Source: Dehalococcoidia bacterium
GTDB taxonomy: Bacteria > Chloroflexota > Dehalococcoidia > Lucifugimonadales > Lucifugimonadaceae
Assembly (NCBI GenBank): GCA_012959765.1
Contig: DUCO01000040.1
Coordinates: 124,001 to 188,000 of the forward strand
Length of the DNA: 64,000 bases
Direction of reading: 5' to 3'
Positions 1-64,000 of this stretch are shown here, piece by piece. A program made the position numbers and the translations under genes. Numbering within the stretch: the stretch's first letter is position 1; every line of letters starts with the position of its first letter. Below the pieces are notes generated by a model. The model worked only from the letters and a program-made list of their open reading frames with translations. It searched no databases and had not been told where the DNA came from.

Positions 1-40
1 GGTAGGCGCGCGTTTGGTGAGCACTCGCTGTGCGAACTCT

Positions 41-90
41 CGCGACCCCGCCAGATCCCTCCACTGCGCTGCACTTCGGTCGGGAAATTA
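41..90 (+). repeat. Dispersed intergenic repeat, copy A (CGCGACCCCGCCAGATCCCTC...TTCGGTCGGGAAAT)
   Basis: Similar sequence recurs at 17733, 41061, 41161 and 63522 and inverted at 17651 and 35330. Confidence 0.6.
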
Positions 91-119
91 GGTGTCGGCA
101 TTCTTGATCTGTAGATGCG

Positions 120-1190
120 TTAGCTGGCCCCAAGCTCCCGCAAGATAGCGGTGCCGCGCTTGATTGCACGGGCATCGAAGGTCGCTTTGTCGTCGAACAT
201 TCCGCCTGAAAGGTTGACCGAAACAAACGTATTTGAATGAGTTAGCTCACGTCGGAAGCGGCGTGCGAACTTGTTCGGCTGTGGTCTGTCGGTCGAGACG
301 AAGTATGCGTCGCCGATCCGCATAACCTGAATGCCCGACAGTTCATCGTTTCGAATATCAACTTCCACGTTTCGTCGCTGAGTCGTTTCGGCGGCACCGT
401 TGGCTGCCTGGGTTGCGAGTAGCAGTCCCATCGCGTGGACATCCTGTGGTGATCGTTCAGCGTGAGTTGGCTCGGGGTTGTTATCCCACCAGTCGTAGGG
501 GCGAATGTCATGAGACGGCGCCTGAGAAAACAGCGTGAGTCCTCCGCCGTTTTGCTCGATCGCCCAAGAAGCGTATCCGGGGTAGTCGGCTGTCCACATT
601 GTCGATTCGCCAAGAATTGTTGCCGGGCAGGCGAAGTTCAACACCCGAGCGATGCCCGATCCGTCGGCACGGTTTATAGCCATTACGAAAAGGGCTGCGT
701 TTCCGGGTCGACCCGGACCCTCGATGAACGTAGATACATCGGGCAGCAGAGTTCCTTTAGAACCCATCGAAGCTGGTTCCAGAGAACCCACGGCCATTCG
801 CGCGGCTCCGGCGATCTGCTCGGGGAGATAGGCGGCATAGCGGGCGTACTGTGGATCGTCACGCCATAACGGCGGGCTTGATGCGTTGCCAGTGGTGGTT
901 AGCCAGACTGAGTTCGCGTCGCCTCCGGAAGCAGCACCCGCGGCTGTTTTAATCGAACCGGAAATCCCGGTCGACAGTCCCCACACATCGAGGCTGACAA
1001 GGATCACACGAGTGCCGTTCGATTCGAGAACGATAACCCGTGCAAGCAGGTCGTCCAGCACGCCAGTCGATTCACGAGCGCCATGCTCGGGGCCATCGAT
1101 AACGAACCCGACTGGAGGGGTGATTACTGCCCTGCCGACTCCCGCCCGGAATAATCCGGGGTCGGTTTTGCCAGCCATTTCCAGAACCAT
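120..1190 (-). CDS. Neutral/alkaline non-lysosomal ceramidase-like protein, short form
   Basis: N-terminal GVGRAVITPPVGF resembles 60576..61979 (ARVDITPPIGIAHAGWG); ORF 356 aa. Confidence 0.6.
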   Translation of the reverse strand: MVLEMAGKTDPGLFRAGVGRAVITPPVGFVIDGPEHGARESTGVLDDLLARVIVLESNGTRVILVSLDVWGLSTGISGSIKTAAGAASGGDANSVWLTTTGNASSPPLWRDDPQYARYAAYLPEQIAGAARMAVGSLEPASMGSKGTLLPDVSTFIEGPGRPGNAALFVMAINRADGSGIARVLNFACPATILGESTMWTADYPGYASWAIEQNGGGLTLFSQAPSHDIRPYDWWDNNPEPTHAERSPQDVHAMGLLLATQAANGAAETTQRRNVEVDIRNDELSGIQVMRIGDAYFVSTDRPQPNKFARRFRRELTHSNTFVSVNLSGGMFDDKATFDARAIKRGTAILRELGAS

Positions 1191-1335
1191 TCAAACACCC
1201 ATCTCAAGTCGAATCGAAATACTAGATAACGATATTAGCTGTTGAATAGCGCCTATCGAGTGCCAATCTCGATTACGAGTGATAGTCTCCGCTCCATTCT
1301 CGATCGGTTGCATGGAACGCAGAGGTTGCTCGCAG

Positions 1336-2250
1336 ATGCCAGACTTTGAAATATTCGATGACGAGTTCCAGCAGATTCTGGGCCAGAACTCAGGCCCGGG
1401 CCTGAAGTTGCTGGCAGAAGGCCTGGCGTTTGCGGAAGGCGTTTGCTGGGTTCCGCGCCTTAACAAGGTGATCGTCAGCGACATTCCAAACGACCGGATA
1501 GTTAGCTGGAGTGAGTCGGAAGGCTTTGGCATCTACAGGGAGCCGTCAGGGCGTTCGAATGGGAACACCGTTGATCGAGAGGGTCGGGTTATTTCTTGCC
1601 TCACGAAGGGGCGTACGGTAGTTCGCGGAGAGGATGACGGCACGATGACCACACTCGCTGAATCCTACGGAGATGGCAAGCTGACATCGCCCAACGATGT
1701 TGCGGTGAAATCGGACGGATCGATCTGGTTTACCGATCCCGACTACGGTTTTCTCGATCCAACGGTCGGGCATGCCGACAGTCTCGAACAGGACCGAAAC
1801 AGGGTGTACCGGATCGACCCTGACACTCTCGAAGTAACCATGGTGAGTGAAGACTTCGACAAGCCAAACGGCATAACGTTCTCGCCCGACGAATCGGTGC
1901 TCTACGTCGGTGATACGGGTCGCACGCACGGCGAGTTCCGGGCGCACAATCTGATGGCTTTCGACGTTGCTGGCAAGACGCTGGAAAATCCGAGAGTTTT
2001 TGCCGAAGTAGACCCCGGTGTGCCAGATGGCTTCCGTGCCGATGTAGACGGCAATATCTGGGTTTCGGCGGGCGACGGAGTTCAAGTCTTCAACCCGAAC
2101 GGTGATTTGCTCGGTAAAATCCGCACGCCAGAAGTGGCAGCCAATCTTTCGTTTGGCATGTCAGACAACCAGACATTATTTATCGGAGCAACCAGTTCTA
2201 TCTGGAGCATCGAGCTAAATATCGCCGGCGCAACACGCCCCGCCGCCTAA
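1336..2250 (+). CDS. SMP-30/gluconolactonase/LRE family protein
   Basis: FAEGVCWVP, SPNDVAVKSDGSIWFTDPDYG, PDGFRADVDGNIWVS beta-propeller motifs; internal Met at 1336 preferred. Confidence 0.85.
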   Translation: MPDFEIFDDEFQQILGQNSGPGLKLLAEGLAFAEGVCWVPRLNKVIVSDIPNDRIVSWSESEGFGIYREPSGRSNGNTVDREGRVISCLTKGRTVVRGEDDGTMTTLAESYGDGKLTSPNDVAVKSDGSIWFTDPDYGFLDPTVGHADSLEQDRNRVYRIDPDTLEVTMVSEDFDKPNGITFSPDESVLYVGDTGRTHGEFRAHNLMAFDVAGKTLENPRVFAEVDPGVPDGFRADVDGNIWVSAGDGVQVFNPNGDLLGKIRTPEVAANLSFGMSDNQTLFIGATSSIWSIELNIAGATRPAA

Positions 2251-2290
2251 TCGAATCTCTACAATCATCAAGAACAAAGCGAATCACTCT

Positions 2291-3250
2291 ATGACTGCTG
2301 AAAACAAGACATTTGCCAATCACCGCTCGGGAACTTCACCTGAGGATCTCCTTGAAGGGATCGAAGTAATCGACGATCGCTTCCTTGATCTCATCGATTC
2401 GGATGCCGAAATCTCGAAGCATTTCAGCGGGTGTGAGTGGGCCGAAGGTCCGGTCTACTTTCCTGAAGGCGACTATGTTCTGTGGTCGGACATCCCGAAT
2501 AACCGCATGTTGAAATTCAGCGCTGGCTCTGGCGATACAACAGTTTTCCGTGAGCCGTGCAGCAACACCAACGGGCATTTTCGAGATCAACAGGGGCGGC
2601 TGGTTTCTTGCGAGCACGCTGCCAACCGCATTTCTCGCACCGAGGCCGACGGCTCGATCGCAACCCTCGTCGACAATCTTGAAGGCAAGCGCCTCAACTC
2701 CCCTAACGACCTCGTCGTGAAATCTGATGGCACGGTCTGGTTCACCGATCCCCCTTATGGCATTCTTTCTGATCGAGAAGGCAACCAACGGGACTCAGAA
2801 CTCGACGGCAACTTCACATACCGGTTCGACCCTGAATCGAACGAACTAACGGTCGTCGACCGTGTTGGTGACCGCCCTAACGGTCTGGCGTTTTCGCCTG
2901 ACGAAAGGCTGTTCTACCTCGCCGATACTGGCGATCCTAAAGACATCACGGTCTTCGATGTTGGCGATGATGGCAAAACCCTGTCGAACCGCCGACTGTT
3001 CGCCGAGGTCCGCCCCGGTGCTTCTGACGGCTTCCGGGTCGACGAACAGGGCAATATCTGGACCAGCGCACTCGACGGCGTGCAGTGCTACTCGTCGGAC
3101 GGCACGCTGCTCGGAAAGATCCTCATCCCCGAGCAGGCAACAGCGAACCTCGTGTTTGGCGATAAGGACGGCAAGCGGATTTACATCTGTGGCGACACCT
3201 CGCTCTACTCGGTTCGGGTCAAAGTCGCCGGCGCCGCACGTTACTGGTAA
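2291..3250 (+). CDS. SMP-30/gluconolactonase/LRE family protein (tandem paralog)
   Basis: SPNDLVVKSDGTVWFTDPPYGI, SDGFRVDEQGNIWTSALDGVQ; strong similarity to preceding ORF. Confidence 0.88.
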   Translation: MTAENKTFANHRSGTSPEDLLEGIEVIDDRFLDLIDSDAEISKHFSGCEWAEGPVYFPEGDYVLWSDIPNNRMLKFSAGSGDTTVFREPCSNTNGHFRDQQGRLVSCEHAANRISRTEADGSIATLVDNLEGKRLNSPNDLVVKSDGTVWFTDPPYGILSDREGNQRDSELDGNFTYRFDPESNELTVVDRVGDRPNGLAFSPDERLFYLADTGDPKDITVFDVGDDGKTLSNRRLFAEVRPGASDGFRVDEQGNIWTSALDGVQCYSSDGTLLGKILIPEQATANLVFGDKDGKRIYICGDTSLYSVRVKVAGAARYW

Positions 3251-3357
3251 TCGTCGTAAGTATTGAAAGACTCGGAGTTCTCGGTGGCTAAATCACAGAT
3301 TTACACCGAGAATGTTTATACCGAAATTTCGTGAGTATCTGAACAGGCTGGCTTGAA

Positions 3358-3822
3358 ATGAAAGTGGCAATCGGCGCCGACCACGGCGGCTACGACCTAA
3401 AAACCGACTTAATGAAAGTGCTCGTGAGTCTTGGACACGAGGTTGTCGATAAGGGTGCGCACACGTTTGACGCTGAAGACGACTTCCCTGACTTCGCAGC
3501 TCCGGTAGCCGAGGCAGTGCAGTCGGGCGAAACCGAGCGCGGCATAGTTATCTGCGGAAGTGGTGTTGGTGCAACGATCGCAGCAAACAAGTACTCCGGC
3601 GTTCGAGCCGGTCTTTGCCACGATACATATTCGGCAGGACAGGGAGTTCAGCACGACGATATGAACGTTTTATGTTTGGGCGCCCGCGTGGTTGGCGCGG
3701 CGCTCGCGGAAGCACTCGTGGTGTCGTTCATGGCTGCGACTCTGGAAGCGAATGAACCCCGCTTCCTACGCCGACTGGAAAAAGTCACCGCAATCGAAAA
3801 AGACCAAATTTCGCGAAGCTAG
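3358..3822 (+). CDS. rpiB: Ribose-5-phosphate isomerase B (RpiB/LacAB family)
   Basis: MKVAIGADHGGYDLK...GIVICGSGVGATIAANKYSGVRAGLCHD. Confidence 0.92.
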   Translation: MKVAIGADHGGYDLKTDLMKVLVSLGHEVVDKGAHTFDAEDDFPDFAAPVAEAVQSGETERGIVICGSGVGATIAANKYSGVRAGLCHDTYSAGQGVQHDDMNVLCLGARVVGAALAEALVVSFMAATLEANEPRFLRRLEKVTAIEKDQISRS

Positions 3823-3858
3823 CTTCGATTTTTATTAGCTGTCCTCAGCAGGAACTAC

Positions 3859-4962
3859 ATGAACAACATTCAGAAAGCTTTAGAAAACGGCCAGTCGATC
3901 TGGCTCGACTCGATTAGTCGGGACATGCTGCGATCAGGCGAACTTCAGAAGTTTATTGATCTTGGTGTGACCGGCGTAACGTCGAACCCGTCGATCTTCG
4001 ACAAGGCTGTTGCCGAGAGTGATATCTATGACGAGTCACTGCTCGAGTACGCCAAGGACGGTGCCGACCGCGAAGCGATATTCGAGCGCCTGGCTGTTGA
4101 TGACATTCGAGACGCCGCCGATGTGCTTCGCCCGGTGTACGACAACGCCAGCATGCGAGACGGCTACGTGTCGATCGAGGTTTCGCCAACTCTTGCGAAC
4201 GATACCGAGGGCACGATTACCGAGGCTCGGCGACTGTGGGCTGCGATTGATCGACCAAACGTGATGATCAAGGTTCCCGGTACTCCAGCAGGGGTGCCCG
4301 CAATCAAGACGCTCATCTCGAAAGGCATCAACGTGAACGTCACGCTGCTCTTCGCGCTCAGTGCATATGAAGCAGCGGCCAACGCATATATAGAAGGCTT
4401 ATCCGAGTTTGCGCAAAACGCCCGAGGCATCCCGGCGGCTGTGGCGTCGGTCGCATCGTTCTTTGTTAGCAGGGTCGACACGTCTGTCGACAATGCCCTG
4501 CCTGAATGCCACGAGCTTCGAGGCAAGATCGGCACAGCGAATGCAAAGGTCGCTTACGCCAAGTTCAACAAACTGTTTGACCGCAAGCTCGGTGGTGGCG
4601 GATCGTTCTTCCCGCTTCACACGACCGGAGCGCAGGTGCAACGGCCGCTGTGGGCATCGACCGGGGTGAAGAACCCCGACTACCCGGACACGTTGTATGT
4701 CGATGGGCTGATGGGTCCGGACACCGTGAACACCGTGCCTGAGGCAACGCTGAGCGCTTACAGCGATCACGGAACGCCGGGCACAGAGTTGCTTGGGGGT
4801 CTGGATGAAGCTCGTTCGCAGCTAACCGCACTTGCCGAAGCCGGTGTTTCTCTCGATGCGATTACGGACGATCTTCTTGAGGCGGGTGTTAACACATTTG
4901 CCGATTCGTACGAATCACTGCTTGAACGGATCGACTCGAAGTTGAAAGTCCTGAGCACGTAA
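3859..4962 (+). CDS. tal: Transaldolase
   Basis: SIWLDSISRDML...GVTGVTSNPSIFDKA...VMIKVPGTPAGVPAI...INVNVTLLF. Confidence 0.95.
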   Translation: MNNIQKALENGQSIWLDSISRDMLRSGELQKFIDLGVTGVTSNPSIFDKAVAESDIYDESLLEYAKDGADREAIFERLAVDDIRDAADVLRPVYDNASMRDGYVSIEVSPTLANDTEGTITEARRLWAAIDRPNVMIKVPGTPAGVPAIKTLISKGINVNVTLLFALSAYEAAANAYIEGLSEFAQNARGIPAAVASVASFFVSRVDTSVDNALPECHELRGKIGTANAKVAYAKFNKLFDRKLGGGGSFFPLHTTGAQVQRPLWASTGVKNPDYPDTLYVDGLMGPDTVNTVPEATLSAYSDHGTPGTELLGGLDEARSQLTALAEAGVSLDAITDDLLEAGVNTFADSYESLLERIDSKLKVLST

Positions 4963-5011
4963 TTAAGTAACGAAATCCAGCAAGCAATCGGAACCCTGGA
5001 GAAGCGCAACA

Positions 5012-6625
5012 TTGGCCAATCAACCCGACACGGTGACTGATTTGTTGCAGCGACTTGTGGACGATTCGTTTGCGTCACGTCTGTGGCGGCGAGACTCGAC
5101 GCTCTGGCCCGATCCATCGCCCGGTGGCGATCCGGCTGAACGCACGCTCGGCTGGCTTGACCTGCCGATGCGATTGTCGAGGCTTGGTGAGCAGTTTGGG
5201 GGACTCTACAGCCAGCTACTTGCCGACGGCTTCACCGATGTGGTGGTGCTGGGTATGGGTGGCAGCAGCATGACTCCGCTAACGATTAACGGGCTTTTTG
5301 CGGGGGATCCGGATAATCCTTCCGAAATCCGCCTCCACGCAATGGACACGGTAAACCCAACTATGGTTCGGGACATTACCAACAGTCTCGATCTCGATAC
5401 GACACTGTTTTTCGTGTCGAGCAAGTCGGGGACGACTATAGAGCCGCTGAGTCTTGAGGCACACTTTCGGGCGGCGATGTCGAGCGGGGCCGGACAGTCG
5501 GCCAATCCTCGAAATTTCATAGCCCTTACCGATCCAGGTACGCTGCTTTCCGAACGGGCGCGGACTGGCGAATTCGGAACGTGGGTATCGACGCCTGAGG
5601 ATGTTGGCGGAAGGTTTTCGGCGCTGAGTGCGTTCGGCATGATGCCCGCTGCTGCGACCGGGATAAATATCCGGACTTTCGCAGATTCTGCCGCTCGTAT
5701 GGCGCAAAGCTGCCAATCTGATGCTCCCGCGAATCCGGGATTACTTCTTGGAGCGTTTCTTGCTGCTAACGCGCTTGGTGAGAGAGACAAGGTGACGCTG
5801 GTTACTGGTTCTGAGTATTCGGCTTTGGGCATGTGGGTCGACCAGTTGCTTGCTGAATCGACGGGTAAGGACGGAAGGGGTCTTATTCCGATTACTGGAG
5901 AGCCCTGGTTGGATATCGAAGACTATGGATCTGATCGTCAATTCGTGGTGCACTACCACCGAAACGATGATGTCGAATTGAATGATTTCGTTACGAAGAT
6001 TCAAGAAGCTGGCTTCCCCACGATGCTGATCCAGCCGGAAGGTCGTGACAAACACGAAATAGCTGGTGAGTTCTTCAGATGGCAATTCGCCACTGCAGCC
6101 GCTTCGAGCCTTATGGGCATCTACCCGTTCGACCAGCCGGATGTCGAAGCTGCCAAGGTGAAATCCAGAGAGCTGTTAACGAACGTAACTTCAGATCTGC
6201 AGACTCACGATCTAACGGAATCGTTGGAGACCATTACTGAATCTCAACCTTCTCGTTACGTGGCGGTAATCGCTTTTCTCCCAGAATCATCTGAATTAAC
6301 AGAAGCCTTTTCAAAGTTGCGAAGAGCGATCTCTGTAAAGACAGGAATGGCAACTACTTTCGGATACGGACCTCGGTATCTTCACTCGACGGGGCAGCTC
6401 TACAAAGGGGGGGCACAGAACGCTTTGGTTCTGGGATTCGTATCAGGGAAACACGATGATCTTCCGGTGCCGGGTAAAGGCTATTCATTTGGTCAACTGA
6501 CCGCAGCCCAGGCCGGCGGTGATTTTATGGTTATGGCAGAAGCCGGACAAACGGTGTTCCCAATCGAACTCGGAGACGACCTGGTCGGAGAACTCGCAGC
6601 CGCCACGCAGGAACTAATCGGATAG
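5012..6625 (+). CDS. pgi: Glucose-6-phosphate isomerase (resembles the Pgi half of Tal-Pgi fusions)
   Basis: VVLGMGGSSMTPLT, FFVSSKSGTTIEPLS, YLHSTGQLYKGG; TTG start. Confidence 0.88.
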   Translation: MANQPDTVTDLLQRLVDDSFASRLWRRDSTLWPDPSPGGDPAERTLGWLDLPMRLSRLGEQFGGLYSQLLADGFTDVVVLGMGGSSMTPLTINGLFAGDPDNPSEIRLHAMDTVNPTMVRDITNSLDLDTTLFFVSSKSGTTIEPLSLEAHFRAAMSSGAGQSANPRNFIALTDPGTLLSERARTGEFGTWVSTPEDVGGRFSALSAFGMMPAAATGINIRTFADSAARMAQSCQSDAPANPGLLLGAFLAANALGERDKVTLVTGSEYSALGMWVDQLLAESTGKDGRGLIPITGEPWLDIEDYGSDRQFVVHYHRNDDVELNDFVTKIQEAGFPTMLIQPEGRDKHEIAGEFFRWQFATAAASSLMGIYPFDQPDVEAAKVKSRELLTNVTSDLQTHDLTESLETITESQPSRYVAVIAFLPESSELTEAFSKLRRAISVKTGMATTFGYGPRYLHSTGQLYKGGAQNALVLGFVSGKHDDLPVPGKGYSFGQLTAAQAGGDFMVMAEAGQTVFPIELGDDLVGELAAATQELIG

Positions 6626-6651
6626 AACGGCCACCAGCTGGAGACCTTCAT

Positions 6652-7554
6652 ATGACTAGCCCGGCAAACTACACAAATCCAATCTTCTTTATCGCACTCG
6701 ATGATCGGGTCGACATTTGCGCTGACGTACTCGCTATTACCGGGGTGCCAACCGCGGCTGATCGTGAGCAAGCGGCGAATCTCAAACGTGTTGTATTCGA
6801 CGGCATGACAACCGCTATCGAAAACGGTCTTGCAAAGTCGAATATAGCGCTCTGGGCCGACAGCGATCTTGGCGAGTCTGTATTGCTACGTGCCAAGGCA
6901 ATGTCGATGACTACCGCTTCTTCGCCCGGCAGCGGTGCTCACTCTCTCGGCAAACTGAACGTCGATTACACCGGTGTTCAAATGACGTACAACCCGGATG
7001 GTTCCGAAGAAGGCCGCGAGGAGCTTCTGGATCGTTTGAAAATTGTTTCCGACAAGGCCAGAGTCGAACGCATTCCGCTGCTGATCGAGCTGGACTGTAT
7101 CCCGACCACAACTCAGACCGAAATGTACGAAAGCACGTCGGATGCTCGGGCGATGTTGCTTCTCACGGCTATTCAACAGCTTCAGGATGCTGGAGTCGCC
7201 CCGGCGATCTGGGCATTTGAACCGGCTGAAGATGATGTGTCCACCGCGGCCGTAGTCGCGCAGGCACGCCTCGACGACAGTTACACCAAAGTGCTGTTGG
7301 TCATTTCCGGGGAACTTGCTGCCGGTCAGGTTGGTGCAGGCCTAAAGACAGAGGAATCCCGAGTCGTTCGCCTCTCAGCCCTCACCCACGTAATCGATGG
7401 TGTGCTCGTCGGTCCCGGAGCTTACTACCGTCATCTGGTTCAACTCAACGAAGGCATTGTTGAGCGGGATGAAGCGGTTTCGACCATTGCATCTCATTTC
7501 GAGGAAATCAGCGAGATTTTCGAGAAGTCTCGTACTGCCTCCGAGGTTCGATAG
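6652..7554 (+). CDS. DUF2090/aldolase-fold protein (IolC C-terminal-domain-like)
   Basis: FFIALDDR..., RIPLLIELDC, PAIWAFEPAE, VLVGPGAYYRHL; sits in the pentose-phosphate gene run. Confidence 0.5.
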   Translation: MTSPANYTNPIFFIALDDRVDICADVLAITGVPTAADREQAANLKRVVFDGMTTAIENGLAKSNIALWADSDLGESVLLRAKAMSMTTASSPGSGAHSLGKLNVDYTGVQMTYNPDGSEEGREELLDRLKIVSDKARVERIPLLIELDCIPTTTQTEMYESTSDARAMLLLTAIQQLQDAGVAPAIWAFEPAEDDVSTAAVVAQARLDDSYTKVLLVISGELAAGQVGAGLKTEESRVVRLSALTHVIDGVLVGPGAYYRHLVQLNEGIVERDEAVSTIASHFEEISEIFEKSRTASEVR

Positions 7555-7563
7555 CACTCGACA

Positions 7564-8319
7564 ATGCCGGATAAGACCGCAGCCAACAGCCGGATTAGCG
7601 CGTTCATTTTCGACCTCGACGGGACGCTTGTTGAAACTGAACGACTGAAGGCTCGCTCTTACGCGAATGTCGTTGGTGGGCTTACTGGAGCGAACTCCCC
7701 AGATCACCGTGCCATCGAACTCTACGAACGCATCGTCGGCTCCACTGATGAGATGGTCTGCCGCCAGATGATCGACGAGTTCGGTATCGCCGAAGCACTC
7801 GAGCCCGTTGATGGCGAACTGTGGAAGCATCTACACCAGATTCGGATGGACGAGTATCGGGAAAACGACGGACTGCCCGAGCGCCTGATGGCTAACGTCT
7901 ACCAGCACAACATCGATCTGTTGCGAGGACAAAAAGCGATAGGCAGAACAGTTTCGGTCGCCACTTCGTCTTTCAGCGACGAATCCAAGCGAGTGCTCGA
8001 TGTTCTTGGGTTACGTGTTTTGCTTGACGATATTGTGGGTCGTGAATTCGTCAAAAATCCAAAGCCCGATCCAGAGATATATCTGCTTGCCATGGCACGA
8101 CTCGGTGTGGAGCCAGAACGGGTCATCATCATCGAAGATTCGCCCATCGGCACACAGGCTGCGATAGCTTCGGGAGCAGCGTGGATATGCGTTAGCACCC
8201 CGTTTTCACGGGTGGCAGTTGAGACAACTTCGTCGCTCGATCCGCAGTGGGTGGTGCACGATCCAGCTAAACTCAGTGAAACTGTTAAGCGCAGAATCGA
8301 ATTTATAGATCAGAACTGA
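7564..8319 (+). CDS. HAD-superfamily hydrolase (beta-phosphoglucomutase/phosphatase-like)
   Basis: AFIFDLDGTLVETE, VATSSFSDESKRVL, KPDPEIYLLA, IIEDSPIGTQAAIASG. Confidence 0.9.
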   Translation: MPDKTAANSRISAFIFDLDGTLVETERLKARSYANVVGGLTGANSPDHRAIELYERIVGSTDEMVCRQMIDEFGIAEALEPVDGELWKHLHQIRMDEYRENDGLPERLMANVYQHNIDLLRGQKAIGRTVSVATSSFSDESKRVLDVLGLRVLLDDIVGREFVKNPKPDPEIYLLAMARLGVEPERVIIIEDSPIGTQAAIASGAAWICVSTPFSRVAVETTSSLDPQWVVHDPAKLSETVKRRIEFIDQN

Positions 8320-8374
8320 TCGGCCACACACACTTCAAGCGGGTCGATCGCAGTGTTGTGGAGCATTTGCCAAT

Positions 8375-9286
8375 ATGAAACTCGGAATGGTTGGCCTGGG
8401 CCGCATGGGCGGCAACATGACGGAACGACTGCTGAACGATGGACACGAAGTGGTCGTGTTTGACCCTGACTCTTCGGCGGTGGCTTCATTAGCCGACAAG
8501 GGAGCTTCGGCTGCCGGTTCACTTGCTGACGTTGTCGCCCAACTTGAAACGCCTCGCACCGTTTGGGTGATGGTGCCTTCGGGCGATATCACCGAGCAAT
8601 CAGTGAACGATCTGGTCGAGTTGCTCGATGCCGGCGACACGCTCATCGACGGCGGCAACTCGAACTACAAAGAGTCGCAGCGCCGCGCCGAGCATGCGGC
8701 GGTAAGCAATATCGATTTCTTGGATTCGGGTACCAGCGGTGGTGTGTGGGGACTCGCCAATGGCTACTGCCTGACTGTGGGCGGGAGCCGCGAAGCCTAC
8801 GACCGCAACCGACCGATTTTCAAGACGCTTGCTCCGGACGATTCGAATGGCAATCTGTATGTCGGTCCAAGTGGCTCTGGTCACTACACAAAAATGATCC
8901 ACAATGGCATCGAGTACGGACTTATGCAGGCGTACGCCGAAGGCTTCGAACTTCTGGCAGCCAAAGAAGATTTCAATCTGGATCTGGGGGCAATTGCCGA
9001 GAACTGGACCCGCGGCAGCGTGATTCGTTCATGGCTACTCGATCTAACGGTCGATGAACTAGAAAAAGACCCGGGGCTCGAAGAACTCAGCTCGTATGTT
9101 GATGACTCTGGTGAAGGTCGTTGGACAGTCGATGCATCGGTCGAGCTGGCCGTTCCCGCCCCGGTCATTACGGCTGCGCTGCAAATGCGATTCCGGTCGA
9201 GGCAAGATAATCCGCTAGGCGGTAAAATGCTGGCAGCAATGCGGAACGGATTTGGTGGCCACGCTGTGAAGAAGGCTTCCGAATAG
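8375..9286 (+). CDS. gnd: 6-phosphogluconate dehydrogenase, short decarboxylating type
   Basis: MKLGMVGLGRMGGNMTERL, DGGNSNYKES, DSGTSGGVWGL, YTKMIHNGIEYGLMQAYAEGF. Confidence 0.92.
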   Translation: MKLGMVGLGRMGGNMTERLLNDGHEVVVFDPDSSAVASLADKGASAAGSLADVVAQLETPRTVWVMVPSGDITEQSVNDLVELLDAGDTLIDGGNSNYKESQRRAEHAAVSNIDFLDSGTSGGVWGLANGYCLTVGGSREAYDRNRPIFKTLAPDDSNGNLYVGPSGSGHYTKMIHNGIEYGLMQAYAEGFELLAAKEDFNLDLGAIAENWTRGSVIRSWLLDLTVDELEKDPGLEELSSYVDDSGEGRWTVDASVELAVPAPVITAALQMRFRSRQDNPLGGKMLAAMRNGFGGHAVKKASE

Positions 9287-9297
9287 AGAGAACCTAT

Positions 9298-9540
9298 ATG
9301 GCGAAAGACAAGTACCCGGCCCCACCTCACTACCCCTTGATCAACACTCAGATGATGACGGCCAAGGAGCTGCGTGAAACTCTCGACGACCTCTGGGGCT
9401 GGGTGCACGACGCCGAAATGGCGCATGAAGATATCGCACCAGACGATCAACTAATTCTGGATGTTCGACATCAGATGGGCGTGATCATTTCGGAACGCGT
9501 CGAACGCCACTCGGAAGAAATCGGGCGTTCAGCCGAGTAG
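9298..9540 (+). CDS. Small conserved-looking hypothetical protein (80 aa)
   Basis: 12-nt gap after gnd; intact ORF in the same run. Confidence 0.55.
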   Translation: MAKDKYPAPPHYPLINTQMMTAKELRETLDDLWGWVHDAEMAHEDIAPDDQLILDVRHQMGVIISERVERHSEEIGRSAE

Positions 9541-9561
9541 CGTAAACGTAAATACCGGGGA

Positions 9562-11210
9562 TCAGCCAGTCGTTGGATTAGTCGGTGTTACCGTGCCGGG
9601 GATTTCTGATTGCTGAGGCAATTCATGCTTCTTTTTGAACTTATCAGCCAGCGACCTGCGCCTGTTTCCGATCTTCCAACGCCACCAGCCATATCTGACC
9701 AGCACCAACCAGATCACCATCAAGATCTCAAATAGAATTAAAGCAAGCCCCAATGCAAAACTGGGTCGCTCCCAGGCTTCAAACATCGAATTAGGGTCAA
9801 CCATGTGATTGACCCAGGTTATTCCGTTGTCATTTGCACGTTTGCCGAGATCGAGAAGATTAGCGAACCAGCGCGTGAGACCCAGACCGATCCAAAACGC
9901 GGTAAAAGAAACAGGGATCGAAAACCATGTTATTGAGTTCCACCACATGGCCACCGGCACGATTACTCTACGTGATTTGATGTCAGCCAATTCCTCGGGT
10001 GAAAACTTTTCAGTGACTCCGGCATTTGATCCTCTCCAGAAATAATTGGAAGTATTCCGCCCACCGAGTTCGTCGAGCAGCAGCAGATAAACCTCTTCAA
10101 TGTTTTCCCAGTATCCGGTGTGATCCAGACCAATACTGCCAAAATTCGTCACTCTGCGGTTAATCGGTCCAACCATGCCATCTGGAATACGCGGGGCTGC
10201 CAGAACACCGGCTGTTGCTATATCGAATCTTGTCCACAAATCTAACCAGCGTAGTTTGGCGGGTAGAGGACGGCGGTAGCGATCATTGTTCGAATCAACA
10301 ACACCCGTCTTCCATGCCAGGGTCATGATCGACCCAATGCTCACAAATGCATCTACTCGATCGAGGAGTTTTCTGGAAGCTTCACCGTTGGGACCTTTCG
10401 CCCGTTGATATAGCGTGGCAAGTGCGTCGTAGACGATCAAATTACCCGTGGAATGGGCCAGAATCACAATTTTTTCCACTTTTTCGGCATCTTGCTTATT
10501 TGCCAGAGATCTCAACTGCTCAATGAATTCGTCGCGAAGTTTCGCCGACTGAACATCATCTTCTACAACCACATAAATATCGCCAAGTGAACCCACGACA
10601 ATTTTCTGTAGCAAGCCTTTTACAAGATTAACAATCTTCTGAATTGCTGGAGTAAATGACACATACTCAAATGCCTTCAAAACAATCGGACCGATGATCG
10701 CTGCGGGAAATATCAACAACAGGAGCACATTCGCAAATATGAACGAAACTACCCGTTCAAGTGTGGAAAGGCTGGCAGCTTGGTTAGGGTGGCGCCCTGA
10801 ATTTTGAGTTCACTGTCATCATGGAAATCATCGGGGAAATCTTTTCTGATGATTTTTCTTGATCCGTACCAAACACGATGCCACACAACCCTGAATATTC
10901 TGAATTGATGACGGCTGGCTCGCCAGATAACCCATCTCACCAGTGTCGGTGTACTCGCGGGGTTAAATGCCTGTGCCCACCAGTATTCAGAAACTCTGTA
11001 AGTAGTACTAGTCCCGTTCAGCGTGTAACTAATGTCCACGTGAGCATCGTCTTCGGCCTCGGCATCGCCCGAGACGGTAACACTAGCCTCGGCCAGTTTC
11101 CGAAGACGTATTGCCTGTAGCAATTTCGTAGTAACACTTCGAAGCGTCGAACCCTTTTTAGCATCACCCATTCCGTGCACAGCTATCAAACCGTGCTTTG
11201 CAGCCATCAC
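9562..11210 (-). pseudogene. Alpha/beta-hydrolase-like membrane protein split by a frameshift (ORFs 10749..11210 and 9562..10728)
   Basis: Upstream ORF has HGLIAVHGMGD, downstream ORF has VILAHSTGNLIVYDAL; the downstream frame stays open upstream of its GTG start (GRHPNQAASLSTLERVVSFIFANVLLLL) across the upstream stop. Confidence 0.65.
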
Positions 11211-11396
11211 TACCTGCCCTTGAGAGGGCTATGTGCTTAACATGCACTCATTGCATTTCTATGCGCATCATGAGGTATTTCGGCGAATCGGGCTAGATAT
11301 GAAACGGCAAGTAGTAGCTATCAGCCATCATTTGACGTAATTCGTAACCGTTCAAGTTCCTTGCGTGCAGTCAAGTTGTGATGTTAAGAATGTGAA

Positions 11397-12870
11397 CTAA
11401 TCGAGCAAACGGGAGTAGAGTTCCGTCTGGTTCGATCGTGCATCGGCGTAAATTGCTGAATTTCCGGTATTTGGTGTGTATGTTTCAGCAATGTGTGCCG
11501 GGTGGTCGTTAAGGCCTCTCCATACCCCCAGCGCATTCAGTGCCAGAATTGCCGTGCCGCGACTTGTGTCCTGCTGTTCGGCCGATACGCCAACCGGAAC
11601 ACCCAGTACGTCGGCCATGACCTGAAGCCACCACGGCGAGTTTGTAATAGCTCCGCCGCTGGCGATCATTTGATATCCCGACTTCACACCCGGCAAAAGT
11701 AGATCGGCGACGAGTGCGAATCGATAAGCGACCGATTCGAGCATTGCCTGGAGTATTTCGATTGGTGTTGTCGAGATTCGAATGCCTTCCAGCACTCCGG
11801 TCGCCGATGTTGACCAGCCGGTTGCACGTTCGCCTGCAATAAAGGGAAGCACGTTGATTCCGTGTTGTGCTGGCTTTAGTTTTTCAAGCTCGGAGTTGAG
11901 TTGTTCAATAGGGGGTAACTTGAGATTATCGAGCGCCCACTGGACGACGTTTCCACCTTCGGAAAACGATCCGCCTAAAAGTGTTCTGGTTTCGCCGAGT
12001 CGATATGCCCAGAGTCCGTTTGGTACCTCTGGCGCAGGTCCTTCACTGAGCACTCGCATTGCTCCGGTAGTACCAACAGTTAGGGCGACTTTCGTTTCGT
12101 CGACACAGCCGGTTCCTACATTCACGGCTGCTCCGTCGCCTACTGCAAGCAGGAACGGCAGCTCGGCAAGCGCAGGCCATCGCTGCGCGAATTCTGGTGC
12201 GAGGGCACGCTCAGGGTCACTCCATGACGCGAGTTCGGGAAGGTTCTCTTCACCGATACCCAGTCGACCTAGTAGCCCTTGATCCCAGTTCATTTCGTGG
12301 CGGTTTAGTAGTCCGCTCCACGATGAGACACAGTAGCTCGTTTTGACATCGCTGCGGCCAAACCACTTTGAAAATATGTAGGTTGAGATATCGACGTACT
12401 TGTCGATTTTGTCGGCGATATCGGGCTGGGTGCGCCTTAGCCACCTGATACGACCCGGCAGGTACGAGGTGTGCTGCATCACGCCGGTGCGGTCGTAGAC
12501 GACAGGGACGTTCAACTCATTGCGCAGGCGGTCGACGTCGTATGCAGATCGGGTGTCGGCGTAGGTGTAGACGGGGGTGACTGGCTCGTCGTTGGTGTCG
12601 ACTCCGAGTACGGTGCTTGCCATGCTGTCGAAGCCGACACCAGCGATTTCGGCGGTAAGACTCCCGGATTTGCTCAGAACAGAATCTATGGCTTCTTCGG
12701 TGGCGCTACGAATTAAATCGGCGTCTTCTTCTGATGTACCGTCTGAAGCTACCGTTTGCGTATGGGGAACAGTCGTCTCGATGCCAGAAACGCTGCGTGC
12801 GTGCGAATCGAAGAGACCGGCCTTCACAGAAGAACTGCCGATATCGACCGCTAGCACATACGGCGATTCG
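11397..12870 (-). CDS. FGGY-family carbohydrate kinase (gluconokinase/xylulokinase-like)
   Basis: YVLAVDIGSSSVKAGLFD, GVGFDSMASTVLGVD, ALTVGTTGAMR, IASGGAITNSPWWLQVMADVLGVPV; TTG start approx. 12870 preferred over 13007, which overlaps the next gene. Confidence 0.88.
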
Positions 12871-12924
12871 TATTCACTCAACGCTGTAACCGTTCTCTTA
12901 GTTAATTTTGATCGATCGAACGCT

Positions 12925-14085
12925 TCAGGAAACCAGATGTTTTTCGACCAATGACTGGTCGATTTCGATACCCAGTCCAGGCTTATCGCTTGGTTCAAAG
13001 AAGCCATTTTTAGGCCCGTATTCTTGGGCTGTAATGGCGTTTTTGTATCGGTTTGCGTGGTGACTGTGTTCCATGATCATGAAGTTGGAACAGGAAGCCG
13101 AATACTCGACCGTTGAAGCGACCGACAGAATTCCACCACCACCTACGTGAGGTGCCACTGGAATATTATAGGTGTCGGCAATCGTTCCGATTCTGTGGCC
13201 TTCAGTGATTCCAGTGCGAGCGATGTCGTGCATCACAATGTCGTAGGCGCGCCGCTCGAAAGCTTCTCGCATTTCGTATCGAGTTCGACTCCATTCACCG
13301 ATGGCAACGGCCATGTCGAGGGCTTCTGAAAGTGCCACAGCGCCCGGAATATCTTCTGGAACAAGTGGTGATTCAAGCCATGTGAAATCGAGTTTTTCGA
13401 GTTCACGGCCAAGCTTGATGGCGCTTGAAACCGACTGGCGCATGTGAACATCGCACATCAGCATGATGCTGGGGCCGATTCGCTTACGAACGGTGCTGGC
13501 GATTTCGGCGACTCCTTCGGCATCAAGCAGCAGGTGAAGCTTCAGTGCCTGATAGCCGTAGCCGACGTGCTCTTCCGCCTTATCGGCGACTTTCTCGGGA
13601 TCGGTTCCGCTGATACCCGCGTAGAGCTTGATCTTGTCTCTGTAGCGTCCACCGGCCAGCTTGTGCACCGGCTTTCCGGTCGCCTTGCCAACGATGTCCC
13701 ACAAAGCGATATCAGTGCCGCCAATGGCATCGATGTAGAAGCCTGTTGGGTGTCCTCGCTCGCGCATTGCACCATAGTTGCGAGTCCAGATTGCCTCGAT
13801 ATCGAAAGGATCACGCCCCATGATGAGAGGTCGAACCAAATCTTCGATAATCGTGTGAGTCGTTCGTGGTGAAACAGGTGATTGCGCTTCGCCCCAGCCA
13901 ATGATTCCGGTATCGGTTTCGATCTTGATTACGGTTGTTTCGTGGTGCTTCGAGTAGATCGAAGTGAACGCCGTCTTATCGACAAAGTATTCGCCGTAGT
14001 CGATTACTGCGGGTCGTTCGTTGCCCTCGTCGTCATCGTCGCGGGTAATCCGGATCGGGAACGCGGTAATTTCTTTGATCTTCAA
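12925..14085 (-). CDS. Mandelate racemase/muconate lactonizing enzyme family (enolase superfamily) 1
   Basis: IGWGEAQSPVSP, GGTDIALWDIVGKATGKPVHKLAGG, CDVH/LESP/GEWS metal-ligand positions, APHVGGGG. Confidence 0.88.
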   Translation of the reverse strand: MKIKEITAFPIRITRDDDDEGNERPAVIDYGEYFVDKTAFTSIYSKHHETTVIKIETDTGIIGWGEAQSPVSPRTTHTIIEDLVRPLIMGRDPFDIEAIWTRNYGAMRERGHPTGFYIDAIGGTDIALWDIVGKATGKPVHKLAGGRYRDKIKLYAGISGTDPEKVADKAEEHVGYGYQALKLHLLLDAEGVAEIASTVRKRIGPSIMLMCDVHMRQSVSSAIKLGRELEKLDFTWLESPLVPEDIPGAVALSEALDMAVAIGEWSRTRYEMREAFERRAYDIVMHDIARTGITEGHRIGTIADTYNIPVAPHVGGGGILSVASTVEYSASCSNFMIMEHSHHANRYKNAITAQEYGPKNGFFEPSDKPGLGIEIDQSLVEKHLVS

Positions 14086-14150
14086 CGGGGAAGAATGTCT
14101 TTCATCTTTTGATTTTGGCTATTTACTTGCAGCGAATTTTTGAAAACAGG

Positions 14151-14474
14151 CTAGTCTGCCTGCATCTTTTCTGGAATCATCATTTCGAAAAATTCGATAC
14201 GATTGCTGATTACATGTTCTCGCATTTGGGCGCCGAATGGTGCTGCCTCTGGTACAGATGGAACGCCTTCACGATAAGGCGAATCGATTGTTGCGTCGGT
14301 CCACTGCATGTACACGCGATTGGTATCGCCTGGCAATGTCCCGCCGTTGAAGTAAATAGTGACTTTTGATCGCTGACCGGCAGCGGTGTAGGCATCGCCC
14401 TGCTGCTGCATCAGCGAAGCAACTTTACGAGCAGAACCGGGCTTCACGTCATACACACGTCTGATTACATACAT
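14151..14474 (-). CDS. Small ferredoxin-like alpha-beta-barrel protein (NIPSNAP/monooxygenase-like)
   Basis: MYVIRRVYDVKPGSARKVASLMQQQG; internal Met chosen as start. Confidence 0.4.
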   Translation of the reverse strand: MYVIRRVYDVKPGSARKVASLMQQQGDAYTAAGQRSKVTIYFNGGTLPGDTNRVYMQWTDATIDSPYREGVPSVPEAAPFGAQMREHVISNRIEFFEMMIPEKMQAD

Positions 14475-14671
14475 AGTTTTCTCCTCGAATTGCTGGGACA
14501 TCTATCTAGAAAATGTTTTCTGTGAAACATGTTTTTTAGACTGAACTCCGACAAAGTACATCTTGAACCGGCAGCGAGTAAATGGTCGCACACAAGTTTC
14601 ACTTGATTTTCATGACGATCCAACGGTTATCGGAGATATGATTATCAGGTTGTCACCAAACAATTACTGAG

Positions 14672-14685
14672 CAAAATATATTTTG
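14672..14685. promoter_or_regulatory. 14-bp perfect palindrome CAAAATATATTTTG upstream of pntAA
   Basis: Self-complementary sequence, 17 nt upstream of the ATG at 14703. Confidence 0.35.
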
Positions 14686-14702
14686 TTCGTCTGGAGCAGT
14701 GG

Positions 14703-15821
14703 ATGAAGATCGGGGCCCCGAAGGAGTCAGATCCCAATGAGCACCGCGTGGCATTAGTGCCAGAGACCGTTGAGCGTCTCGTCAAAGCGGGCCACGAGAT
14801 ATTTATTGAAGCCGGCGCTGGCACCGACGCCGGATTCCCCGATGCTGCCTATGCTGAGGTAGGTGCTAAAACAGCCTCAGCCAGTGAAATCGCCGGGTCT
14901 GTAGACATATTTGTGCATGTCCAGCCGCCAACCTCGGATGAGGTGAGTGCGCTCAAAAAAGGCAGCATCGTTGTGAGCACACTGAACGCTCGCACCAACC
15001 CGAGTGGCGTTGCAGAGCTTGCTTCGGCTGGAGCCACAGCGTTGGCTATGGAGCTGGTTCCACGAATCGCCCGAGCCCAGCGCATGGACGTGTTGTCGTC
15101 TCAGGCATCTATCGCCGGATACAAGGCAGCGTTGCTCGCCGCCAACTCGCTCGGCAAATATCTACCAATGATGATGACCGCCGCGGGAACTATTCCACCG
15201 GCGAAGATTCTCGTACTTGGAGCCGGTGTCGCCGGACTCCAGGCAATCGCCACCGCCCGTCGTTTGGGCGCAGTGGTCGAGGCGTTCGATGTGCGAGCCG
15301 CTGCCGGTGAGCAGGTTGAGAGTCTTGGTGCGAAGTTCATCCAACCTCCGGCTGCAGAAGATGCCGAAGCCGCCGGTGGATATGCTAGGGCTCAGACCGA
15401 AGAGGAGCAAGCGGCTCAGCGCGAATTCCTCAAGGGACACATCGCAGAAGCCGATGCCGTAATTACTACCGCGGCAATTCCTGGTCGCCCTGCCCCGCTT
15501 CTGATGACAGAAGACATGGTGGCGGTGATGAAACCCGGTAGCGTGGTGATCGACCTCGCAGCGGAGTCGGGTGGAAACGTAGTGGGCACGGTTGCTGGTG
15601 AAATCGTCATGAAAAACGGCGTTGCAATTAACGGGCCGGTAAATGTTCCAAGCTCGATGCCATTCGACGCAAGCCAGCTCTACTCAAGAAACGTTATGGC
15701 GCTCTTCGACCTGATTATCGACAGGAAAGAAGGCACGCTTACTTTAGATTTTGAAGATGAAGTCATCGATTCGATGTGTGTCGCTCACGAAGGTGAAGCT
15801 CGGCACGGGTTGGGTGAATAG
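14703..15821 (+). CDS. pntAA: NAD(P) transhydrogenase subunit alpha, NAD-binding part
   Basis: MKIGAPKESDPNEHRVALVPETVERLVKAGHE, RAQRMDVLSSQASIAGYKA, GAGVAGLQAIATARRLGAVVEAFDVR. Confidence 0.95.
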   Translation: MKIGAPKESDPNEHRVALVPETVERLVKAGHEIFIEAGAGTDAGFPDAAYAEVGAKTASASEIAGSVDIFVHVQPPTSDEVSALKKGSIVVSTLNARTNPSGVAELASAGATALAMELVPRIARAQRMDVLSSQASIAGYKAALLAANSLGKYLPMMMTAAGTIPPAKILVLGAGVAGLQAIATARRLGAVVEAFDVRAAAGEQVESLGAKFIQPPAAEDAEAAGGYARAQTEEEQAAQREFLKGHIAEADAVITTAAIPGRPAPLLMTEDMVAVMKPGSVVIDLAAESGGNVVGTVAGEIVMKNGVAINGPVNVPSSMPFDASQLYSRNVMALFDLIIDRKEGTLTLDFEDEVIDSMCVAHEGEARHGLGE

Positions 15822-15873
15822 CAAGATGAAGTTTTTATTCACCAGCAAGACCACACAAGGAGCTTCCAAGTAA

Positions 15874-16173
15874 ATGTTTGATGCCGAAGCGCTAATCGTC
15901 GCGCTAACAGTGTTCGTACTTGCGATTTTTATCGGGTACGAAGTAATTACAAAAGTGCCGCCAACGCTGCACACCCCGCTCATGTCGGGTTCGAACGCCA
16001 TTTCTGGCATCGTCATCGTCGGTGCCCTGCTCGTAGCAGGTCAGGCCGAAGGCATAACTGGCCAGATCCTCGGAGCAATCGCCATTGGGCTCGCCATGAT
16101 CAACGTGGTCGGCGGGTTCATGGTTACTGACCGAATGTTGAAGATGTTCAAACGAAATGGTGACCGGTTATGA
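15874..16173 (+). CDS. pntAB: NAD(P) transhydrogenase subunit alpha 2, membrane part
   Basis: VPPTLHTPLMSGSNAISGIVIVGAL. Confidence 0.95.
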   Translation: MFDAEALIVALTVFVLAIFIGYEVITKVPPTLHTPLMSGSNAISGIVIVGALLVAGQAEGITGQILGAIAIGLAMINVVGGFMVTDRMLKMFKRNGDRL

Positions 16174-17573
16174 GTACTGAAGCACTTCTCAGTATCAACA
16201 TCACAAATCTGGCGTACATATTCGCCGCTATTCTTTTCATCGTCGGGCTGAAGAAGCTTGGATCGCCGGCCACAGCGCGTGGTGGTAACCGACTTAGCTC
16301 ACTCGCCATGCTGGTTGCCGTGTTGGCAACCGTGCTTGGTAACGACCTGATGTCGTGGGAATGGATCATCGGTGGAGTTCTGATTGGTTCCGCGATCGGT
16401 ACGTACTCGGCTCGCAAGATCGCGATGACCGATATGCCGCAGCTCGTGGCAGTCTTCAACGGTTTCGGTGGTGCAGCTTCGGCTGTTGTCGCTGCTGCCC
16501 ATTTGGTTCGACTGATCGACGCTGGTGGCGATATCGCTGAAGACGTTTCGATCACAATCATGGCTTCGGTCATCGTTGGTGGCGTGACGCTTACCGGTAG
16601 CTTCATTGCTTACGGAAAGCTTCAGGGCCTTGTTCCGACACGACCTCTGCTGATGCCGATTCGAAACGTTATCAACGTTGCGCTTTTGATCGGAATGATC
16701 GCTTCGACTGTGTGGCTGGTTATCGATCCCTCGCTCACTCCTTTCCTGATTGCCGCTGGCATCGCGCTGGCGTTGGGAATTCTGGTTGTGATCCCGATCG
16801 GTGGCGCCGACATGCCGGTCGTTATCGCACTGCTGAACTCGTACTCGGGTATCGCTGGTGCTGCCACCGGTTTCGTACTTGGGAACACTGTTTTGATCAT
16901 CGCCGGTTCGCTGGTTGGTGCTTCAGGGCTGATCCTTACGAGGATCATGACCAAGGCGATGAACCGATCGCTAGCGAACGTGATGCTCGGTGGATTCGGA
17001 GTTGAGGATGGCGCATCAGCGAGTGGCGAGGAAGAAACTCGTCCCATCCGCTCGATTCAGGCCGATGACGCAGCGATGATGCTTGCTTACGCCCAATCGG
17101 TAATTTTCGTGCCGGGTTACGGATTAGCTGTTGCGCAGGCGCAGCACCAGGTTCGCGAACTTGCCGACCTGCTGAAGGAAAAAGGCATCAGTGTTCGATA
17201 CGCCATTCACCCGGTTGCGGGTCGAATGCCGGGTCACATGAACGTGCTGCTGGCCGAGGCAAACGTGCCGTATGACGAGTTGAAGGACCTTGACGAAATC
17301 AACGGTGAGTTCGCAAGGACCGACGTTGCGGTTGTCATTGGTGCGAACGACGTAACCAACCCTTCAGCACGCACTGACAAGTCGAGCCCGATCTACGGCA
17401 TGCCAATTCTGAACGTTGACGCGGCGCAGTCGGTCATCATGATGAAACGTGGAATGTCGGCTGGTTTCGCTGGTGTGCAGAACGAGTTGTTCTTTTTGGA
17501 CAAGACGATGATGCTATTCGGTGATGCTAAAGACTCGGTTGAGAAGATCGTTTCTGAGGTGAAGGACCTGTAG
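16170..17573 (+). CDS. pntB: NAD(P) transhydrogenase subunit beta
   Basis: FIVGLKKLGSPATARGGN, VFNGFGGAASA, IIPGYG-like VPGYGLAVAQAQHQVRELAD, HPVAGRMPGHMNVLLAEA. Confidence 0.96.
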   Translation: MSTEALLSINITNLAYIFAAILFIVGLKKLGSPATARGGNRLSSLAMLVAVLATVLGNDLMSWEWIIGGVLIGSAIGTYSARKIAMTDMPQLVAVFNGFGGAASAVVAAAHLVRLIDAGGDIAEDVSITIMASVIVGGVTLTGSFIAYGKLQGLVPTRPLLMPIRNVINVALLIGMIASTVWLVIDPSLTPFLIAAGIALALGILVVIPIGGADMPVVIALLNSYSGIAGAATGFVLGNTVLIIAGSLVGASGLILTRIMTKAMNRSLANVMLGGFGVEDGASASGEEETRPIRSIQADDAAMMLAYAQSVIFVPGYGLAVAQAQHQVRELADLLKEKGISVRYAIHPVAGRMPGHMNVLLAEANVPYDELKDLDEINGEFARTDVAVVIGANDVTNPSARTDKSSPIYGMPILNVDAAQSVIMMKRGMSAGFAGVQNELFFLDKTMMLFGDAKDSVEKIVSEVKDL

Positions 17574-17605
17574 GTCTTCGCTAGTAATTAGAGATAAATG
17601 GGGAA

Positions 17606-17636
17606 GGCCCCGGACTAATTGTCCGGGCCCTTTTTC
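17606..17636 (+). terminator. Rho-independent terminator downstream of pntB
   Basis: GGCCCCGGAC-TAATT-GTCCGGGCCC followed by TTTTT. Confidence 0.85.
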
Positions 17637-17650
17637 TTGCCCTTGCCTTC

Positions 17651-17770
17651 ATTTCCTGAGCGGAGTCATCGGAGTCGAAGGATCTGGGGTTGTGGTCGCG
17701 TGCGGGCACTGACCACAATGTTTAGTAAATCCTGTGAGGTCCCTCCGCTTCGCTTCGGTCGGGAAATAGG
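17651..17770. repeat. Inverted pair of the dispersed GATCC-TCGACTCCG...GGAAAT repeat (copies B1 inverted, B2 direct)
   Basis: B1 17651..17700 reverse complement reads CGCGACCACAACCCCAGATCCTTCGACTCCGATGACTCCGCTCAGGAAAT; B2 17733..17770 reads GTGAGGTCCCTCCGCTTCGCTTCGGTCGGGAAATAGG. Confidence 0.6.
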
Positions 17771-17811
17771 CGTTAGCTTGCGTAATAGCGTATTCATGAA
17801 GTCGTCTCCGT

Positions 17812-17930
17812 CAGGGAGGGAGAGGTTTTAGGTGAGGGGAAATGCAGGTGCGGGGCTGGGGCGTTCGGGTGTAGATGCTCTGACGTTTCCGTGCCCCCTC
17901 AACCTAACCTTCTCCCTCAAGGGAGAAGGG
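17812..17930. repeat. Inverted pair of a CCCTCAACCTAACC-TCTCCCT repeat
   Basis: 17812..17839 (CAGGGAGGGAGAGGTTTTAGGTGAGGGG) is near-complementary to 17893..17930 (CCCCCTCAACCTAACCTTCTCCCTCAAGGGAGAAGGG). Confidence 0.65.
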
Positions 17931-17976
17931 ATTAAGTGCCGCTCCATGCCGTCCCCCAAAACGGCGCCTCGCGCCC

Positions 17977-18762
17977 TTAGAACGCTTCGTGGAGTCCGTG
18001 GGGTGGCTGGCGAGTTTCTTTATTCCACAACGTCTCGACGTGGTATTTCGGCACCCAGTCGAGTACCCGTTTCGTCTTTTCGTTGTTGAACTTGCCGTGT
18101 GGCAGATCGGGAAGAATGAAGAACGACTCGCACTTCGTAGCAAGCCGCGAATCGGGAACTTCCACAGCAGCCTGAACCGCCGTTCCGCAGTCCTGCCACG
18201 CTGTCGAATACGGAACCATGTCTTCGTGATAAACCGGTGGCGCTTCCGGGCCGCCAAGGTTCCAGGAATGCTTCATGTTGTAGTAGAGCAGCGTTATGAC
18301 CTGAATGCCGTGCCGTTTGCTGAACACCCGGCAGATTTCCTGACCCAATCCCTTGGTGTGTGCGTATAGGCGCGTGCCCGGAGCAGGAGGCATATCTGGG
18401 TTCAGGTTGGTGTCCCATTCCTCGTATTGTTGACCCACCATCTGGAAGTGAGGTCCGGTGTTGATCACTCGCTTGATGCGATGCTCACGGGCAGCCGTCA
18501 TCATGGCGAAGTTGCCAATGGTGTTTACGTCGAACGCAAGCTGCCTGTGTGGACGCAGGACCGACAGGTTGATGATCACATCCATACCTTCGGCTGCCTT
18601 CACAACGCCATCGACGTCGTCAGCGGAAAGTTTCAGAAAGTCGCCCTTGTAATCGGCGTGAGGATCGTTGATATCGGTCAGCAGAATGTCGTGGCGATCT
18701 TTCATCGCGGTAACCGCCCAGGGTCCCAGCATTCCGTTTCCGCCAAGAATTAGGATTTTCAT
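17977..18762 (-). CDS. NAD-dependent epimerase/dehydratase family protein
   Basis: MKILILGGNGMLGPWAV...VINLSVLRPHRQLAFDVNTIGNFAMMTAARE; start trimmed to 18762. Confidence 0.8.
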   Translation of the reverse strand: MKILILGGNGMLGPWAVTAMKDRHDILLTDINDPHADYKGDFLKLSADDVDGVVKAAEGMDVIINLSVLRPHRQLAFDVNTIGNFAMMTAAREHRIKRVINTGPHFQMVGQQYEEWDTNLNPDMPPAPGTRLYAHTKGLGQEICRVFSKRHGIQVITLLYYNMKHSWNLGGPEAPPVYHEDMVPYSTAWQDCGTAVQAAVEVPDSRLATKCESFFILPDLPHGKFNNEKTKRVLDWVPKYHVETLWNKETRQPPHGLHEAF

Positions 18763-19448
18763 TGCGCCAACTCCGATGCTATTCCCGGCAACAAATTCTG
18801 GGCCGTTTTCGTAATAAATCGCTGGTGGTCGACTGGCGACTGAACGTGGATATCCTGCCACTGGATGAGCTCGCTGGTCGAAAGTGCTTCATTTACCGCT
18901 GCACCGATCATGCCGTGTGAAATCGCAGCCGTGTCTTCTGGTTTCGCCGAGCTACCGCCAACAAAGGGCCAGCCGAGCCTGAGATTCGCCACCTGAATTA
19001 AGCGGTCTCTGGCGAATTCTTTACATACGATTTCGACCAGATGGGCGCTTAACAGTTCCACATTTTCAGCAGAAGGATCGGTGCGCCACTTTTCGGTGAC
19101 CACCAGATTCTCTTCGTGGTCTTCATACAGCCGCAATGTGCTTATGTTCACGCACCGTGCCACCCCGGCATCGGAAGCAGCCTGCAGCAGGTTGTACATC
19201 CGCCTCGTGTGATAGTCGATCAGGTGTGTTGCAGTTCCAGATTGACCCTGGAATCCGATATTTACGATCGCATCGATACCCGCGACAAGTTTGTCGGTAT
19301 CGGCTTCGTGACCAAGGTCGTTTGGGGTGATGATATCGCCAGTGGCGTTGCGCGGTAGATCGGTCAGTCGAAGGGTGTGAGTTCCGGCAAGAGCGTCGGC
19401 AATTATCTGCGCAGTCGCAGATGCCGCCGACGTAATCAGCACGTTCAA
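18759..19448 (-). CDS. NAD-dependent epimerase/dehydratase family protein
   Basis: MNVLITSAASATAQIIADAL...IDAIVNIGFQGQSG; 4-nt overlap with the downstream paralog. Confidence 0.75.
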   Translation of the reverse strand: MNVLITSAASATAQIIADALAGTHTLRLTDLPRNATGDIITPNDLGHEADTDKLVAGIDAIVNIGFQGQSGTATHLIDYHTRRMYNLLQAASDAGVARCVNISTLRLYEDHEENLVVTEKWRTDPSAENVELLSAHLVEIVCKEFARDRLIQVANLRLGWPFVGGSSAKPEDTAAISHGMIGAAVNEALSTSELIQWQDIHVQSPVDHQRFITKTAQNLLPGIASELAQ

Positions 19449-19520
19449 TGTTCAACTCCACTCAATGAGTTTTGAATAATTCAACCCGATTCTAGATTCG
19501 GGTTCGTAGATACTAACGCT

Positions 19521-20120
19521 ATGAAGCCGTGTGAGTTAACTTTTCGCAATCAAAATTCACAGCATTTCAGTCGGCGGCTGGTGTTGGTTGTGCTTCTGGT
19601 GCTCGTTTCTGGATGTGCAACGGCGGATCCTCCCGTTTCGTCCGATGCTGCCGACAGCAACGAGCCGGAATCGTTGGAGTGCCGGGACTGCGAACTGGTG
19701 GACGTTGTCGAGGTTAAAGATGCGAACACGATAATCACGTCTTTTGGTGAAATTCAGATGTACGGCGCATACGTGATCGATCAGCCCGAGGACTGCGCAA
19801 CCAAAGCCGAAGAGCGCCTGCGCAATTTTGTTGGCTCCGAAATCCGGATCGAACCGGGACCTGCCCAGACCATACGAGTCGACTCGGGCCACTACTACAT
19901 CTACACGAAAGACGGCCTATCGATAGAAGAACAGCTGGTGCGGGAGGGTCTTGCGCTCATATGGGGACAGGACGGCCAGCATCTTGGGTGGTTCGTCTAT
20001 CTGGATTCGGCTGCCAAGGAGCATGAGAGCGGCTGTTTTTGGAAGGGGTGGAACGCTTTTCAACGTGGCGAACCCAGCAACTTCCGCATCCCGGGGTTAG
20101 CTTACTCGGACTCGGATTAA
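19521..20120 (+). CDS. Thermonuclease (SNase)-like lipoprotein
   Basis: Lipobox LVSGC; VVEVKDANTIITSFGEIQMYGAYVIDQPEDCATKAEERLRNFVG...LVREGLALIWGQD. Confidence 0.75.
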   Translation: MKPCELTFRNQNSQHFSRRLVLVVLLVLVSGCATADPPVSSDAADSNEPESLECRDCELVDVVEVKDANTIITSFGEIQMYGAYVIDQPEDCATKAEERLRNFVGSEIRIEPGPAQTIRVDSGHYYIYTKDGLSIEEQLVREGLALIWGQDGQHLGWFVYLDSAAKEHESGCFWKGWNAFQRGEPSNFRIPGLAYSDSD

Positions 20121-20217
20121 GGCTAATCGTCGAGAATCCCCCGGTAATTTTGTTGACCGAATCAGCTAAACCGATATCATCTGGCAATCGCTCAGCAGAC
20201 CTCATGGAGGTTGGTTA

Positions 20218-20796
20218 TTGGAACTCAAAAGCCCGACATCGTTTGAAATTCGCACGCCGATGATGATTGTGCTGCTACTGGCACTGATGGTAGTTGTTAC
20301 CGGTGCATGCGGATCGGGCGATGCAGAAGAAGTAGCGTTTCAACAGATCAGCGATCCCGGCCAGACGTTGAGCATCGACGATCTGCTGGCCACTCCGTAC
20401 AAAGAAGTAAACGACCACTCCACAGAAGGACTCCCCGGCGCTTCGTATGTAAGTTTTGGGTTCTTCAAGGTCAGTGGCGGTGATCCCTACGACTACGAGG
20501 TTCGGTTCTACGAATCGCACCAGGCAGCAGTTGATCTTGGAACAGCGATGGCGATGGAAGGCACGGGTCCAGACGCGATACTCAGCGAGGACGATGCAAC
20601 GTACAAGGCGGGTATTAAGGATCGCCGCACGATCATCGGTGGTGGAGTTGGCGGTGGTGCTCGTAGTGGCATCGGCCCCAAGTTCGCAAGCTACGCTATT
20701 TTCGGAAATATCGTGATGTTGTGCCAGGGATCGGAACCGGATCAATCGCTTGAACGATGTGGTTTGCTGGCGAGCGCGCTGGTCCCGAATGAGTAA
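20218..20796 (+). CDS. Uncharacterised lipoprotein, array member 1
   Basis: Lipobox VVTGAC; YEVRFYESHQAAVDLGTAMA, IKDRRTIIGGG, FGNIVMLCQG-X-C. Confidence 0.75.
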   Translation: MELKSPTSFEIRTPMMIVLLLALMVVVTGACGSGDAEEVAFQQISDPGQTLSIDDLLATPYKEVNDHSTEGLPGASYVSFGFFKVSGGDPYDYEVRFYESHQAAVDLGTAMAMEGTGPDAILSEDDATYKAGIKDRRTIIGGGVGGGARSGIGPKFASYAIFGNIVMLCQGSEPDQSLERCGLLASALVPNE

Positions 20797-21352
20797 ATTT
20801 CAATCGCGGGGGGTTCTCTATTTATCCCTGTTTTCGCTTGTATTGCTCATGGCTATTACTGCGTGCGGTTCTTCCTCATCTGGCAGTTCTTCGGCGGCTT
20901 CACTGGTTAAGGTTTCGGATTTCGAACGCACGTTGTCGATTGCCGATGTCGAAGCGATCGGTTGGAAGCGCGGCAAAACGTACGACGTTGAAGGGCTCGA
21001 TGGTGCGGAAGCTGCTTACGTCGGATTCTGGTCTTTGCCCAACATTGGTTCATTGAACTATGAAATTCGTGTTTATCCGAGTCACGAAATCGCTGTCGAG
21101 CTGGGAACTCCATTTGCGGAAGATGCGGCAGGGGTAGGCGCATCGCTCAACGCTGATGAGTCGATGTGGGGCGAAGGCGTTCGGGATAGAAGAGTGATCG
21201 TTGGTGGAGGATCTCGAGGAAGTCAGAACCCTCGTTACGGCGATTTCGTAATACTAGGCAACCTGGTGATTTTGTGTGAAGGGCGAACTTCGGAGCATTC
21301 ACTCGACCAATGTGCACCTTTCGTCGCGCTTCTTCGAGGAGAAGGCGCATAA
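20789..21352 (+). CDS. Uncharacterised lipoprotein, array member 2
   Basis: Lipobox AITAC; YEIRVYPSHEIAVELGTPFAE, VRDRRVIVGGG, LGNLVILCEG...C; ATG overlaps the stop region of member 1. Confidence 0.75.
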   Translation: MSKFQSRGVLYLSLFSLVLLMAITACGSSSSGSSSAASLVKVSDFERTLSIADVEAIGWKRGKTYDVEGLDGAEAAYVGFWSLPNIGSLNYEIRVYPSHEIAVELGTPFAEDAAGVGASLNADESMWGEGVRDRRVIVGGGSRGSQNPRYGDFVILGNLVILCEGRTSEHSLDQCAPFVALLRGEGA

Positions 21353-21510
21353 TTACAGCGTTAGGCGTCAGTGATCACTCTCTCTAATTTTTCAGGTGGA
21401 CAGATTGGTGACTGACGAGTTGCAGAAGCGTATATTTGGCGTATTCCGTTACACGCTTCGGCCCGATCGCTGTACTACGACGGGTATCGAACTACGAAAG
21501 GGGGCTAGTT

Positions 21511-22089
21511 ATGAAACAAGTAAGCAGTGGCAAGGCACGCCTGCTGGTACTGATTATCGCGATAGCATCGCTATCTATAGCTGCTGTGGCATGCGCTAGT
21601 GATTCCGCGGATAGTGTTGGAGCCGCACCAGACGGTCCGATCGCAAAGATTGACGCCACTGAACGCATCTACACAGCCGACGACATCAAAAACACGGAGT
21701 TCTTCAAACACGATGACGACTACGATGTTGAAGGGCTCGAAGGCGCAGTAGCGGCCCTCTACGGCTTCTACGGATCTGATCCTTACAACCGGCTTGAGTA
21801 CGAAGCACGCTTCTACGCCGATCACGCGGCAGCTATCTCTATAGGCGCCAGCTGGGCGGATGAAGCTACAGGCGCTGATGCTGTTTTGCTCAAAGACGTT
21901 CAGCGCTGGGATGAGGGAATTTCTGATCGTCGCCAGTGTGCAGGAAACGGTGGGCATCACTCAGGCAAATGCGATAACCCCAAATACTTCGACTACGTTG
22001 TAGTGGGAAACATGATTCTGATGTGCCAGGGTAAAGACTCACCGACTTCAATTCAGGCCTGTGCCGATCTGATGGCAGTGGTGCAATAA
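21511..22089 (+). CDS. Uncharacterised lipoprotein, array member 3
   Basis: Lipobox AAVAC; YEARFYADHAAAISIGASWADEATGADAV, ISDRRQC, VGNMILMCQG...C; RBS-like GAAAGGGGG before 21511. Confidence 0.78.
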   Translation: MKQVSSGKARLLVLIIAIASLSIAAVACASDSADSVGAAPDGPIAKIDATERIYTADDIKNTEFFKHDDDYDVEGLEGAVAALYGFYGSDPYNRLEYEARFYADHAAAISIGASWADEATGADAVLLKDVQRWDEGISDRRQCAGNGGHHSGKCDNPKYFDYVVVGNMILMCQGKDSPTSIQACADLMAVVQ

Positions 22090-22659
22090 ATGCTGACAAA
22101 TTCGATTTGGGCTGAAAAGAGAACTTTGCTGGTTCTCGTTACAGCTGTGTTGATGGCGACGGTTGCTGCTGCATGCGGCAGCGATTCAGGCGCAAGCGGT
22201 GGATCGGCAGTTGCCAGGGTGATTGCAAGCGAACGTATCTACACGCTCGAAGATTTCGAAGCGCTCCGGCCTTCAGGTGTTAAAACTGTGAAGGATTACG
22301 ACACTGAAGATTTACCAGCGGCTTTGGACGTGGTGCAGGCTGTTTTCAATCAGTTGGCTTACGAGGTCAGGTTCTACTCTTCTCATGCCGACGCTGTAGC
22401 TGAGGGAACGGTATACGCCGAATCGATTACCGGCGAGGACGCTGTGGTAACGGGTGACGAGGTTCTGTGGGAAGAGGGCGAACGTGACCGCAGAAAGTGC
22501 AGTCGAGCCGCTCAGACGCCCCACTCCAGTTGTTCGTACTCTGCTCGTTATCTCGAATACGTAATCCGAGGAAACATGATCCTGTTCTGTGAGGGTGACG
22601 AATCACCGGATGCATTCGAAAACTGCGAGAATCTGCTGACACTCCTTGAGCCGGCATAA
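22090..22659 (+). CDS. Uncharacterised lipoprotein, array member 4
   Basis: Lipobox VAAAC; YEVRFYSSHADAVAEGTVYAESITGEDAV, ERDRRKC, RGNMILFCEG...C; starts immediately after stop of member 3. Confidence 0.78.
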   Translation: MLTNSIWAEKRTLLVLVTAVLMATVAAACGSDSGASGGSAVARVIASERIYTLEDFEALRPSGVKTVKDYDTEDLPAALDVVQAVFNQLAYEVRFYSSHADAVAEGTVYAESITGEDAVVTGDEVLWEEGERDRRKCSRAAQTPHSSCSYSARYLEYVIRGNMILFCEGDESPDAFENCENLLTLLEPA

Positions 22660-22683
22660 ACGCTCTTGCTGAACAAATAAAAA

Positions 22684-22711
22684 GCCGACGAACGTGTTCG
22701 TCGGCTTTTTT
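22684..22711. terminator. Bidirectional Rho-independent terminator
   Basis: AAAAA-GCCGACGAAC-GT-GTTCGTCGGC-TTTTTT between convergent genes. Confidence 0.9.
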
Positions 22712-22738
22712 GATTAACGAGTTATAAACCGTTCTGCT

Positions 22739-23308
22739 TTATTCGGGCAGGGCGTCGATCAAAGCTTCACATGTCGAAAGCTGGCGTTCACAGAGCATGA
22801 TCGTGTTACCAGCAACGGCGTAGGCGGGGTAGAGGTTCACAACAGGAATCAGCGGGTCTCTCTGGCCTGCGGTGCGGGCTATGATCGTCTCAGCTGGCTC
22901 TACGCCGAACTCAACGGCAGCCTCATGCGATTCGTAGAAGCGGACTTCGATATCACGCTGCTGAAAGAAGCCGTACCAAATATCGGTTGTGCCTGGAACG
23001 GTCTCAACACCGAACTGTCGGTTCGTTTTGAAGCCAACGGCTTTCAGGTCTTCGATCGCGTAAAAGGCATCTGCTTTTGTCGTCAGCCTCAGTCCCTCTT
23101 CATCGAGGACAGCGTCCTCTGAGGCCTGCGGATCGTCCGATGAACCGCACCCGGCCATGGCGGTGAGAAGTGCGAATGCCAGAACCACAAATATGGTTGC
23201 TACTAATTTATTGGAGATCCAGAAATATTTATGGATGACTCGGACCAATTTCTGAATTCCAATCTGCTGATGTTCGGGCGTTGCGTTGGCCGGAAGCATA
23301 TCGTACAC
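22739..23308 (-). CDS. Uncharacterised lipoprotein, array member 5 (convergent)
   Basis: Lipobox TAMAGC; IEVRFYESHEAAVEFGVEPAE, VAGNTIMLCERQLSTCEALIDALPE. Confidence 0.72.
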   Translation of the reverse strand: MYDMLPANATPEHQQIGIQKLVRVIHKYFWISNKLVATIFVVLAFALLTAMAGCGSSDDPQASEDAVLDEEGLRLTTKADAFYAIEDLKAVGFKTNRQFGVETVPGTTDIWYGFFQQRDIEVRFYESHEAAVEFGVEPAETIIARTAGQRDPLIPVVNLYPAYAVAGNTIMLCERQLSTCEALIDALPE

Positions 23309-23347
23309 ATGGGCAAGACAACGGCGCAGGACCAGTTGTTAAACGAA

Positions 23348-23377
23348 AGTGCCCCCGACAAATTGTCGGGGGCACTT
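23348..23377 (-). terminator. Rho-independent terminator for the substrate-binding-protein gene
   Basis: AAGTGCCCCCGACA-ATT-TGTCGGGGGCACTTTCGTTT on the minus strand. Confidence 0.8.
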
Positions 23378-23424
23378 CATTCACGTCTTTTTACTCAAGT
23401 AGTAAAAAAACTACTGGAGTTTTC

Positions 23425-25284
23425 CTACTTGGCTGTGAGGCCGTGCAGAACCAATGACCAAGTGAGGTGCCAAGAGGCCTCGTTCACGTAGCCAGAGGTC
23501 TCACCACCGAGTGGCCAGTTAGTCCATCGCTTCTCACTCATGATGATGCGGTGGTAGAACTCGAGGACTGGAACGTCAGGGAGTTCTGTCAGCCAGATAT
23601 CCATGGCTTCGTGCCACAGTTCCTGCATCTTGTCGATGTCATCCGGGTGAGTCTTTGCGACTTCGTCAGTAAGCTCGTCCCACCGCTCGTCTTCCCAGTG
23701 GTAGAAGTTCACCTGGTGTCCACCAGGAATGTTTACTGATGCCGACTGGTAAAGCTTCATGGTGAAGTAAGGGTCACGGACCGATCCGCCGTGTCCAAAC
23801 ATCAGACATTCAAAGTTACCTTCAGCCATTCGTGAAGAAGCATCGGGCGGCTGTGAGTAAGTGGCGTTGATGCCTTCACGTCGCAGCTGTTCAGCAGTGA
23901 TAGGACCAAGGTCCACCCACGGGCTGAATCCGATGATTTCACAGTTGATGCCGTTGCCCTGAGCGTCAACCCAGTTGCCATCGCCATCCTTCGAGAAACC
24001 GGCACCTTCAAGCAGTCCTTCGGCCTTGGCCGGGTTGTGCTCTGTGGTGTCGTGTACCGCAAGGAGGTCCGCTACGGAGTCAAAGTACTTCTTCAATGGC
24101 GGGTAGCCAGGCATGGTGAGCGGGTTGAATGCCGCAGCACCGTCGTAGGCTACATCGGCCAGCTCTGCCCTATCGAGGAAGTAGCTGAACGCCCATCGAA
24201 CGTCTTTGTTGTCGTAAGGACCAAACTTACCGGAGTCGTTGAAACCAATCGATACCGGCCACCAGTCGACATAACCGTAAGGTGAGTCGGTTCCGGTGTG
24301 TGTTACGAGGTCTGAGTTCTTGCCCATCGTTTCGATGATGACAGCCGGAGTTGTCATTGCCGAGTAGTCGACGGTATCAGAAATCAGTGCCTGCGACCTG
24401 ACCGTCTGGTCAGGAGTTGGCAGGTAGATCACACGTTTCGGGCCAGGCAGCTTGTTGAACTGATCGAGATCAGATGCGCCTTCACCCCACCACGAGTCGC
24501 GGCGGTCGATGATCTTCTGCTCAGGTGTTCCAGAAACAACCTTCCATGGGCCGGTCGATAGTGGCCAGCCTTTGGCGGGGTCGTAGTCCTTGAACGTGGT
24601 CCAGTCTTGGCTGCTGTAGTGATGCTCTGGCACCATGTACACGCCAATGTCGAACTTGTACGTAAGGAGGAACATGAATCGTGGGTCCGGTCGGTCCAGA
24701 ATCACCTTTACGGTGTGGCTGTCGACTTTTTCCGCACGGTTCATTGCGTTGTCAATGTCGTTACCCCATCGGACTTCTTCTTTGAGGTCCTTCAAGGTGT
24801 TCAACGTATAGACAACGTCATCTGCGTTGAATTCTTCACCGTCGGACCAGTTCACACCTTCACGAAGGTGCATGGTCAACTCGGTAAAGTCGTCATTCCA
24901 GTCCCAGCTCGTTGCGAGCCACGGAATCGTCTTGTCGTCGAACGCACTAAAGAATGCGAGGGGCTCAAAGATGATGTTTGGACCAGATTGGTGGTTTGCA
25001 CCAATAGCGTAGGGGTTCCACAGTTCGTGGTCGACAAATCGACCTTCGGCACCACCCAGGTATCCGATGAACGTGTCATCACGGGAAATTTCCGCGATTT
25101 CTGCACTACCAGCTGGCTCGTCGGCCGGAGCCTCCGTAGCCGGCACGGCGGTAGCAGCAGGCTCTGAAGCCCCCCCACCGTCGTCGGAGTCTTCGTCTTC
25201 TCCGCCACCACAAGCAATCGCCGCAATTAGGGCAATTGAAAGCATGGCGAGGAAGAGAATTCTCCACCTCTCAGTAAATGTCAT
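23425..25284 (-). CDS. Peptide/nickel ABC transporter substrate-binding lipoprotein (SBP_bac_5)
   Basis: Lipobox [63 protein letters not shown]. Confidence 0.93.
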
Positions 25285-25373
25285 GCTGACCTCCGTATTA
25301 AAATATCAGACGCGAACTAAACAAGTTATCAACCGACAACTTTAGTTTATGGCAGGAATTTATATCCGAATCC

Positions 25374-25403
25374 AACAGGTGAGTCAACATTTACTCACCT
25401 GTT
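25374..25403. promoter_or_regulatory. 11-bp perfect inverted repeat AACAGGTGAGT-N8-ACTCACCTGTT in the divergent intergenic region
   Basis: Perfect arms between divergent SBP and permease genes. Confidence 0.45.
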
Positions 25404-25672
25404 TCAGCGTCGAAATACGAATATTGTTCTTTTTTGTTGAAAAATCATTTCTATGTATTCAGTTCGTACTGATGCTTTAGTGAATTATTGGTTAAGTTTC
25501 ACTCGGCGTTAGCGATCTACTCGAATAGCTTCACGCAACATTCAGAATCCAACATAGCCAGCGACGTAAACACTTGTTATCTTTGGTCACTACAAATCTC
25601 AATATTTGCGCACGAACAAAATATTGTGAGTTCCGCCCGTGATCTAGGCACTATCGAATCGAGTTTCAGCCC

Positions 25673-26749
25673 GTGACAGAACAAACGCAGGCCGTAGAAA
25701 ACTCTTCACGTTTCGGTGGCACGTCGGTTTCCCAGATTTTCTTGGGGATTTTCGGCCATTTTATTGTGAAGAGGTTCCTATTTTTCATTTTTGTGGTCTG
25801 GTTAGCGAGTACTGTGATTTTCATCATCCCTCGCCTATCGGGTCAGGATCCCGTTAAAGAGAAGTTACTTCTTGAGGCACAGCGCGGTGGCGCGATGCAA
25901 ACGGGTCTCGATGCGATGGCCAAGAAGTACCAGAAGCGTTTTGGTCTCGACCAGCCGATGTGGGTTCAGTACACGAACTTCCTGAAAGACCTCGCGAGGT
26001 TGGACTTAGGCGTATCGATCGCTTTCTTCCCCCGCACAGTCAACGAGATCGTATTTGAATCGCTGATGTGGACTTTGGGATTGATGGGAACGGTAACCGT
26101 AATAGCGTTCATATTAGGGACGCTCGCGGGGGCTGTGCTCGGTTGGCCTAGAAGACCGGGCTGGGTTCAATACGTATTCATGCCGTTGTTAACACTAGCT
26201 GCAATACCCCAATACCTGCTGGCGATGATTTTGATATTCATTTTCGCCTTCAAGTTGGGCTGGTTACCGCTGTTCGGTGGTTATTCCGTGGCAACGCTGC
26301 CGGAACTGAGTTTCTCGTTCGTGATCGACGTGCTGAGGCACGCTGTTTTGCCGGCATTCGCAATTCTGTTCTCGGTAGTTGGATTCTGGGCGATCGGCAT
26401 GCGGGGCATGATGATCAACACTCAGGGTGAGGACTACATGATTCAGGCCGATGCCAAAGGCTTGAAGGGTTCTCGCATCTTCATGCGATATGCGGTGCGA
26501 AACGCCTTGTTGCCGCAGGTGACAGGTTTGGCTCTTGTACTCGGAACGATTGTTACGGGGCAGGTACTTGTCGAGCGGGTGTTCTCATACCCGGGCATCG
26601 GCGACATCTTGTTCCAGGCAATCAGATTGTCCGACTTCTTTGTAATTCGAGGAATCGTAATCGTGATCATTCTTGGAATCGCGGGTGCAACGTTCCTGCT
26701 CGATGTCCTCTACCCGCTTCTTGATCCCCGGATCAAGGTGAGGAGCTAG
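25673..26749 (+). CDS. Peptide ABC transporter permease (DppB-like)
   Basis: TVIFIIPRLSGQDPV, RYAVRNALLPQVTGLALVLGTIVTGQVLVERVFSYPGIG. Confidence 0.93.
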   Translation: MTEQTQAVENSSRFGGTSVSQIFLGIFGHFIVKRFLFFIFVVWLASTVIFIIPRLSGQDPVKEKLLLEAQRGGAMQTGLDAMAKKYQKRFGLDQPMWVQYTNFLKDLARLDLGVSIAFFPRTVNEIVFESLMWTLGLMGTVTVIAFILGTLAGAVLGWPRRPGWVQYVFMPLLTLAAIPQYLLAMILIFIFAFKLGWLPLFGGYSVATLPELSFSFVIDVLRHAVLPAFAILFSVVGFWAIGMRGMMINTQGEDYMIQADAKGLKGSRIFMRYAVRNALLPQVTGLALVLGTIVTGQVLVERVFSYPGIGDILFQAIRLSDFFVIRGIVIVIILGIAGATFLLDVLYPLLDPRIKVRS

Positions 26750-26752
26750 TAG

Positions 26753-27724
26753 ATGACTGAATCAGTAACTACCCCAGATTCTTCAGCTCCAATGGAAAGT
26801 GGCGGTTGGAGCCAGTTCAACGAAGAACGCGTTCGGCCCATCAAGCGCTATGCATTGCGCAACCCCTCATTGATATGGGGTTTAGCTTTGATGTCGTTCT
26901 TGCTGCTGTTCGTAGGAATTGGGCACCTTGTTTGGGATACCGAACAGTTCCGCCCACTATCGACACCTACACGGTTAGCTCCGACGCTCTCGCACGAGAT
27001 GATGAAAAGCGGTGAACCGACAGGTGAAGTAAGGGCTTTCCCGTTCGGAACCGATACAGCAGGTCGTGATCTGCTGGCGGTGGCGATTTTGGGTACACCG
27101 CTCACGCTGCGTATTGGCCTGATTGCGGGCTTCGTGTCGATTGCATTCGGCACGCTGGCAGCTTTCGTGGCAGCTTACTATCGAGGTTGGATTGACGCCG
27201 CGATTCGATCAGTCGTTGACGTGGGTCTGGCCATGCCGGGTCTGCTCATTTTGATCTTGATCAGAATCAATATTGGGCGTGAGTTGACGGTCGACGAAAT
27301 GGGGTTTGCGCTTGGATTAGTTGGTTGGGTGTTCCCGGCTCGTACTATCCGTTCGCAGGTGCTTGTGATGCGAGAGGCAGCTTACGTTGAACTTTCGCGA
27401 TTGTCGGGAACAAGCGGTATGGGAATTATCTTCAAAGAGATGCTCCCGAACCTGATCCCGTACATCACGGCCAGCCTTGTGGGTTCTGTCGCCGGAGCAA
27501 TTCTTGCGTCGATCGGCCTTGAAGCCATCGGCCTTGGAAACTTCAGCACGCCGACCCTTGGGATGACTATTTTCTTCAACATCCAGTTCTCATCGATCAC
27601 GCTTGGCATGTGGTGGTGGTGGTTGCCGCCGCTGGTTGCGATTGTGATTGTGTTCCTTGGATTGTTCTTGATTTCATCAGGATTGGATGAATGGTCCAAC
27701 CCACGATTGAGGAAACGCGTTTGA
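26753..27724 (+). CDS. Peptide ABC transporter permease (DppC-like)
   Basis: FPFGTDTAGRDLLAVAILGTPLTLRIGL, VREAAYVELSRLSG-like motif, GWVFPARTIRSQVL. Confidence 0.93.
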   Translation: MTESVTTPDSSAPMESGGWSQFNEERVRPIKRYALRNPSLIWGLALMSFLLLFVGIGHLVWDTEQFRPLSTPTRLAPTLSHEMMKSGEPTGEVRAFPFGTDTAGRDLLAVAILGTPLTLRIGLIAGFVSIAFGTLAAFVAAYYRGWIDAAIRSVVDVGLAMPGLLILILIRINIGRELTVDEMGFALGLVGWVFPARTIRSQVLVMREAAYVELSRLSGTSGMGIIFKEMLPNLIPYITASLVGSVAGAILASIGLEAIGLGNFSTPTLGMTIFFNIQFSSITLGMWWWWLPPLVAIVIVFLGLFLISSGLDEWSNPRLRKRV

Positions 27725-28755
27725 GCACCGAACAAGCAATACAAACTTATCGAGAGGGTGCACGGATTTCCGATGTCGACGCTCTCGTTGTGGACGGTCT
27801 TTCGGTTTACTACGAAACCGAAAGTGGCACGGTAAAGGCCTGCGACGACGTTACGTTCACTCTCAAACAGGGTGAGCGATTCGCTCTCGTTGGTGAATCG
27901 GGGTCAGGCAAGACAACTCTTGCCATGGCTCTGATGCGCCTGACGCGCCCCCCGGGGCACATCGCCAAGGGAAGCGTCACGCTGCACGAACGAGACCTTA
28001 CGAATCTTTCAGATGATGAAATGCGACAGGCACGTCTATCTGAAATCGCGCTGGTTCCCCAGGGAGCGATGAACTCGCTGAACCCGATCATGCGTATCGG
28101 AAAGCAGATCACAGACGGAATCATCGATCACCTTCTTGACGACGACCCGACTCCGAACAAGGAAGAGCTTGATGAAATTGTGCGAGATCTGCTCACTCGA
28201 GTAGGTCTTCGCCCCGGCGTATCACGGTTGTATCCGCACGAACTCTCTGGCGGTATGAAGCAACGTGTGGCGATGGCGATAGGGATATCGCTACGACCAA
28301 GGCTGATCATTGCTGACGAGCCAACATCTGCCCTCGACGTTGTTGTTCAACGCCAGATCATGCAGACACTTGGTCGATTGCAAGAAGGACTTGATGCTTC
28401 GATCATGCTTGTGGGTCACGACATGGGTCTTGTGGCGCAGTTCGCCGACACTATCGGCGTGATGTACGCGGGCAAACTTGTGGAAGTCGGACCAGTAGAA
28501 GAAGTGTTCAGTGATCCCAAACACCCGTACACAAAGTTGCTGATCGGAAGTCTTCCGTCGTTGCAAGAAAAGCGGGAGTTTTTGGGGATTCCCGGTCTTC
28601 CTCCTCAGCTCGTGGCACTGCCACCCGGCTGTGCGTTTGCAGACCGTTGCCCATCACGCTTCGATAAATGTGGTGGTTCGATCCCAGAAAAGCTTGATGT
28701 CGGGGGCCGTAGGTTCGTGGCCTGCCATTTGTACGAAGAAGAGGTGCAGTCGTGA
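27721..28755 (+). CDS. Peptide ABC transporter ATP-binding protein (DppD-like)
   Basis: Walker A GESGSGKTT, LSGGMKQRV, IIADEPTSALD, CAFADRCP. Confidence 0.95.
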   Translation: MSTEQAIQTYREGARISDVDALVVDGLSVYYETESGTVKACDDVTFTLKQGERFALVGESGSGKTTLAMALMRLTRPPGHIAKGSVTLHERDLTNLSDDEMRQARLSEIALVPQGAMNSLNPIMRIGKQITDGIIDHLLDDDPTPNKEELDEIVRDLLTRVGLRPGVSRLYPHELSGGMKQRVAMAIGISLRPRLIIADEPTSALDVVVQRQIMQTLGRLQEGLDASIMLVGHDMGLVAQFADTIGVMYAGKLVEVGPVEEVFSDPKHPYTKLLIGSLPSLQEKREFLGIPGLPPQLVALPPGCAFADRCPSRFDKCGGSIPEKLDVGGRRFVACHLYEEEVQS

Positions 28756-29807
28756 GCACATTTCTAGAGCTAGATCACGTAACTAAAACCTTCGGTAGTG
28801 AAGGAATGTTCGGAAACGGCATGGTGACCATCGCCGTCGACGACGTTTCGCTAACTATTGATGAAGATGAGCCTTCTATCATCACGGTGGCTGGTGAGAG
28901 CGGAAGTGGAAAAACAACTCTTTCCCGACTGCTGCTCGGAAGCCATGTACCAAGCGACGGTCAAATGCTTTACCGCGGTAAGAATTTCACGAAACTCACT
29001 CAGCGTGAGCGCCGTAACTTCCGACGCGAAATTCAGCCGATCTTCCAGGATCCATTTGAGTCTTACAACCCGTTCTACAAGGTCGACCACGTACTCGACG
29101 CACCGATCAAAAACTTCAAACTCGCGTCATCTGACCGCGAGAGGAAGACGATGATCGAAGATGCGCTTGAGATGGTTGGATTGGTTCCGGGCGAAACGCT
29201 GGGTCGCTTCCCCCACCAGTTGAGTGGTGGTCAGCGTCAGCGAATCATGGTTGCCCGTGCACTTCTTCTGAAGCCACGAGTAATTCTTGCCGACGAGCCG
29301 GTTTCGATGGTTGACGCATCGTTGAGAGCAACAATTCTCGACTCGATTCGTCGACTAAACCGCGACCTTGGTATTTCGGTTGTGTACGTTACCCACGACT
29401 TAACAACTGCGTACCAGATCAGCGACAACATCCTGATCATGTATCGCGGGACAATTGTTGAGGCGGGCACGGTGGACGAGGTTATTCCAAACCCACAACA
29501 CCCGTACACACAGTTGTTGATCGAGTCGATTCCACAGCCAGACCCGAAGAACCGATGGGGTTCAGAGCCACCTCAGCAGAACTGGGACACCTCTGATATT
29601 CAGATCGCTGGTTGCAGGTTCGCTGACCGCTGCCCGGCCGTGATGGACGAATGTCGTATCAACAAGCCACCGCAGTACCTGATCAACGAGCACCAGCTCA
29701 CACGATGTTTCCTTCACAAGGAATCGGGCGAAATGGCCAACCCGGACATTACATCCACGTTCCAGACGGAATCAGAGACGATCAAGGCAGTGCCTGCGAA
29801 GGTATAG
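28752..29807 (+). CDS. Peptide ABC transporter ATP-binding protein (DppF-like)
   Basis: GESGSGKTT, LSGGQRQR, ILADEPVSMVDASLR, CRFADRCP. Confidence 0.95.
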   Translation: MSTFLELDHVTKTFGSEGMFGNGMVTIAVDDVSLTIDEDEPSIITVAGESGSGKTTLSRLLLGSHVPSDGQMLYRGKNFTKLTQRERRNFRREIQPIFQDPFESYNPFYKVDHVLDAPIKNFKLASSDRERKTMIEDALEMVGLVPGETLGRFPHQLSGGQRQRIMVARALLLKPRVILADEPVSMVDASLRATILDSIRRLNRDLGISVVYVTHDLTTAYQISDNILIMYRGTIVEAGTVDEVIPNPQHPYTQLLIESIPQPDPKNRWGSEPPQQNWDTSDIQIAGCRFADRCPAVMDECRINKPPQYLINEHQLTRCFLHKESGEMANPDITSTFQTESETIKAVPAKV

Positions 29808-29829
29808 TCACCGGCTAGCCCGGGGTAAT

Positions 29830-31047
29830 TTAGGGACCGAATTCATTGACTCCGAAGGTCACGGTGTATATCGCCAGACCTTCGGAGTTAGTTTTTAACT
29901 TGAGTTCGTGTTTGCCAAATTCAGGCAGTTCGACGAGCTGGTAGAGACGGGTTTCCTCGATAACGAGCACAGTGTTGCCGTTATCGTTCCAAGTGATATC
30001 TGATCCTGCCTCATCAGGCGTAAGCGGATGACCATCGAGTTCGACTATGAGATTACGCCCCGGTGTAGTCCTGCCCAGAACAGCGTTGACGGCGGTCGCA
30101 AAGAACTCGAACACCAGATGTGCGAATTCGTCACCACTACCCTGCCCGCTAATGATCGACGTCTCGCTGTTGATCCACTGCCCGTCCAGGAAGTACTGCC
30201 CGTGACGCCGCGTACCGTCGTCTACATAATTGACGCGGGCGTCTGGCGACTCGTAGTAGGCGTCTTGGCCGGCATAGAGACCGTCGGACAGGTAGCTGTT
30301 CGCATAACCGCCGTAGAGTTCTCGAGTAACCGTGTGTGCGCCACCCGAGCGATCGAGGGCATCGACATCTGACCACGCAACGGCAGCAAGATCGCTGCCG
30401 CTTGCTTTCAGTCTTTCCCGAATTATCGCTTCGGTTTCTTGATACCCACCCTCGCCAAAATGCCTGAAAACAACTTCGCCAGTGTGATCGATCAGGTATT
30501 TAGAAGGCCAGAAGTGGTTCCCGTACTTGTCCCAGGTCTGCTTTTCGCTATCGAGCACTATCGGATATTCGAGTTCATATCGATTTACTGCCGCCTGTAC
30601 GTTTGCGGGCAGTTTTTCGAACTCAAATTCCGGTGAATGTACGCCAATCACTGTGAGGCCGTTGTCGGCGTAAAGATCGTGCCAGGCCAACAGATATGGG
30701 AACGTGCGGACACAGTTCACACAGGTGTAGGTCCAGAAATCTAGGAGCACTACTCGACCCGACTCGGTCAGTTGGCTGATAGCTAGCGGGTCGGAATTGA
30801 TCCAGCCGTCTAGTCCGACAAGTTCCAGATCTTCAAGTATGAACGGTTCGGGCTGGCCAATAATCGCAAACTCGTTGCCCGGCGGGGTCGCTGTGGCAGT
30901 AGGTGGTAGAACACCGGCGCTGCTTGAGCTGTCGGACGATTGTTGCCCCGGCGCCGAATTTTCACCACAGCCAACTATCAATGCAACCGAAACCATTGCG
31001 CTCACGAGCAGAACGCCAGCTATGTTGAGTGCGAATCGATGCTTCAC
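29830..31047 (-). CDS. Redoxin/TlpA-like lipoprotein with DipZ-type C-terminal domain
   Basis: Lipobox VALIVGC; LLDFWTYTCVNCVRTFPYLLAWHDLYADNGLTVIGVHSPEFEFEK. Confidence 0.85.
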   Translation of the reverse strand: MKHRFALNIAGVLLVSAMVSVALIVGCGENSAPGQQSSDSSSSAGVLPPTATATPPGNEFAIIGQPEPFILEDLELVGLDGWINSDPLAISQLTESGRVVLLDFWTYTCVNCVRTFPYLLAWHDLYADNGLTVIGVHSPEFEFEKLPANVQAAVNRYELEYPIVLDSEKQTWDKYGNHFWPSKYLIDHTGEVVFRHFGEGGYQETEAIIRERLKASGSDLAAVAWSDVDALDRSGGAHTVTRELYGGYANSYLSDGLYAGQDAYYESPDARVNYVDDGTRRHGQYFLDGQWINSETSIISGQGSGDEFAHLVFEFFATAVNAVLGRTTPGRNLIVELDGHPLTPDEAGSDITWNDNGNTVLVIEETRLYQLVELPEFGKHELKLKTNSEGLAIYTVTFGVNEFGP

Positions 31048-31184
31048 GCGGAATTCCAGCCTGGTTCACGAACCCGGTCAATCACACGAAACGGGTTTTG
31101 CGTGTGAATTGAATGGTACGCAACCGGCCGTTCAGCCGTGAATACGACTTAAATTCGTATACCGACTTATCAACAAGTAAAAAG

Positions 31185-31320
31185 GCTAGAGTTCAGGCTC
31201 GATAATTTCGAGCACCTCTTTGATGTCGATGTCTGTCAGCTTCTGAGTTCTGCCGCTCGGCCACAGAATCTCGACTTCTTGGATCTCGTCGTGATCGCCA
31301 ATTCCATCGGTACCTCGATT
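31185..31320 (-). pseudogene. Remnant of an ASPIC/UnbV-domain (CRTAC1-like) gene
   Basis: Minus-strand translation NRGTDGIGDHDEIQEVEILWPSGRTQKLTDIDIKEVLEIIEPEL*, similar to the C-terminus of 45167..48388; stop immediately upstream in frame. Confidence 0.7.
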
Positions 31321-31535
31321 TTTTTACGCACGGTCGGATTCGTGCAGGGTGACCAAGCCGGACTTATTGTGTACGAGACGGTGCGATTCAGGCGAATTTT
31401 AAGTTATTTCGCGTGAATGCAGTCTTGTTCGGTTACGGCTATCGAAGGTGGGTTGTCACCGATTGGTGCGAACAAACTAATGCCATTCGTGCGTTCAATC
31501 GGCAGCAAACGGCAGCAATCGGTTCAGTTGTGAAT

Positions 31536-32438
31536 CTAGGACCCCGGTACAGCGAAATCGGTCAGGAATTCGGCCTTGCCTTGAATATCGAGCTTCACCC
31601 GGTAAAGATCGCCGCCCCTGTAGGTGTCCATCTTGAACCCCGGTGGTTCCATTCCAGTTGGCGTGGAGTCACCGGTTCCGAACGCCGCAGTTGTTACGTA
31701 AAGCTCGTTCAGGTCTTTGCCACCGAACATCGCCGATGAAGTTTGCGCCGCTGCTATTTCTACGCGCCGCTCCTCCTTGCCGTCGGGGTCGAAACGAACC
31801 ACTGCACCGCCATACCAGATCGCCGACCAGACAAAGCCTTCCGCATCGACAGTCATGCCATCGGGGATGCCCCAGTCTTCAGGAATCGAAGTGAAAACAC
31901 GTTTGTTCGTGATCGCACCGGTAGTTGGATTGTGATCCCACTTGTAGATTTTGTGCACCGGCGAATCGGTGGAGTAGAAAGTTTTGAGATCGGGAGAAAA
32001 TCCCATTCCATTGCACAATGCCAGGCCATCGTCGATTATCTCGGCTGTTCCGTCTGGCTTGAACCGGAACAGCGTGCAGGAATCGAGATGCCCACTTCCG
32101 CCATACATGCTGCCATCGGGGCCAACTGAAATATCGTTGAGCTTGATCGGACGACCGTCGACGTCGCCACGATGTAGCCATGTGAAATCATCGTCGGAGT
32201 TCCACAACTGAACGCCTTCCCATGTGCCTACGGCCAACCCGCCCTGCTTGTTCCGGGTTACTCCGGCAATGTTGTATCCCTCGTGCAACAGGTTGTTTTC
32301 ACCGGTAGCGGGATCGTAGTTCCAGAACTTTCCACCCTGAATATCGATCCAGTAAAGCGTTTGTGAATCGACATCCCACACCGGGCCTTCACCGACCATG
32401 GCGTTTTCAGCTGCGAGTTTCTCTACCTCGTATCCCAT
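31536..32438 (-). CDS. SMP-30/gluconolactonase/LRE family protein (third paralog)
   Basis: GEGPVWDVDSQTLYWIDIQGGKFWNYDP, CNGMGFSPDLKTFYSTDS, IPDGMTVDAEGFVWSA. Confidence 0.92.
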   Translation of the reverse strand: MGYEVEKLAAENAMVGEGPVWDVDSQTLYWIDIQGGKFWNYDPATGENNLLHEGYNIAGVTRNKQGGLAVGTWEGVQLWNSDDDFTWLHRGDVDGRPIKLNDISVGPDGSMYGGSGHLDSCTLFRFKPDGTAEIIDDGLALCNGMGFSPDLKTFYSTDSPVHKIYKWDHNPTTGAITNKRVFTSIPEDWGIPDGMTVDAEGFVWSAIWYGGAVVRFDPDGKEERRVEIAAAQTSSAMFGGKDLNELYVTTAAFGTGDSTPTGMEPPGFKMDTYRGGDLYRVKLDIQGKAEFLTDFAVPGS

Positions 32439-32655
32439 TGATTTCTCCTGTGGCCAGCCCGTTGGCACCGCAGTGGCGCCAATTGTAAAACGTGTGTGTT
32501 CGTTGAGTGGTTCGTCAGTCTAACTGAAAATTGAGTCGAATCATGTTTCGTGACTTGCCCCAGAATCCACGCGCAAACGGGTATTTATGGTTTATATTTC
32601 CGCTCGAAAGCATATTTTAATATTCACGACTCACCGTAATGAGCAGGATTCAGTA

Positions 32656-34143
32656 ATGACATCTGATGTTTACTTCATGGACGCCCGAAGTGATTCGGCC
32701 GATACAAGCCTGATCGCGAAGACCACAACCGTGTTCGATGCGGCGGGACTCGACAAGCTGATATCGCCCGGCGATGTGGTGGCTATCAAGCTGCATTGTG
32801 GTGAGTGGAACTCGAGCGCTTATCTACGCCCGGTCTACGCTCGAGCTATTGCCGACCGGGTAAAAGAACTCGGTGGACGACCGTTTGTTTGCGACACGAC
32901 AACGCTTACGTACAGCCCGTTTTCAACCCGAGCAACCGAGTTGGATCTGCTTCAGACGGCGGAACGAAACGGTTATTCATCTGCAGTGCTGGGTTGCCCG
33001 TTCATCGTGGCTGACGGCTTTGTTGGAACGAGCGACTACCGAGTCGACATTCCAGAGGGCTACCTGCTCAAAGAAGCGTATGTAGCCCAGGCGATCGCGG
33101 CTGCGGACGTTCTGATTGCACTTACCCACTTCAAGGGACACGGCATGGGCGTGATCGGTGGGGCGTTGAAGAACCTGGGCATTGGGGGACAGTCGAAGCG
33201 CGGCAAGTTCAATGTGCACATGGGCGGTCACCCGAAATATGGTGTCGGAGCCGCGGTGAAATTCAACGAGGATTTCGTCGTTGACAAAGAGGCCGACCAC
33301 GAATGGGAACTGATCGAACAGGCGTGTCCAATTGGTCTTTTCGAGATACAGGAAGACAACACGATCAAGTGGGATCGAGACAAGTGCATGACCTGCCTTG
33401 GTTGTCTCGGAGTTATGAACCCCAGAGGTATTTTCGAGCCGAGCCAGATGCTGTTCGACGCCACCGATATTGCAATTGGCGACGCAGCGCTCGGCGTTGT
33501 TAAAACTGTTCCAAAGGTTGGGTTCGTGACGCTGGCGATCGACGTTTCGCCAAAATGTGACTGTGCCGGATTCTCCGACACTCCTATCGTTCCGAACCTT
33601 GGCGTATTTGCCAGCACCGACCCGGTGGCGATCGACCAGGCGTGTGTCGACGCTGTCACGGAATCACCCGGCCTCCCGGGCTCACTCAGCGAAGAGATGG
33701 GCGTTGACGAAGCCGGCGAGCGAAAGTTCGATCTGGCAGGAGCCGCTATCGAAGGGCTATCCGAGCAAACGACTATCAACACAGCCGTCGTGAACGGGCT
33801 TGGCTCACGTGACTACGAACTGCACCATGTCGAGCCGGTTGGTAGAGAAAAATTCAGGTTCCCCTACGACGAGCGACCCACTCGACAGCGATTTGCTCGC
33901 ATGTTCGAGAAGTTCCAGCCGTTCCCGTTCGACCGACACGATGGTCATGGCTACGACAGGCTGCCTGAAGTAGATATTGAAGCTGTGAAGCCGCACGACG
34001 GGCCTACAGTTGGAACGCACTCGCACGCCGCGTATCACGGTGACGGCACGAGTCATGGTCCCAACGGACACGGTGCACCTGAGAATCAGTGGCACCCGGG
34101 CGAAGAGGGCACGCGTTCCCACTCGACCACGCACGATCATTAA
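32656..34143 (+). CDS. DUF362-domain iron-sulfur protein with His-rich C-terminal tail
   Basis: VAIKLHCGEWNSSAYLRPVYARAIADRVKELGG, DVLIALTHFKGHGMGVIGGALKNLGIG, DKCMTCLGC; tail GTHSHAAYHGDGTSHGPNGHGAPENQWHPGEEGTRSHSTTHDH. Confidence 0.85.
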   Translation: MTSDVYFMDARSDSADTSLIAKTTTVFDAAGLDKLISPGDVVAIKLHCGEWNSSAYLRPVYARAIADRVKELGGRPFVCDTTTLTYSPFSTRATELDLLQTAERNGYSSAVLGCPFIVADGFVGTSDYRVDIPEGYLLKEAYVAQAIAAADVLIALTHFKGHGMGVIGGALKNLGIGGQSKRGKFNVHMGGHPKYGVGAAVKFNEDFVVDKEADHEWELIEQACPIGLFEIQEDNTIKWDRDKCMTCLGCLGVMNPRGIFEPSQMLFDATDIAIGDAALGVVKTVPKVGFVTLAIDVSPKCDCAGFSDTPIVPNLGVFASTDPVAIDQACVDAVTESPGLPGSLSEEMGVDEAGERKFDLAGAAIEGLSEQTTINTAVVNGLGSRDYELHHVEPVGREKFRFPYDERPTRQRFARMFEKFQPFPFDRHDGHGYDRLPEVDIEAVKPHDGPTVGTHSHAAYHGDGTSHGPNGHGAPENQWHPGEEGTRSHSTTHDH

Positions 34144-34193
34144 CCGAATTCAAACGCAAATCAACTTAGTAAATTCAGGAGAACTACCGAAAA

Positions 34194-34454
34194 ATGCCAA
34201 GAGGACAGGACCTGCTCGATGAGGCGATATCGCTAATCACAAAAGCGGGACAAAGCGATCTCGCGGATCGACTTACCGCTCAGCGTGAAAAATTCTTTTT
34301 CAAGTCACTTGCCGGCGTTCCGCTCGCGAACAAAGTGAAAAAGGCAGGGACCGCGCTTAGCGGTGATGGTTCGGATGCCAACGTTATGGCGGTCGAAACG
34401 CTGGTCGCTGAAATCGAGGACAAGGCCGACGCACCGGGGACAGTCCTCACCTAA
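34194..34454 (+). CDS. Small hypothetical protein (86 aa)
   Basis: Intact ORF between two co-directional genes. Confidence 0.5.
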   Translation: MPRGQDLLDEAISLITKAGQSDLADRLTAQREKFFFKSLAGVPLANKVKKAGTALSGDGSDANVMAVETLVAEIEDKADAPGTVLT

Positions 34455-35320
34455 TGGCAGTAGTTCTGGTTACGGGTGGCGCAGGGAGCATGGGCCGGTT
34501 GGTCTGTGCTCGTCTAGCTGCCGACACACGCACGGTTCGGGCGTTCGATCTGCACACAGCCGACTTCGCTGGGTTGCCAGACGGTGTGAAGGCGCTGCCG
34601 GGCGATCTTACGTCGCCAACCGATGTTGCTGCGGCCCTGAAAGGCGTCGATGCGGTTGTGCACTTGGCTGCGATATTGCCTCCGGTTGCCGATCAGCAGA
34701 TCGAGCTGGCTCAGCGGGTGAACGTTGGAGGCACGCGGATCATTGTCGACCAGATGAAGATCAAAGCGCCTAACGCACGGCTAGTATTCAGCTCTTCGGT
34801 CAGCGTTTATGGCGCACCTGAAGGTTCTGATGAAGTGGTTACTTCGCACAGCTACGACCCCGACGACAACTACGCGAAGACCAAGGCCGAGTCGGAGCAG
34901 ATCGTGGTTAATTCGGGACTGGATTCGTGCGTGCTGCGAATATCTGGGGTTTCGATTCCGGTGTTTCAGGAGCCGCCTGCTGAATGGCCTTTCCTGCCCG
35001 ATCAGCAGATCGAGTTTGTGCATCGTGACGACGCTGTGAACGCGATTGTTGCGGGGGTGACGGCTGAGTTAAGCGATTCGACCCGGATCGTCAATGTGAG
35101 TGGCGGGGCTACCTGGCGTATGACCGGCAAACAGTACGTCACTGACTATTTTGGAATGATTGAAGTCGGCATGGAAGACGCTGTTTACCAGTCGGAGTCG
35201 GGGCATTTTTCGTGGTACTCCGATGAGGGTGGCAACGCGGCGCTCGGATATCAGCAGAACCCGTATGCGACGTATCTTGCGCAGCTTCAGGGCGATATCG
35301 ATCGACTGATGGAGGAGTAG
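34454..35320 (+). CDS. NAD-dependent epimerase/dehydratase (SDR extended family)
   Basis: VLVTGGAGSMGRLVCARLA, VDAVVHLAAILPP, VFSSSVSVYGAP, YAKTKAESEQIV. Confidence 0.9.
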   Translation: MAVVLVTGGAGSMGRLVCARLAADTRTVRAFDLHTADFAGLPDGVKALPGDLTSPTDVAAALKGVDAVVHLAAILPPVADQQIELAQRVNVGGTRIIVDQMKIKAPNARLVFSSSVSVYGAPEGSDEVVTSHSYDPDDNYAKTKAESEQIVVNSGLDSCVLRISGVSIPVFQEPPAEWPFLPDQQIEFVHRDDAVNAIVAGVTAELSDSTRIVNVSGGATWRMTGKQYVTDYFGMIEVGMEDAVYQSESGHFSWYSDEGGNAALGYQQNPYATYLAQLQGDIDRLMEE

Positions 35321-35329
35321 GGGTTCTCT

Positions 35330-35425
35330 ATTTCCCGACTCGTACGGAGGGATCTTCGGTGGGCGGCCGGTGGTGTGCATCGCGAAGTGAGCGCGTCCCC
35401 ACACCAGATCCTTTTTTTCTGGGAG
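35330..35425. repeat. Inverted pair of the dispersed GATCC...GGAAAT repeat (copies C1 inverted, C2 direct)
   Basis: 35330..35358 reverse complement reads GAAGATCCCTCCGTACGAGTCGGGAAATA; 35391..35425 reads GCGCGTCCCCACACCAGATCC. Confidence 0.5.
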
Positions 35426-35429
35426 AAAG

Positions 35430-35858
35430 TCAAACGACTTCGAGCAAGGTCCAGCCAAATACGAGTAGCCCGACGAACAGCAGGATGCCCCCGGCGGCTA
35501 TCAGTGGATCGGCAAGCGAGGTTTTGTACATGCTCTGGCCGGAGAATCGCAAAACCAATCCGGCAACGACGAACCACAGGCTCAGCTTTTGAGGGAGTGA
35601 ATATCGAATCGAACTGATGAAAAATCGAGGGACGACGTGGTAGGCGAATCCCATGATGAACAGGCCTGCCCAGCCGAACAGTTGAGCCACGCCGTGCGAC
35701 TGCGAGTGGGTGACCCATGTAAGGCTTCATTCAATGCCAAGTAACGGCATGATCAGTATCGCGGCGCCGGTGGAAAAACCCAGCACGATGGCGATGATCA
35801 GTGAAGCTCGAATGAACGGACGATAGAGTCGTTGTAACGACCAGCCCTCAGATGTCAT
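35430..35858 (-). pseudogene. NnrS-like short membrane protein interrupted by an in-frame TGA
   Basis: MTSEGWSLQRLYRPFIRASLIIAIVLGFSTGAAILIMPLLGIE*SLTWVTHSQSHGVAQLFGWAGLFIMGFAYHVVPRFF; TGA at 35727..35729. Confidence 0.6.
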
Positions 35859-35923
35859 ATCTCAAGTCTGAGGATACCCGCTTACTCACGAAATCGAAAA
35901 GCGTGATGGGAGTGTGAGTCCGC

Positions 35924-37261
35924 TCAACTCACCTGAAGTACTGCGGAAGGCAGTGGCCCGCCGAACAGGATGTCTTGAAGCGTGCGCATTGCGTGATCAC
36001 TGGAAAAGCAGTCCGGGTACATTTCGCGCATTTCGCTGAACGATTTCTGGCCGAACAGCACCCGTAGAAAAGTGAGATCGTGGTAGTTGGCGCTGGCGTC
36101 TTTGCGGTCGATAAATCCGGTCGAGATTGCCGACTTCAGCTTCCCCTGTTCGAAGGTCATCTGTAGGCCATCTTTGTAAAACGAAATTCTCACTTCGCCC
36201 GACCAGCCACTCATTTCGGATTCGGCGAGTCGAGTCTCGAACAACGGAGTCAGGTGGGTGACGAGCTTGCCGATATCGGCGACTCTCACGTACCAGGCAT
36301 ATGGCTTCTTCTCCACGCCGAGCGGCTCTCGATACATGCGGTAGAGCGGGTGGTTTTGTCCGAACGAAAATTCGAACATTTCAGCTCTGATTTCGCCTTC
36401 GAACTTGAACCGTTTACCGAGATTCTGCAGGTCGATCAGTAACGACTTCGAAGCGTCAAGCCAGTTGATCGACTTGTCGATTTCAAATAGGTCGACTCTT
36501 ATCCCGCGGTTATCGTTCTTTTCAAGACCGTACATGTACACGCCGACCGGCTTGCCGTCTTTCTCAAGAATTCGGGCACGCCAATTCCAGGCGCTGCCTT
36601 CGCTCCGTTTGAACAGTTCGGTCTCGAAGATTTTCGGGTTTCGAACGACTGTGACAAATGCTCGGTCATGGATGTTTTTGTAAATGTCAGAAATGAACTG
36701 GGCATCCGATCGTTCTGCGTCACGAGCCGTGAAAGGGAGTTTTTCATCGTCTTTAAGCGACACCTGTTTGAGCAAATCCAACGAAGTCATGCTTCCGCCG
36801 TAGGCATCGATCGCTAGCTCGTACCCGAACTGCCTGTAATAGTTAGGAATGCCGAGAATCGTATTGAAGAGTTGGCCTCGATCAGCTGACCATTGGTGCA
36901 TCAAGTCGAACTGCTCACGAACGAGTCCACGTCGACGATAGTCGGGGTGGGTTCCGACGATCTCTGGCATGCCCATAGGGGTGTCGATTCCACCGATATT
37001 CCATACCTGTAACATCAGGCAAATGGTGGAAACTATCTGCTTGGTTGAGGTGTCTTCGACGACGGTGAAATCAGATGGGCTGATCGCGTCGTTGTAACCG
37101 GCGAATAGATCGGCAGTCCAGGCTGCTACATCGTCACTCGGTTCGTTTTTCTCAGGATTTCCGTGGACAAGTCGGTTTAGTTCGACCGTCTGTTCAGCGT
37201 CATCGATGGTCGCTGTTCGCAGAACGAGGTTGTCATCGATTTGGATTATTTCGGAGGGCAA
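35924..37261 (-). CDS. GNAT-family N-acetyltransferase (Eis-like)
   Basis: MPEIVGTHPDYRRRGLVREQFDLMHQWSADRG...ILGIPNYYRQFGYE. Confidence 0.8.
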   Translation of the reverse strand: MPSEIIQIDDNLVLRTATIDDAEQTVELNRLVHGNPEKNEPSDDVAAWTADLFAGYNDAISPSDFTVVEDTSTKQIVSTICLMLQVWNIGGIDTPMGMPEIVGTHPDYRRRGLVREQFDLMHQWSADRGQLFNTILGIPNYYRQFGYELAIDAYGGSMTSLDLLKQVSLKDDEKLPFTARDAERSDAQFISDIYKNIHDRAFVTVVRNPKIFETELFKRSEGSAWNWRARILEKDGKPVGVYMYGLEKNDNRGIRVDLFEIDKSINWLDASKSLLIDLQNLGKRFKFEGEIRAEMFEFSFGQNHPLYRMYREPLGVEKKPYAWYVRVADIGKLVTHLTPLFETRLAESEMSGWSGEVRISFYKDGLQMTFEQGKLKSAISTGFIDRKDASANYHDLTFLRVLFGQKSFSEMREMYPDCFSSDHAMRTLQDILFGGPLPSAVLQVS

Positions 37262-37420
37262 TTTTTGAGGTACCTTCAGGCTGGCTCGCGGTGAGGGCTG
37301 GATGATGCGGTCAGTATTGCATCGTTTGGTAGTAGTCGAGGGGCGTCTGGCGTAACAGTTTTTTGTGATGGGTTGGTGCTGGCGACTCCTCTACGAACCC
37401 CAATCGCAAACTCAGGAAAC

Positions 37421-37628
37421 TGTCATTTTGAACTTGATTCAGAATAGCGTGAGAGCCGCGTTGATCGTTCGCCGTACGCTGGATCACTAAACTGCCTCAC
37501 GTCTTTCGAGGTCCTGAATCAAGTTCAGGATGACGGTGTGGCTTTCAGACGGTGGAGAAGTGCTGCCCTTGCGCGGACGAAACGCTGCAAGGGGGGAGAA
37601 ATATCCTGAAATAAATTCAGGATGACAG
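37421..37628. repeat. Three copies of a GTCATCCTGAACTTGATTCAGGA-type dispersed repeat
   Basis: 37421..37445 TGTCATTTTGAACTTGATTCAGAAT (inverted), 37511..37534 GTCCTGAATCAAGTTCAGGATGAC, 37604..37628 TCCTGAAATAAATTCAGGATGACAG. Confidence 0.8.
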
Positions 37629-37651
37629 TTTGCGGACTCCTCAAATCCGTT

Positions 37652-38389
37652 CTAACTCACCGGTGCCGCGATCGTGATTCGAATCGATGGCTCATCGCCG
37701 GTTGTTGTGGTCGCGTAGGTTTTGCCCTGCTCGATGAACACTACGTCGCCGGGACCCACGGATACGGAGTCCTCGCCGTCTATCGCCCATTCGACCTGAC
37801 CCTGAAGCAGAACCCACCAGCGATTTTCATCGGCATGGGATGTCGACTCAGAAGCAGTTCCTGGCATTTCGTGGGTGTACGTGGCGTAGTTGCGGTTGTC
37901 GGAAACAGCTGCTTCAACCCAGTTGGAAGAAGTGCCGTTGCGTTCGATTAGCGAGCTAAGTTTTGTGTGAACTAGATTCGGGTTGGTTTGGCCTTCATCG
38001 ACAGGTATCAAACGACACGGAGCGACGCCCTTGATGTCGTGATTACTGTCGGGATGGGTAATACCGAATCGAATCGCCTGAGTGCCTTCTTTGGGCTGGA
38101 TATCGTGGGCGAATCCGGCGGGAGCCATGATGATGTCGCCCCACTCAGATAACACAGGCTCGTACTGTCCGATTTGCCACTGAGTCCGACCATCCAGCGC
38201 AATCCAAAACTCGTTGAAGTCGGGGTGGATGTGCGGGTCTGGCGGGGTTCCCGGAGGTCCTGAAATCCACACGGCGCGGTTGCGGCCGTCTTCAAGCAGA
38301 ACTTCAGCCCAGCGTTCGCCTTCTCCGTGACGCCCCATGGTGTCGGAATGTCGGGAGATTCTTCGATTCATCTTCGTTTCGGTTGTCAT
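37652..38389 (-). CDS. Cupin-domain protein
   Basis: PHIHPDFNEFWIALDGRTQWQIGQYEPVLSEWGDIIMAPAGFAHDIQ; second cupin-like part VSVGPGDVVFIEQGKTYATT. Confidence 0.75.
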   Translation of the reverse strand: MTTETKMNRRISRHSDTMGRHGEGERWAEVLLEDGRNRAVWISGPPGTPPDPHIHPDFNEFWIALDGRTQWQIGQYEPVLSEWGDIIMAPAGFAHDIQPKEGTQAIRFGITHPDSNHDIKGVAPCRLIPVDEGQTNPNLVHTKLSSLIERNGTSSNWVEAAVSDNRNYATYTHEMPGTASESTSHADENRWWVLLQGQVEWAIDGEDSVSVGPGDVVFIEQGKTYATTTTGDEPSIRITIAAPVS

Positions 38390-38400
38390 TTGAAAATCCT

Positions 38401-39462
38401 TTAGTTTCCTGCTGCTTGAGTAGCGAGAGCCGCCTGCATCATTGCCCTGGCGTAGCCAACTGTGTAGGCGAATCCGGTGTAAGTCGTTGCCGAAATACCG
38501 TCGAACGGGAACTCGGTGTCGGAGTCGTTTTCGGGTGGGTGTTCGGGGTAGATCAGGCGAGGGTATTTCTGACGAACCAGCTCGCTCATTACGGCGAACA
38601 TGTCGACCTGTCCCTCGTCGATCCAGACCTCGGTGTAATCAAGATTCGGCACCCGTGAAACGACGTTGCGGAAGTGGACGTGGTTGATCTGGTCACGCTC
38701 ACCAAAGTATCGGCACGTCTCGACAGGATCGTGTCCCAGTTCTCGGGTAACTCCGCAGTCAAAAGTAATACCGTTGTAAGGGCTCGGCACAATGTCGACC
38801 AGGCGCTTCCAGCCCTCGATCGTGCTCATTATTTGGCCGTTTCCACGGCTGATAGGCGCCGGCGGGTCGTTCGGGTGCAGTGCGAGCCGCACGTTCGCTT
38901 CTTCAGCGGCTGGCACAACGGCTTTGAGATAGTAAGTAACGTTGTTCCACATCTCGTCCAACGTATGGGCTGTCTGTCCCTGTAACGGCGGAAGGTCTTT
39001 GATGCGATCGTTGTTGAAATCCATCAGACCCGATCCGCCACGACCCGGCACAACTTTGTAGCCTTCGACGATGCGGTGGGCGTAGAAGTTGTACTCCATC
39101 ACCGGCAATCCCTGCCGGCCGGCGACCTGAATGGCTTTGATGATGGTTTCGATATCTTCGTCACGGCCGTCTTCGCCGAACTTCACTCGCTCAGAGGGGT
39201 CGAACATGATGTTGCATAGTTCGAGATCGGCGTCGGCAACACGGTCGATATGACGTTTCAGGTTGTCGTCGGTCCAGGTTTCAAGGTCGCCTGTATCGAG
39301 GCCTGCCATGCTCACGCCCTTGACCCCGAGCTGCTTCACCCGCCTGAGCGTGCGGTCTTCGAGGTCGTTCAGAAATAGCGTGAGAGTTGGGGTTTCGTTC
39401 GACTCGGGCCAGTGTCGCTGTCCCTTGACCGAATCGTGAATTCCCGCTTTGTCGTAAATCAC
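38401..39462 (-). CDS. Mannonate dehydratase-like TIM-barrel protein
   Basis: ANVRLALHPNDPPAPISRGNGQIMSTIEGWKRLVDIV...GITFDCGVTRELG...YPEHPP. Confidence 0.82.
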   Translation of the reverse strand: MIYDKAGIHDSVKGQRHWPESNETPTLTLFLNDLEDRTLRRVKQLGVKGVSMAGLDTGDLETWTDDNLKRHIDRVADADLELCNIMFDPSERVKFGEDGRDEDIETIIKAIQVAGRQGLPVMEYNFYAHRIVEGYKVVPGRGGSGLMDFNNDRIKDLPPLQGQTAHTLDEMWNNVTYYLKAVVPAAEEANVRLALHPNDPPAPISRGNGQIMSTIEGWKRLVDIVPSPYNGITFDCGVTRELGHDPVETCRYFGERDQINHVHFRNVVSRVPNLDYTEVWIDEGQVDMFAVMSELVRQKYPRLIYPEHPPENDSDTEFPFDGISATTYTGFAYTVGYARAMMQAALATQAAGN

Positions 39463-39534
39463 CCGTTAGTTCCTTTTCTCAAGCCCGTCGAATGCCGTGA
39501 TTAATCGAGTATTAAAGCCAACGCGATAAATCGC

Positions 39535-40902
39535 CTAAACCATTCCGTGTGCAACATATTCGTAGTCAGCCGAAGCGTAGTCGTCTTCCCATCGCTTCTC
39601 AATGCCGGCGCGCCAGTCTTCTGCGAGTTGCGTTAATTGGGCTGTGATTTGAGGTTCCGAATCGGCAAGATTCACAGTTTCCCCAGGGTCGTTCTCGACG
39701 TCGGAAAGGTGGATTTGGGCGATTGGTTCCGTGTGTTCAACCAGTTGGCCGTTCAAGACGAGCTTCCACTTGCCGCTTCGCACCGCTGTTTGGCTGTCCA
39801 TCTCCCAGAAGATGGGTCGATCCGGGAGATCAGTGCCGTCAGCAACATGCGACAACACGCTTGCGCCGTCGATTTCGTACTGCGAAACGTCGGCACCAAC
39901 CGCATCGAGTACTGTTGGCACGATGTCCATTGAGGCGCACGATTGGTCGCTCACCTGTCCAGCAGGTATACGAGCGGGCCAGTGCATGATTGCTGGCTCT
40001 TTGACGCCGCCGTCGAACAGGCTGAACTTGTGCCCCTTCAGACCGCCAGAGGTTCCGCCGTAGTAGGGATCCTGCGTGCCGTCGAGCCAGTTGCGTGACT
40101 CTCTTGACGGGCCGTTGTCTGAGGTAAATACCGAGAGGGTGTTCTCGGTTAAGCCGAGTCGTTCCAGTTCATCCAGTATGCGCGCAATGGCGTCGTCGAC
40201 TGCGCTGATCATTGCTGCCATTACCTGTCGATCCCACGGTAGATCGGCGAAGCGATCCATGTATTCCGGCGGGGCGTGCATTGGATAGTGAGGGGCGTTG
40301 AACGGCACATAGAGGAAGAACGGCTTGTCGGCCTTGCTCATCTCCCGGATGTACTCTATTGCCTTTTTGGCGATGAGTTCAGTGAAGTACTCGCCATTGC
40401 GCCAGATCTCCTCGTTGTCTTCCCAGAGATCGTGCGTGGGATTCAGGCTCGGACCGGGTCGGTTGGCTCCCCAGTAGTAGATGTGCGAGTAGAAATCGAT
40501 ACAACCTGCCATGAAGCCGAACGTTTTATCGAATCCGTGAGCGCCCGGGCGGGACTGTTCTGCCAGCCCTAAGTGCCACTTTCCGGTGAGGGCGGTTTGG
40601 TAGCCCTCTTTCTTGAGCATGGTTGCGAGGGTCGGGGTGGTCGCTGGAAGTCCGGTGGCGGTGCGGTGTCCTCTGAGAATCGAGCGGACTCCGGCGTTGC
40701 CGGGGTAGCGGCCTGAAAGCAGTGCAGCCCGCGAGGGTGAACAGACCGGACTATTCGAGTACCAGTTGGTGAACCTGACGCCGTCTTTCGCAAGTCGATC
40801 GAGGGTGGGAGTTCGAAAATCAGTCGCTCCCATGCATGACAGGTCGCCGTAGCCCTGATCGTCGGTCAGATAGACGATTACGTTCGGTCGCGGGTCAGCC
40901 AT
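39535..40902 (-). CDS. Sulfatase (arylsulfatase A-type, Cys-type formylglycine motif)
   Basis: PNVIVYLTDDQGYGDLSCMG, PVCSPSRAALLSGRYP, TGKWHLG; start trimmed to 40902. Confidence 0.93.
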   Translation of the reverse strand: MADPRPNVIVYLTDDQGYGDLSCMGATDFRTPTLDRLAKDGVRFTNWYSNSPVCSPSRAALLSGRYPGNAGVRSILRGHRTATGLPATTPTLATMLKKEGYQTALTGKWHLGLAEQSRPGAHGFDKTFGFMAGCIDFYSHIYYWGANRPGPSLNPTHDLWEDNEEIWRNGEYFTELIAKKAIEYIREMSKADKPFFLYVPFNAPHYPMHAPPEYMDRFADLPWDRQVMAAMISAVDDAIARILDELERLGLTENTLSVFTSDNGPSRESRNWLDGTQDPYYGGTSGGLKGHKFSLFDGGVKEPAIMHWPARIPAGQVSDQSCASMDIVPTVLDAVGADVSQYEIDGASVLSHVADGTDLPDRPIFWEMDSQTAVRSGKWKLVLNGQLVEHTEPIAQIHLSDVENDPGETVNLADSEPQITAQLTQLAEDWRAGIEKRWEDDYASADYEYVAHGMV

Positions 40903-41054
40903 TCGGGTTCGTTCCTGTTCATCTGTTTTCGCAGCGGTGTAAGCATTCCAACGATGCGACAGCGTATCGGAAGAATTGGAGGTTGAGGGGTGGATTCGTG
41001 TGAATCTTGGGAAGTTACGCACTGATCTAGACAATTCCGGGGTGCGTTGCTTCG

Positions 41055-41217
41055 CCAACTCAGCGCGACCCCGTCAGATCTCTCGGCGGCACTCGGGAAA
41101 TCGGTGATTTGCAGATGGACGTTGTGGGGAGTGTTGTGTCTCGATGTGGCGCTTAACGCACGCGCGTTCTCCCACCAGATCCTTCGACTCCGCAGGGCTT
41201 CGCTCAGGAAATGGGTT
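41055..41217 (+). repeat. Two direct copies of the dispersed repeat (D1, D2)
   Basis: 41055..41104 GCCAACTCAGCGCGACCCCGTCAGATCTCTCGGCGGCACTCGGGAAATCGG and 41161..41217 CCCACCAGATCCTTCGACTCCGCAGGGCTTCGCTCAGGAAATGGG. Confidence 0.6.
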
Positions 41218-41259
41218 GGATGCTGTGTGCTTGTCGGCAGTTCGCAGTGTGCAGCCGGT

Positions 41260-42002
41260 AAATAGCAAATACACCGAATCCTGGTTTATCACGCCCTTTG
41301 CCATGAACGTGTTGATTACGCCGATTCCGGTGGATTCCGCGAATTTTCGCAACTCGCCAGATGCTCCCAACCTGATGGTTCCGTTGCCCGCGAGGATCAC
41401 AGGACTTTTTGCCTGGCGAATCACCTGAAGAGCATCGAAAATTACTTCTTGATCCGGCACGGGGTGAGTTGGTCGGGACTTTCTGATCGGGTCAAGATCC
41501 TCAGCCGGGGCATCTGCAACGTCTTCTGGCAGCTCGATGTGGCAGGCGCCGGGTTTCCTCGGCGGCGGCAAGCTTGAACGCTTTGTATACGACTTCAGGC
41601 ACGTTGCGCGGGCTGAGAATTGTTGAAGCCCACTTCGTTATCGGCTTGAACATGCCCACAACGTCCATCGCCTGATGGCTTTCTTTGTGCCACCGTTCGG
41701 TTCCGGCCTAACCTGTGATTGCAATGAGTGGAACACGGTCCATGTTGGCCTCGACGACACCAGTGACGAGGTTGGCGGCTCCGGGTCCGAGGGGGTTCCA
41801 AGGCACACTCCGGGCTCTCCGGTGAGACGACCGTGGCCTCGGCCATGAACGCCGCGCCCTGCTCGTGGCGAGTCAGGATGAAGTCGATCGAAGAGGCGTC
41901 AAGCGCCATCATCAGCGCTGCATTTTCTTCCCCCGGCACGCCAAATACGCGCGTTACGCCTTCGTTTTCAAGACACTGTACGAACAGTTCTGCCGCGTTC
42001 AA
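41260..42002 (-). pseudogene. Acetolactate-synthase-like (TPP-binding) pseudogene
   Basis: [56 protein letters not shown] then frameshift; [44 protein letters not shown] (TAG at 41708..41710); SPVILAGNGTIRLGASGELRKFAESTGIGVINTFMAKG; no C-terminal third. Confidence 0.85.
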
Positions 42003-42115
42003 CGACTATTCCCCCCAACCCACGAGAAGAAGATTTTGCGCAAATTCAATGCTACCTATGGTTACGCACCATACCCGCGATAGTTTTCAATTGTATTTCG
42101 GAGCCGGTGGCTCAG

Positions 42116-43225
42116 TTAAATGGCGGGAGTCACGTGGGCTCGTTGTTGAGTGAACTTTTCGAGTAGTTCGGGATCGGGTTCTGGAAGGCCGTTTTCGTAC
42201 GGCATCATGGTATGACGTGCCGTAAGTTCGACCTCTGGTTGACCCATGTCTCGTGTGTAAAAACGGGCCGATGGGAACAGGTCGCCGGGGTAAACGAAAT
42301 TCGGGAGCGTCGCCAGTTCTACGCAAACCGCCGATCCGACCGCGCTTTCCAGCATGCCACCTACCCACACGGGAACTCCGGCGTCCTGGCAAATGTCGTG
42401 GATTCGAACAGCGTTGCTGAGCCCGCCAACCCTGCCTGGCTTGATGTTCACAAACTTGCAGGCATCGATTCGCAGCGCCTGTTCGACCACTCTTGGGCTT
42501 GTGACCGATTCGTCGAGACAGATTGGCGTTTCGATTGAGCGGGCAAGTTCGGCGTGATCGAGAATGTCGTCGTTCGCCAGAGGCTGCTCGATGAATTCGA
42601 GATTGAACTTATCGATTTCCTTGAACATATCGAGATCGTCGAGGGAATAGCCCGAGTTGCAATCGATGTGGAACTTTTCGTTCGGGAAGGTCGAGCGCAC
42701 AGCCCTGAGCATCTCAACATCCCACTCGCGGGCAACTTTTAACTTCACCCGTGGAAAACCAGCGTCGACAGCTGTTTGGATGTTGCCGAGCAGCATGTCG
42801 AACGAATCTTGGATACCGAAGTCGGCACCGGCCTGAACTTCTCTCGCTGTGCCACCGAGAAGTTGATGTAATGGTCGATCCTGAATCTTCGATTCGAGTG
42901 TCCACCAGACTATTTCGAGGGCAGCTTTTGCGAACGGGTTGCCCTTGAAGACTGACAGAGCTTCGTTTACATCTTCGGCAGATTCGAACTCTTTGCCGAC
43001 CAGCCGTGGTGCAAAGTACTCCGAGACGTTCAGGAACACCCCGGCTGCGCCTTCCGGGCTGTACAGCGGGTACTGCATCGGCGTTGATTCGGCCCACGAA
43101 TAGTGGTCGCCGCTTGTCGCCTTAACAAGCACGGAATGAATATCGTAGTCGGCACCGTAGGCGGTTCGCCACGGGTAGATGAGCGGCATCGCTACGTGGA
43201 AAATTTCGAGAGAATCTATCTTCAT
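42116..43225 (-). CDS. o-succinylbenzoate synthase/N-succinylamino-acid-racemase-like (enolase superfamily) 2
   Basis: VKLKVAREWD, HIDCNSGYSLDD, EFIEQPLANDDILDHAELARSIETPICLDESV, NIKPGRVGGLSNAVRIHDIC, WVGGMLESAVG. Confidence 0.9.
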   Translation of the reverse strand: MKIDSLEIFHVAMPLIYPWRTAYGADYDIHSVLVKATSGDHYSWAESTPMQYPLYSPEGAAGVFLNVSEYFAPRLVGKEFESAEDVNEALSVFKGNPFAKAALEIVWWTLESKIQDRPLHQLLGGTAREVQAGADFGIQDSFDMLLGNIQTAVDAGFPRVKLKVAREWDVEMLRAVRSTFPNEKFHIDCNSGYSLDDLDMFKEIDKFNLEFIEQPLANDDILDHAELARSIETPICLDESVTSPRVVEQALRIDACKFVNIKPGRVGGLSNAVRIHDICQDAGVPVWVGGMLESAVGSAVCVELATLPNFVYPGDLFPSARFYTRDMGQPEVELTARHTMMPYENGLPEPDPELLEKFTQQRAHVTPAI

Positions 43226-43443
43226 TCGGAAGAGGTTACCGGGTCGTAGGCGAAAAGAAAGTTCTTGTCGACCGATTGCACGACGCGTGGCGGACCGATT
43301 CGGTCGGATCAGGGAAGGGTCGTCAGACGCAGCCAGAATCTGTCAGCTTCGCCGGGCTACGCCTTCGCCTGCTCTTCCTCCGGCAATCGCGTTCCCCTGG
43401 CAACTATTGCCCCTGCGCCGCACGGATCACCCCTAAACTGTGC

Positions 43444-44895
43444 ATGAAATTGAATCTCTGCCTCATAATCAATACTGACCAGATGCCCAATAAAACCAAA
43501 ACCCTCGGAATCTACGTCTGGCCGCCTCACATACAGGGCGAGGGCATCAATGCCGTGCTCGACAACCTTCAGGCGATCGGAGCGACTTCCGTTTCGACTT
43601 CGACCTACGTTGCCGAACCTGCTGAGGGCGGAAATGGTGATCGCCGTGAACCACCCGAAAACGGGAACAAGGGGCAGGTAAGGGAAATCGACAGGCCGCT
43701 ATGGGGTCGAAAGTCTTTGTACTTGAATACAGGTGCGAGCTTTCGCCATGATCCGGGTTTGTTCGAAGGCCAGAAATACGTTCCCCCAGCTGCAAACAGC
43801 CTCACTGACAAGTTCGGTCGTGTGATTCACGATTTCCTCGATGAAGAGAAGAGAAGAGGTCTCAAGACTTACATCCAGACTTCGCCATCTCGTCTTCCTG
43901 ATTTACGGAACAGGATCGATGATTCGGAGGGGGCGATAGACGCGCCCAGACTCCCAAACAATCAGGTTCCGGCCAACCGAATGGTCAACTTCGCATCGTT
44001 GGCGAGTCCAGCTGTGCGGGACTTCATGGCTGCGGAAACCAAGAGCATTCTCAACGAGTACCAGCAGGTCAACGGGCTGTTACTCGACCGGATGGAGCAG
44101 AGCTTTTACACCTTCGACGACGCATTCGTTGATTTCGGAGATCACACCCGAGTAGCAGCCGGCGAACTGGGATTCGACTTCGAGCAGATGAACGATACGG
44201 TTGCTCAGGTGTTGGCGGGGTTCAGATCGCTTACTAACTCGGATCTGGATTCGATCGATTCTCGACTCGATATTCCGATTGCGTTCCCGACAAGAGGTGC
44301 GAACGACGATTCGCTGAACGCTGCCATGAAGTTTCGGTCTGCTATCACATCAAGCTTTTTAGGGAATCTTCGGCAGGCTGCAAATTCTGTACGAGCCGGA
44401 GTGGAACTGATACCCATCACCTTCCCGCCCCCGCTTTCGATGCTCACTGGTGCCGATTTTTCGAAGTACTCGGAACACGCTGACGCAGTGATGATCAAGT
44501 TTTTTACGATGCACTGGCCGCTGATCGTCACTTACTGGACAGAAGGCATCACTGCGATGAACCGGGGGCTCGATCCCAATAAAGTGGCTAGAGCCGTATC
44601 GACAGCACTTGAATTGGAAGATGAACCTTCGAATAACGCCAGCGACTACGCCTACCCGGAGCCTGACGCACCGCACCGAGCGGGAACAAACGCCCAGATC
44701 AACAAGATTGAAGCCGCCACAAAACAGGCGAAAGGGATGCCGATACTGCCATCCGTTCACGGCTACGGGCCGTTAGCGGATGTGGAACGTCGCTGGAAAA
44801 TTGGCTGGGAAACCGGTGATTCGGGCATGTGGGTGAATCGATACGGGTATCTGAGTGAGCCTAAGTTGAACTTACTCAAACGTGTCACCGCATAG
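43444..44895 (+). CDS. Uncharacterised protein, possibly TIM-barrel glycosidase-like
   Basis: Long intact ORF; GIYVWPPHIQGEGINAVLDNLQAIGATSVSTSTY, VNGLLLDRMEQSFYTFDDAFVDFG; start 43444 or 43483. Confidence 0.6.
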   Translation: MKLNLCLIINTDQMPNKTKTLGIYVWPPHIQGEGINAVLDNLQAIGATSVSTSTYVAEPAEGGNGDRREPPENGNKGQVREIDRPLWGRKSLYLNTGASFRHDPGLFEGQKYVPPAANSLTDKFGRVIHDFLDEEKRRGLKTYIQTSPSRLPDLRNRIDDSEGAIDAPRLPNNQVPANRMVNFASLASPAVRDFMAAETKSILNEYQQVNGLLLDRMEQSFYTFDDAFVDFGDHTRVAAGELGFDFEQMNDTVAQVLAGFRSLTNSDLDSIDSRLDIPIAFPTRGANDDSLNAAMKFRSAITSSFLGNLRQAANSVRAGVELIPITFPPPLSMLTGADFSKYSEHADAVMIKFFTMHWPLIVTYWTEGITAMNRGLDPNKVARAVSTALELEDEPSNNASDYAYPEPDAPHRAGTNAQINKIEAATKQAKGMPILPSVHGYGPLADVERRWKIGWETGDSGMWVNRYGYLSEPKLNLLKRVTA

Positions 44896-45032
44896 AAATA
44901 GTGCTGACCCGCACTGCGATTCAAGTTCGGCGTGATCGACGTTTCAGGTTATTGTTATCTGGCTTGATTACTCGAAAATTGCTAAAAGCCGAATTCTCGG
45001 CTGCGATATGACCTCTGGAGCATCTCGAATTA

Positions 45033-45167
45033 ATGCCTGATTGGTGGCTTGAAGCGACTCTGCCGACCGTCATTTTTGGCGGGCTTTTCCTGTTGTGGGT
45101 GCTGATTCCACCTCCTGAAGGTGAATCGGATTTCGCAAGCCGCTTGCGCGATAGGTTCCGCAAATAA
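45033..45167 (+). CDS. 44-aa membrane micro-ORF (not in supplied ORF track)
   Basis: MPDWWLEATLPTVIFGGLFLLWVLIPPPEGESDFASRLRDRFRK*; TAATG overlap with next start. Confidence 0.6.
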   Translation: MPDWWLEATLPTVIFGGLFLLWVLIPPPEGESDFASRLRDRFRK

Positions 45168-48100
45168 TGTTTGCAACCGCAGATCGCAAACGACTCGTCG
45201 TCGGGCTGATGCTTCTGGTCATAATCATGGGCATGTTTCTGGCGTTCAACCGCCTGCCCAAGATCGGCATCGTCGGCGAAGACCTCGATGCTGTCACTTC
45301 GCCAACCAGCCAGTGTTTTCAGGGATTTTGTATCGAACGAGACCCCGGCGTCAGCTTCACGACTCGCTGGATAAAGTTCTCGATCACATACCTGCGACTC
45401 GTAACCGTCGGCATGACTTTCGCCTTCGTTACTGCTGGACTGGCCGAGGCGTTCCTGTTTTCTAAATCCATCGGCAAAGGACTGCCCACTGCCGGAGTGT
45501 TTAGACGAACTGTGCAGGGAGCCGCGGCAGGCGGAGTGATGAACCTGTGTTCTGCCTGCATCGTTCCGGTGTCATCTGCGTTCCACAAGCGAGCCAGCAT
45601 CGAGGGCGCTGTGGCGATGGTGCAGGGGTCGACCACGCTAAACATCCCAGCACTGGCGATGGTGTTTTTCGTGTTCAGTCCGGTGCTCGGCTTCAGCAGG
45701 TTAATACTGGCTATCGTGGGTGCACTGATCATCGGGCCGATCGTTGTTTACAGCGTCAGACGTGATCGTGAGAAGCCGATCGAAATACCTGACACCTATC
45801 AGGATCCTGCCGATCTGGTTGGCTGGAAAGAGGCGGTTGTCCCGGCGTTCAGGCACTGGGCGAAAGCCTCTTTTGGTTATGCCAGACGGCTCGCCCCGAT
45901 CATGATTCTCGCCGGATTTGGGAGCGGACTTGCTATCCAGTGGCTCAGCCCAGAGGTGGTCGCTACGTATCTCGGAAATGACGTTCGCGGCATCCTGCTG
46001 GCAGCCACGTTCGGGTTATTGATCAACGTTCCCCTGTTATTTGAAATTCCGCTGGTCGCACTGCTGTTGCTTTTGGGGATGGGCACTGCGCCGGCTGCAA
46101 CATTGCTGTTCGCTGCCGCTGCTGGTGGTCCTGTTACTTTCTGGGGTCTGGCGAAGATCATGCCTCGAAAAGCGCTTGCCACTTTCGCTACGGCTACATG
46201 GGCCGTGGGTGCGTTGGGTGGATTGCTGGTGCTGCTTGGGGGTGCGTACTTCTGGGAAGATGCGGGCTTGAGTGATCGTGTGGCGAAGACTACGGAACAG
46301 CGGACTGTTGACGAGATGTTCCTGGTCTATACTTCCGATCCTTTTCGTTCGAGTGTCTATCCTGGGTTTTCTGATGGGATTCCTGCGAGCGACGAGTTTG
46401 GGCCGTTCCAGAACATTGCATCGTTGATTGGTACTGACGCGTTGATCGAAAACCGTTATCCGGGGGTGGCTATCTTTGATTTTGACCGTGATGGCGATCT
46501 TGATTTCTATGTGACCTCTGGCGAATCGAATGCCGTGTTCCAGATCACCCGGGGCGGACCCAACAAGCTGTTCCGCAACGATGGCGGCAACAGGTTCACA
46601 GAGATGGCAGCAGAGGCGGGAGTTGCCGCCAGCACCCACAACTCGACTGCGGTTGCTGCGTGCGACTTCGACAACGATGGTTACCAGGATCTTTATGTTG
46701 GTGCGCAGGGTCGGATCGGCGACAACCTCGACTATCGTTCGATCGCCCAGAGCCCATCGCTTATACCCGTCATTCAGGATCGCCTGTTCCACAACAACGG
46801 CGATGGCACGTTTACCGACATCACTGCTTCGGCTTTTGCTGGGAGTGTGAACATCCGTTCGGCTGCCAGTATCGCGTGTGGTGATGTCGATAACGACGGC
46901 TACTTAGACATCTACGTTGGTAACAGGGCGGATCAAGATTTCGTCAGGTTCGACACCTCGCGCCACCATGGCCATTTCAACACGTTTTTCCACAACAACG
47001 GCGACATGACATTTTCGGATTTGACCGAGCGTGTGGGGCTGATTTCACCAGAGATCAGGATGCGCGATCTTGACGGCAACCCGATCACTTTCGCTGCCGG
47101 TGGCGGCCGAGTGGAGGGTTTCGATGTCAGCGTGGTAGATGGCAATGGCAACGTAGTTGGTAATCCGGCGGGCCAAACGTGGGCGACGCTAATGTTCGAC
47201 CACGATGCCGATGGTGACCTTGATCTTTGGGTGGGCGACGATGGCGATCGGCTAAAGGTTTATCGCAACGATTCTGGTTCCGAAGGCATTTCATTCACGT
47301 CGATAGAGGAACAGCTTGGCATCGACCAGATGGGCCAGTGGATGGGCTTTGCGCTGGGTGATTACGACGGTGACTCCGACCTCGATGTGTTCGTAACCAA
47401 CATGGGTTTCCACCCGCTGGAACGTCCGTGGCCGGGTGTGCCTTCTGCCGATTGTGCTTATTACCACTCAACCGAAACTGGCACCTGTTTCCACGCCCTG
47501 ATCGAAAACCGTGTGAACGAGGGAAGCGATCCTGATCGCAATGGAGCGTTCGTGTTCGTGACGGGCGAAACTGTTGTGACGGCGAGTGAGGTGTTGCCTC
47601 CCACTTCGATAAGAGCCGATTTCGAAGGCGCGAAACAACTTACTGGCCTTGAGGCTTACGAGTTCGGATTCGGCGCGGTGTTCTTCGATATGGACAATGA
47701 TGCTGACCAGGATTTGTACTGGCTCGGCTCGCTGGCGGCTCGTGGCGAAGGCCCGAACGGGGATTTTGCTCCCGGGTTTGGGCGCATGTTGCAGAACGAC
47801 GGGAGCGGAGCATTCAAGGACGTCACGGTTGAATCACGGATGATCGATGCACTTGCGGTCGACTACTCAGTCATCGATCCCGGCGACGACGAATTCAATC
47901 GCTCAAAGCAACGGCTCGGTGCTGAGTTCCACGAGAACGGAAAAGGTGTGGTGGTTGGCGATCTGAATGGTGATGGGTTTATCGACGTGATCGGCACTAA
48001 CAGCAATGGCGAAACCTTCACGGCCGACGGCGAACGTGCGGTCGTAGGCGGACCGTTGTTCGTGTGGATAAATTCTGGCGGTGACAACCACTGGATATCA

Positions 48101-48388
48101 TTCAGGCTCAAGGGGCGCATGGCTGTCGATGGCAGCGGTTCGAACGCAGACGCCATTGGCGCAAAGATAACTGTTACTTATCTGGACGACAGCGGCGTTG
48201 AAGTCACCCAGGTGAAAGAGGTTCTGGGATCATCGAGTTTCCTGTCGATGAGTTCGCTAGACGCTCATTTTGGTCTAGGAAATGGCGAATCGGTCGCAGT
48301 CACGATTCGATGGCCGAGCGGATTGACGATGGACATAGCTGATCTCGAGTTGAACCAACTTCACGAGATAACCGAGCCGGCGAGTTAA
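45167..48388 (+). CDS. Fusion: COG0701/DUF318-type permease + FG-GAP/VCBS repeats + ASPIC/UnbV domain
   Basis: N-term GAAAGGVMNLCSACIVPVSSAFHKRASIEGAVAMVQGSTTLNIPAL; middle FDFDRDGDLDFYV, CDFDNDGYQDLYV, GDVDNDGYLDIYV, FDHDADGDLDLWV, GDYDGDSDLDVFV, FDMDNDADQDLYW, GDLNGDGFIDV; C-term VTIRWPSGLTMDIADLELNQLHEI. Confidence 0.9.
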   Translation: MFATADRKRLVVGLMLLVIIMGMFLAFNRLPKIGIVGEDLDAVTSPTSQCFQGFCIERDPGVSFTTRWIKFSITYLRLVTVGMTFAFVTAGLAEAFLFSKSIGKGLPTAGVFRRTVQGAAAGGVMNLCSACIVPVSSAFHKRASIEGAVAMVQGSTTLNIPALAMVFFVFSPVLGFSRLILAIVGALIIGPIVVYSVRRDREKPIEIPDTYQDPADLVGWKEAVVPAFRHWAKASFGYARRLAPIMILAGFGSGLAIQWLSPEVVATYLGNDVRGILLAATFGLLINVPLLFEIPLVALLLLLGMGTAPAATLLFAAAAGGPVTFWGLAKIMPRKALATFATATWAVGALGGLLVLLGGAYFWEDAGLSDRVAKTTEQRTVDEMFLVYTSDPFRSSVYPGFSDGIPASDEFGPFQNIASLIGTDALIENRYPGVAIFDFDRDGDLDFYVTSGESNAVFQITRGGPNKLFRNDGGNRFTEMAAEAGVAASTHNSTAVAACDFDNDGYQDLYVGAQGRIGDNLDYRSIAQSPSLIPVIQDRLFHNNGDGTFTDITASAFAGSVNIRSAASIACGDVDNDGYLDIYVGNRADQDFVRFDTSRHHGHFNTFFHNNGDMTFSDLTERVGLISPEIRMRDLDGNPITFAAGGGRVEGFDVSVVDGNGNVVGNPAGQTWATLMFDHDADGDLDLWVGDDGDRLKVYRNDSGSEGISFTSIEEQLGIDQMGQWMGFALGDYDGDSDLDVFVTNMGFHPLERPWPGVPSADCAYYHSTETGTCFHALIENRVNEGSDPDRNGAFVFVTGETVVTASEVLPPTSIRADFEGAKQLTGLEAYEFGFGAVFFDMDNDADQDLYWLGSLAARGEGPNGDFAPGFGRMLQNDGSGAFKDVTVESRMIDALAVDYSVIDPGDDEFNRSKQRLGAEFHENGKGVVVGDLNGDGFIDVIGTNSNGETFTADGERAVVGGPLFVWINSGGDNHWISFRLKGRMAVDGSGSNADAIGAKITVTYLDDSGVEVTQVKEVLGSSSFLSMSSLDAHFGLGNGESVAVTIRWPSGLTMDIADLELNQLHEITEPAS

Positions 48389-49870
48389 TTACTCTTCTGG
48401 ATCTAACCGTTTTGGCTTCGTAACGATTGCCAGTGCCAAACCGATTAGCGAGAAGAACGTCACGAGCATGTAGGCGTACTTCCAGCCGTTCATAAACGAA
48501 TCGCTGGCTCCCTTATCGCCGGTGATTTTGCTGAGCGGTATATCGAATCCATCGGCGACCATCACGCCTACTACAACAGCCGAAGCAATCGCCTGTCCGG
48601 CAACGTTACCGACGTTTCGTGTCAGGTTAGTTAACGCTCCGACAACGCCAAATTGCTCTCGGCCCACACTTCCGAGAATTGTGCTGTTATTCGGCACTCC
48701 CCACAGGCCCATCGCAAGTCCGTTGAAGAGCAGCACGACCATGACGATCCATAGCGGCGTATCGGCTTTGAAGAATATGAACGCAAGGGCAGTGAACACC
48801 AGCATCGTGAAGCCGACAATCGTGAACGGCCGCTCGCCGATCTTGTCGCCCATGCGCCCTGATGAACTGGCAGCAACGGCCATACCGAGCGAGGTGAGGA
48901 ACAGGACTCCACCCGCTACTGCTTCTCCGATATCACGCATGCTGATCAGGTAAATCGGCATGAGGAATCGAACCGCAGTCGTTCCCAAGAAGCCCAAAAA
49001 TCTCGTTGCTACCGCAAGTGAGAACACGACATTTCTGAACATCCGCAGATCGAGCATCGGCGAGTCGGAGTTCAGTTCCCACCAGACGAAGAATGCGAAC
49101 AGCCCGAATGCCGAAGCGATTCCACCGATAATCAGTGGTGAGAGGATTGGGACTCCGAACGGGTTGTTGATCAGGATCACCAATATGGTGATTGTCACTC
49201 CCGAAACAATCGCGCCAACCTTGTCGAATGCAGGTTTGGGTCCGCCGCGTTGCTGGCTGACTATTTTTTCGTCGAGGATGAAAAATCCGGCTATGAATGC
49301 AATCCCAATTGGGATCGTCAGCATTAAGAAAAGTGCCTGCCATGGCAAGAATTGAAGAACCAAACCGGCGATCACCGGCCCTGTTGCGCCGCCGACTGCG
49401 ACGGCAGTAGTCTGGGCGCCAATCGCTTTACCCCGCTCACGTGCAGGGAATACCGAGAGCACCATAGCGGTTCCGACCGACTGCCCCATCGCGTTACCAA
49501 TCGCCGTGTATACCCTGGAGGCGATTAGAAGGCCAAACGTGGGAGCAATCGCAGTAAATACAGATCCAGTACCAAACAGAACCAGGCCTATCAGATGGAC
49601 CTTTTTGCGCCCAATAATGTCGCCCATTCTGCCCATCGGCATCATGAATGCGCTGATGGTCAGGCCCTGTGCGATTACGACCCATGACGCAGACCTAAGA
49701 GTCACATCGAACGTGTCGGCTATCTGGGTAAGCGCGATGAACACCATACCCATGCTTGCGACCATGGTGAAGAAAGCGATACCAATGGCGGTAAACGCTT
49801 TCCATTTATAGTTGTCGGCTCGGTCGTTCGGATCAGTCGGCGATGTTGGTGATTCTGCGGCCTCGCTCAA
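48389..49870 (-). CDS. MFS transporter, DHA2-like (14 TMS)
   Basis: SWVVIAQGLTISAFMMPMGRMGDIIGRKKVHLIGLVLFGTGSVFTAIAP; hydrophobic helices throughout. Confidence 0.93.
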   Translation of the reverse strand: MSEAAESPTSPTDPNDRADNYKWKAFTAIGIAFFTMVASMGMVFIALTQIADTFDVTLRSASWVVIAQGLTISAFMMPMGRMGDIIGRKKVHLIGLVLFGTGSVFTAIAPTFGLLIASRVYTAIGNAMGQSVGTAMVLSVFPARERGKAIGAQTTAVAVGGATGPVIAGLVLQFLPWQALFLMLTIPIGIAFIAGFFILDEKIVSQQRGGPKPAFDKVGAIVSGVTITILVILINNPFGVPILSPLIIGGIASAFGLFAFFVWWELNSDSPMLDLRMFRNVVFSLAVATRFLGFLGTTAVRFLMPIYLISMRDIGEAVAGGVLFLTSLGMAVAASSSGRMGDKIGERPFTIVGFTMLVFTALAFIFFKADTPLWIVMVVLLFNGLAMGLWGVPNNSTILGSVGREQFGVVGALTNLTRNVGNVAGQAIASAVVVGVMVADGFDIPLSKITGDKGASDSFMNGWKYAYMLVTFFSLIGLALAIVTKPKRLDPEE

Positions 49871-49979
49871 GCAGAGAAGCTCGAATCGAAGTACAGAATG
49901 GTTTTCGGCATGGGCGACATACTACTCCCGCCCCAACGCCGAAGCGCAAACTCGCAGCCGTCGTCTAGCCGGGATTCGG

Positions 49980-51158
49980 CTAAGTAGCTCGCTGTTCGAT
50001 CCAGTCGAGGTCAAACTCGAAGCCGAAACCGGGTGCGTTCGAAGGCGTCAGGTAGCCGTCTTTGATGACCGGTGTACCCGGCAGTACGACCAGCTCTTCC
50101 AACGGAACGCCAGGAGGTGCCACGCCCTCGGATCGTTCGGCCCACATGACCGAAGACATCGCATAGGCCAGATGCTGCCCGTACGGGTAGTTGGTCGAGG
50201 CGTGCGGGATCACGGTAAGCCCGTGTGCTTCGGCCAAATGGCAGATTTTTATTCCCGCTGTCAAGCCACCAACCCACTGCAAGTCGGGCTGGAAAATGTC
50301 GACTAAACCGTGACTGGCTGCCAGCGCGAATGGGTGGATCGAGTACCAGTGTTCACCTGTCGCAAGAGTTTGGAAGGGAATTCGCTGGCGCAGGTTGAAA
50401 TAGCTGTCCATGTCTTCGGGCAGCATGTAGTCCTCAAGCCACTTGATTCGATACGGCCTGAGTTGCTCGGCAAGGCGAACCATGTAGTCGGTGTTCATCG
50501 ACATCCAGCAGTCGACCGCGATTTCGACGTCTGGGCCAACCTGCTCACGGGTTTTGGCAACCAGCTCTTCGGTGCGATTAAGTCCCGGAAGACCGGCGTC
50601 TGGTCCTTCACGCAGGAACAGCTTTACGGCCTTGAATCCGAGTTCAAGGAACCAGTCGATCGAGTTTTCTGTGCCGTAAGAAATATCGGTATTGCTGGCG
50701 TAGCAGAAGATTTTTTCTTTCTGGGGGCCGCCGATGATTTCGTAAACCGGCTTGTTGAGCAGCTTGCCCTTGAGATCCCACAGTGCGTTGTCGACCGCGC
50801 TAATCGCAAAGCTCGACACACCAGCGGTTCCGTAGGGCGCGGTTGCCTTCTGCATAAGGTCCCACACACGCTCGGTGGCCATGCAGTTCTCGCCCTCGAT
50901 CACCGGGCCAATGTGATCGTTGATGAGCGGTACGGTTACACCGCTGTGCAGAGTCAGGCCGAATCCCCACGTCCCGTCTTCAGCAGTAACCACACACGCT
51001 GTGCGCTTCCAGTCGTTGCCCCAATCGCTACGTTTCAGTTCGGGGTAGCGCTGCATGGGGCTAACAAAGCCGTCGGTTTCGATCTTCGGTACACGGGGCT
51101 TGGTAGTCGCATGTGGCGTTACATCGACCTCGATAGCTTTGACTGACCTGATCTTCAT
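49980..51158 (-). CDS. Enolase superfamily 3, L-rhamnonate dehydratase-like
   Basis: VKLFLREGPDAG, IAVDCWMSMNTDYMVRLAEQLRPYRIKWLEDYMLPEDMDSY, TGEHWYS, FQPDLQWVGGLTAGIKICHLAEAHGLTVIPHAS. Confidence 0.88.
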   Translation of the reverse strand: MKIRSVKAIEVDVTPHATTKPRVPKIETDGFVSPMQRYPELKRSDWGNDWKRTACVVTAEDGTWGFGLTLHSGVTVPLINDHIGPVIEGENCMATERVWDLMQKATAPYGTAGVSSFAISAVDNALWDLKGKLLNKPVYEIIGGPQKEKIFCYASNTDISYGTENSIDWFLELGFKAVKLFLREGPDAGLPGLNRTEELVAKTREQVGPDVEIAVDCWMSMNTDYMVRLAEQLRPYRIKWLEDYMLPEDMDSYFNLRQRIPFQTLATGEHWYSIHPFALAASHGLVDIFQPDLQWVGGLTAGIKICHLAEAHGLTVIPHASTNYPYGQHLAYAMSSVMWAERSEGVAPPGVPLEELVVLPGTPVIKDGYLTPSNAPGFGFEFDLDWIEQRAT

Positions 51159-51251
51159 GCTGAGATATTCCTAACTGACACGCGTTTATGCGTAACCGGC
51201 GACGGGGTTTGCACGCCGGACTTTACACGAATATTTCGCAGGTCGAAGCGA

Positions 51252-52406
51252 CTATTCGCCCCGGAACTCCTCATCGGAGTTGGCTCGCAGGAAGTCCATG
51301 TTCATCTCTACACCGAGACCTGGTGCGTCAGTCAGGTGCAATCGACCTTCACGGACGTCGAGCGGGGTTTGGATGAAGTTGTCGTAGGCGTTCAAACGGT
51401 GTCGGGCTGTTTCGAGCTTGTAGAAGTTCGGAACGGTCATCATCACCTGTGCGCCAGCGAGTACGTTGATCGGGCCACTTGCGTCGTGAGGCGAGATCGG
51501 CACGTAGTACGCCTCGGCCATCGTCGAGATTTTCTTCAGCTCCGAAATGCCACCGGTCCACGTGACGTCTGGCATCAGGAAATCGGCGAGGTCCTGTTCG
51601 AGTACTGCCACGAATTCCCAGCGTGTGTGGAGTCGTTCTCCAATAGAAATTGGGAGGTCGATCTGGGCACGGACGTTCTTGAGCGCGTGGGTGCTCTCGA
51701 CCGGCACCGGCTCTTCCCACCAATGGATGTTTGACGGAGCAACGGAGCGCGAAAGTCGAACGGCCGTTGGGACATCGAATCGACCGTGGGCATCGATCAG
51801 CAGCTCCATATCTGGCCCTGCACCCTCGCGCATCGCAGCGGTGATCTCGTTAGCTTCGGCCTCGCCCCTGGTCGTCATCGTCCCACTCAGGTAGCCGTTG
51901 TTTTCTTCGGTCATGTGCGGGTAGGGATCGAACTTCATCGCGGTGTGACCGGAGTCGGCTATTTCTTTCGCCTGACGCTTCGCCTCATCGGGTCCGATGT
52001 TTGGATCGGGGTGCGTGTATAGCTCGATATTTTCCCGAACAGGCCCGCCGAGAAGGTTGTAGATCGGTTCGTTCATCGCCTTGCCACGAATGTCCCACAG
52101 TGCAATGTCGATTCCGCTGATTGCGTTTGTCGAAGCGCCCCGGGATCCCATGTAGGTGAAGCGCCTGAAAATCTTGTTCCAGATTTTTTCGATGTGAAAC
52201 GGGTTGTCGCCGACTACCAAGGGGTTGATCTGGTTGAGAACTGCACATACCGCACGGTTCGCCACCGGGTGAGTTGTGGTTACTTCGCCCCAGCCAGTTA
52301 TTCCTTCGTCGGTTTGCACTTCCACGAATATGTATTCGCCCTGCCGCCCAAAGTTGTAGGCCGCGGTGGCGAGCAGCAGCCATGGTGTGACTTTCGTAAT
52401 CTTCAT
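51252..52406 (-). CDS. Enolase superfamily 4, galactonate dehydratase-like
   Basis: GITGWGEVTTTHPVANRAV, ELLIDAHGRFDVPTAVRLSRSVAPSNIHWWEEPVP, ISIGERLHTRWEF, MPDVTWTGGISELKKISTMAEAYYVPISPHDASGP. Confidence 0.9.
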   Translation of the reverse strand: MKITKVTPWLLLATAAYNFGRQGEYIFVEVQTDEGITGWGEVTTTHPVANRAVCAVLNQINPLVVGDNPFHIEKIWNKIFRRFTYMGSRGASTNAISGIDIALWDIRGKAMNEPIYNLLGGPVRENIELYTHPDPNIGPDEAKRQAKEIADSGHTAMKFDPYPHMTEENNGYLSGTMTTRGEAEANEITAAMREGAGPDMELLIDAHGRFDVPTAVRLSRSVAPSNIHWWEEPVPVESTHALKNVRAQIDLPISIGERLHTRWEFVAVLEQDLADFLMPDVTWTGGISELKKISTMAEAYYVPISPHDASGPINVLAGAQVMMTVPNFYKLETARHRLNAYDNFIQTPLDVREGRLHLTDAPGLGVEMNMDFLRANSDEEFRGE

Positions 52407-52693
52407 GGGAATTTCTCGGTTCGTTTCTGTGTCGGCTAAGCAGCGGCGAATTTCGCCTCAAGTTTCACAGCGAAATGCGCCGACCACAAGTAGCGATTCG
52501 ACATTATTAATGCGCCTGTTAGTTCATGAAAAGCACATCTCAAACGCCCATCTGGAGACTCGACCAGATAATATCCTCGTTGCTTTCGAGGTTGCTTGCC
52601 GGTTCAAGTTTGATAGATCGTTAGTTCGGGCACCTCGCAACGAGTCTACGACCCGCAATTAATCCCCAAATCAAAAAGGCGTCTGGGAACCCC

Positions 52694-53948
52694 TTGCCGA
52701 CGAATCGTTCGAACGAATCGCACAATATCGTGATCATTGGCGCCGGATCAGCAGGTCTGGCGACCAGTTACTTTCTCACCCAGCAACACATCGATCATGT
52801 TGTTCTTGAGCGAGGCGATGTCGGCAATACCTGGGACGTTGAGCGGTGGGACGGCTTTTACCTTGTGAACCCCAACTGGGCGGTTAGGCTTCCGGGGTTT
52901 CACTACGTGGGTACCGAGCCCGAGGGTTATCTTTCGAAGACCGAAACAATCGACTACCTAAAGAATTATGCAAAGCATTTCGGCGCGCCTGTGCGGACAG
53001 GTGTTGATATCGATTCGCTGGAGCGTGAAGCCGATGGTTATTTTCTCACTACTCGTTCCGGTGATGTGATTCGCGCTCCCTGTGTAGTTGTTGCGACCGG
53101 GGCGTTCGGTGTGCCAAAGACGCCTGATTACTCGGCTGATTTAGCCAGTTCGGTCACACAGATTCATTCCGCTGAATACAGGAATCCACAATCGCTTGGG
53201 GGGGGGGGTGCTGGTTGTTGGGTCGGGTCAGTCGGGGGCGCAGATCGCCGAGGAGCTTCTCAACGCTGGAAAGAAGGTGTGGCTGTCGGTCGGGAACGCC
53301 GGTCGTCGCCCACGTCGATATCGAGGGCGTGATTCGTCGTGGTGGAACTACACGATGGGCGGCTTCGACAGGACGATCGAGAATGTCGATTCGATTGACG
53401 ACGCTCGCTACGGTTCGTCGTCCCACACTAGCGGTGCTGCGGGCGGGCACGATATCTACCTGCGTCACATGGCGAAAAATGGCGTCACGCTGGTTGGCCC
53501 GGTGACCGGCGGAAGTGGCGATTCGTTGTCGCTAAGAACCGACCTTGACGAGATCTTGAAAGCCATCGACGCGCACCCCGTAAAGTGGAAACAAAACGTC
53601 GATGCCTATATCGAGAAAAACTGTATTCAGGTTCCGCCTGACAACACGATCGAACCGCCCGATATTTCCGATTGGCCGAAGGGCGATGTTCCCAGCTCGC
53701 TGAATTTAGTTGAGGCCGGTATCAAGAACATCATCTGGTCGACAGGATTCAAGTACAACTTCGACTGGATCAAGCTGCCGATCACAGGTGAACACAACTA
53801 CCCGATTCAGCACCGGGGTGTCACGGAGTATCCGGGGTTGTACTTCATGGGGTTGCAGTGGATGTACGGGTCTAAGTCGGCTCAGTTCATCGGAGTCGGT
53901 GAAGACGCCGAATACGTTGCGGGGCACATCGCAGGGCGGTTCGGTTAG
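52694..53948 (+). pseudogene. Flavin-containing monooxygenase-like gene, frameshifted at an 11-G tract (ORFs 52694..53332 and 53196..53948)
   Basis: IVIIGAGSAGLATSYFLTQQHIDHVVLERGDVGNTW; second frame VLVVGSGQSGAQIAEELLNAGKKVWLSVG; G11 at 53198..53208. Confidence 0.88.
53198..53208. repeat. Homopolymeric G11 tract inside the FMO gene
   Basis: cttGGGGGGGGGGGtgctgg. Confidence 0.95.
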
Positions 53949-53986
53949 TGGTTGGGCGAACCGGTTTTCGGCTTAACTTAAATGAA

Positions 53987-54032
53987 AACCGCCCGTCGCA
54001 ATTTTTCATGCAACGGGCGGTTCGTTTTTCTT
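53987..54032. terminator. Rho-independent terminator between convergent genes
   Basis: AACCGCCCGTCGCA-ATTTTTCA-TGCAACGGGCGGTT followed by CGTTTTTC. Confidence 0.8.
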
Positions 54033-54043
54033 AGTTTTCCGAA

Positions 54044-56683
54044 CTAGTCGGCCGGGGCAGGTTCTTCGACCTGCGTTGTGGCAGGGGCAGAAACCGCTGG
54101 CATGCGACCTTCGATCGAGATGTTCGGAATCCACTCAAGCCACTTTGGCAGGTACCAGGCTTTTGTGCCAAGTATCCGCAAAACGCTTGGTACGAGCAGT
54201 GAACGGACGATCGTTGCATCGAGCAGTACAGCTGCGCCGAGACCGAATCCCATCGACTGGAAGAAGGCGATATCGCCAAGGGCGAATCCACCAAACACGG
54301 CAACCATGATGAGTGCTGCGCCGGTGATGATGCTCGCCGTCCTTCGAAGCCCGAACGCAACCGATTCCGAGGCTAGGCCCGTTTCGTCGTAGCGTTCCTT
54401 GATCCTGCTCAGCATGAATACGTGGTAGTCCATCGACAGTCCAAACAGGATGCTGAACATGAACAACGGTAACCAGAATTCGATCTGATCAACTTGTTCG
54501 AACCCGAACACGTTGATGAGGAATCCCTTCTGGAACACCAGCACTACCAGGCCGTAAGCGGCACCCACCGAAAGCAGGTTCATAAGGATCGACGCGATCG
54601 AAATCGTTATCGATCTGAATGCAAGTAGCAGCAGGATGAAGCTAAGGCTGAGCACTGATGCAAACACAATTGGCAGGTATTCATCGGTGATTTTTACTGA
54701 GTCGACAATCTCGGCCGGACCACCGCCGACCAAGACTTCATAGGAATCCTCATCAATTCCGTCAAATGCGTCGTCTACTAATTTCGAACGCAGGTCACGA
54801 ATAGTGGTCAGGGCTTTTTGACCCTGGGGGTCGCCAGGTATTTGCGACCGCAGTGTGGCAAGTCCCACACTTGGTTCAATTCGCACTTCAGGCGGTTGCA
54901 GCCCGTTCTCGGGAGTCATTGACTGCTCGAGTAGCGTGATCGCACCCGCGAGTTTATCGCCCACGTCTCCGTCGATAACAACTACGGCTCGCGCATCAGA
55001 CCCGAAGCCGAACTTATCGTTTAGCGTTTGGAATCCCTTCTTCGCAGGCAGTTCATCGGGTAGAACGGAAATACCACTGGTTCCCTTTTCGAGGTCCAGA
55101 TAGAAGTACGCCAGAATCAGCAGCACGGCAGAAGCCGCAATCAGGCTCATCCACGGGCGACGCATCACATTGACTGTGATCATGTTCCACATGGAGGATT
55201 GGGCTTCGGGATCGGATCGCTTGACGACTCCGATTCCAAGCTTGGTGAGCAGACCAGATTTTCTGAGATACGTGCCGATAATCCCAAGAATCAGGAAGAA
55301 GAACAGCGCCGAGAACACGTAGTACATGATGCCCCGGCTGGCGAATCCAGAAGATCGATTTGAAAATGCGAACCACGCCAATATGTACATGACGATTGCA
55401 GAAACAATAATCACGTCTTTACCAAATCCAACGGTCACCGTGAGGATCACAATTCCAATCAGGAACATGCCGGCGGTAATGGGCAGCGGCGCTTTGATGG
55501 CGTGAACCTTGTCGCCCAGTAGGCCGATGATCGCCGGGAGCAAGGTAACTCCAACGATGACTGCTACGAATACAACAAGAATTGCTCCGATTCCGAACGC
55601 CTTGAAGGTACGTTCGGGGATGATCAACATCCCCAGCATGGCCAACACGACGGTGAGTCCGCTGAAGACCACCGCACGCCCGGCTGTGCCACCTGCCGCT
55701 TCGATGGCAGCGTGCTTGTCTAATCCTCGATCTCGCTCTTCTTTGTAGCGGGAGAGGATGAACAACGAGTAGTCGATACCAACTGCCAGACCCATCATCG
55801 AAAGAATGTTCGGCACGAACTCGTTGAGTTCCATGAACTGGCCCACGATGGCTGTTAGTCCGATAGCGGTGAAGATGGCGGCGATGGCGAGAATAATCGG
55901 GACAAATGCGGCGACTACAGCTCCGAATACCAGTGCCAGAATGACGATTGCAATTGCCACACCGATTGTTTCGCCGGTGATCAGGTCGCTCTCTGCCAGT
56001 TCACTGAACACATGGTTGATACTGGCGTTACCGACCATGTAGGCTTCGAACTGTCCGTCGGTGAATTCATCGGTAACGTGGAGCAGTGTTTCGATATGGG
56101 AGTCTGACTCTTCGAGGATATCAATCGTGGTCAGGAGGGTCGTGCCATCTTCCGAAACCATGCCTTCATAGTCGCTGAAGTGCCCGACCATTATTTCTAC
56201 ACCGGCGTCGATTTGTGCAGCTTCTAAGGCTTCACCAAACTCGGTAATACGCTGGTCGAACGCGGCGTCACCGGGGTTCAGGCCATCGGCCAGTATCACA
56301 ACAAATTCACCCGAAGTTGCGGGGCCTGTGTCTTCTTCGGTCTGCTCGTTGGTGCCATCAAGTTCGCCGAATCGTTCGTCGATGAGCATCTGGGCACGTT
56401 CATATTCGAGAACCTGCGTTGGTCCCTGCTCTCCTTCAAGGGCGCTTTCCAGCATTGTGCTGGCGAGCATGGCTGCCACAAACAGAACCAACATCCATCC
56501 GATTACGATCAACCACGGACGTCGACCGCTAACGCTCATAATCCCCTCTACGCCTGAAATCGGCTCATAATCGGCTGGCCGTGCGGAACCCTTGATACCT
56601 CTGTACAAGATGCCAGGTATTTGTTCGGCCCGCCTTGGAGAAATTCTCATTTTTGTTCCCGATGAATGCAAATTGCGGTGCAA
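54044..56683 (-). CDS. MMPL/RND-family transporter
   Basis: AVGIDYSLFILSRYKEERDRGLDKHAAIEAAGGTAGRAVVFSGLTVVLAMLGM and FGLSMDYHVFMLSRIKERYDETGLASESVAFGLRRTASIITGAAL. Confidence 0.93.
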   Translation of the reverse strand: MHRNLHSSGTKMRISPRRAEQIPGILYRGIKGSARPADYEPISGVEGIMSVSGRRPWLIVIGWMLVLFVAAMLASTMLESALEGEQGPTQVLEYERAQMLIDERFGELDGTNEQTEEDTGPATSGEFVVILADGLNPGDAAFDQRITEFGEALEAAQIDAGVEIMVGHFSDYEGMVSEDGTTLLTTIDILEESDSHIETLLHVTDEFTDGQFEAYMVGNASINHVFSELAESDLITGETIGVAIAIVILALVFGAVVAAFVPIILAIAAIFTAIGLTAIVGQFMELNEFVPNILSMMGLAVGIDYSLFILSRYKEERDRGLDKHAAIEAAGGTAGRAVVFSGLTVVLAMLGMLIIPERTFKAFGIGAILVVFVAVIVGVTLLPAIIGLLGDKVHAIKAPLPITAGMFLIGIVILTVTVGFGKDVIIVSAIVMYILAWFAFSNRSSGFASRGIMYYVFSALFFFLILGIIGTYLRKSGLLTKLGIGVVKRSDPEAQSSMWNMITVNVMRRPWMSLIAASAVLLILAYFYLDLEKGTSGISVLPDELPAKKGFQTLNDKFGFGSDARAVVVIDGDVGDKLAGAITLLEQSMTPENGLQPPEVRIEPSVGLATLRSQIPGDPQGQKALTTIRDLRSKLVDDAFDGIDEDSYEVLVGGGPAEIVDSVKITDEYLPIVFASVLSLSFILLLLAFRSITISIASILMNLLSVGAAYGLVVLVFQKGFLINVFGFEQVDQIEFWLPLFMFSILFGLSMDYHVFMLSRIKERYDETGLASESVAFGLRRTASIITGAALIMVAVFGGFALGDIAFFQSMGFGLGAAVLLDATIVRSLLVPSVLRILGTKAWYLPKWLEWIPNISIEGRMPAVSAPATTQVEEPAPAD

Positions 56684-56947
56684 TAAGTACGAACGCTACG
56701 TGACAAATTCAGCAAATCACTTTGAACGTTTCACTGCTCGTTGTCGAGTTTTTAGGCAGAAGTAAGGTGTGTAGTCGGGTAAACCTCGGTTAGCGTTTGG
56801 TTCGACAGCGTTGAATTTTACGATTAAAAAGGCAACTGAAATTCCCGTACGGTGGTATTTTTCAGGAGATACTGAACACCACTTGTTGCAGAATCCGGTA
56901 GCAACGCCGTTCCATAGAGGTCGCACCCAACGGTATAGTTTCTGCTC

Positions 56948-58261
56948 GTGACAGAAAACCCTCGCTCCCAAGCGAACCCACTACCCCGCGTTGCCCGCAC
57001 ACCGTTTTATTACGGGTGGGTCGTACTTGTTGTCGCCGCACTGGCAAGTTTCGTTTCGGGTCCTGGCCAAACTTTTACTTTTTCGGTTTTTCAAGACTCT
57101 TTTATTGAAGATCTGAATCTGTCATCGACTGCCATTTCAACGCTGTACCTGTTCGGTTCATTGACCGCGGCCGGGATGATCATATTCATCGGTCGTAGCC
57201 TCGATAAATACGGGCCTCGTAGGATGGTGGTCTTCTCGGTCATCTGTTTGGGACTGGGCGCCCTATGGCTCTCACGAGTGAACTCCAGCTGGCAGCTATT
57301 TATTGGTTTTGCGATTATGCGCACAATGGGTCAGGGCGCACTCAGCCTGATTCCTGCGACTGTTGTTTCCGTTTGGTTTATTAGGAAACGCCCCATAGCA
57401 CTCGCGTTAATGGCCCTTGGCGGTGCGATCGCTGGTGGTATTTATCCGTTTTACGGAGCGACGCTGATCGAAGCGGTTGGATGGCGGTCGGCATGGGTTG
57501 CAATAGCGATAACCGGCTGGGTACTGCTGATCGTACCGGCAATCGTGTTCATACGAACCAGTCCCGAATCAATCGGATTGCTCCCCGATGGCGATTCGCC
57601 AGAAACATCGAAAAAATCGACCAGCAAAACCAGTAGGGATGAATCTCCGGAGCTTTCCTGGACCTCAAAGCAAGCTGCGCGGTCACGGGTGCTGTGGTTA
57701 CTCATATTCGCTGGATCGGCGCAGTCTCTGGTAGGCACTGGCGTAGCGTTTCAGCAGGTGTCGATACTGACATCGAAAGATCTCACTATCGGTGCTGCGG
57801 CAGGAGTTTTTGGGATCATGGCGCCCGCCGCCATTGCGGGTCAGTTTTTGGGCGGTTATCTGGCCAGCCGGATCCCGGTTCGATATCTGATAGCCGGTGG
57901 TCAGGCAGGGTTGGTTGTTGCAATGATCATGCTGTTGGGTACAAATGAGCTGTGGCAGGCGTATGCGTATGGCGTGGTGCTTGGCACTATTCAGGGATTC
58001 TTGATGAACATGAATCAGGTTGTATGGCCGACGTATTTTGGTCGCAAGCATCTGGGCAGCATTCGGGGAGTAGCGAACTTCGGAACGATGACAGCGGCGG
58101 CGATTGGTCCACTACCGCTTGCGCTTTCGGTGGATATGACAGGTTCTTACACCATCGGCTTGATCGCCTACATGATGCTTCCACCACTGTGCGGAGTGGC
58201 TGCACTTCTCGCTGGCAAACCGGGTAGGCCCCCGTCGAGAGTCAGGCTTCGAACAAGCTAG
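56948..58261 (+). CDS. MFS transporter (OFA/monocarboxylate-like)
   Basis: FYYGWVVLVVAALASFVSGPGQTFTFSVF, LGTIQGFLMNMNQVVWPTYFGRKHLGSIRGVANFGTM. Confidence 0.9.
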   Translation: MTENPRSQANPLPRVARTPFYYGWVVLVVAALASFVSGPGQTFTFSVFQDSFIEDLNLSSTAISTLYLFGSLTAAGMIIFIGRSLDKYGPRRMVVFSVICLGLGALWLSRVNSSWQLFIGFAIMRTMGQGALSLIPATVVSVWFIRKRPIALALMALGGAIAGGIYPFYGATLIEAVGWRSAWVAIAITGWVLLIVPAIVFIRTSPESIGLLPDGDSPETSKKSTSKTSRDESPELSWTSKQAARSRVLWLLIFAGSAQSLVGTGVAFQQVSILTSKDLTIGAAAGVFGIMAPAAIAGQFLGGYLASRIPVRYLIAGGQAGLVVAMIMLLGTNELWQAYAYGVVLGTIQGFLMNMNQVVWPTYFGRKHLGSIRGVANFGTMTAAAIGPLPLALSVDMTGSYTIGLIAYMMLPPLCGVAALLAGKPGRPPSRVRLRTS

Positions 58262-58288
58262 ATTTCACGATATTCGGTGACGGCCGAT

Positions 58289-58672
58289 CTACGATTCGTC
58301 CAACTGCGTAACGAGAATAAGATTGCCTTCGCCAGTTCCAATCAGCTTCGAATAGTGACCTTTGCCGGTTACGTCTTCGGCGAGTATCAAGTCACCTGGG
58401 CCAAACAATCGCTTTTCACCATCTGAAGCTTCGACTTCGTAATCACCTTTTAGGAACGCCAGAAACTGATGCGCAGGAACGGGGTGCCATTTCGCATCCC
58501 AATTCGGAGGCGCAGAAAAGAACAATGCGGTTTTCTCTCGTCGGTGACAGCCTGTGAATGTAATCGGGGCTGGCGGAGCAAAGTCGGTTGGGATCATCTC
58601 ACCCGAAACGTCTTCGAAGTGAAATTCTCCATTTTCATCGGCATATAAACGCACGTACGAATAATTTGGCAT
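58289..58672 (-). CDS. Cupin-like protein
   Basis: WHPVPAHQFLAFLKGDYEVEASDGEKRLFGPGDLILAEDVTGKGHYSK; start trimmed to MPNYSYVRLY. Confidence 0.75.
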   Translation of the reverse strand: MPNYSYVRLYADENGEFHFEDVSGEMIPTDFAPPAPITFTGCHRREKTALFFSAPPNWDAKWHPVPAHQFLAFLKGDYEVEASDGEKRLFGPGDLILAEDVTGKGHYSKLIGTGEGNLILVTQLDES

Positions 58673-58789
58673 CGGCGAACTATATTTTTCACGTTTTCGA
58701 TAGTCCAACTCGTCGCGTGCTGCTGTAAAGTGCGCCGAAGTTTCACAAAAAAATCAACGTTGACGCTCGACTGAAAGCTGTTTGATCTC

Positions 58790-60475
58790 ATGACCGAAAT
58801 GACTGGCGCTAAATTTCTTGCCGAAACCATGCACGGGTACGGCGTTTCGCACTTCTTCTTCATGCCCGTAATCGTCGATGATGCAATGGTGCACATGGAA
58901 GAGCTTGGCATCGCCCGGATCATGGCGCATAGCGAAAAGCCGGCTGCTTATATGGCCGATGGATACGCGAGGGTGAGCGGCTCGATCGCCTTCTGTGGAT
59001 CGCAGTCGGTTGGTGCAACGAACCTCGCGGCAGGACTACAGGACGCCTATCTCGCCAGTTCACCGGTCATAGCGCTGACGGGTCGACTAACTCAGGAGCA
59101 GCAGGATCGCCACGCCTATCAGGAGGTCGATCACGGCAGCCCGTTCAGCGCTAACACCAAGTACAGCGCCCGGGTCGATTCAACCGAGCAGCTTCCGATG
59201 TATCTGCGGCAGGCTATTCGTGAAGCAACCACCGGCACTCCGGGTCCGGTTCACCTCGATCTGGCTGGTATTGCAGGCGGAGAAATCAGCAAGAAAAGTG
59301 CCGACATGGAGGTGGTTATCGAAGGCCAGTTCGCAAGTCTGCCTCCGTTCCGACCCGAACCCGATTCCGACTCCGTGAACGCAGCCCTAAGTGCGCTTGC
59401 AAGGGCATCGAAGCCGGTGATCATCGCTGGTGGTGGAGTGAAGACTTCAGGCGCTGGTAAGCAGCTGATCGAATTGGCTGAACGGCTGAACATTCCGGTC
59501 GCCACAGCGCTCAATGCCAAAGAAATGTTCCCGTCAGACCACCCGTTGGCTGTTGGTGTTCCAGGCTCATATTCACGGGCATGTGCGAACCAGACGGTCG
59601 CTGAGGCCGATCTTGTCTTCTTCATCGGGAGTCACACCGGCGGTCAGGTGACCAACGATTGGAAGCTGCCGCGCGCCGGCACTCGTGTCGTCCAAATGGA
59701 TATCAATGCTTCAGAACTGGGGCGTTCTTTCCCGATAGAAGTTGGGCTTCAGTCTGACGTTCGAGCGGGTCTGCAGAAGATGCTCGATGCCAGTGGTGAG
59801 GTTGGAGTAGCAAGCGATGAGGCTGGCCGGTCATCGTGGATTTCGCATGTGCAGCAGTTGGTTAGCGATTGGAAGGCCGCCGTTGAGGATCTCTGGAACT
59901 CTGACGATTCGCCGATGCGCACCGAACGACTTTCAAAGGAACTAACAAATCACCTGCCGAGCGACGCCATTCTTGTCGCCGATACCGGTCACTCGGGGAT
60001 CTGGACCGGCACGATGATCGATCTCACAAGCCCGGATCAGTCGTACATCCGGTGTGCAGGTTCGTTGGGCTGGGCGTTCCCGGCAGCTTTTGGAGCTAAG
60101 GCAGCTGCGCCAGATCGCCCAGTGATTACTTTCGCTGGTGACGGCGCTCTCTGGTACCACTTCATGGAGATGGACACCGGCGTGCGCTACGGCCTGAACA
60201 CTGTGACCGTTGTGAACAACAATGCGTCGCTGAACCAGGAGCGTGGTCTCAACGAACGCAATTACGGCGGTCCCCTGCCCGGTTCAGATGAACTGTGGAA
60301 GTTGACCAAAGCCGACTTCGCAGCGATGGCTGAACAGATGGGAGGATTCGGAATCAGGGTCGATAAGCCTGCTGATTTCGAGGGCGCACTTGACCAAGCC
60401 CTTAACGCTGGCAAGCCCGCGGTGATCGATGTGACAACCAACATCGACAGCATCGCTCCGGCAGCATGGAACTAG
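58790..60475 (+). CDS. Thiamine-pyrophosphate-dependent enzyme (acetolactate-synthase-like)
   Basis: GYARVSGSIAFCGSQSVGATNLAAGLQDAYLASSPVIALTG, FAGDGALWYHFMEMDTGVRYGLNTVTVVNNNASLNQE. Confidence 0.93.
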   Translation: MTEMTGAKFLAETMHGYGVSHFFFMPVIVDDAMVHMEELGIARIMAHSEKPAAYMADGYARVSGSIAFCGSQSVGATNLAAGLQDAYLASSPVIALTGRLTQEQQDRHAYQEVDHGSPFSANTKYSARVDSTEQLPMYLRQAIREATTGTPGPVHLDLAGIAGGEISKKSADMEVVIEGQFASLPPFRPEPDSDSVNAALSALARASKPVIIAGGGVKTSGAGKQLIELAERLNIPVATALNAKEMFPSDHPLAVGVPGSYSRACANQTVAEADLVFFIGSHTGGQVTNDWKLPRAGTRVVQMDINASELGRSFPIEVGLQSDVRAGLQKMLDASGEVGVASDEAGRSSWISHVQQLVSDWKAAVEDLWNSDDSPMRTERLSKELTNHLPSDAILVADTGHSGIWTGTMIDLTSPDQSYIRCAGSLGWAFPAAFGAKAAAPDRPVITFAGDGALWYHFMEMDTGVRYGLNTVTVVNNNASLNQERGLNERNYGGPLPGSDELWKLTKADFAAMAEQMGGFGIRVDKPADFEGALDQALNAGKPAVIDVTTNIDSIAPAAWN

Positions 60476-60483
60476 TCAGGCAG

Positions 60484-60509
60484 GCAGCTAGCTAGCTAGC
60501 TGCTTTTTC
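60484..60509 (+). terminator. Palindromic terminator-like element GCAGCTAGCTAGCTAGCTGC-TTTTT
   Basis: 20-nt perfect palindrome followed by T-run 8 nt after the TPP-enzyme stop. Confidence 0.7.
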
Positions 60510-60575
60510 TATTGCGAATTGCGGCATTGTGCCGTTATTTTCCGCCAACAATCATCTTAATTTACGGAGAAACAA

Positions 60576-61979
60576 ATGCTCGCAGCCGGGACCGCTAGAG
60601 TCGATATAACGCCGCCGATTGGAATAGCCCACGCCGGGTGGGGTGCGCAGTCGCACGAGGGTGCCGAGGGGGTCGACATGCCGCTCACGATCACTGCACT
60701 AGTGATCGAAACCGATGGAAACACGAACCCTGCTGATCGCATCGCAATTCTCGATATCGACACCTGCATGCTGGTCGAGGCGTACGACGTGGCGATTCGT
60801 GACGCGGTAAACGCGGCTACCGGGATTCCGCCGGTGAACCAGCGAGTGTCGTACACCCACACTCACTCCGGTCCGATCGAAGGGCTTTCGTGGATTGTTC
60901 AGGGATCTGAGATGGTCGAGCCGTGGTTCTATTCGATGGCTCCCGCTTCGGCAAAAGCGGTTGAAGAGGCGATAACGAAGATTGTTCCGGTGCGATCCGA
61001 TTCCGGTACCGGCCACTGCGAGATAAATATCAACAGACGGCCGGTGAGCCACAATGGCAATGTGTTTACAGGTCGTAATCCCGGCGGGTTTGTCGATCAT
61101 GAAGTGCTGGTCACAGCCCTCGATGATCTTGATGGCAATCCGGTTGCAACGTTGGTCAACTACGCCTGTCACCCGACGATCATGGGTCCGGAGAACAAGC
61201 TGATAACACCCGACTATCCCGGCCCAGTGCGGGAGACGGTCGAGAACATTGTTGGCGGCACGTGTTTGTTCCTGCAGGGTGCGGCGGGCAATCAGGGTCC
61301 AGTAGATGGGTTTACTGGCGACACTTCGGTTTACCGGCGTCTTGGCAAGCAGCTTGGAATCGAGGCAGCGCGGGTGCGACTGAGTATCGACCCAGTGCCA
61401 AGAGAAGAAAAATTAGAAGAGATTCTGGCTTCCGGTGCTGATCTCGGGATGTATTCGTTCAAGCAGGTTGGCGAATCGGACGACACCCTTGGGCTGATCG
61501 AATCGGCCTCATCGTTGCCGATTAAGGAGATGCCGCCTGAGTCCGAGGTGCAGGAAAAGTTTGATCGCATCAGCGCCAATCTTCAGAGTGTGCGTGATAG
61601 CGGTGGATCGGTCGAGGAGATCAAGCAAGCGGCGTTCCCGGCCAAGCGTGAAACGCTTCTGCTTCGCCATACACAGACGTTTGGTCAGGGCGGAAACAAG
61701 CGAGATATTCCGATTCAGGTGATACGAATCGGCAACACCGCGCTGGTGGCGATTCCGGTCGAACCGTTCGCCGAAATTGGCACTGCCATAAAAGAGCGGT
61801 CGCCCGCCGATTGGACGTTATTTTCAGGTTACGCGAACGGCTACTACGGCTACCTGCCCATGGCGTACGCCTACCCCGAGGGTGGATACGAGGTTGGACC
61901 GACTGCTCCATTTGAAGCGGGGGCAGCGGAGCAGATGATCGAGGACTGCCTCGAAGCGATTCACAAGTTGTGGGACTAG
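60576..61979 (+). CDS. Neutral/alkaline non-lysosomal ceramidase-like protein
   Basis: AGTARVDITPPIGIAHAGWGAQSHEGAEGV, RVSYTHTHSGPIEGLSW, LVNYACHPTIMGPENKLITPDYPG, LFLQGAAGNQGPVDGF. Confidence 0.82.
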   Translation: MLAAGTARVDITPPIGIAHAGWGAQSHEGAEGVDMPLTITALVIETDGNTNPADRIAILDIDTCMLVEAYDVAIRDAVNAATGIPPVNQRVSYTHTHSGPIEGLSWIVQGSEMVEPWFYSMAPASAKAVEEAITKIVPVRSDSGTGHCEININRRPVSHNGNVFTGRNPGGFVDHEVLVTALDDLDGNPVATLVNYACHPTIMGPENKLITPDYPGPVRETVENIVGGTCLFLQGAAGNQGPVDGFTGDTSVYRRLGKQLGIEAARVRLSIDPVPREEKLEEILASGADLGMYSFKQVGESDDTLGLIESASSLPIKEMPPESEVQEKFDRISANLQSVRDSGGSVEEIKQAAFPAKRETLLLRHTQTFGQGGNKRDIPIQVIRIGNTALVAIPVEPFAEIGTAIKERSPADWTLFSGYANGYYGYLPMAYAYPEGGYEVGPTAPFEAGAAEQMIEDCLEAIHKLWD

Positions 61980-61994
61980 TTACGGAGACTCAAT

Positions 61995-63014
61995 ATGACT
62001 GATACACCAAATGGCCCAAAGATCGGAATTTCCGTCAGCAACTTCGGTGATTCGACGTTGCGACGAGTTCGCCAACTCGGCATCACGAACGTTCATTCGA
62101 GCGGTGGTGCTGGCAGTTCGGACTCGAACTTCGGTAGAGAGAATCAGTTGCCGTGGACAGACGAGGGTCTGGGAGCCGATGTGAAGGCGTTGGCTGCTCA
62201 CGGGATCAAGCTTGGAATCAAGATGATCACCGGCTTTCCGAACGCTATCTACGGTCGACCCGGTCGTGACGAAGAAATCGAAAAGGTGATCGAATCGGTG
62301 CGGGTTGCAGGTCGGCTTGGCATACCGGTGGTCGAATACAACTGGTACGCCCATCGGATTATCGAGGGCTACTACTGGGTCGAGGGTCGTGGGGGATCTG
62401 AGTACCACGAATTCGACTATCAGAAGATCAAGGATCTGCCACCGTTGCCAGAAGAAGGTGCTCATACCGCCGATGCCATGTGGGACAACATCACATACTT
62501 CCTGAAGGCCGTTATTCCCGCTGCGGAGGAAGCTGGGGTGCGGATGGCGCTTCACCCGAACGATCCGCCTGCGCCGATCAGCCGTGGGTCTGAGCAGATC
62601 ATGGGCAGCATCGACGGCTGGAAGAAGCTGGTCAGTATCGTCGACAGCACTGCGAACGGCATTACGTTCGACTGCGGTGTGACCCGCGAAATGGGCGGCG
62701 ATCCGGTCGAGACGGCTCGTTATTTTGGCGATCTCGACCGGATAAATCATGTCCACTGGCGCAACGTCATCACCGATATTCCGAACGAGAAATACACCGA
62801 GGTGTTCTTGGACGAGGGTCAAGTCGACATGCTTGCTGTGATGAGGGAGCTTGTACGGCAGGGTTACCCGAGGATCGTGTATCCGGAGCACCCGCCGAGA
62901 ATGGATCACGACAAAGAGTTTGCTCACGACGGGTTCGGAGCCGGTTACACCGGGTTCGCCTACACCGTTGGGTACGCGAGGGCGGCGTTGCAGGCGGCAT
63001 TGGCCAGCAGTTAG
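61995..63014 (+). CDS. Mannonate dehydratase-like TIM-barrel protein (paralog of 38401..39462)
   Basis: GVRMALHPNDPPAPISRGSEQIMGSIDGWKKLVSIV...GITFDCGVTREMGGDPVETARYFGDLDRINHVHWRN...YPEHPP. Confidence 0.85.
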   Translation: MTDTPNGPKIGISVSNFGDSTLRRVRQLGITNVHSSGGAGSSDSNFGRENQLPWTDEGLGADVKALAAHGIKLGIKMITGFPNAIYGRPGRDEEIEKVIESVRVAGRLGIPVVEYNWYAHRIIEGYYWVEGRGGSEYHEFDYQKIKDLPPLPEEGAHTADAMWDNITYFLKAVIPAAEEAGVRMALHPNDPPAPISRGSEQIMGSIDGWKKLVSIVDSTANGITFDCGVTREMGGDPVETARYFGDLDRINHVHWRNVITDIPNEKYTEVFLDEGQVDMLAVMRELVRQGYPRIVYPEHPPRMDHDKEFAHDGFGAGYTGFAYTVGYARAALQAALASS

Positions 63015-63103
63015 CCGTTTGTGGCCGGATTCTTCTAACGGTAGTGCGGTAGTATCCGGTCAGCACCAATCAGTCACTTTAGGCAGTTCAAATAGAGAAC
63101 AAC

Positions 63104-63493
63104 ATGTACAACCTGAACCACATTCACCTGAAATCAAATGACCCGATGAAAGCTGCGACCTGGTGGGTCGATAACTTCGGGTTCGAGATTGTTGACGATT
63201 CGACTCGGGACACTGGAGATCGCTTCGTTAAGTGTCGCTCGTCGAATGGCGTACCGGTGAATATTTCGGGACCGCTTGATGGCCAGACACTGGTCGAAAG
63301 TGACTCGGGGCCGAATCTTGGCCTTGAGCATTTCGGGTTCGATGTTGAAGATATAGATGCCGAGATAACTCGACTGGCAGCGGTGGGAGCGCCACTGGTG
63401 GACGGTCCGAACGCGTTGCCCGATGGCACACGGTTTTGCTGGGTGAGTGCACCGGATAACGTGCGGGTAGAGCTGATTCAGTGGCCGAGTTAG
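63104..63493 (+). CDS. VOC/glyoxalase family protein
   Basis: NLNHIHLKSNDPMKAATWWVDNFGFEIVDD...LGLEHFGFDVEDIDAEITRLAAVGAP. Confidence 0.88.
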   Translation: MYNLNHIHLKSNDPMKAATWWVDNFGFEIVDDSTRDTGDRFVKCRSSNGVPVNISGPLDGQTLVESDSGPNLGLEHFGFDVEDIDAEITRLAAVGAPLVDGPNALPDGTRFCWVSAPDNVRVELIQWPS

Positions 63494-63521
63494 TTTTGGG
63501 CGATTAGTGAGGAAGACATCG

Positions 63522-63580
63522 CAGCGCATCCCCGCACCAGACCCCTCGGTTCCGATGACTCCACTCGGGAAATGAAATGA
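63522..63580 (+). repeat. Dispersed intergenic repeat, copy E
   Basis: GCGCATCCCCGCACCAGACCCCTCGGTTCCGATGACTCCACTCGGGAAATGAAATGACGG; aligns with reverse complement of 17651..17700. Confidence 0.6.
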
Positions 63581-63598
63581 CGGCTGATGCTGACGAAA

Positions 63599-63994
63599 TT
63601 AACTGTTGTCTGTATCTGCGCCCAGGTTTTCGCCGCGGAGTCTGCTTGCTCGGATGTCGTGCTTACCGGGATAGCGGATCGGCAGGTGGCCGTCTTCGAT
63701 CATCAGATCGAGAGGGTTCACCATCGTCTTCATTGGCATTTCAACCTGAACGTGCAGTCGCGCCGATTCGTAAACAGCGTGCACCATTTCCAGCGCTTTG
63801 TACCCGTTCAAGCCATTGCCCCGATGGTAGTCGGAGCGTCCAGACGCCCAGTCGGCAAGTTCCCGAGCCTGACCTGCACCACCCTCGACCCACTCGAAGC
63901 GATCGGCCCCGTACTTGAAAAATTCTCCGTCGGGCTTGTGCTGAGCCCAGCCACCAGACTTAGCGTTCATCAGAAATAGGTCGTCGGTCGTCAT
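63599..63994 (-). CDS. Gfo/Idh/MocA-family oxidoreductase, C-terminal part (may run off the window)
   Basis: LADWASGRSDYHRGNGLNGYKALEMVHAVYESARLHVQVEMPMKTMVNPLDLMIEDG. Confidence 0.75.
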   Translation of the reverse strand: MTTDDLFLMNAKSGGWAQHKPDGEFFKYGADRFEWVEGGAGQARELADWASGRSDYHRGNGLNGYKALEMVHAVYESARLHVQVEMPMKTMVNPLDLMIEDGHLPIRYPGKHDIRASRLRGENLGADTDNS

Positions 63995-64000
63995 CTCGAT

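Follow-up and report, generated by a model that had tools for sequence, protein, structure and literature searches.

A single gene in the 64-kb stretch of SAR202 DNA analyzed here (the window) encodes a COG0701-type permease joined to a CRTAC1-type propeller, and the best reading of its product, in which we place about even confidence, is a single-chain cell-surface receptor-transporter with an exchangeable ectodomain. The domain content, the conservation, the exchange of the outer domain and the linkage to ABC importer genes on which this reading is based are observed, while the topology and fold are predicted. The parts are of known kinds; what is new is their stable pairing together with the exchange of partners. 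An earlier note on this DNA was aware of no described role for such an architecture, and we likewise found no description of this permease-propeller arrangement in the open-access literature, subscription papers being outside the scope of that search. The gene and its parts are as follows (window coordinates):

45167-48388, + strand: fusion gene of 1073 aa, with an ArsP_1 permease, a seven-motif FG-GAP propeller and a UnbV_ASPIC domain (ORF, Pfam, orthologues)
45179-45247, + strand: extra N-terminal transmembrane helix, approximately residues 5-27 (model, loop charges, comparison with ordinary COG0701)
45314-45331, + strand: CFQGFC loop, residues 50-55, predicted to lie outside (both Cys invariant in 59/59 subfamily sequences; loop charges)
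45410-46231, + strand: ArsP_1/COG0701 permease domain, residues 82-355 (Pfam; AlphaFold pLDDT 86, pTM 0.85)
45545-45568, + strand: LCSACIVP motif, residues 127-134, at the break of re-entrant hairpin 1 (conservation, model; C128 invariant in ordinary COG0701 too)
46037-46057, + strand: LFEIPLV motif, residues 291-297, at the break of re-entrant hairpin 2 (conservation, model; E293 and P295 invariant in ordinary COG0701 too)
46262-46399, + strand: fast-evolving linker, residues 366-411, 46 residues (dN)
46400-48091, + strand: CRTAC1-type propeller with seven D-x-[DN]-x-D motifs, approximately residues 412-975 (Pfam, motif count, Foldseek)
48152-48364, + strand: UnbV_ASPIC domain, residues 996-1066 (Pfam)

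The reading frame opens with ATG and runs through all 1073 codons without an internal stop, exactly as the earlier note had it. The gene is present in a single copy in the 2.6-Mb draft genome, which has no second PF03773 gene. The note had also read a COG0701-like N-terminal half, about seven calcium-type repeats and a C-terminal ASPIC/UnbV domain from the sequence, and profile searches and motif counts agree with all three. ArsP_1 (PF03773) matches residues 82-355 with 63.3 bits against a cut-off of 32.3, FG-GAP_3 (PF13517) matches five stretches with 119 bits, above its curated cut-off, and UnbV_ASPIC (PF07593) matches residues 996-1066 with 57.3 bits against a cut-off of 23.4. The motif D-x-[DN]-x-D-[GAS]-x-x-D occurs exactly seven times, starting at residues 438, 500, 573, 678, 732, 841 and 932, compared to an average of 0.04 and at most 2 in 2000 shuffles of the ectodomain.

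That the window genome is a draft of 49 contigs would favor an assembly chimera, or two adjacent genes misread as one, but the same junction is found in many independent assemblies and both halves are under purifying selection, and we give this explanation practically no weight. Within the genus, the intact fusion recurs in other genomes, essentially full length and with 77-81% identity, and an 81%-identical full-length orthologue is present in the PacBio-closed genome of the cultured SAR202 isolate Ca. Lucifugimonas marina JH1073 (CP046147.1). The dN/dS against close congeners is ∼0.03-0.06 in both halves, showing strong purifying selection, and GC content does not shift at the permease/ectodomain junction. 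Since the orthologue is full length in the closed JH1073 genome, the fusion is not a chimera, and misassembly at the junction, the possibility raised against it in the earlier note, is ruled out for the family, as independent assemblies and the closed genome both contain orthologues. A viral or mobile origin was also rejected: one scan of viral contigs with the permease gave no relative, and no tRNA or Rfam RNA was found within the 64-kb window.

A scan with the permease half of a genome collection of 84,980 species, using a pattern specific to the subfamily that other COG0701 fusions may escape, gave 79 loci, in which 70 of the 81 subfamily permeases are fused. The two halves had been described in the earlier note as normally separate; within this SAR202 permease subfamily fusion is instead the usual state and not a one-off, with the ectodomain repeatedly exchanged. 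Unfused stand-alone permeases of the same subfamily do occur (L071, L073, L081, L083, L111 and L084). Nearly all loci are labeled Chloroflexota, Dehalococcoidia or SAR202. The outlying labels are Spirochaetia/Spirochaetaceae (L110, L113, L118), Acidimicrobiia (L106), Acidobacteria (L100), Deltaproteobacteria (L108), Acidiferrobacteraceae (L076) and Alphaproteobacteria (L046), and these bins may represent transfers or binning errors. The three Spirochaetia-labeled fusions have a distinct ectodomain clade, which suggests transfer out of SAR202. The subfamily is present in 60 of 250 genomes of the order, and a 400-genome sample of the phylum added only one further family, of another class, the remaining matches being ordinary COG0701.

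We modeled residues 1-400 with AlphaFold from 68 sequences (mean pLDDT 86, pTM 0.85), the permease half of an earlier full-length model from 20 sequences (mean pLDDT 65.7) being poor and unusable. In the model, the permease helices divide into residues 64-197 and 220-362, halves that resemble each other; in both, two short helices form a broken pair, around CSAC in one half and around FEIP in the other. By their charges, the N-terminus and residues 98-112, 139-146 and 330-337 are assigned to the inside and the CFQGFC loop to the outside, and the 196-222 loop is rich in both charges. From the helix list and these charges we predict seven helices and two re-entrant hairpins arranged in inverted halves, with the N-terminus inside and the C-terminus outside, the latter because the last helix runs outward and the loop charges follow the positive-inside pattern. 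Membrane transport or anchoring coupled to an extracytoplasmic propeller, as proposed in the earlier note, is therefore supported as a prediction by the topology analysis together with the conservation pattern; the glycan or protein ligand that the note suggested is speculative. No solved homologue of the permease was found by sequence or fold (best Foldseek E value, 0.13), and its weak fold resemblance to YdaH, SbtA and NTCP-type transporters is not relied on here. The propeller half matches murine CRTAC1 best (9etn; E value of 1.9e-24, TM score by target of 0.71), with integrin alpha chains as the next structural matches, and its motifs and fold suggest that it binds calcium.

Compared to known systems, the permease resembles COG0701/ArsP_1 proteins (Campylobacter jejuni ArsP, NCBIfam SaoE, SO_0444) in scoring above the Pfam cut-off and in sharing the invariant first Cys of the C-S motif, the E-x-P motif and two pseudo-symmetric halves. 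It falls, however, far below the NCBIfam equivalog cut-offs for SaoE (25.1 bits against 325) and SO_0444 (21.8 bits against 300), and it differs from ordinary COG0701 in having CSAC instead of CSC, an extra N-terminal helix, the CFQGFC loop and a large C-terminal domain predicted to be extracellular. The outer half is like CRTAC1 and bacterial ASPIC-UnbV proteins in sequence and fold, with an FG-GAP propeller followed by ASPIC, but the standalone proteins carry their own N-terminal signal or anchor, and here the permease takes that place. The repeat type and calcium motif are also those of integrin alpha chains and of bacterial integrin-type propellers (PMC3192720), the bacterial examples described there having no membrane segment. 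An integrin alpha chain has a propeller followed by legs and one transmembrane helix, whereas the fusion has neither legs nor a beta subunit, starts with a polytopic permease and ends with ASPIC.

The fusion state is labile in the sequences compared: fused and standalone ectodomains interleave, and partner class switches 16 times on the permease tree, the minimum being 8. The tree of 79 ectodomains needs 13 changes between the fused and standalone states, at least 8 of them forced by starred branches; both trees are from quick searches with some long branches, making these counts approximate. Individual pairs show the same exchange. The tandem genes of L068 are 90% identical in the permease and 51% in the ectodomain, the L057 and window proteins share 67% identity in the permease and 29% in the ectodomain, and the ectodomain of the fused L055 has 74% identity to the standalone L157. 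In L102, permease and CRTAC1 are separate genes 4 bp apart. Other relatives carry different partners: a beta-helix-like repeat in L074 (read from the sequence by eye, with no Pfam hit), PD40, TIG, propeller and ASPIC domains in L109, a 150-aa domain of no recognized family in L100 and L106, which had no match in Pfam or the PDB, and DUF3179 followed by a sortase gene in L175:

L175, 505-3523, + strand: permease of the same subfamily fused to DUF3179, with a sortase gene after it

Retention of the transporter half and exchange of the outer half among relatives suggest that the protein is a modular surface receptor-transporter.

Among the standalone CRTAC1 relatives, lipobox-like N-termini are common (10/25 by a strict pattern and several more by eye), others have one hydrophobic N-terminal helix, and some of the start codons are uncertain. 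Such N-termini are consistent with an outside location. SAR202 cells look monoderm by transmission electron microscopy (PMC10444878), and lipobox or permease would then be alternative ways to hold a CRTAC1 domain on the surface. The window also contains what is left of a standalone copy:

31189-31311, - strand: ∼41-aa remnant (ASPIC end) of a standalone CRTAC1 paralogue, deleted in the window genome

The corresponding site holds an undamaged gene for 722 aa in L027 and a stop-interrupted copy in JH1073 (L024); the genus of the window appears to be losing its standalone copy.

In this genus, the fusion sits in a catabolic island whose genes include UxuA-like ones and, as named by eye, sulfatase, enolase-superfamily and SMP-30-like ones. 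With them is a convergent gene of the MFS efflux type, conserved among the loci of the genus. Genes for SBP_bac_5-type ABC importers lie within 1 kb at 10 of the 40 loci with full flanks, where ∼1.4% would be expected from SBP gene density in nine genomes, and counting DppB and DppC raises the number to 13/40. The loci with importers are related and represent about six separate arrangements; even a count of 6/30 would give a P of ∼4e-6, rising to 4e-5 if the highest density is taken. At four loci from sponge-type bins, the genes nearby instead resemble those of MalFG-type importers. Gene neighbors differ between lineages, with ABC importers near only about a third of loci, and the neighborhood as annotated is more suggestive of nutrient handling than of a resistance island.

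Elsewhere in the window, five neighboring ∼180-aa paralogues with lipoprotein-like N-termini (20260-23299; four on the + strand, one on the - strand) have relatives that are arrayed in a similar way close to the fusion in L029 and L030. A thiamine-diphosphate acetolactate-synthase-like gene (41074-42002, - strand) and a flavin monooxygenase-like gene (52694-53948, + strand) both look, by eye, broken into short ORFs.

The permease could be only a multi-helix anchor or display scaffold for diverse surface domains, with transport lost or irrelevant, a possibility that we regard as doubtful but that has to be weighed. The outer domains are mutually unrelated (propeller, beta-helix, DUF3179), and the lipobox-like or single-helix anchors of close standalone CRTAC1 relatives make anchors look interchangeable. 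The conservation of the permease is, however, unlike that of a mere anchor. None of the 59 subfamily sequences examined lacks C50, C55, C128, C131 or E293, and C128 and E293 are also present in 9/9 ordinary COG0701 proteins; C128, P134, P244, G283, E293 and P295 are invariant across the subfamily and these nine members, short permeases in which the alignment shows no counterpart of the CFQGFC loop cysteines. The permease also evolves more slowly than the ectodomain, with dN values of 0.07-0.10 and 0.15-0.18, respectively, and a 1.5- to 2.5-fold difference in every congeneric pair, the 46-residue linker (0.32-0.44) being the sole fast-evolving part of the protein. With its transport motifs intact throughout these 59 sequences and a rate of change below that of the propeller, the permease is probably a working transporter, and stand-alone genes for unfused permeases of the same subfamily also speak against an anchor. 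On the side of the anchor is also a pair of tandem fusions (L040:5446-11972, - strand) with degenerate permeases that have lost CSAC and FEIP while keeping CFQGFC and the propeller. An anchor-only form would thus be viable, and the pair may serve as a natural transport-dead control.

We consider it unlikely that the protein exports trivalent organoarsenicals or some other soft metal(loid) in the manner of ArsP, with the propeller as a secondary addition. The characterized relative, ArsP of Campylobacter, does export MAs(III) and roxarsone (PMC6205960), and the window genome, lacking any other PF03773 gene, encodes arsenite methyltransferase (ArsM)-like genes and Acr3. Across 250 genomes of the order, however, there is no association between the permease and ArsM, which is present in 39/60 permease-bearing and 107/190 permease-free genomes (Fisher P = 0.29), and fusions occur in G070, G082 and G092, which have neither an ArsM above the cut-off nor Acr3. 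The genes flanking the fusion in the window include none recognized as ars. The window genus may therefore use the protein on organoarsenicals, but such a role leaves the family as a whole unexplained. It is far less probable still that the protein has nothing to do with transport and acts as a surface adhesin or integrin-like receptor; the structural matches to integrin alpha chains after CRTAC1 fit this reading, but it leaves the conserved transport motifs and the linkage to importer genes unexplained.

The receptor-transporter that we favor would work as follows. An inverted-repeat COG0701 permease, with seven helices and two re-entrant hairpins bearing CSAC and FEIP, would sit in the single SAR202 membrane, and its C-terminus is predicted to emerge outside, bearing a CRTAC1-like and probably calcium-stabilized propeller. 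The propeller may set the specificity of the transporter by binding or positioning a ligand where the permease opens, and the permease would move thiol-reactive or small organic cargo through its invariant hairpin Cys and Glu. Swapping the outer domain would then alter specificity while leaving the transport core unchanged.

Few COG0701 permeases have been characterized, almost nothing was found on bacterial ASPIC/UnbV proteins in the literature searched, and neither half has a well-understood role in bacteria. Their recurrent fusion, in which the outer domain is exchangeable, links the two families and indicates the probable membrane side of the propeller, and a cultured organism that carries the fusion provides a test case. 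More tentatively, and well short of an even chance, SAR202 may have a family of variable-ectodomain transporters in which surface-binding domains are recombined onto one permease core, giving one engine for many extracellular ligands as part of the expansion of the clade on diverse dissolved organic matter. If the outer domain does set specificity, this would be an unusual design for a single-polypeptide transporter and would bear on how SAR202 bacteria sample dissolved organic matter.
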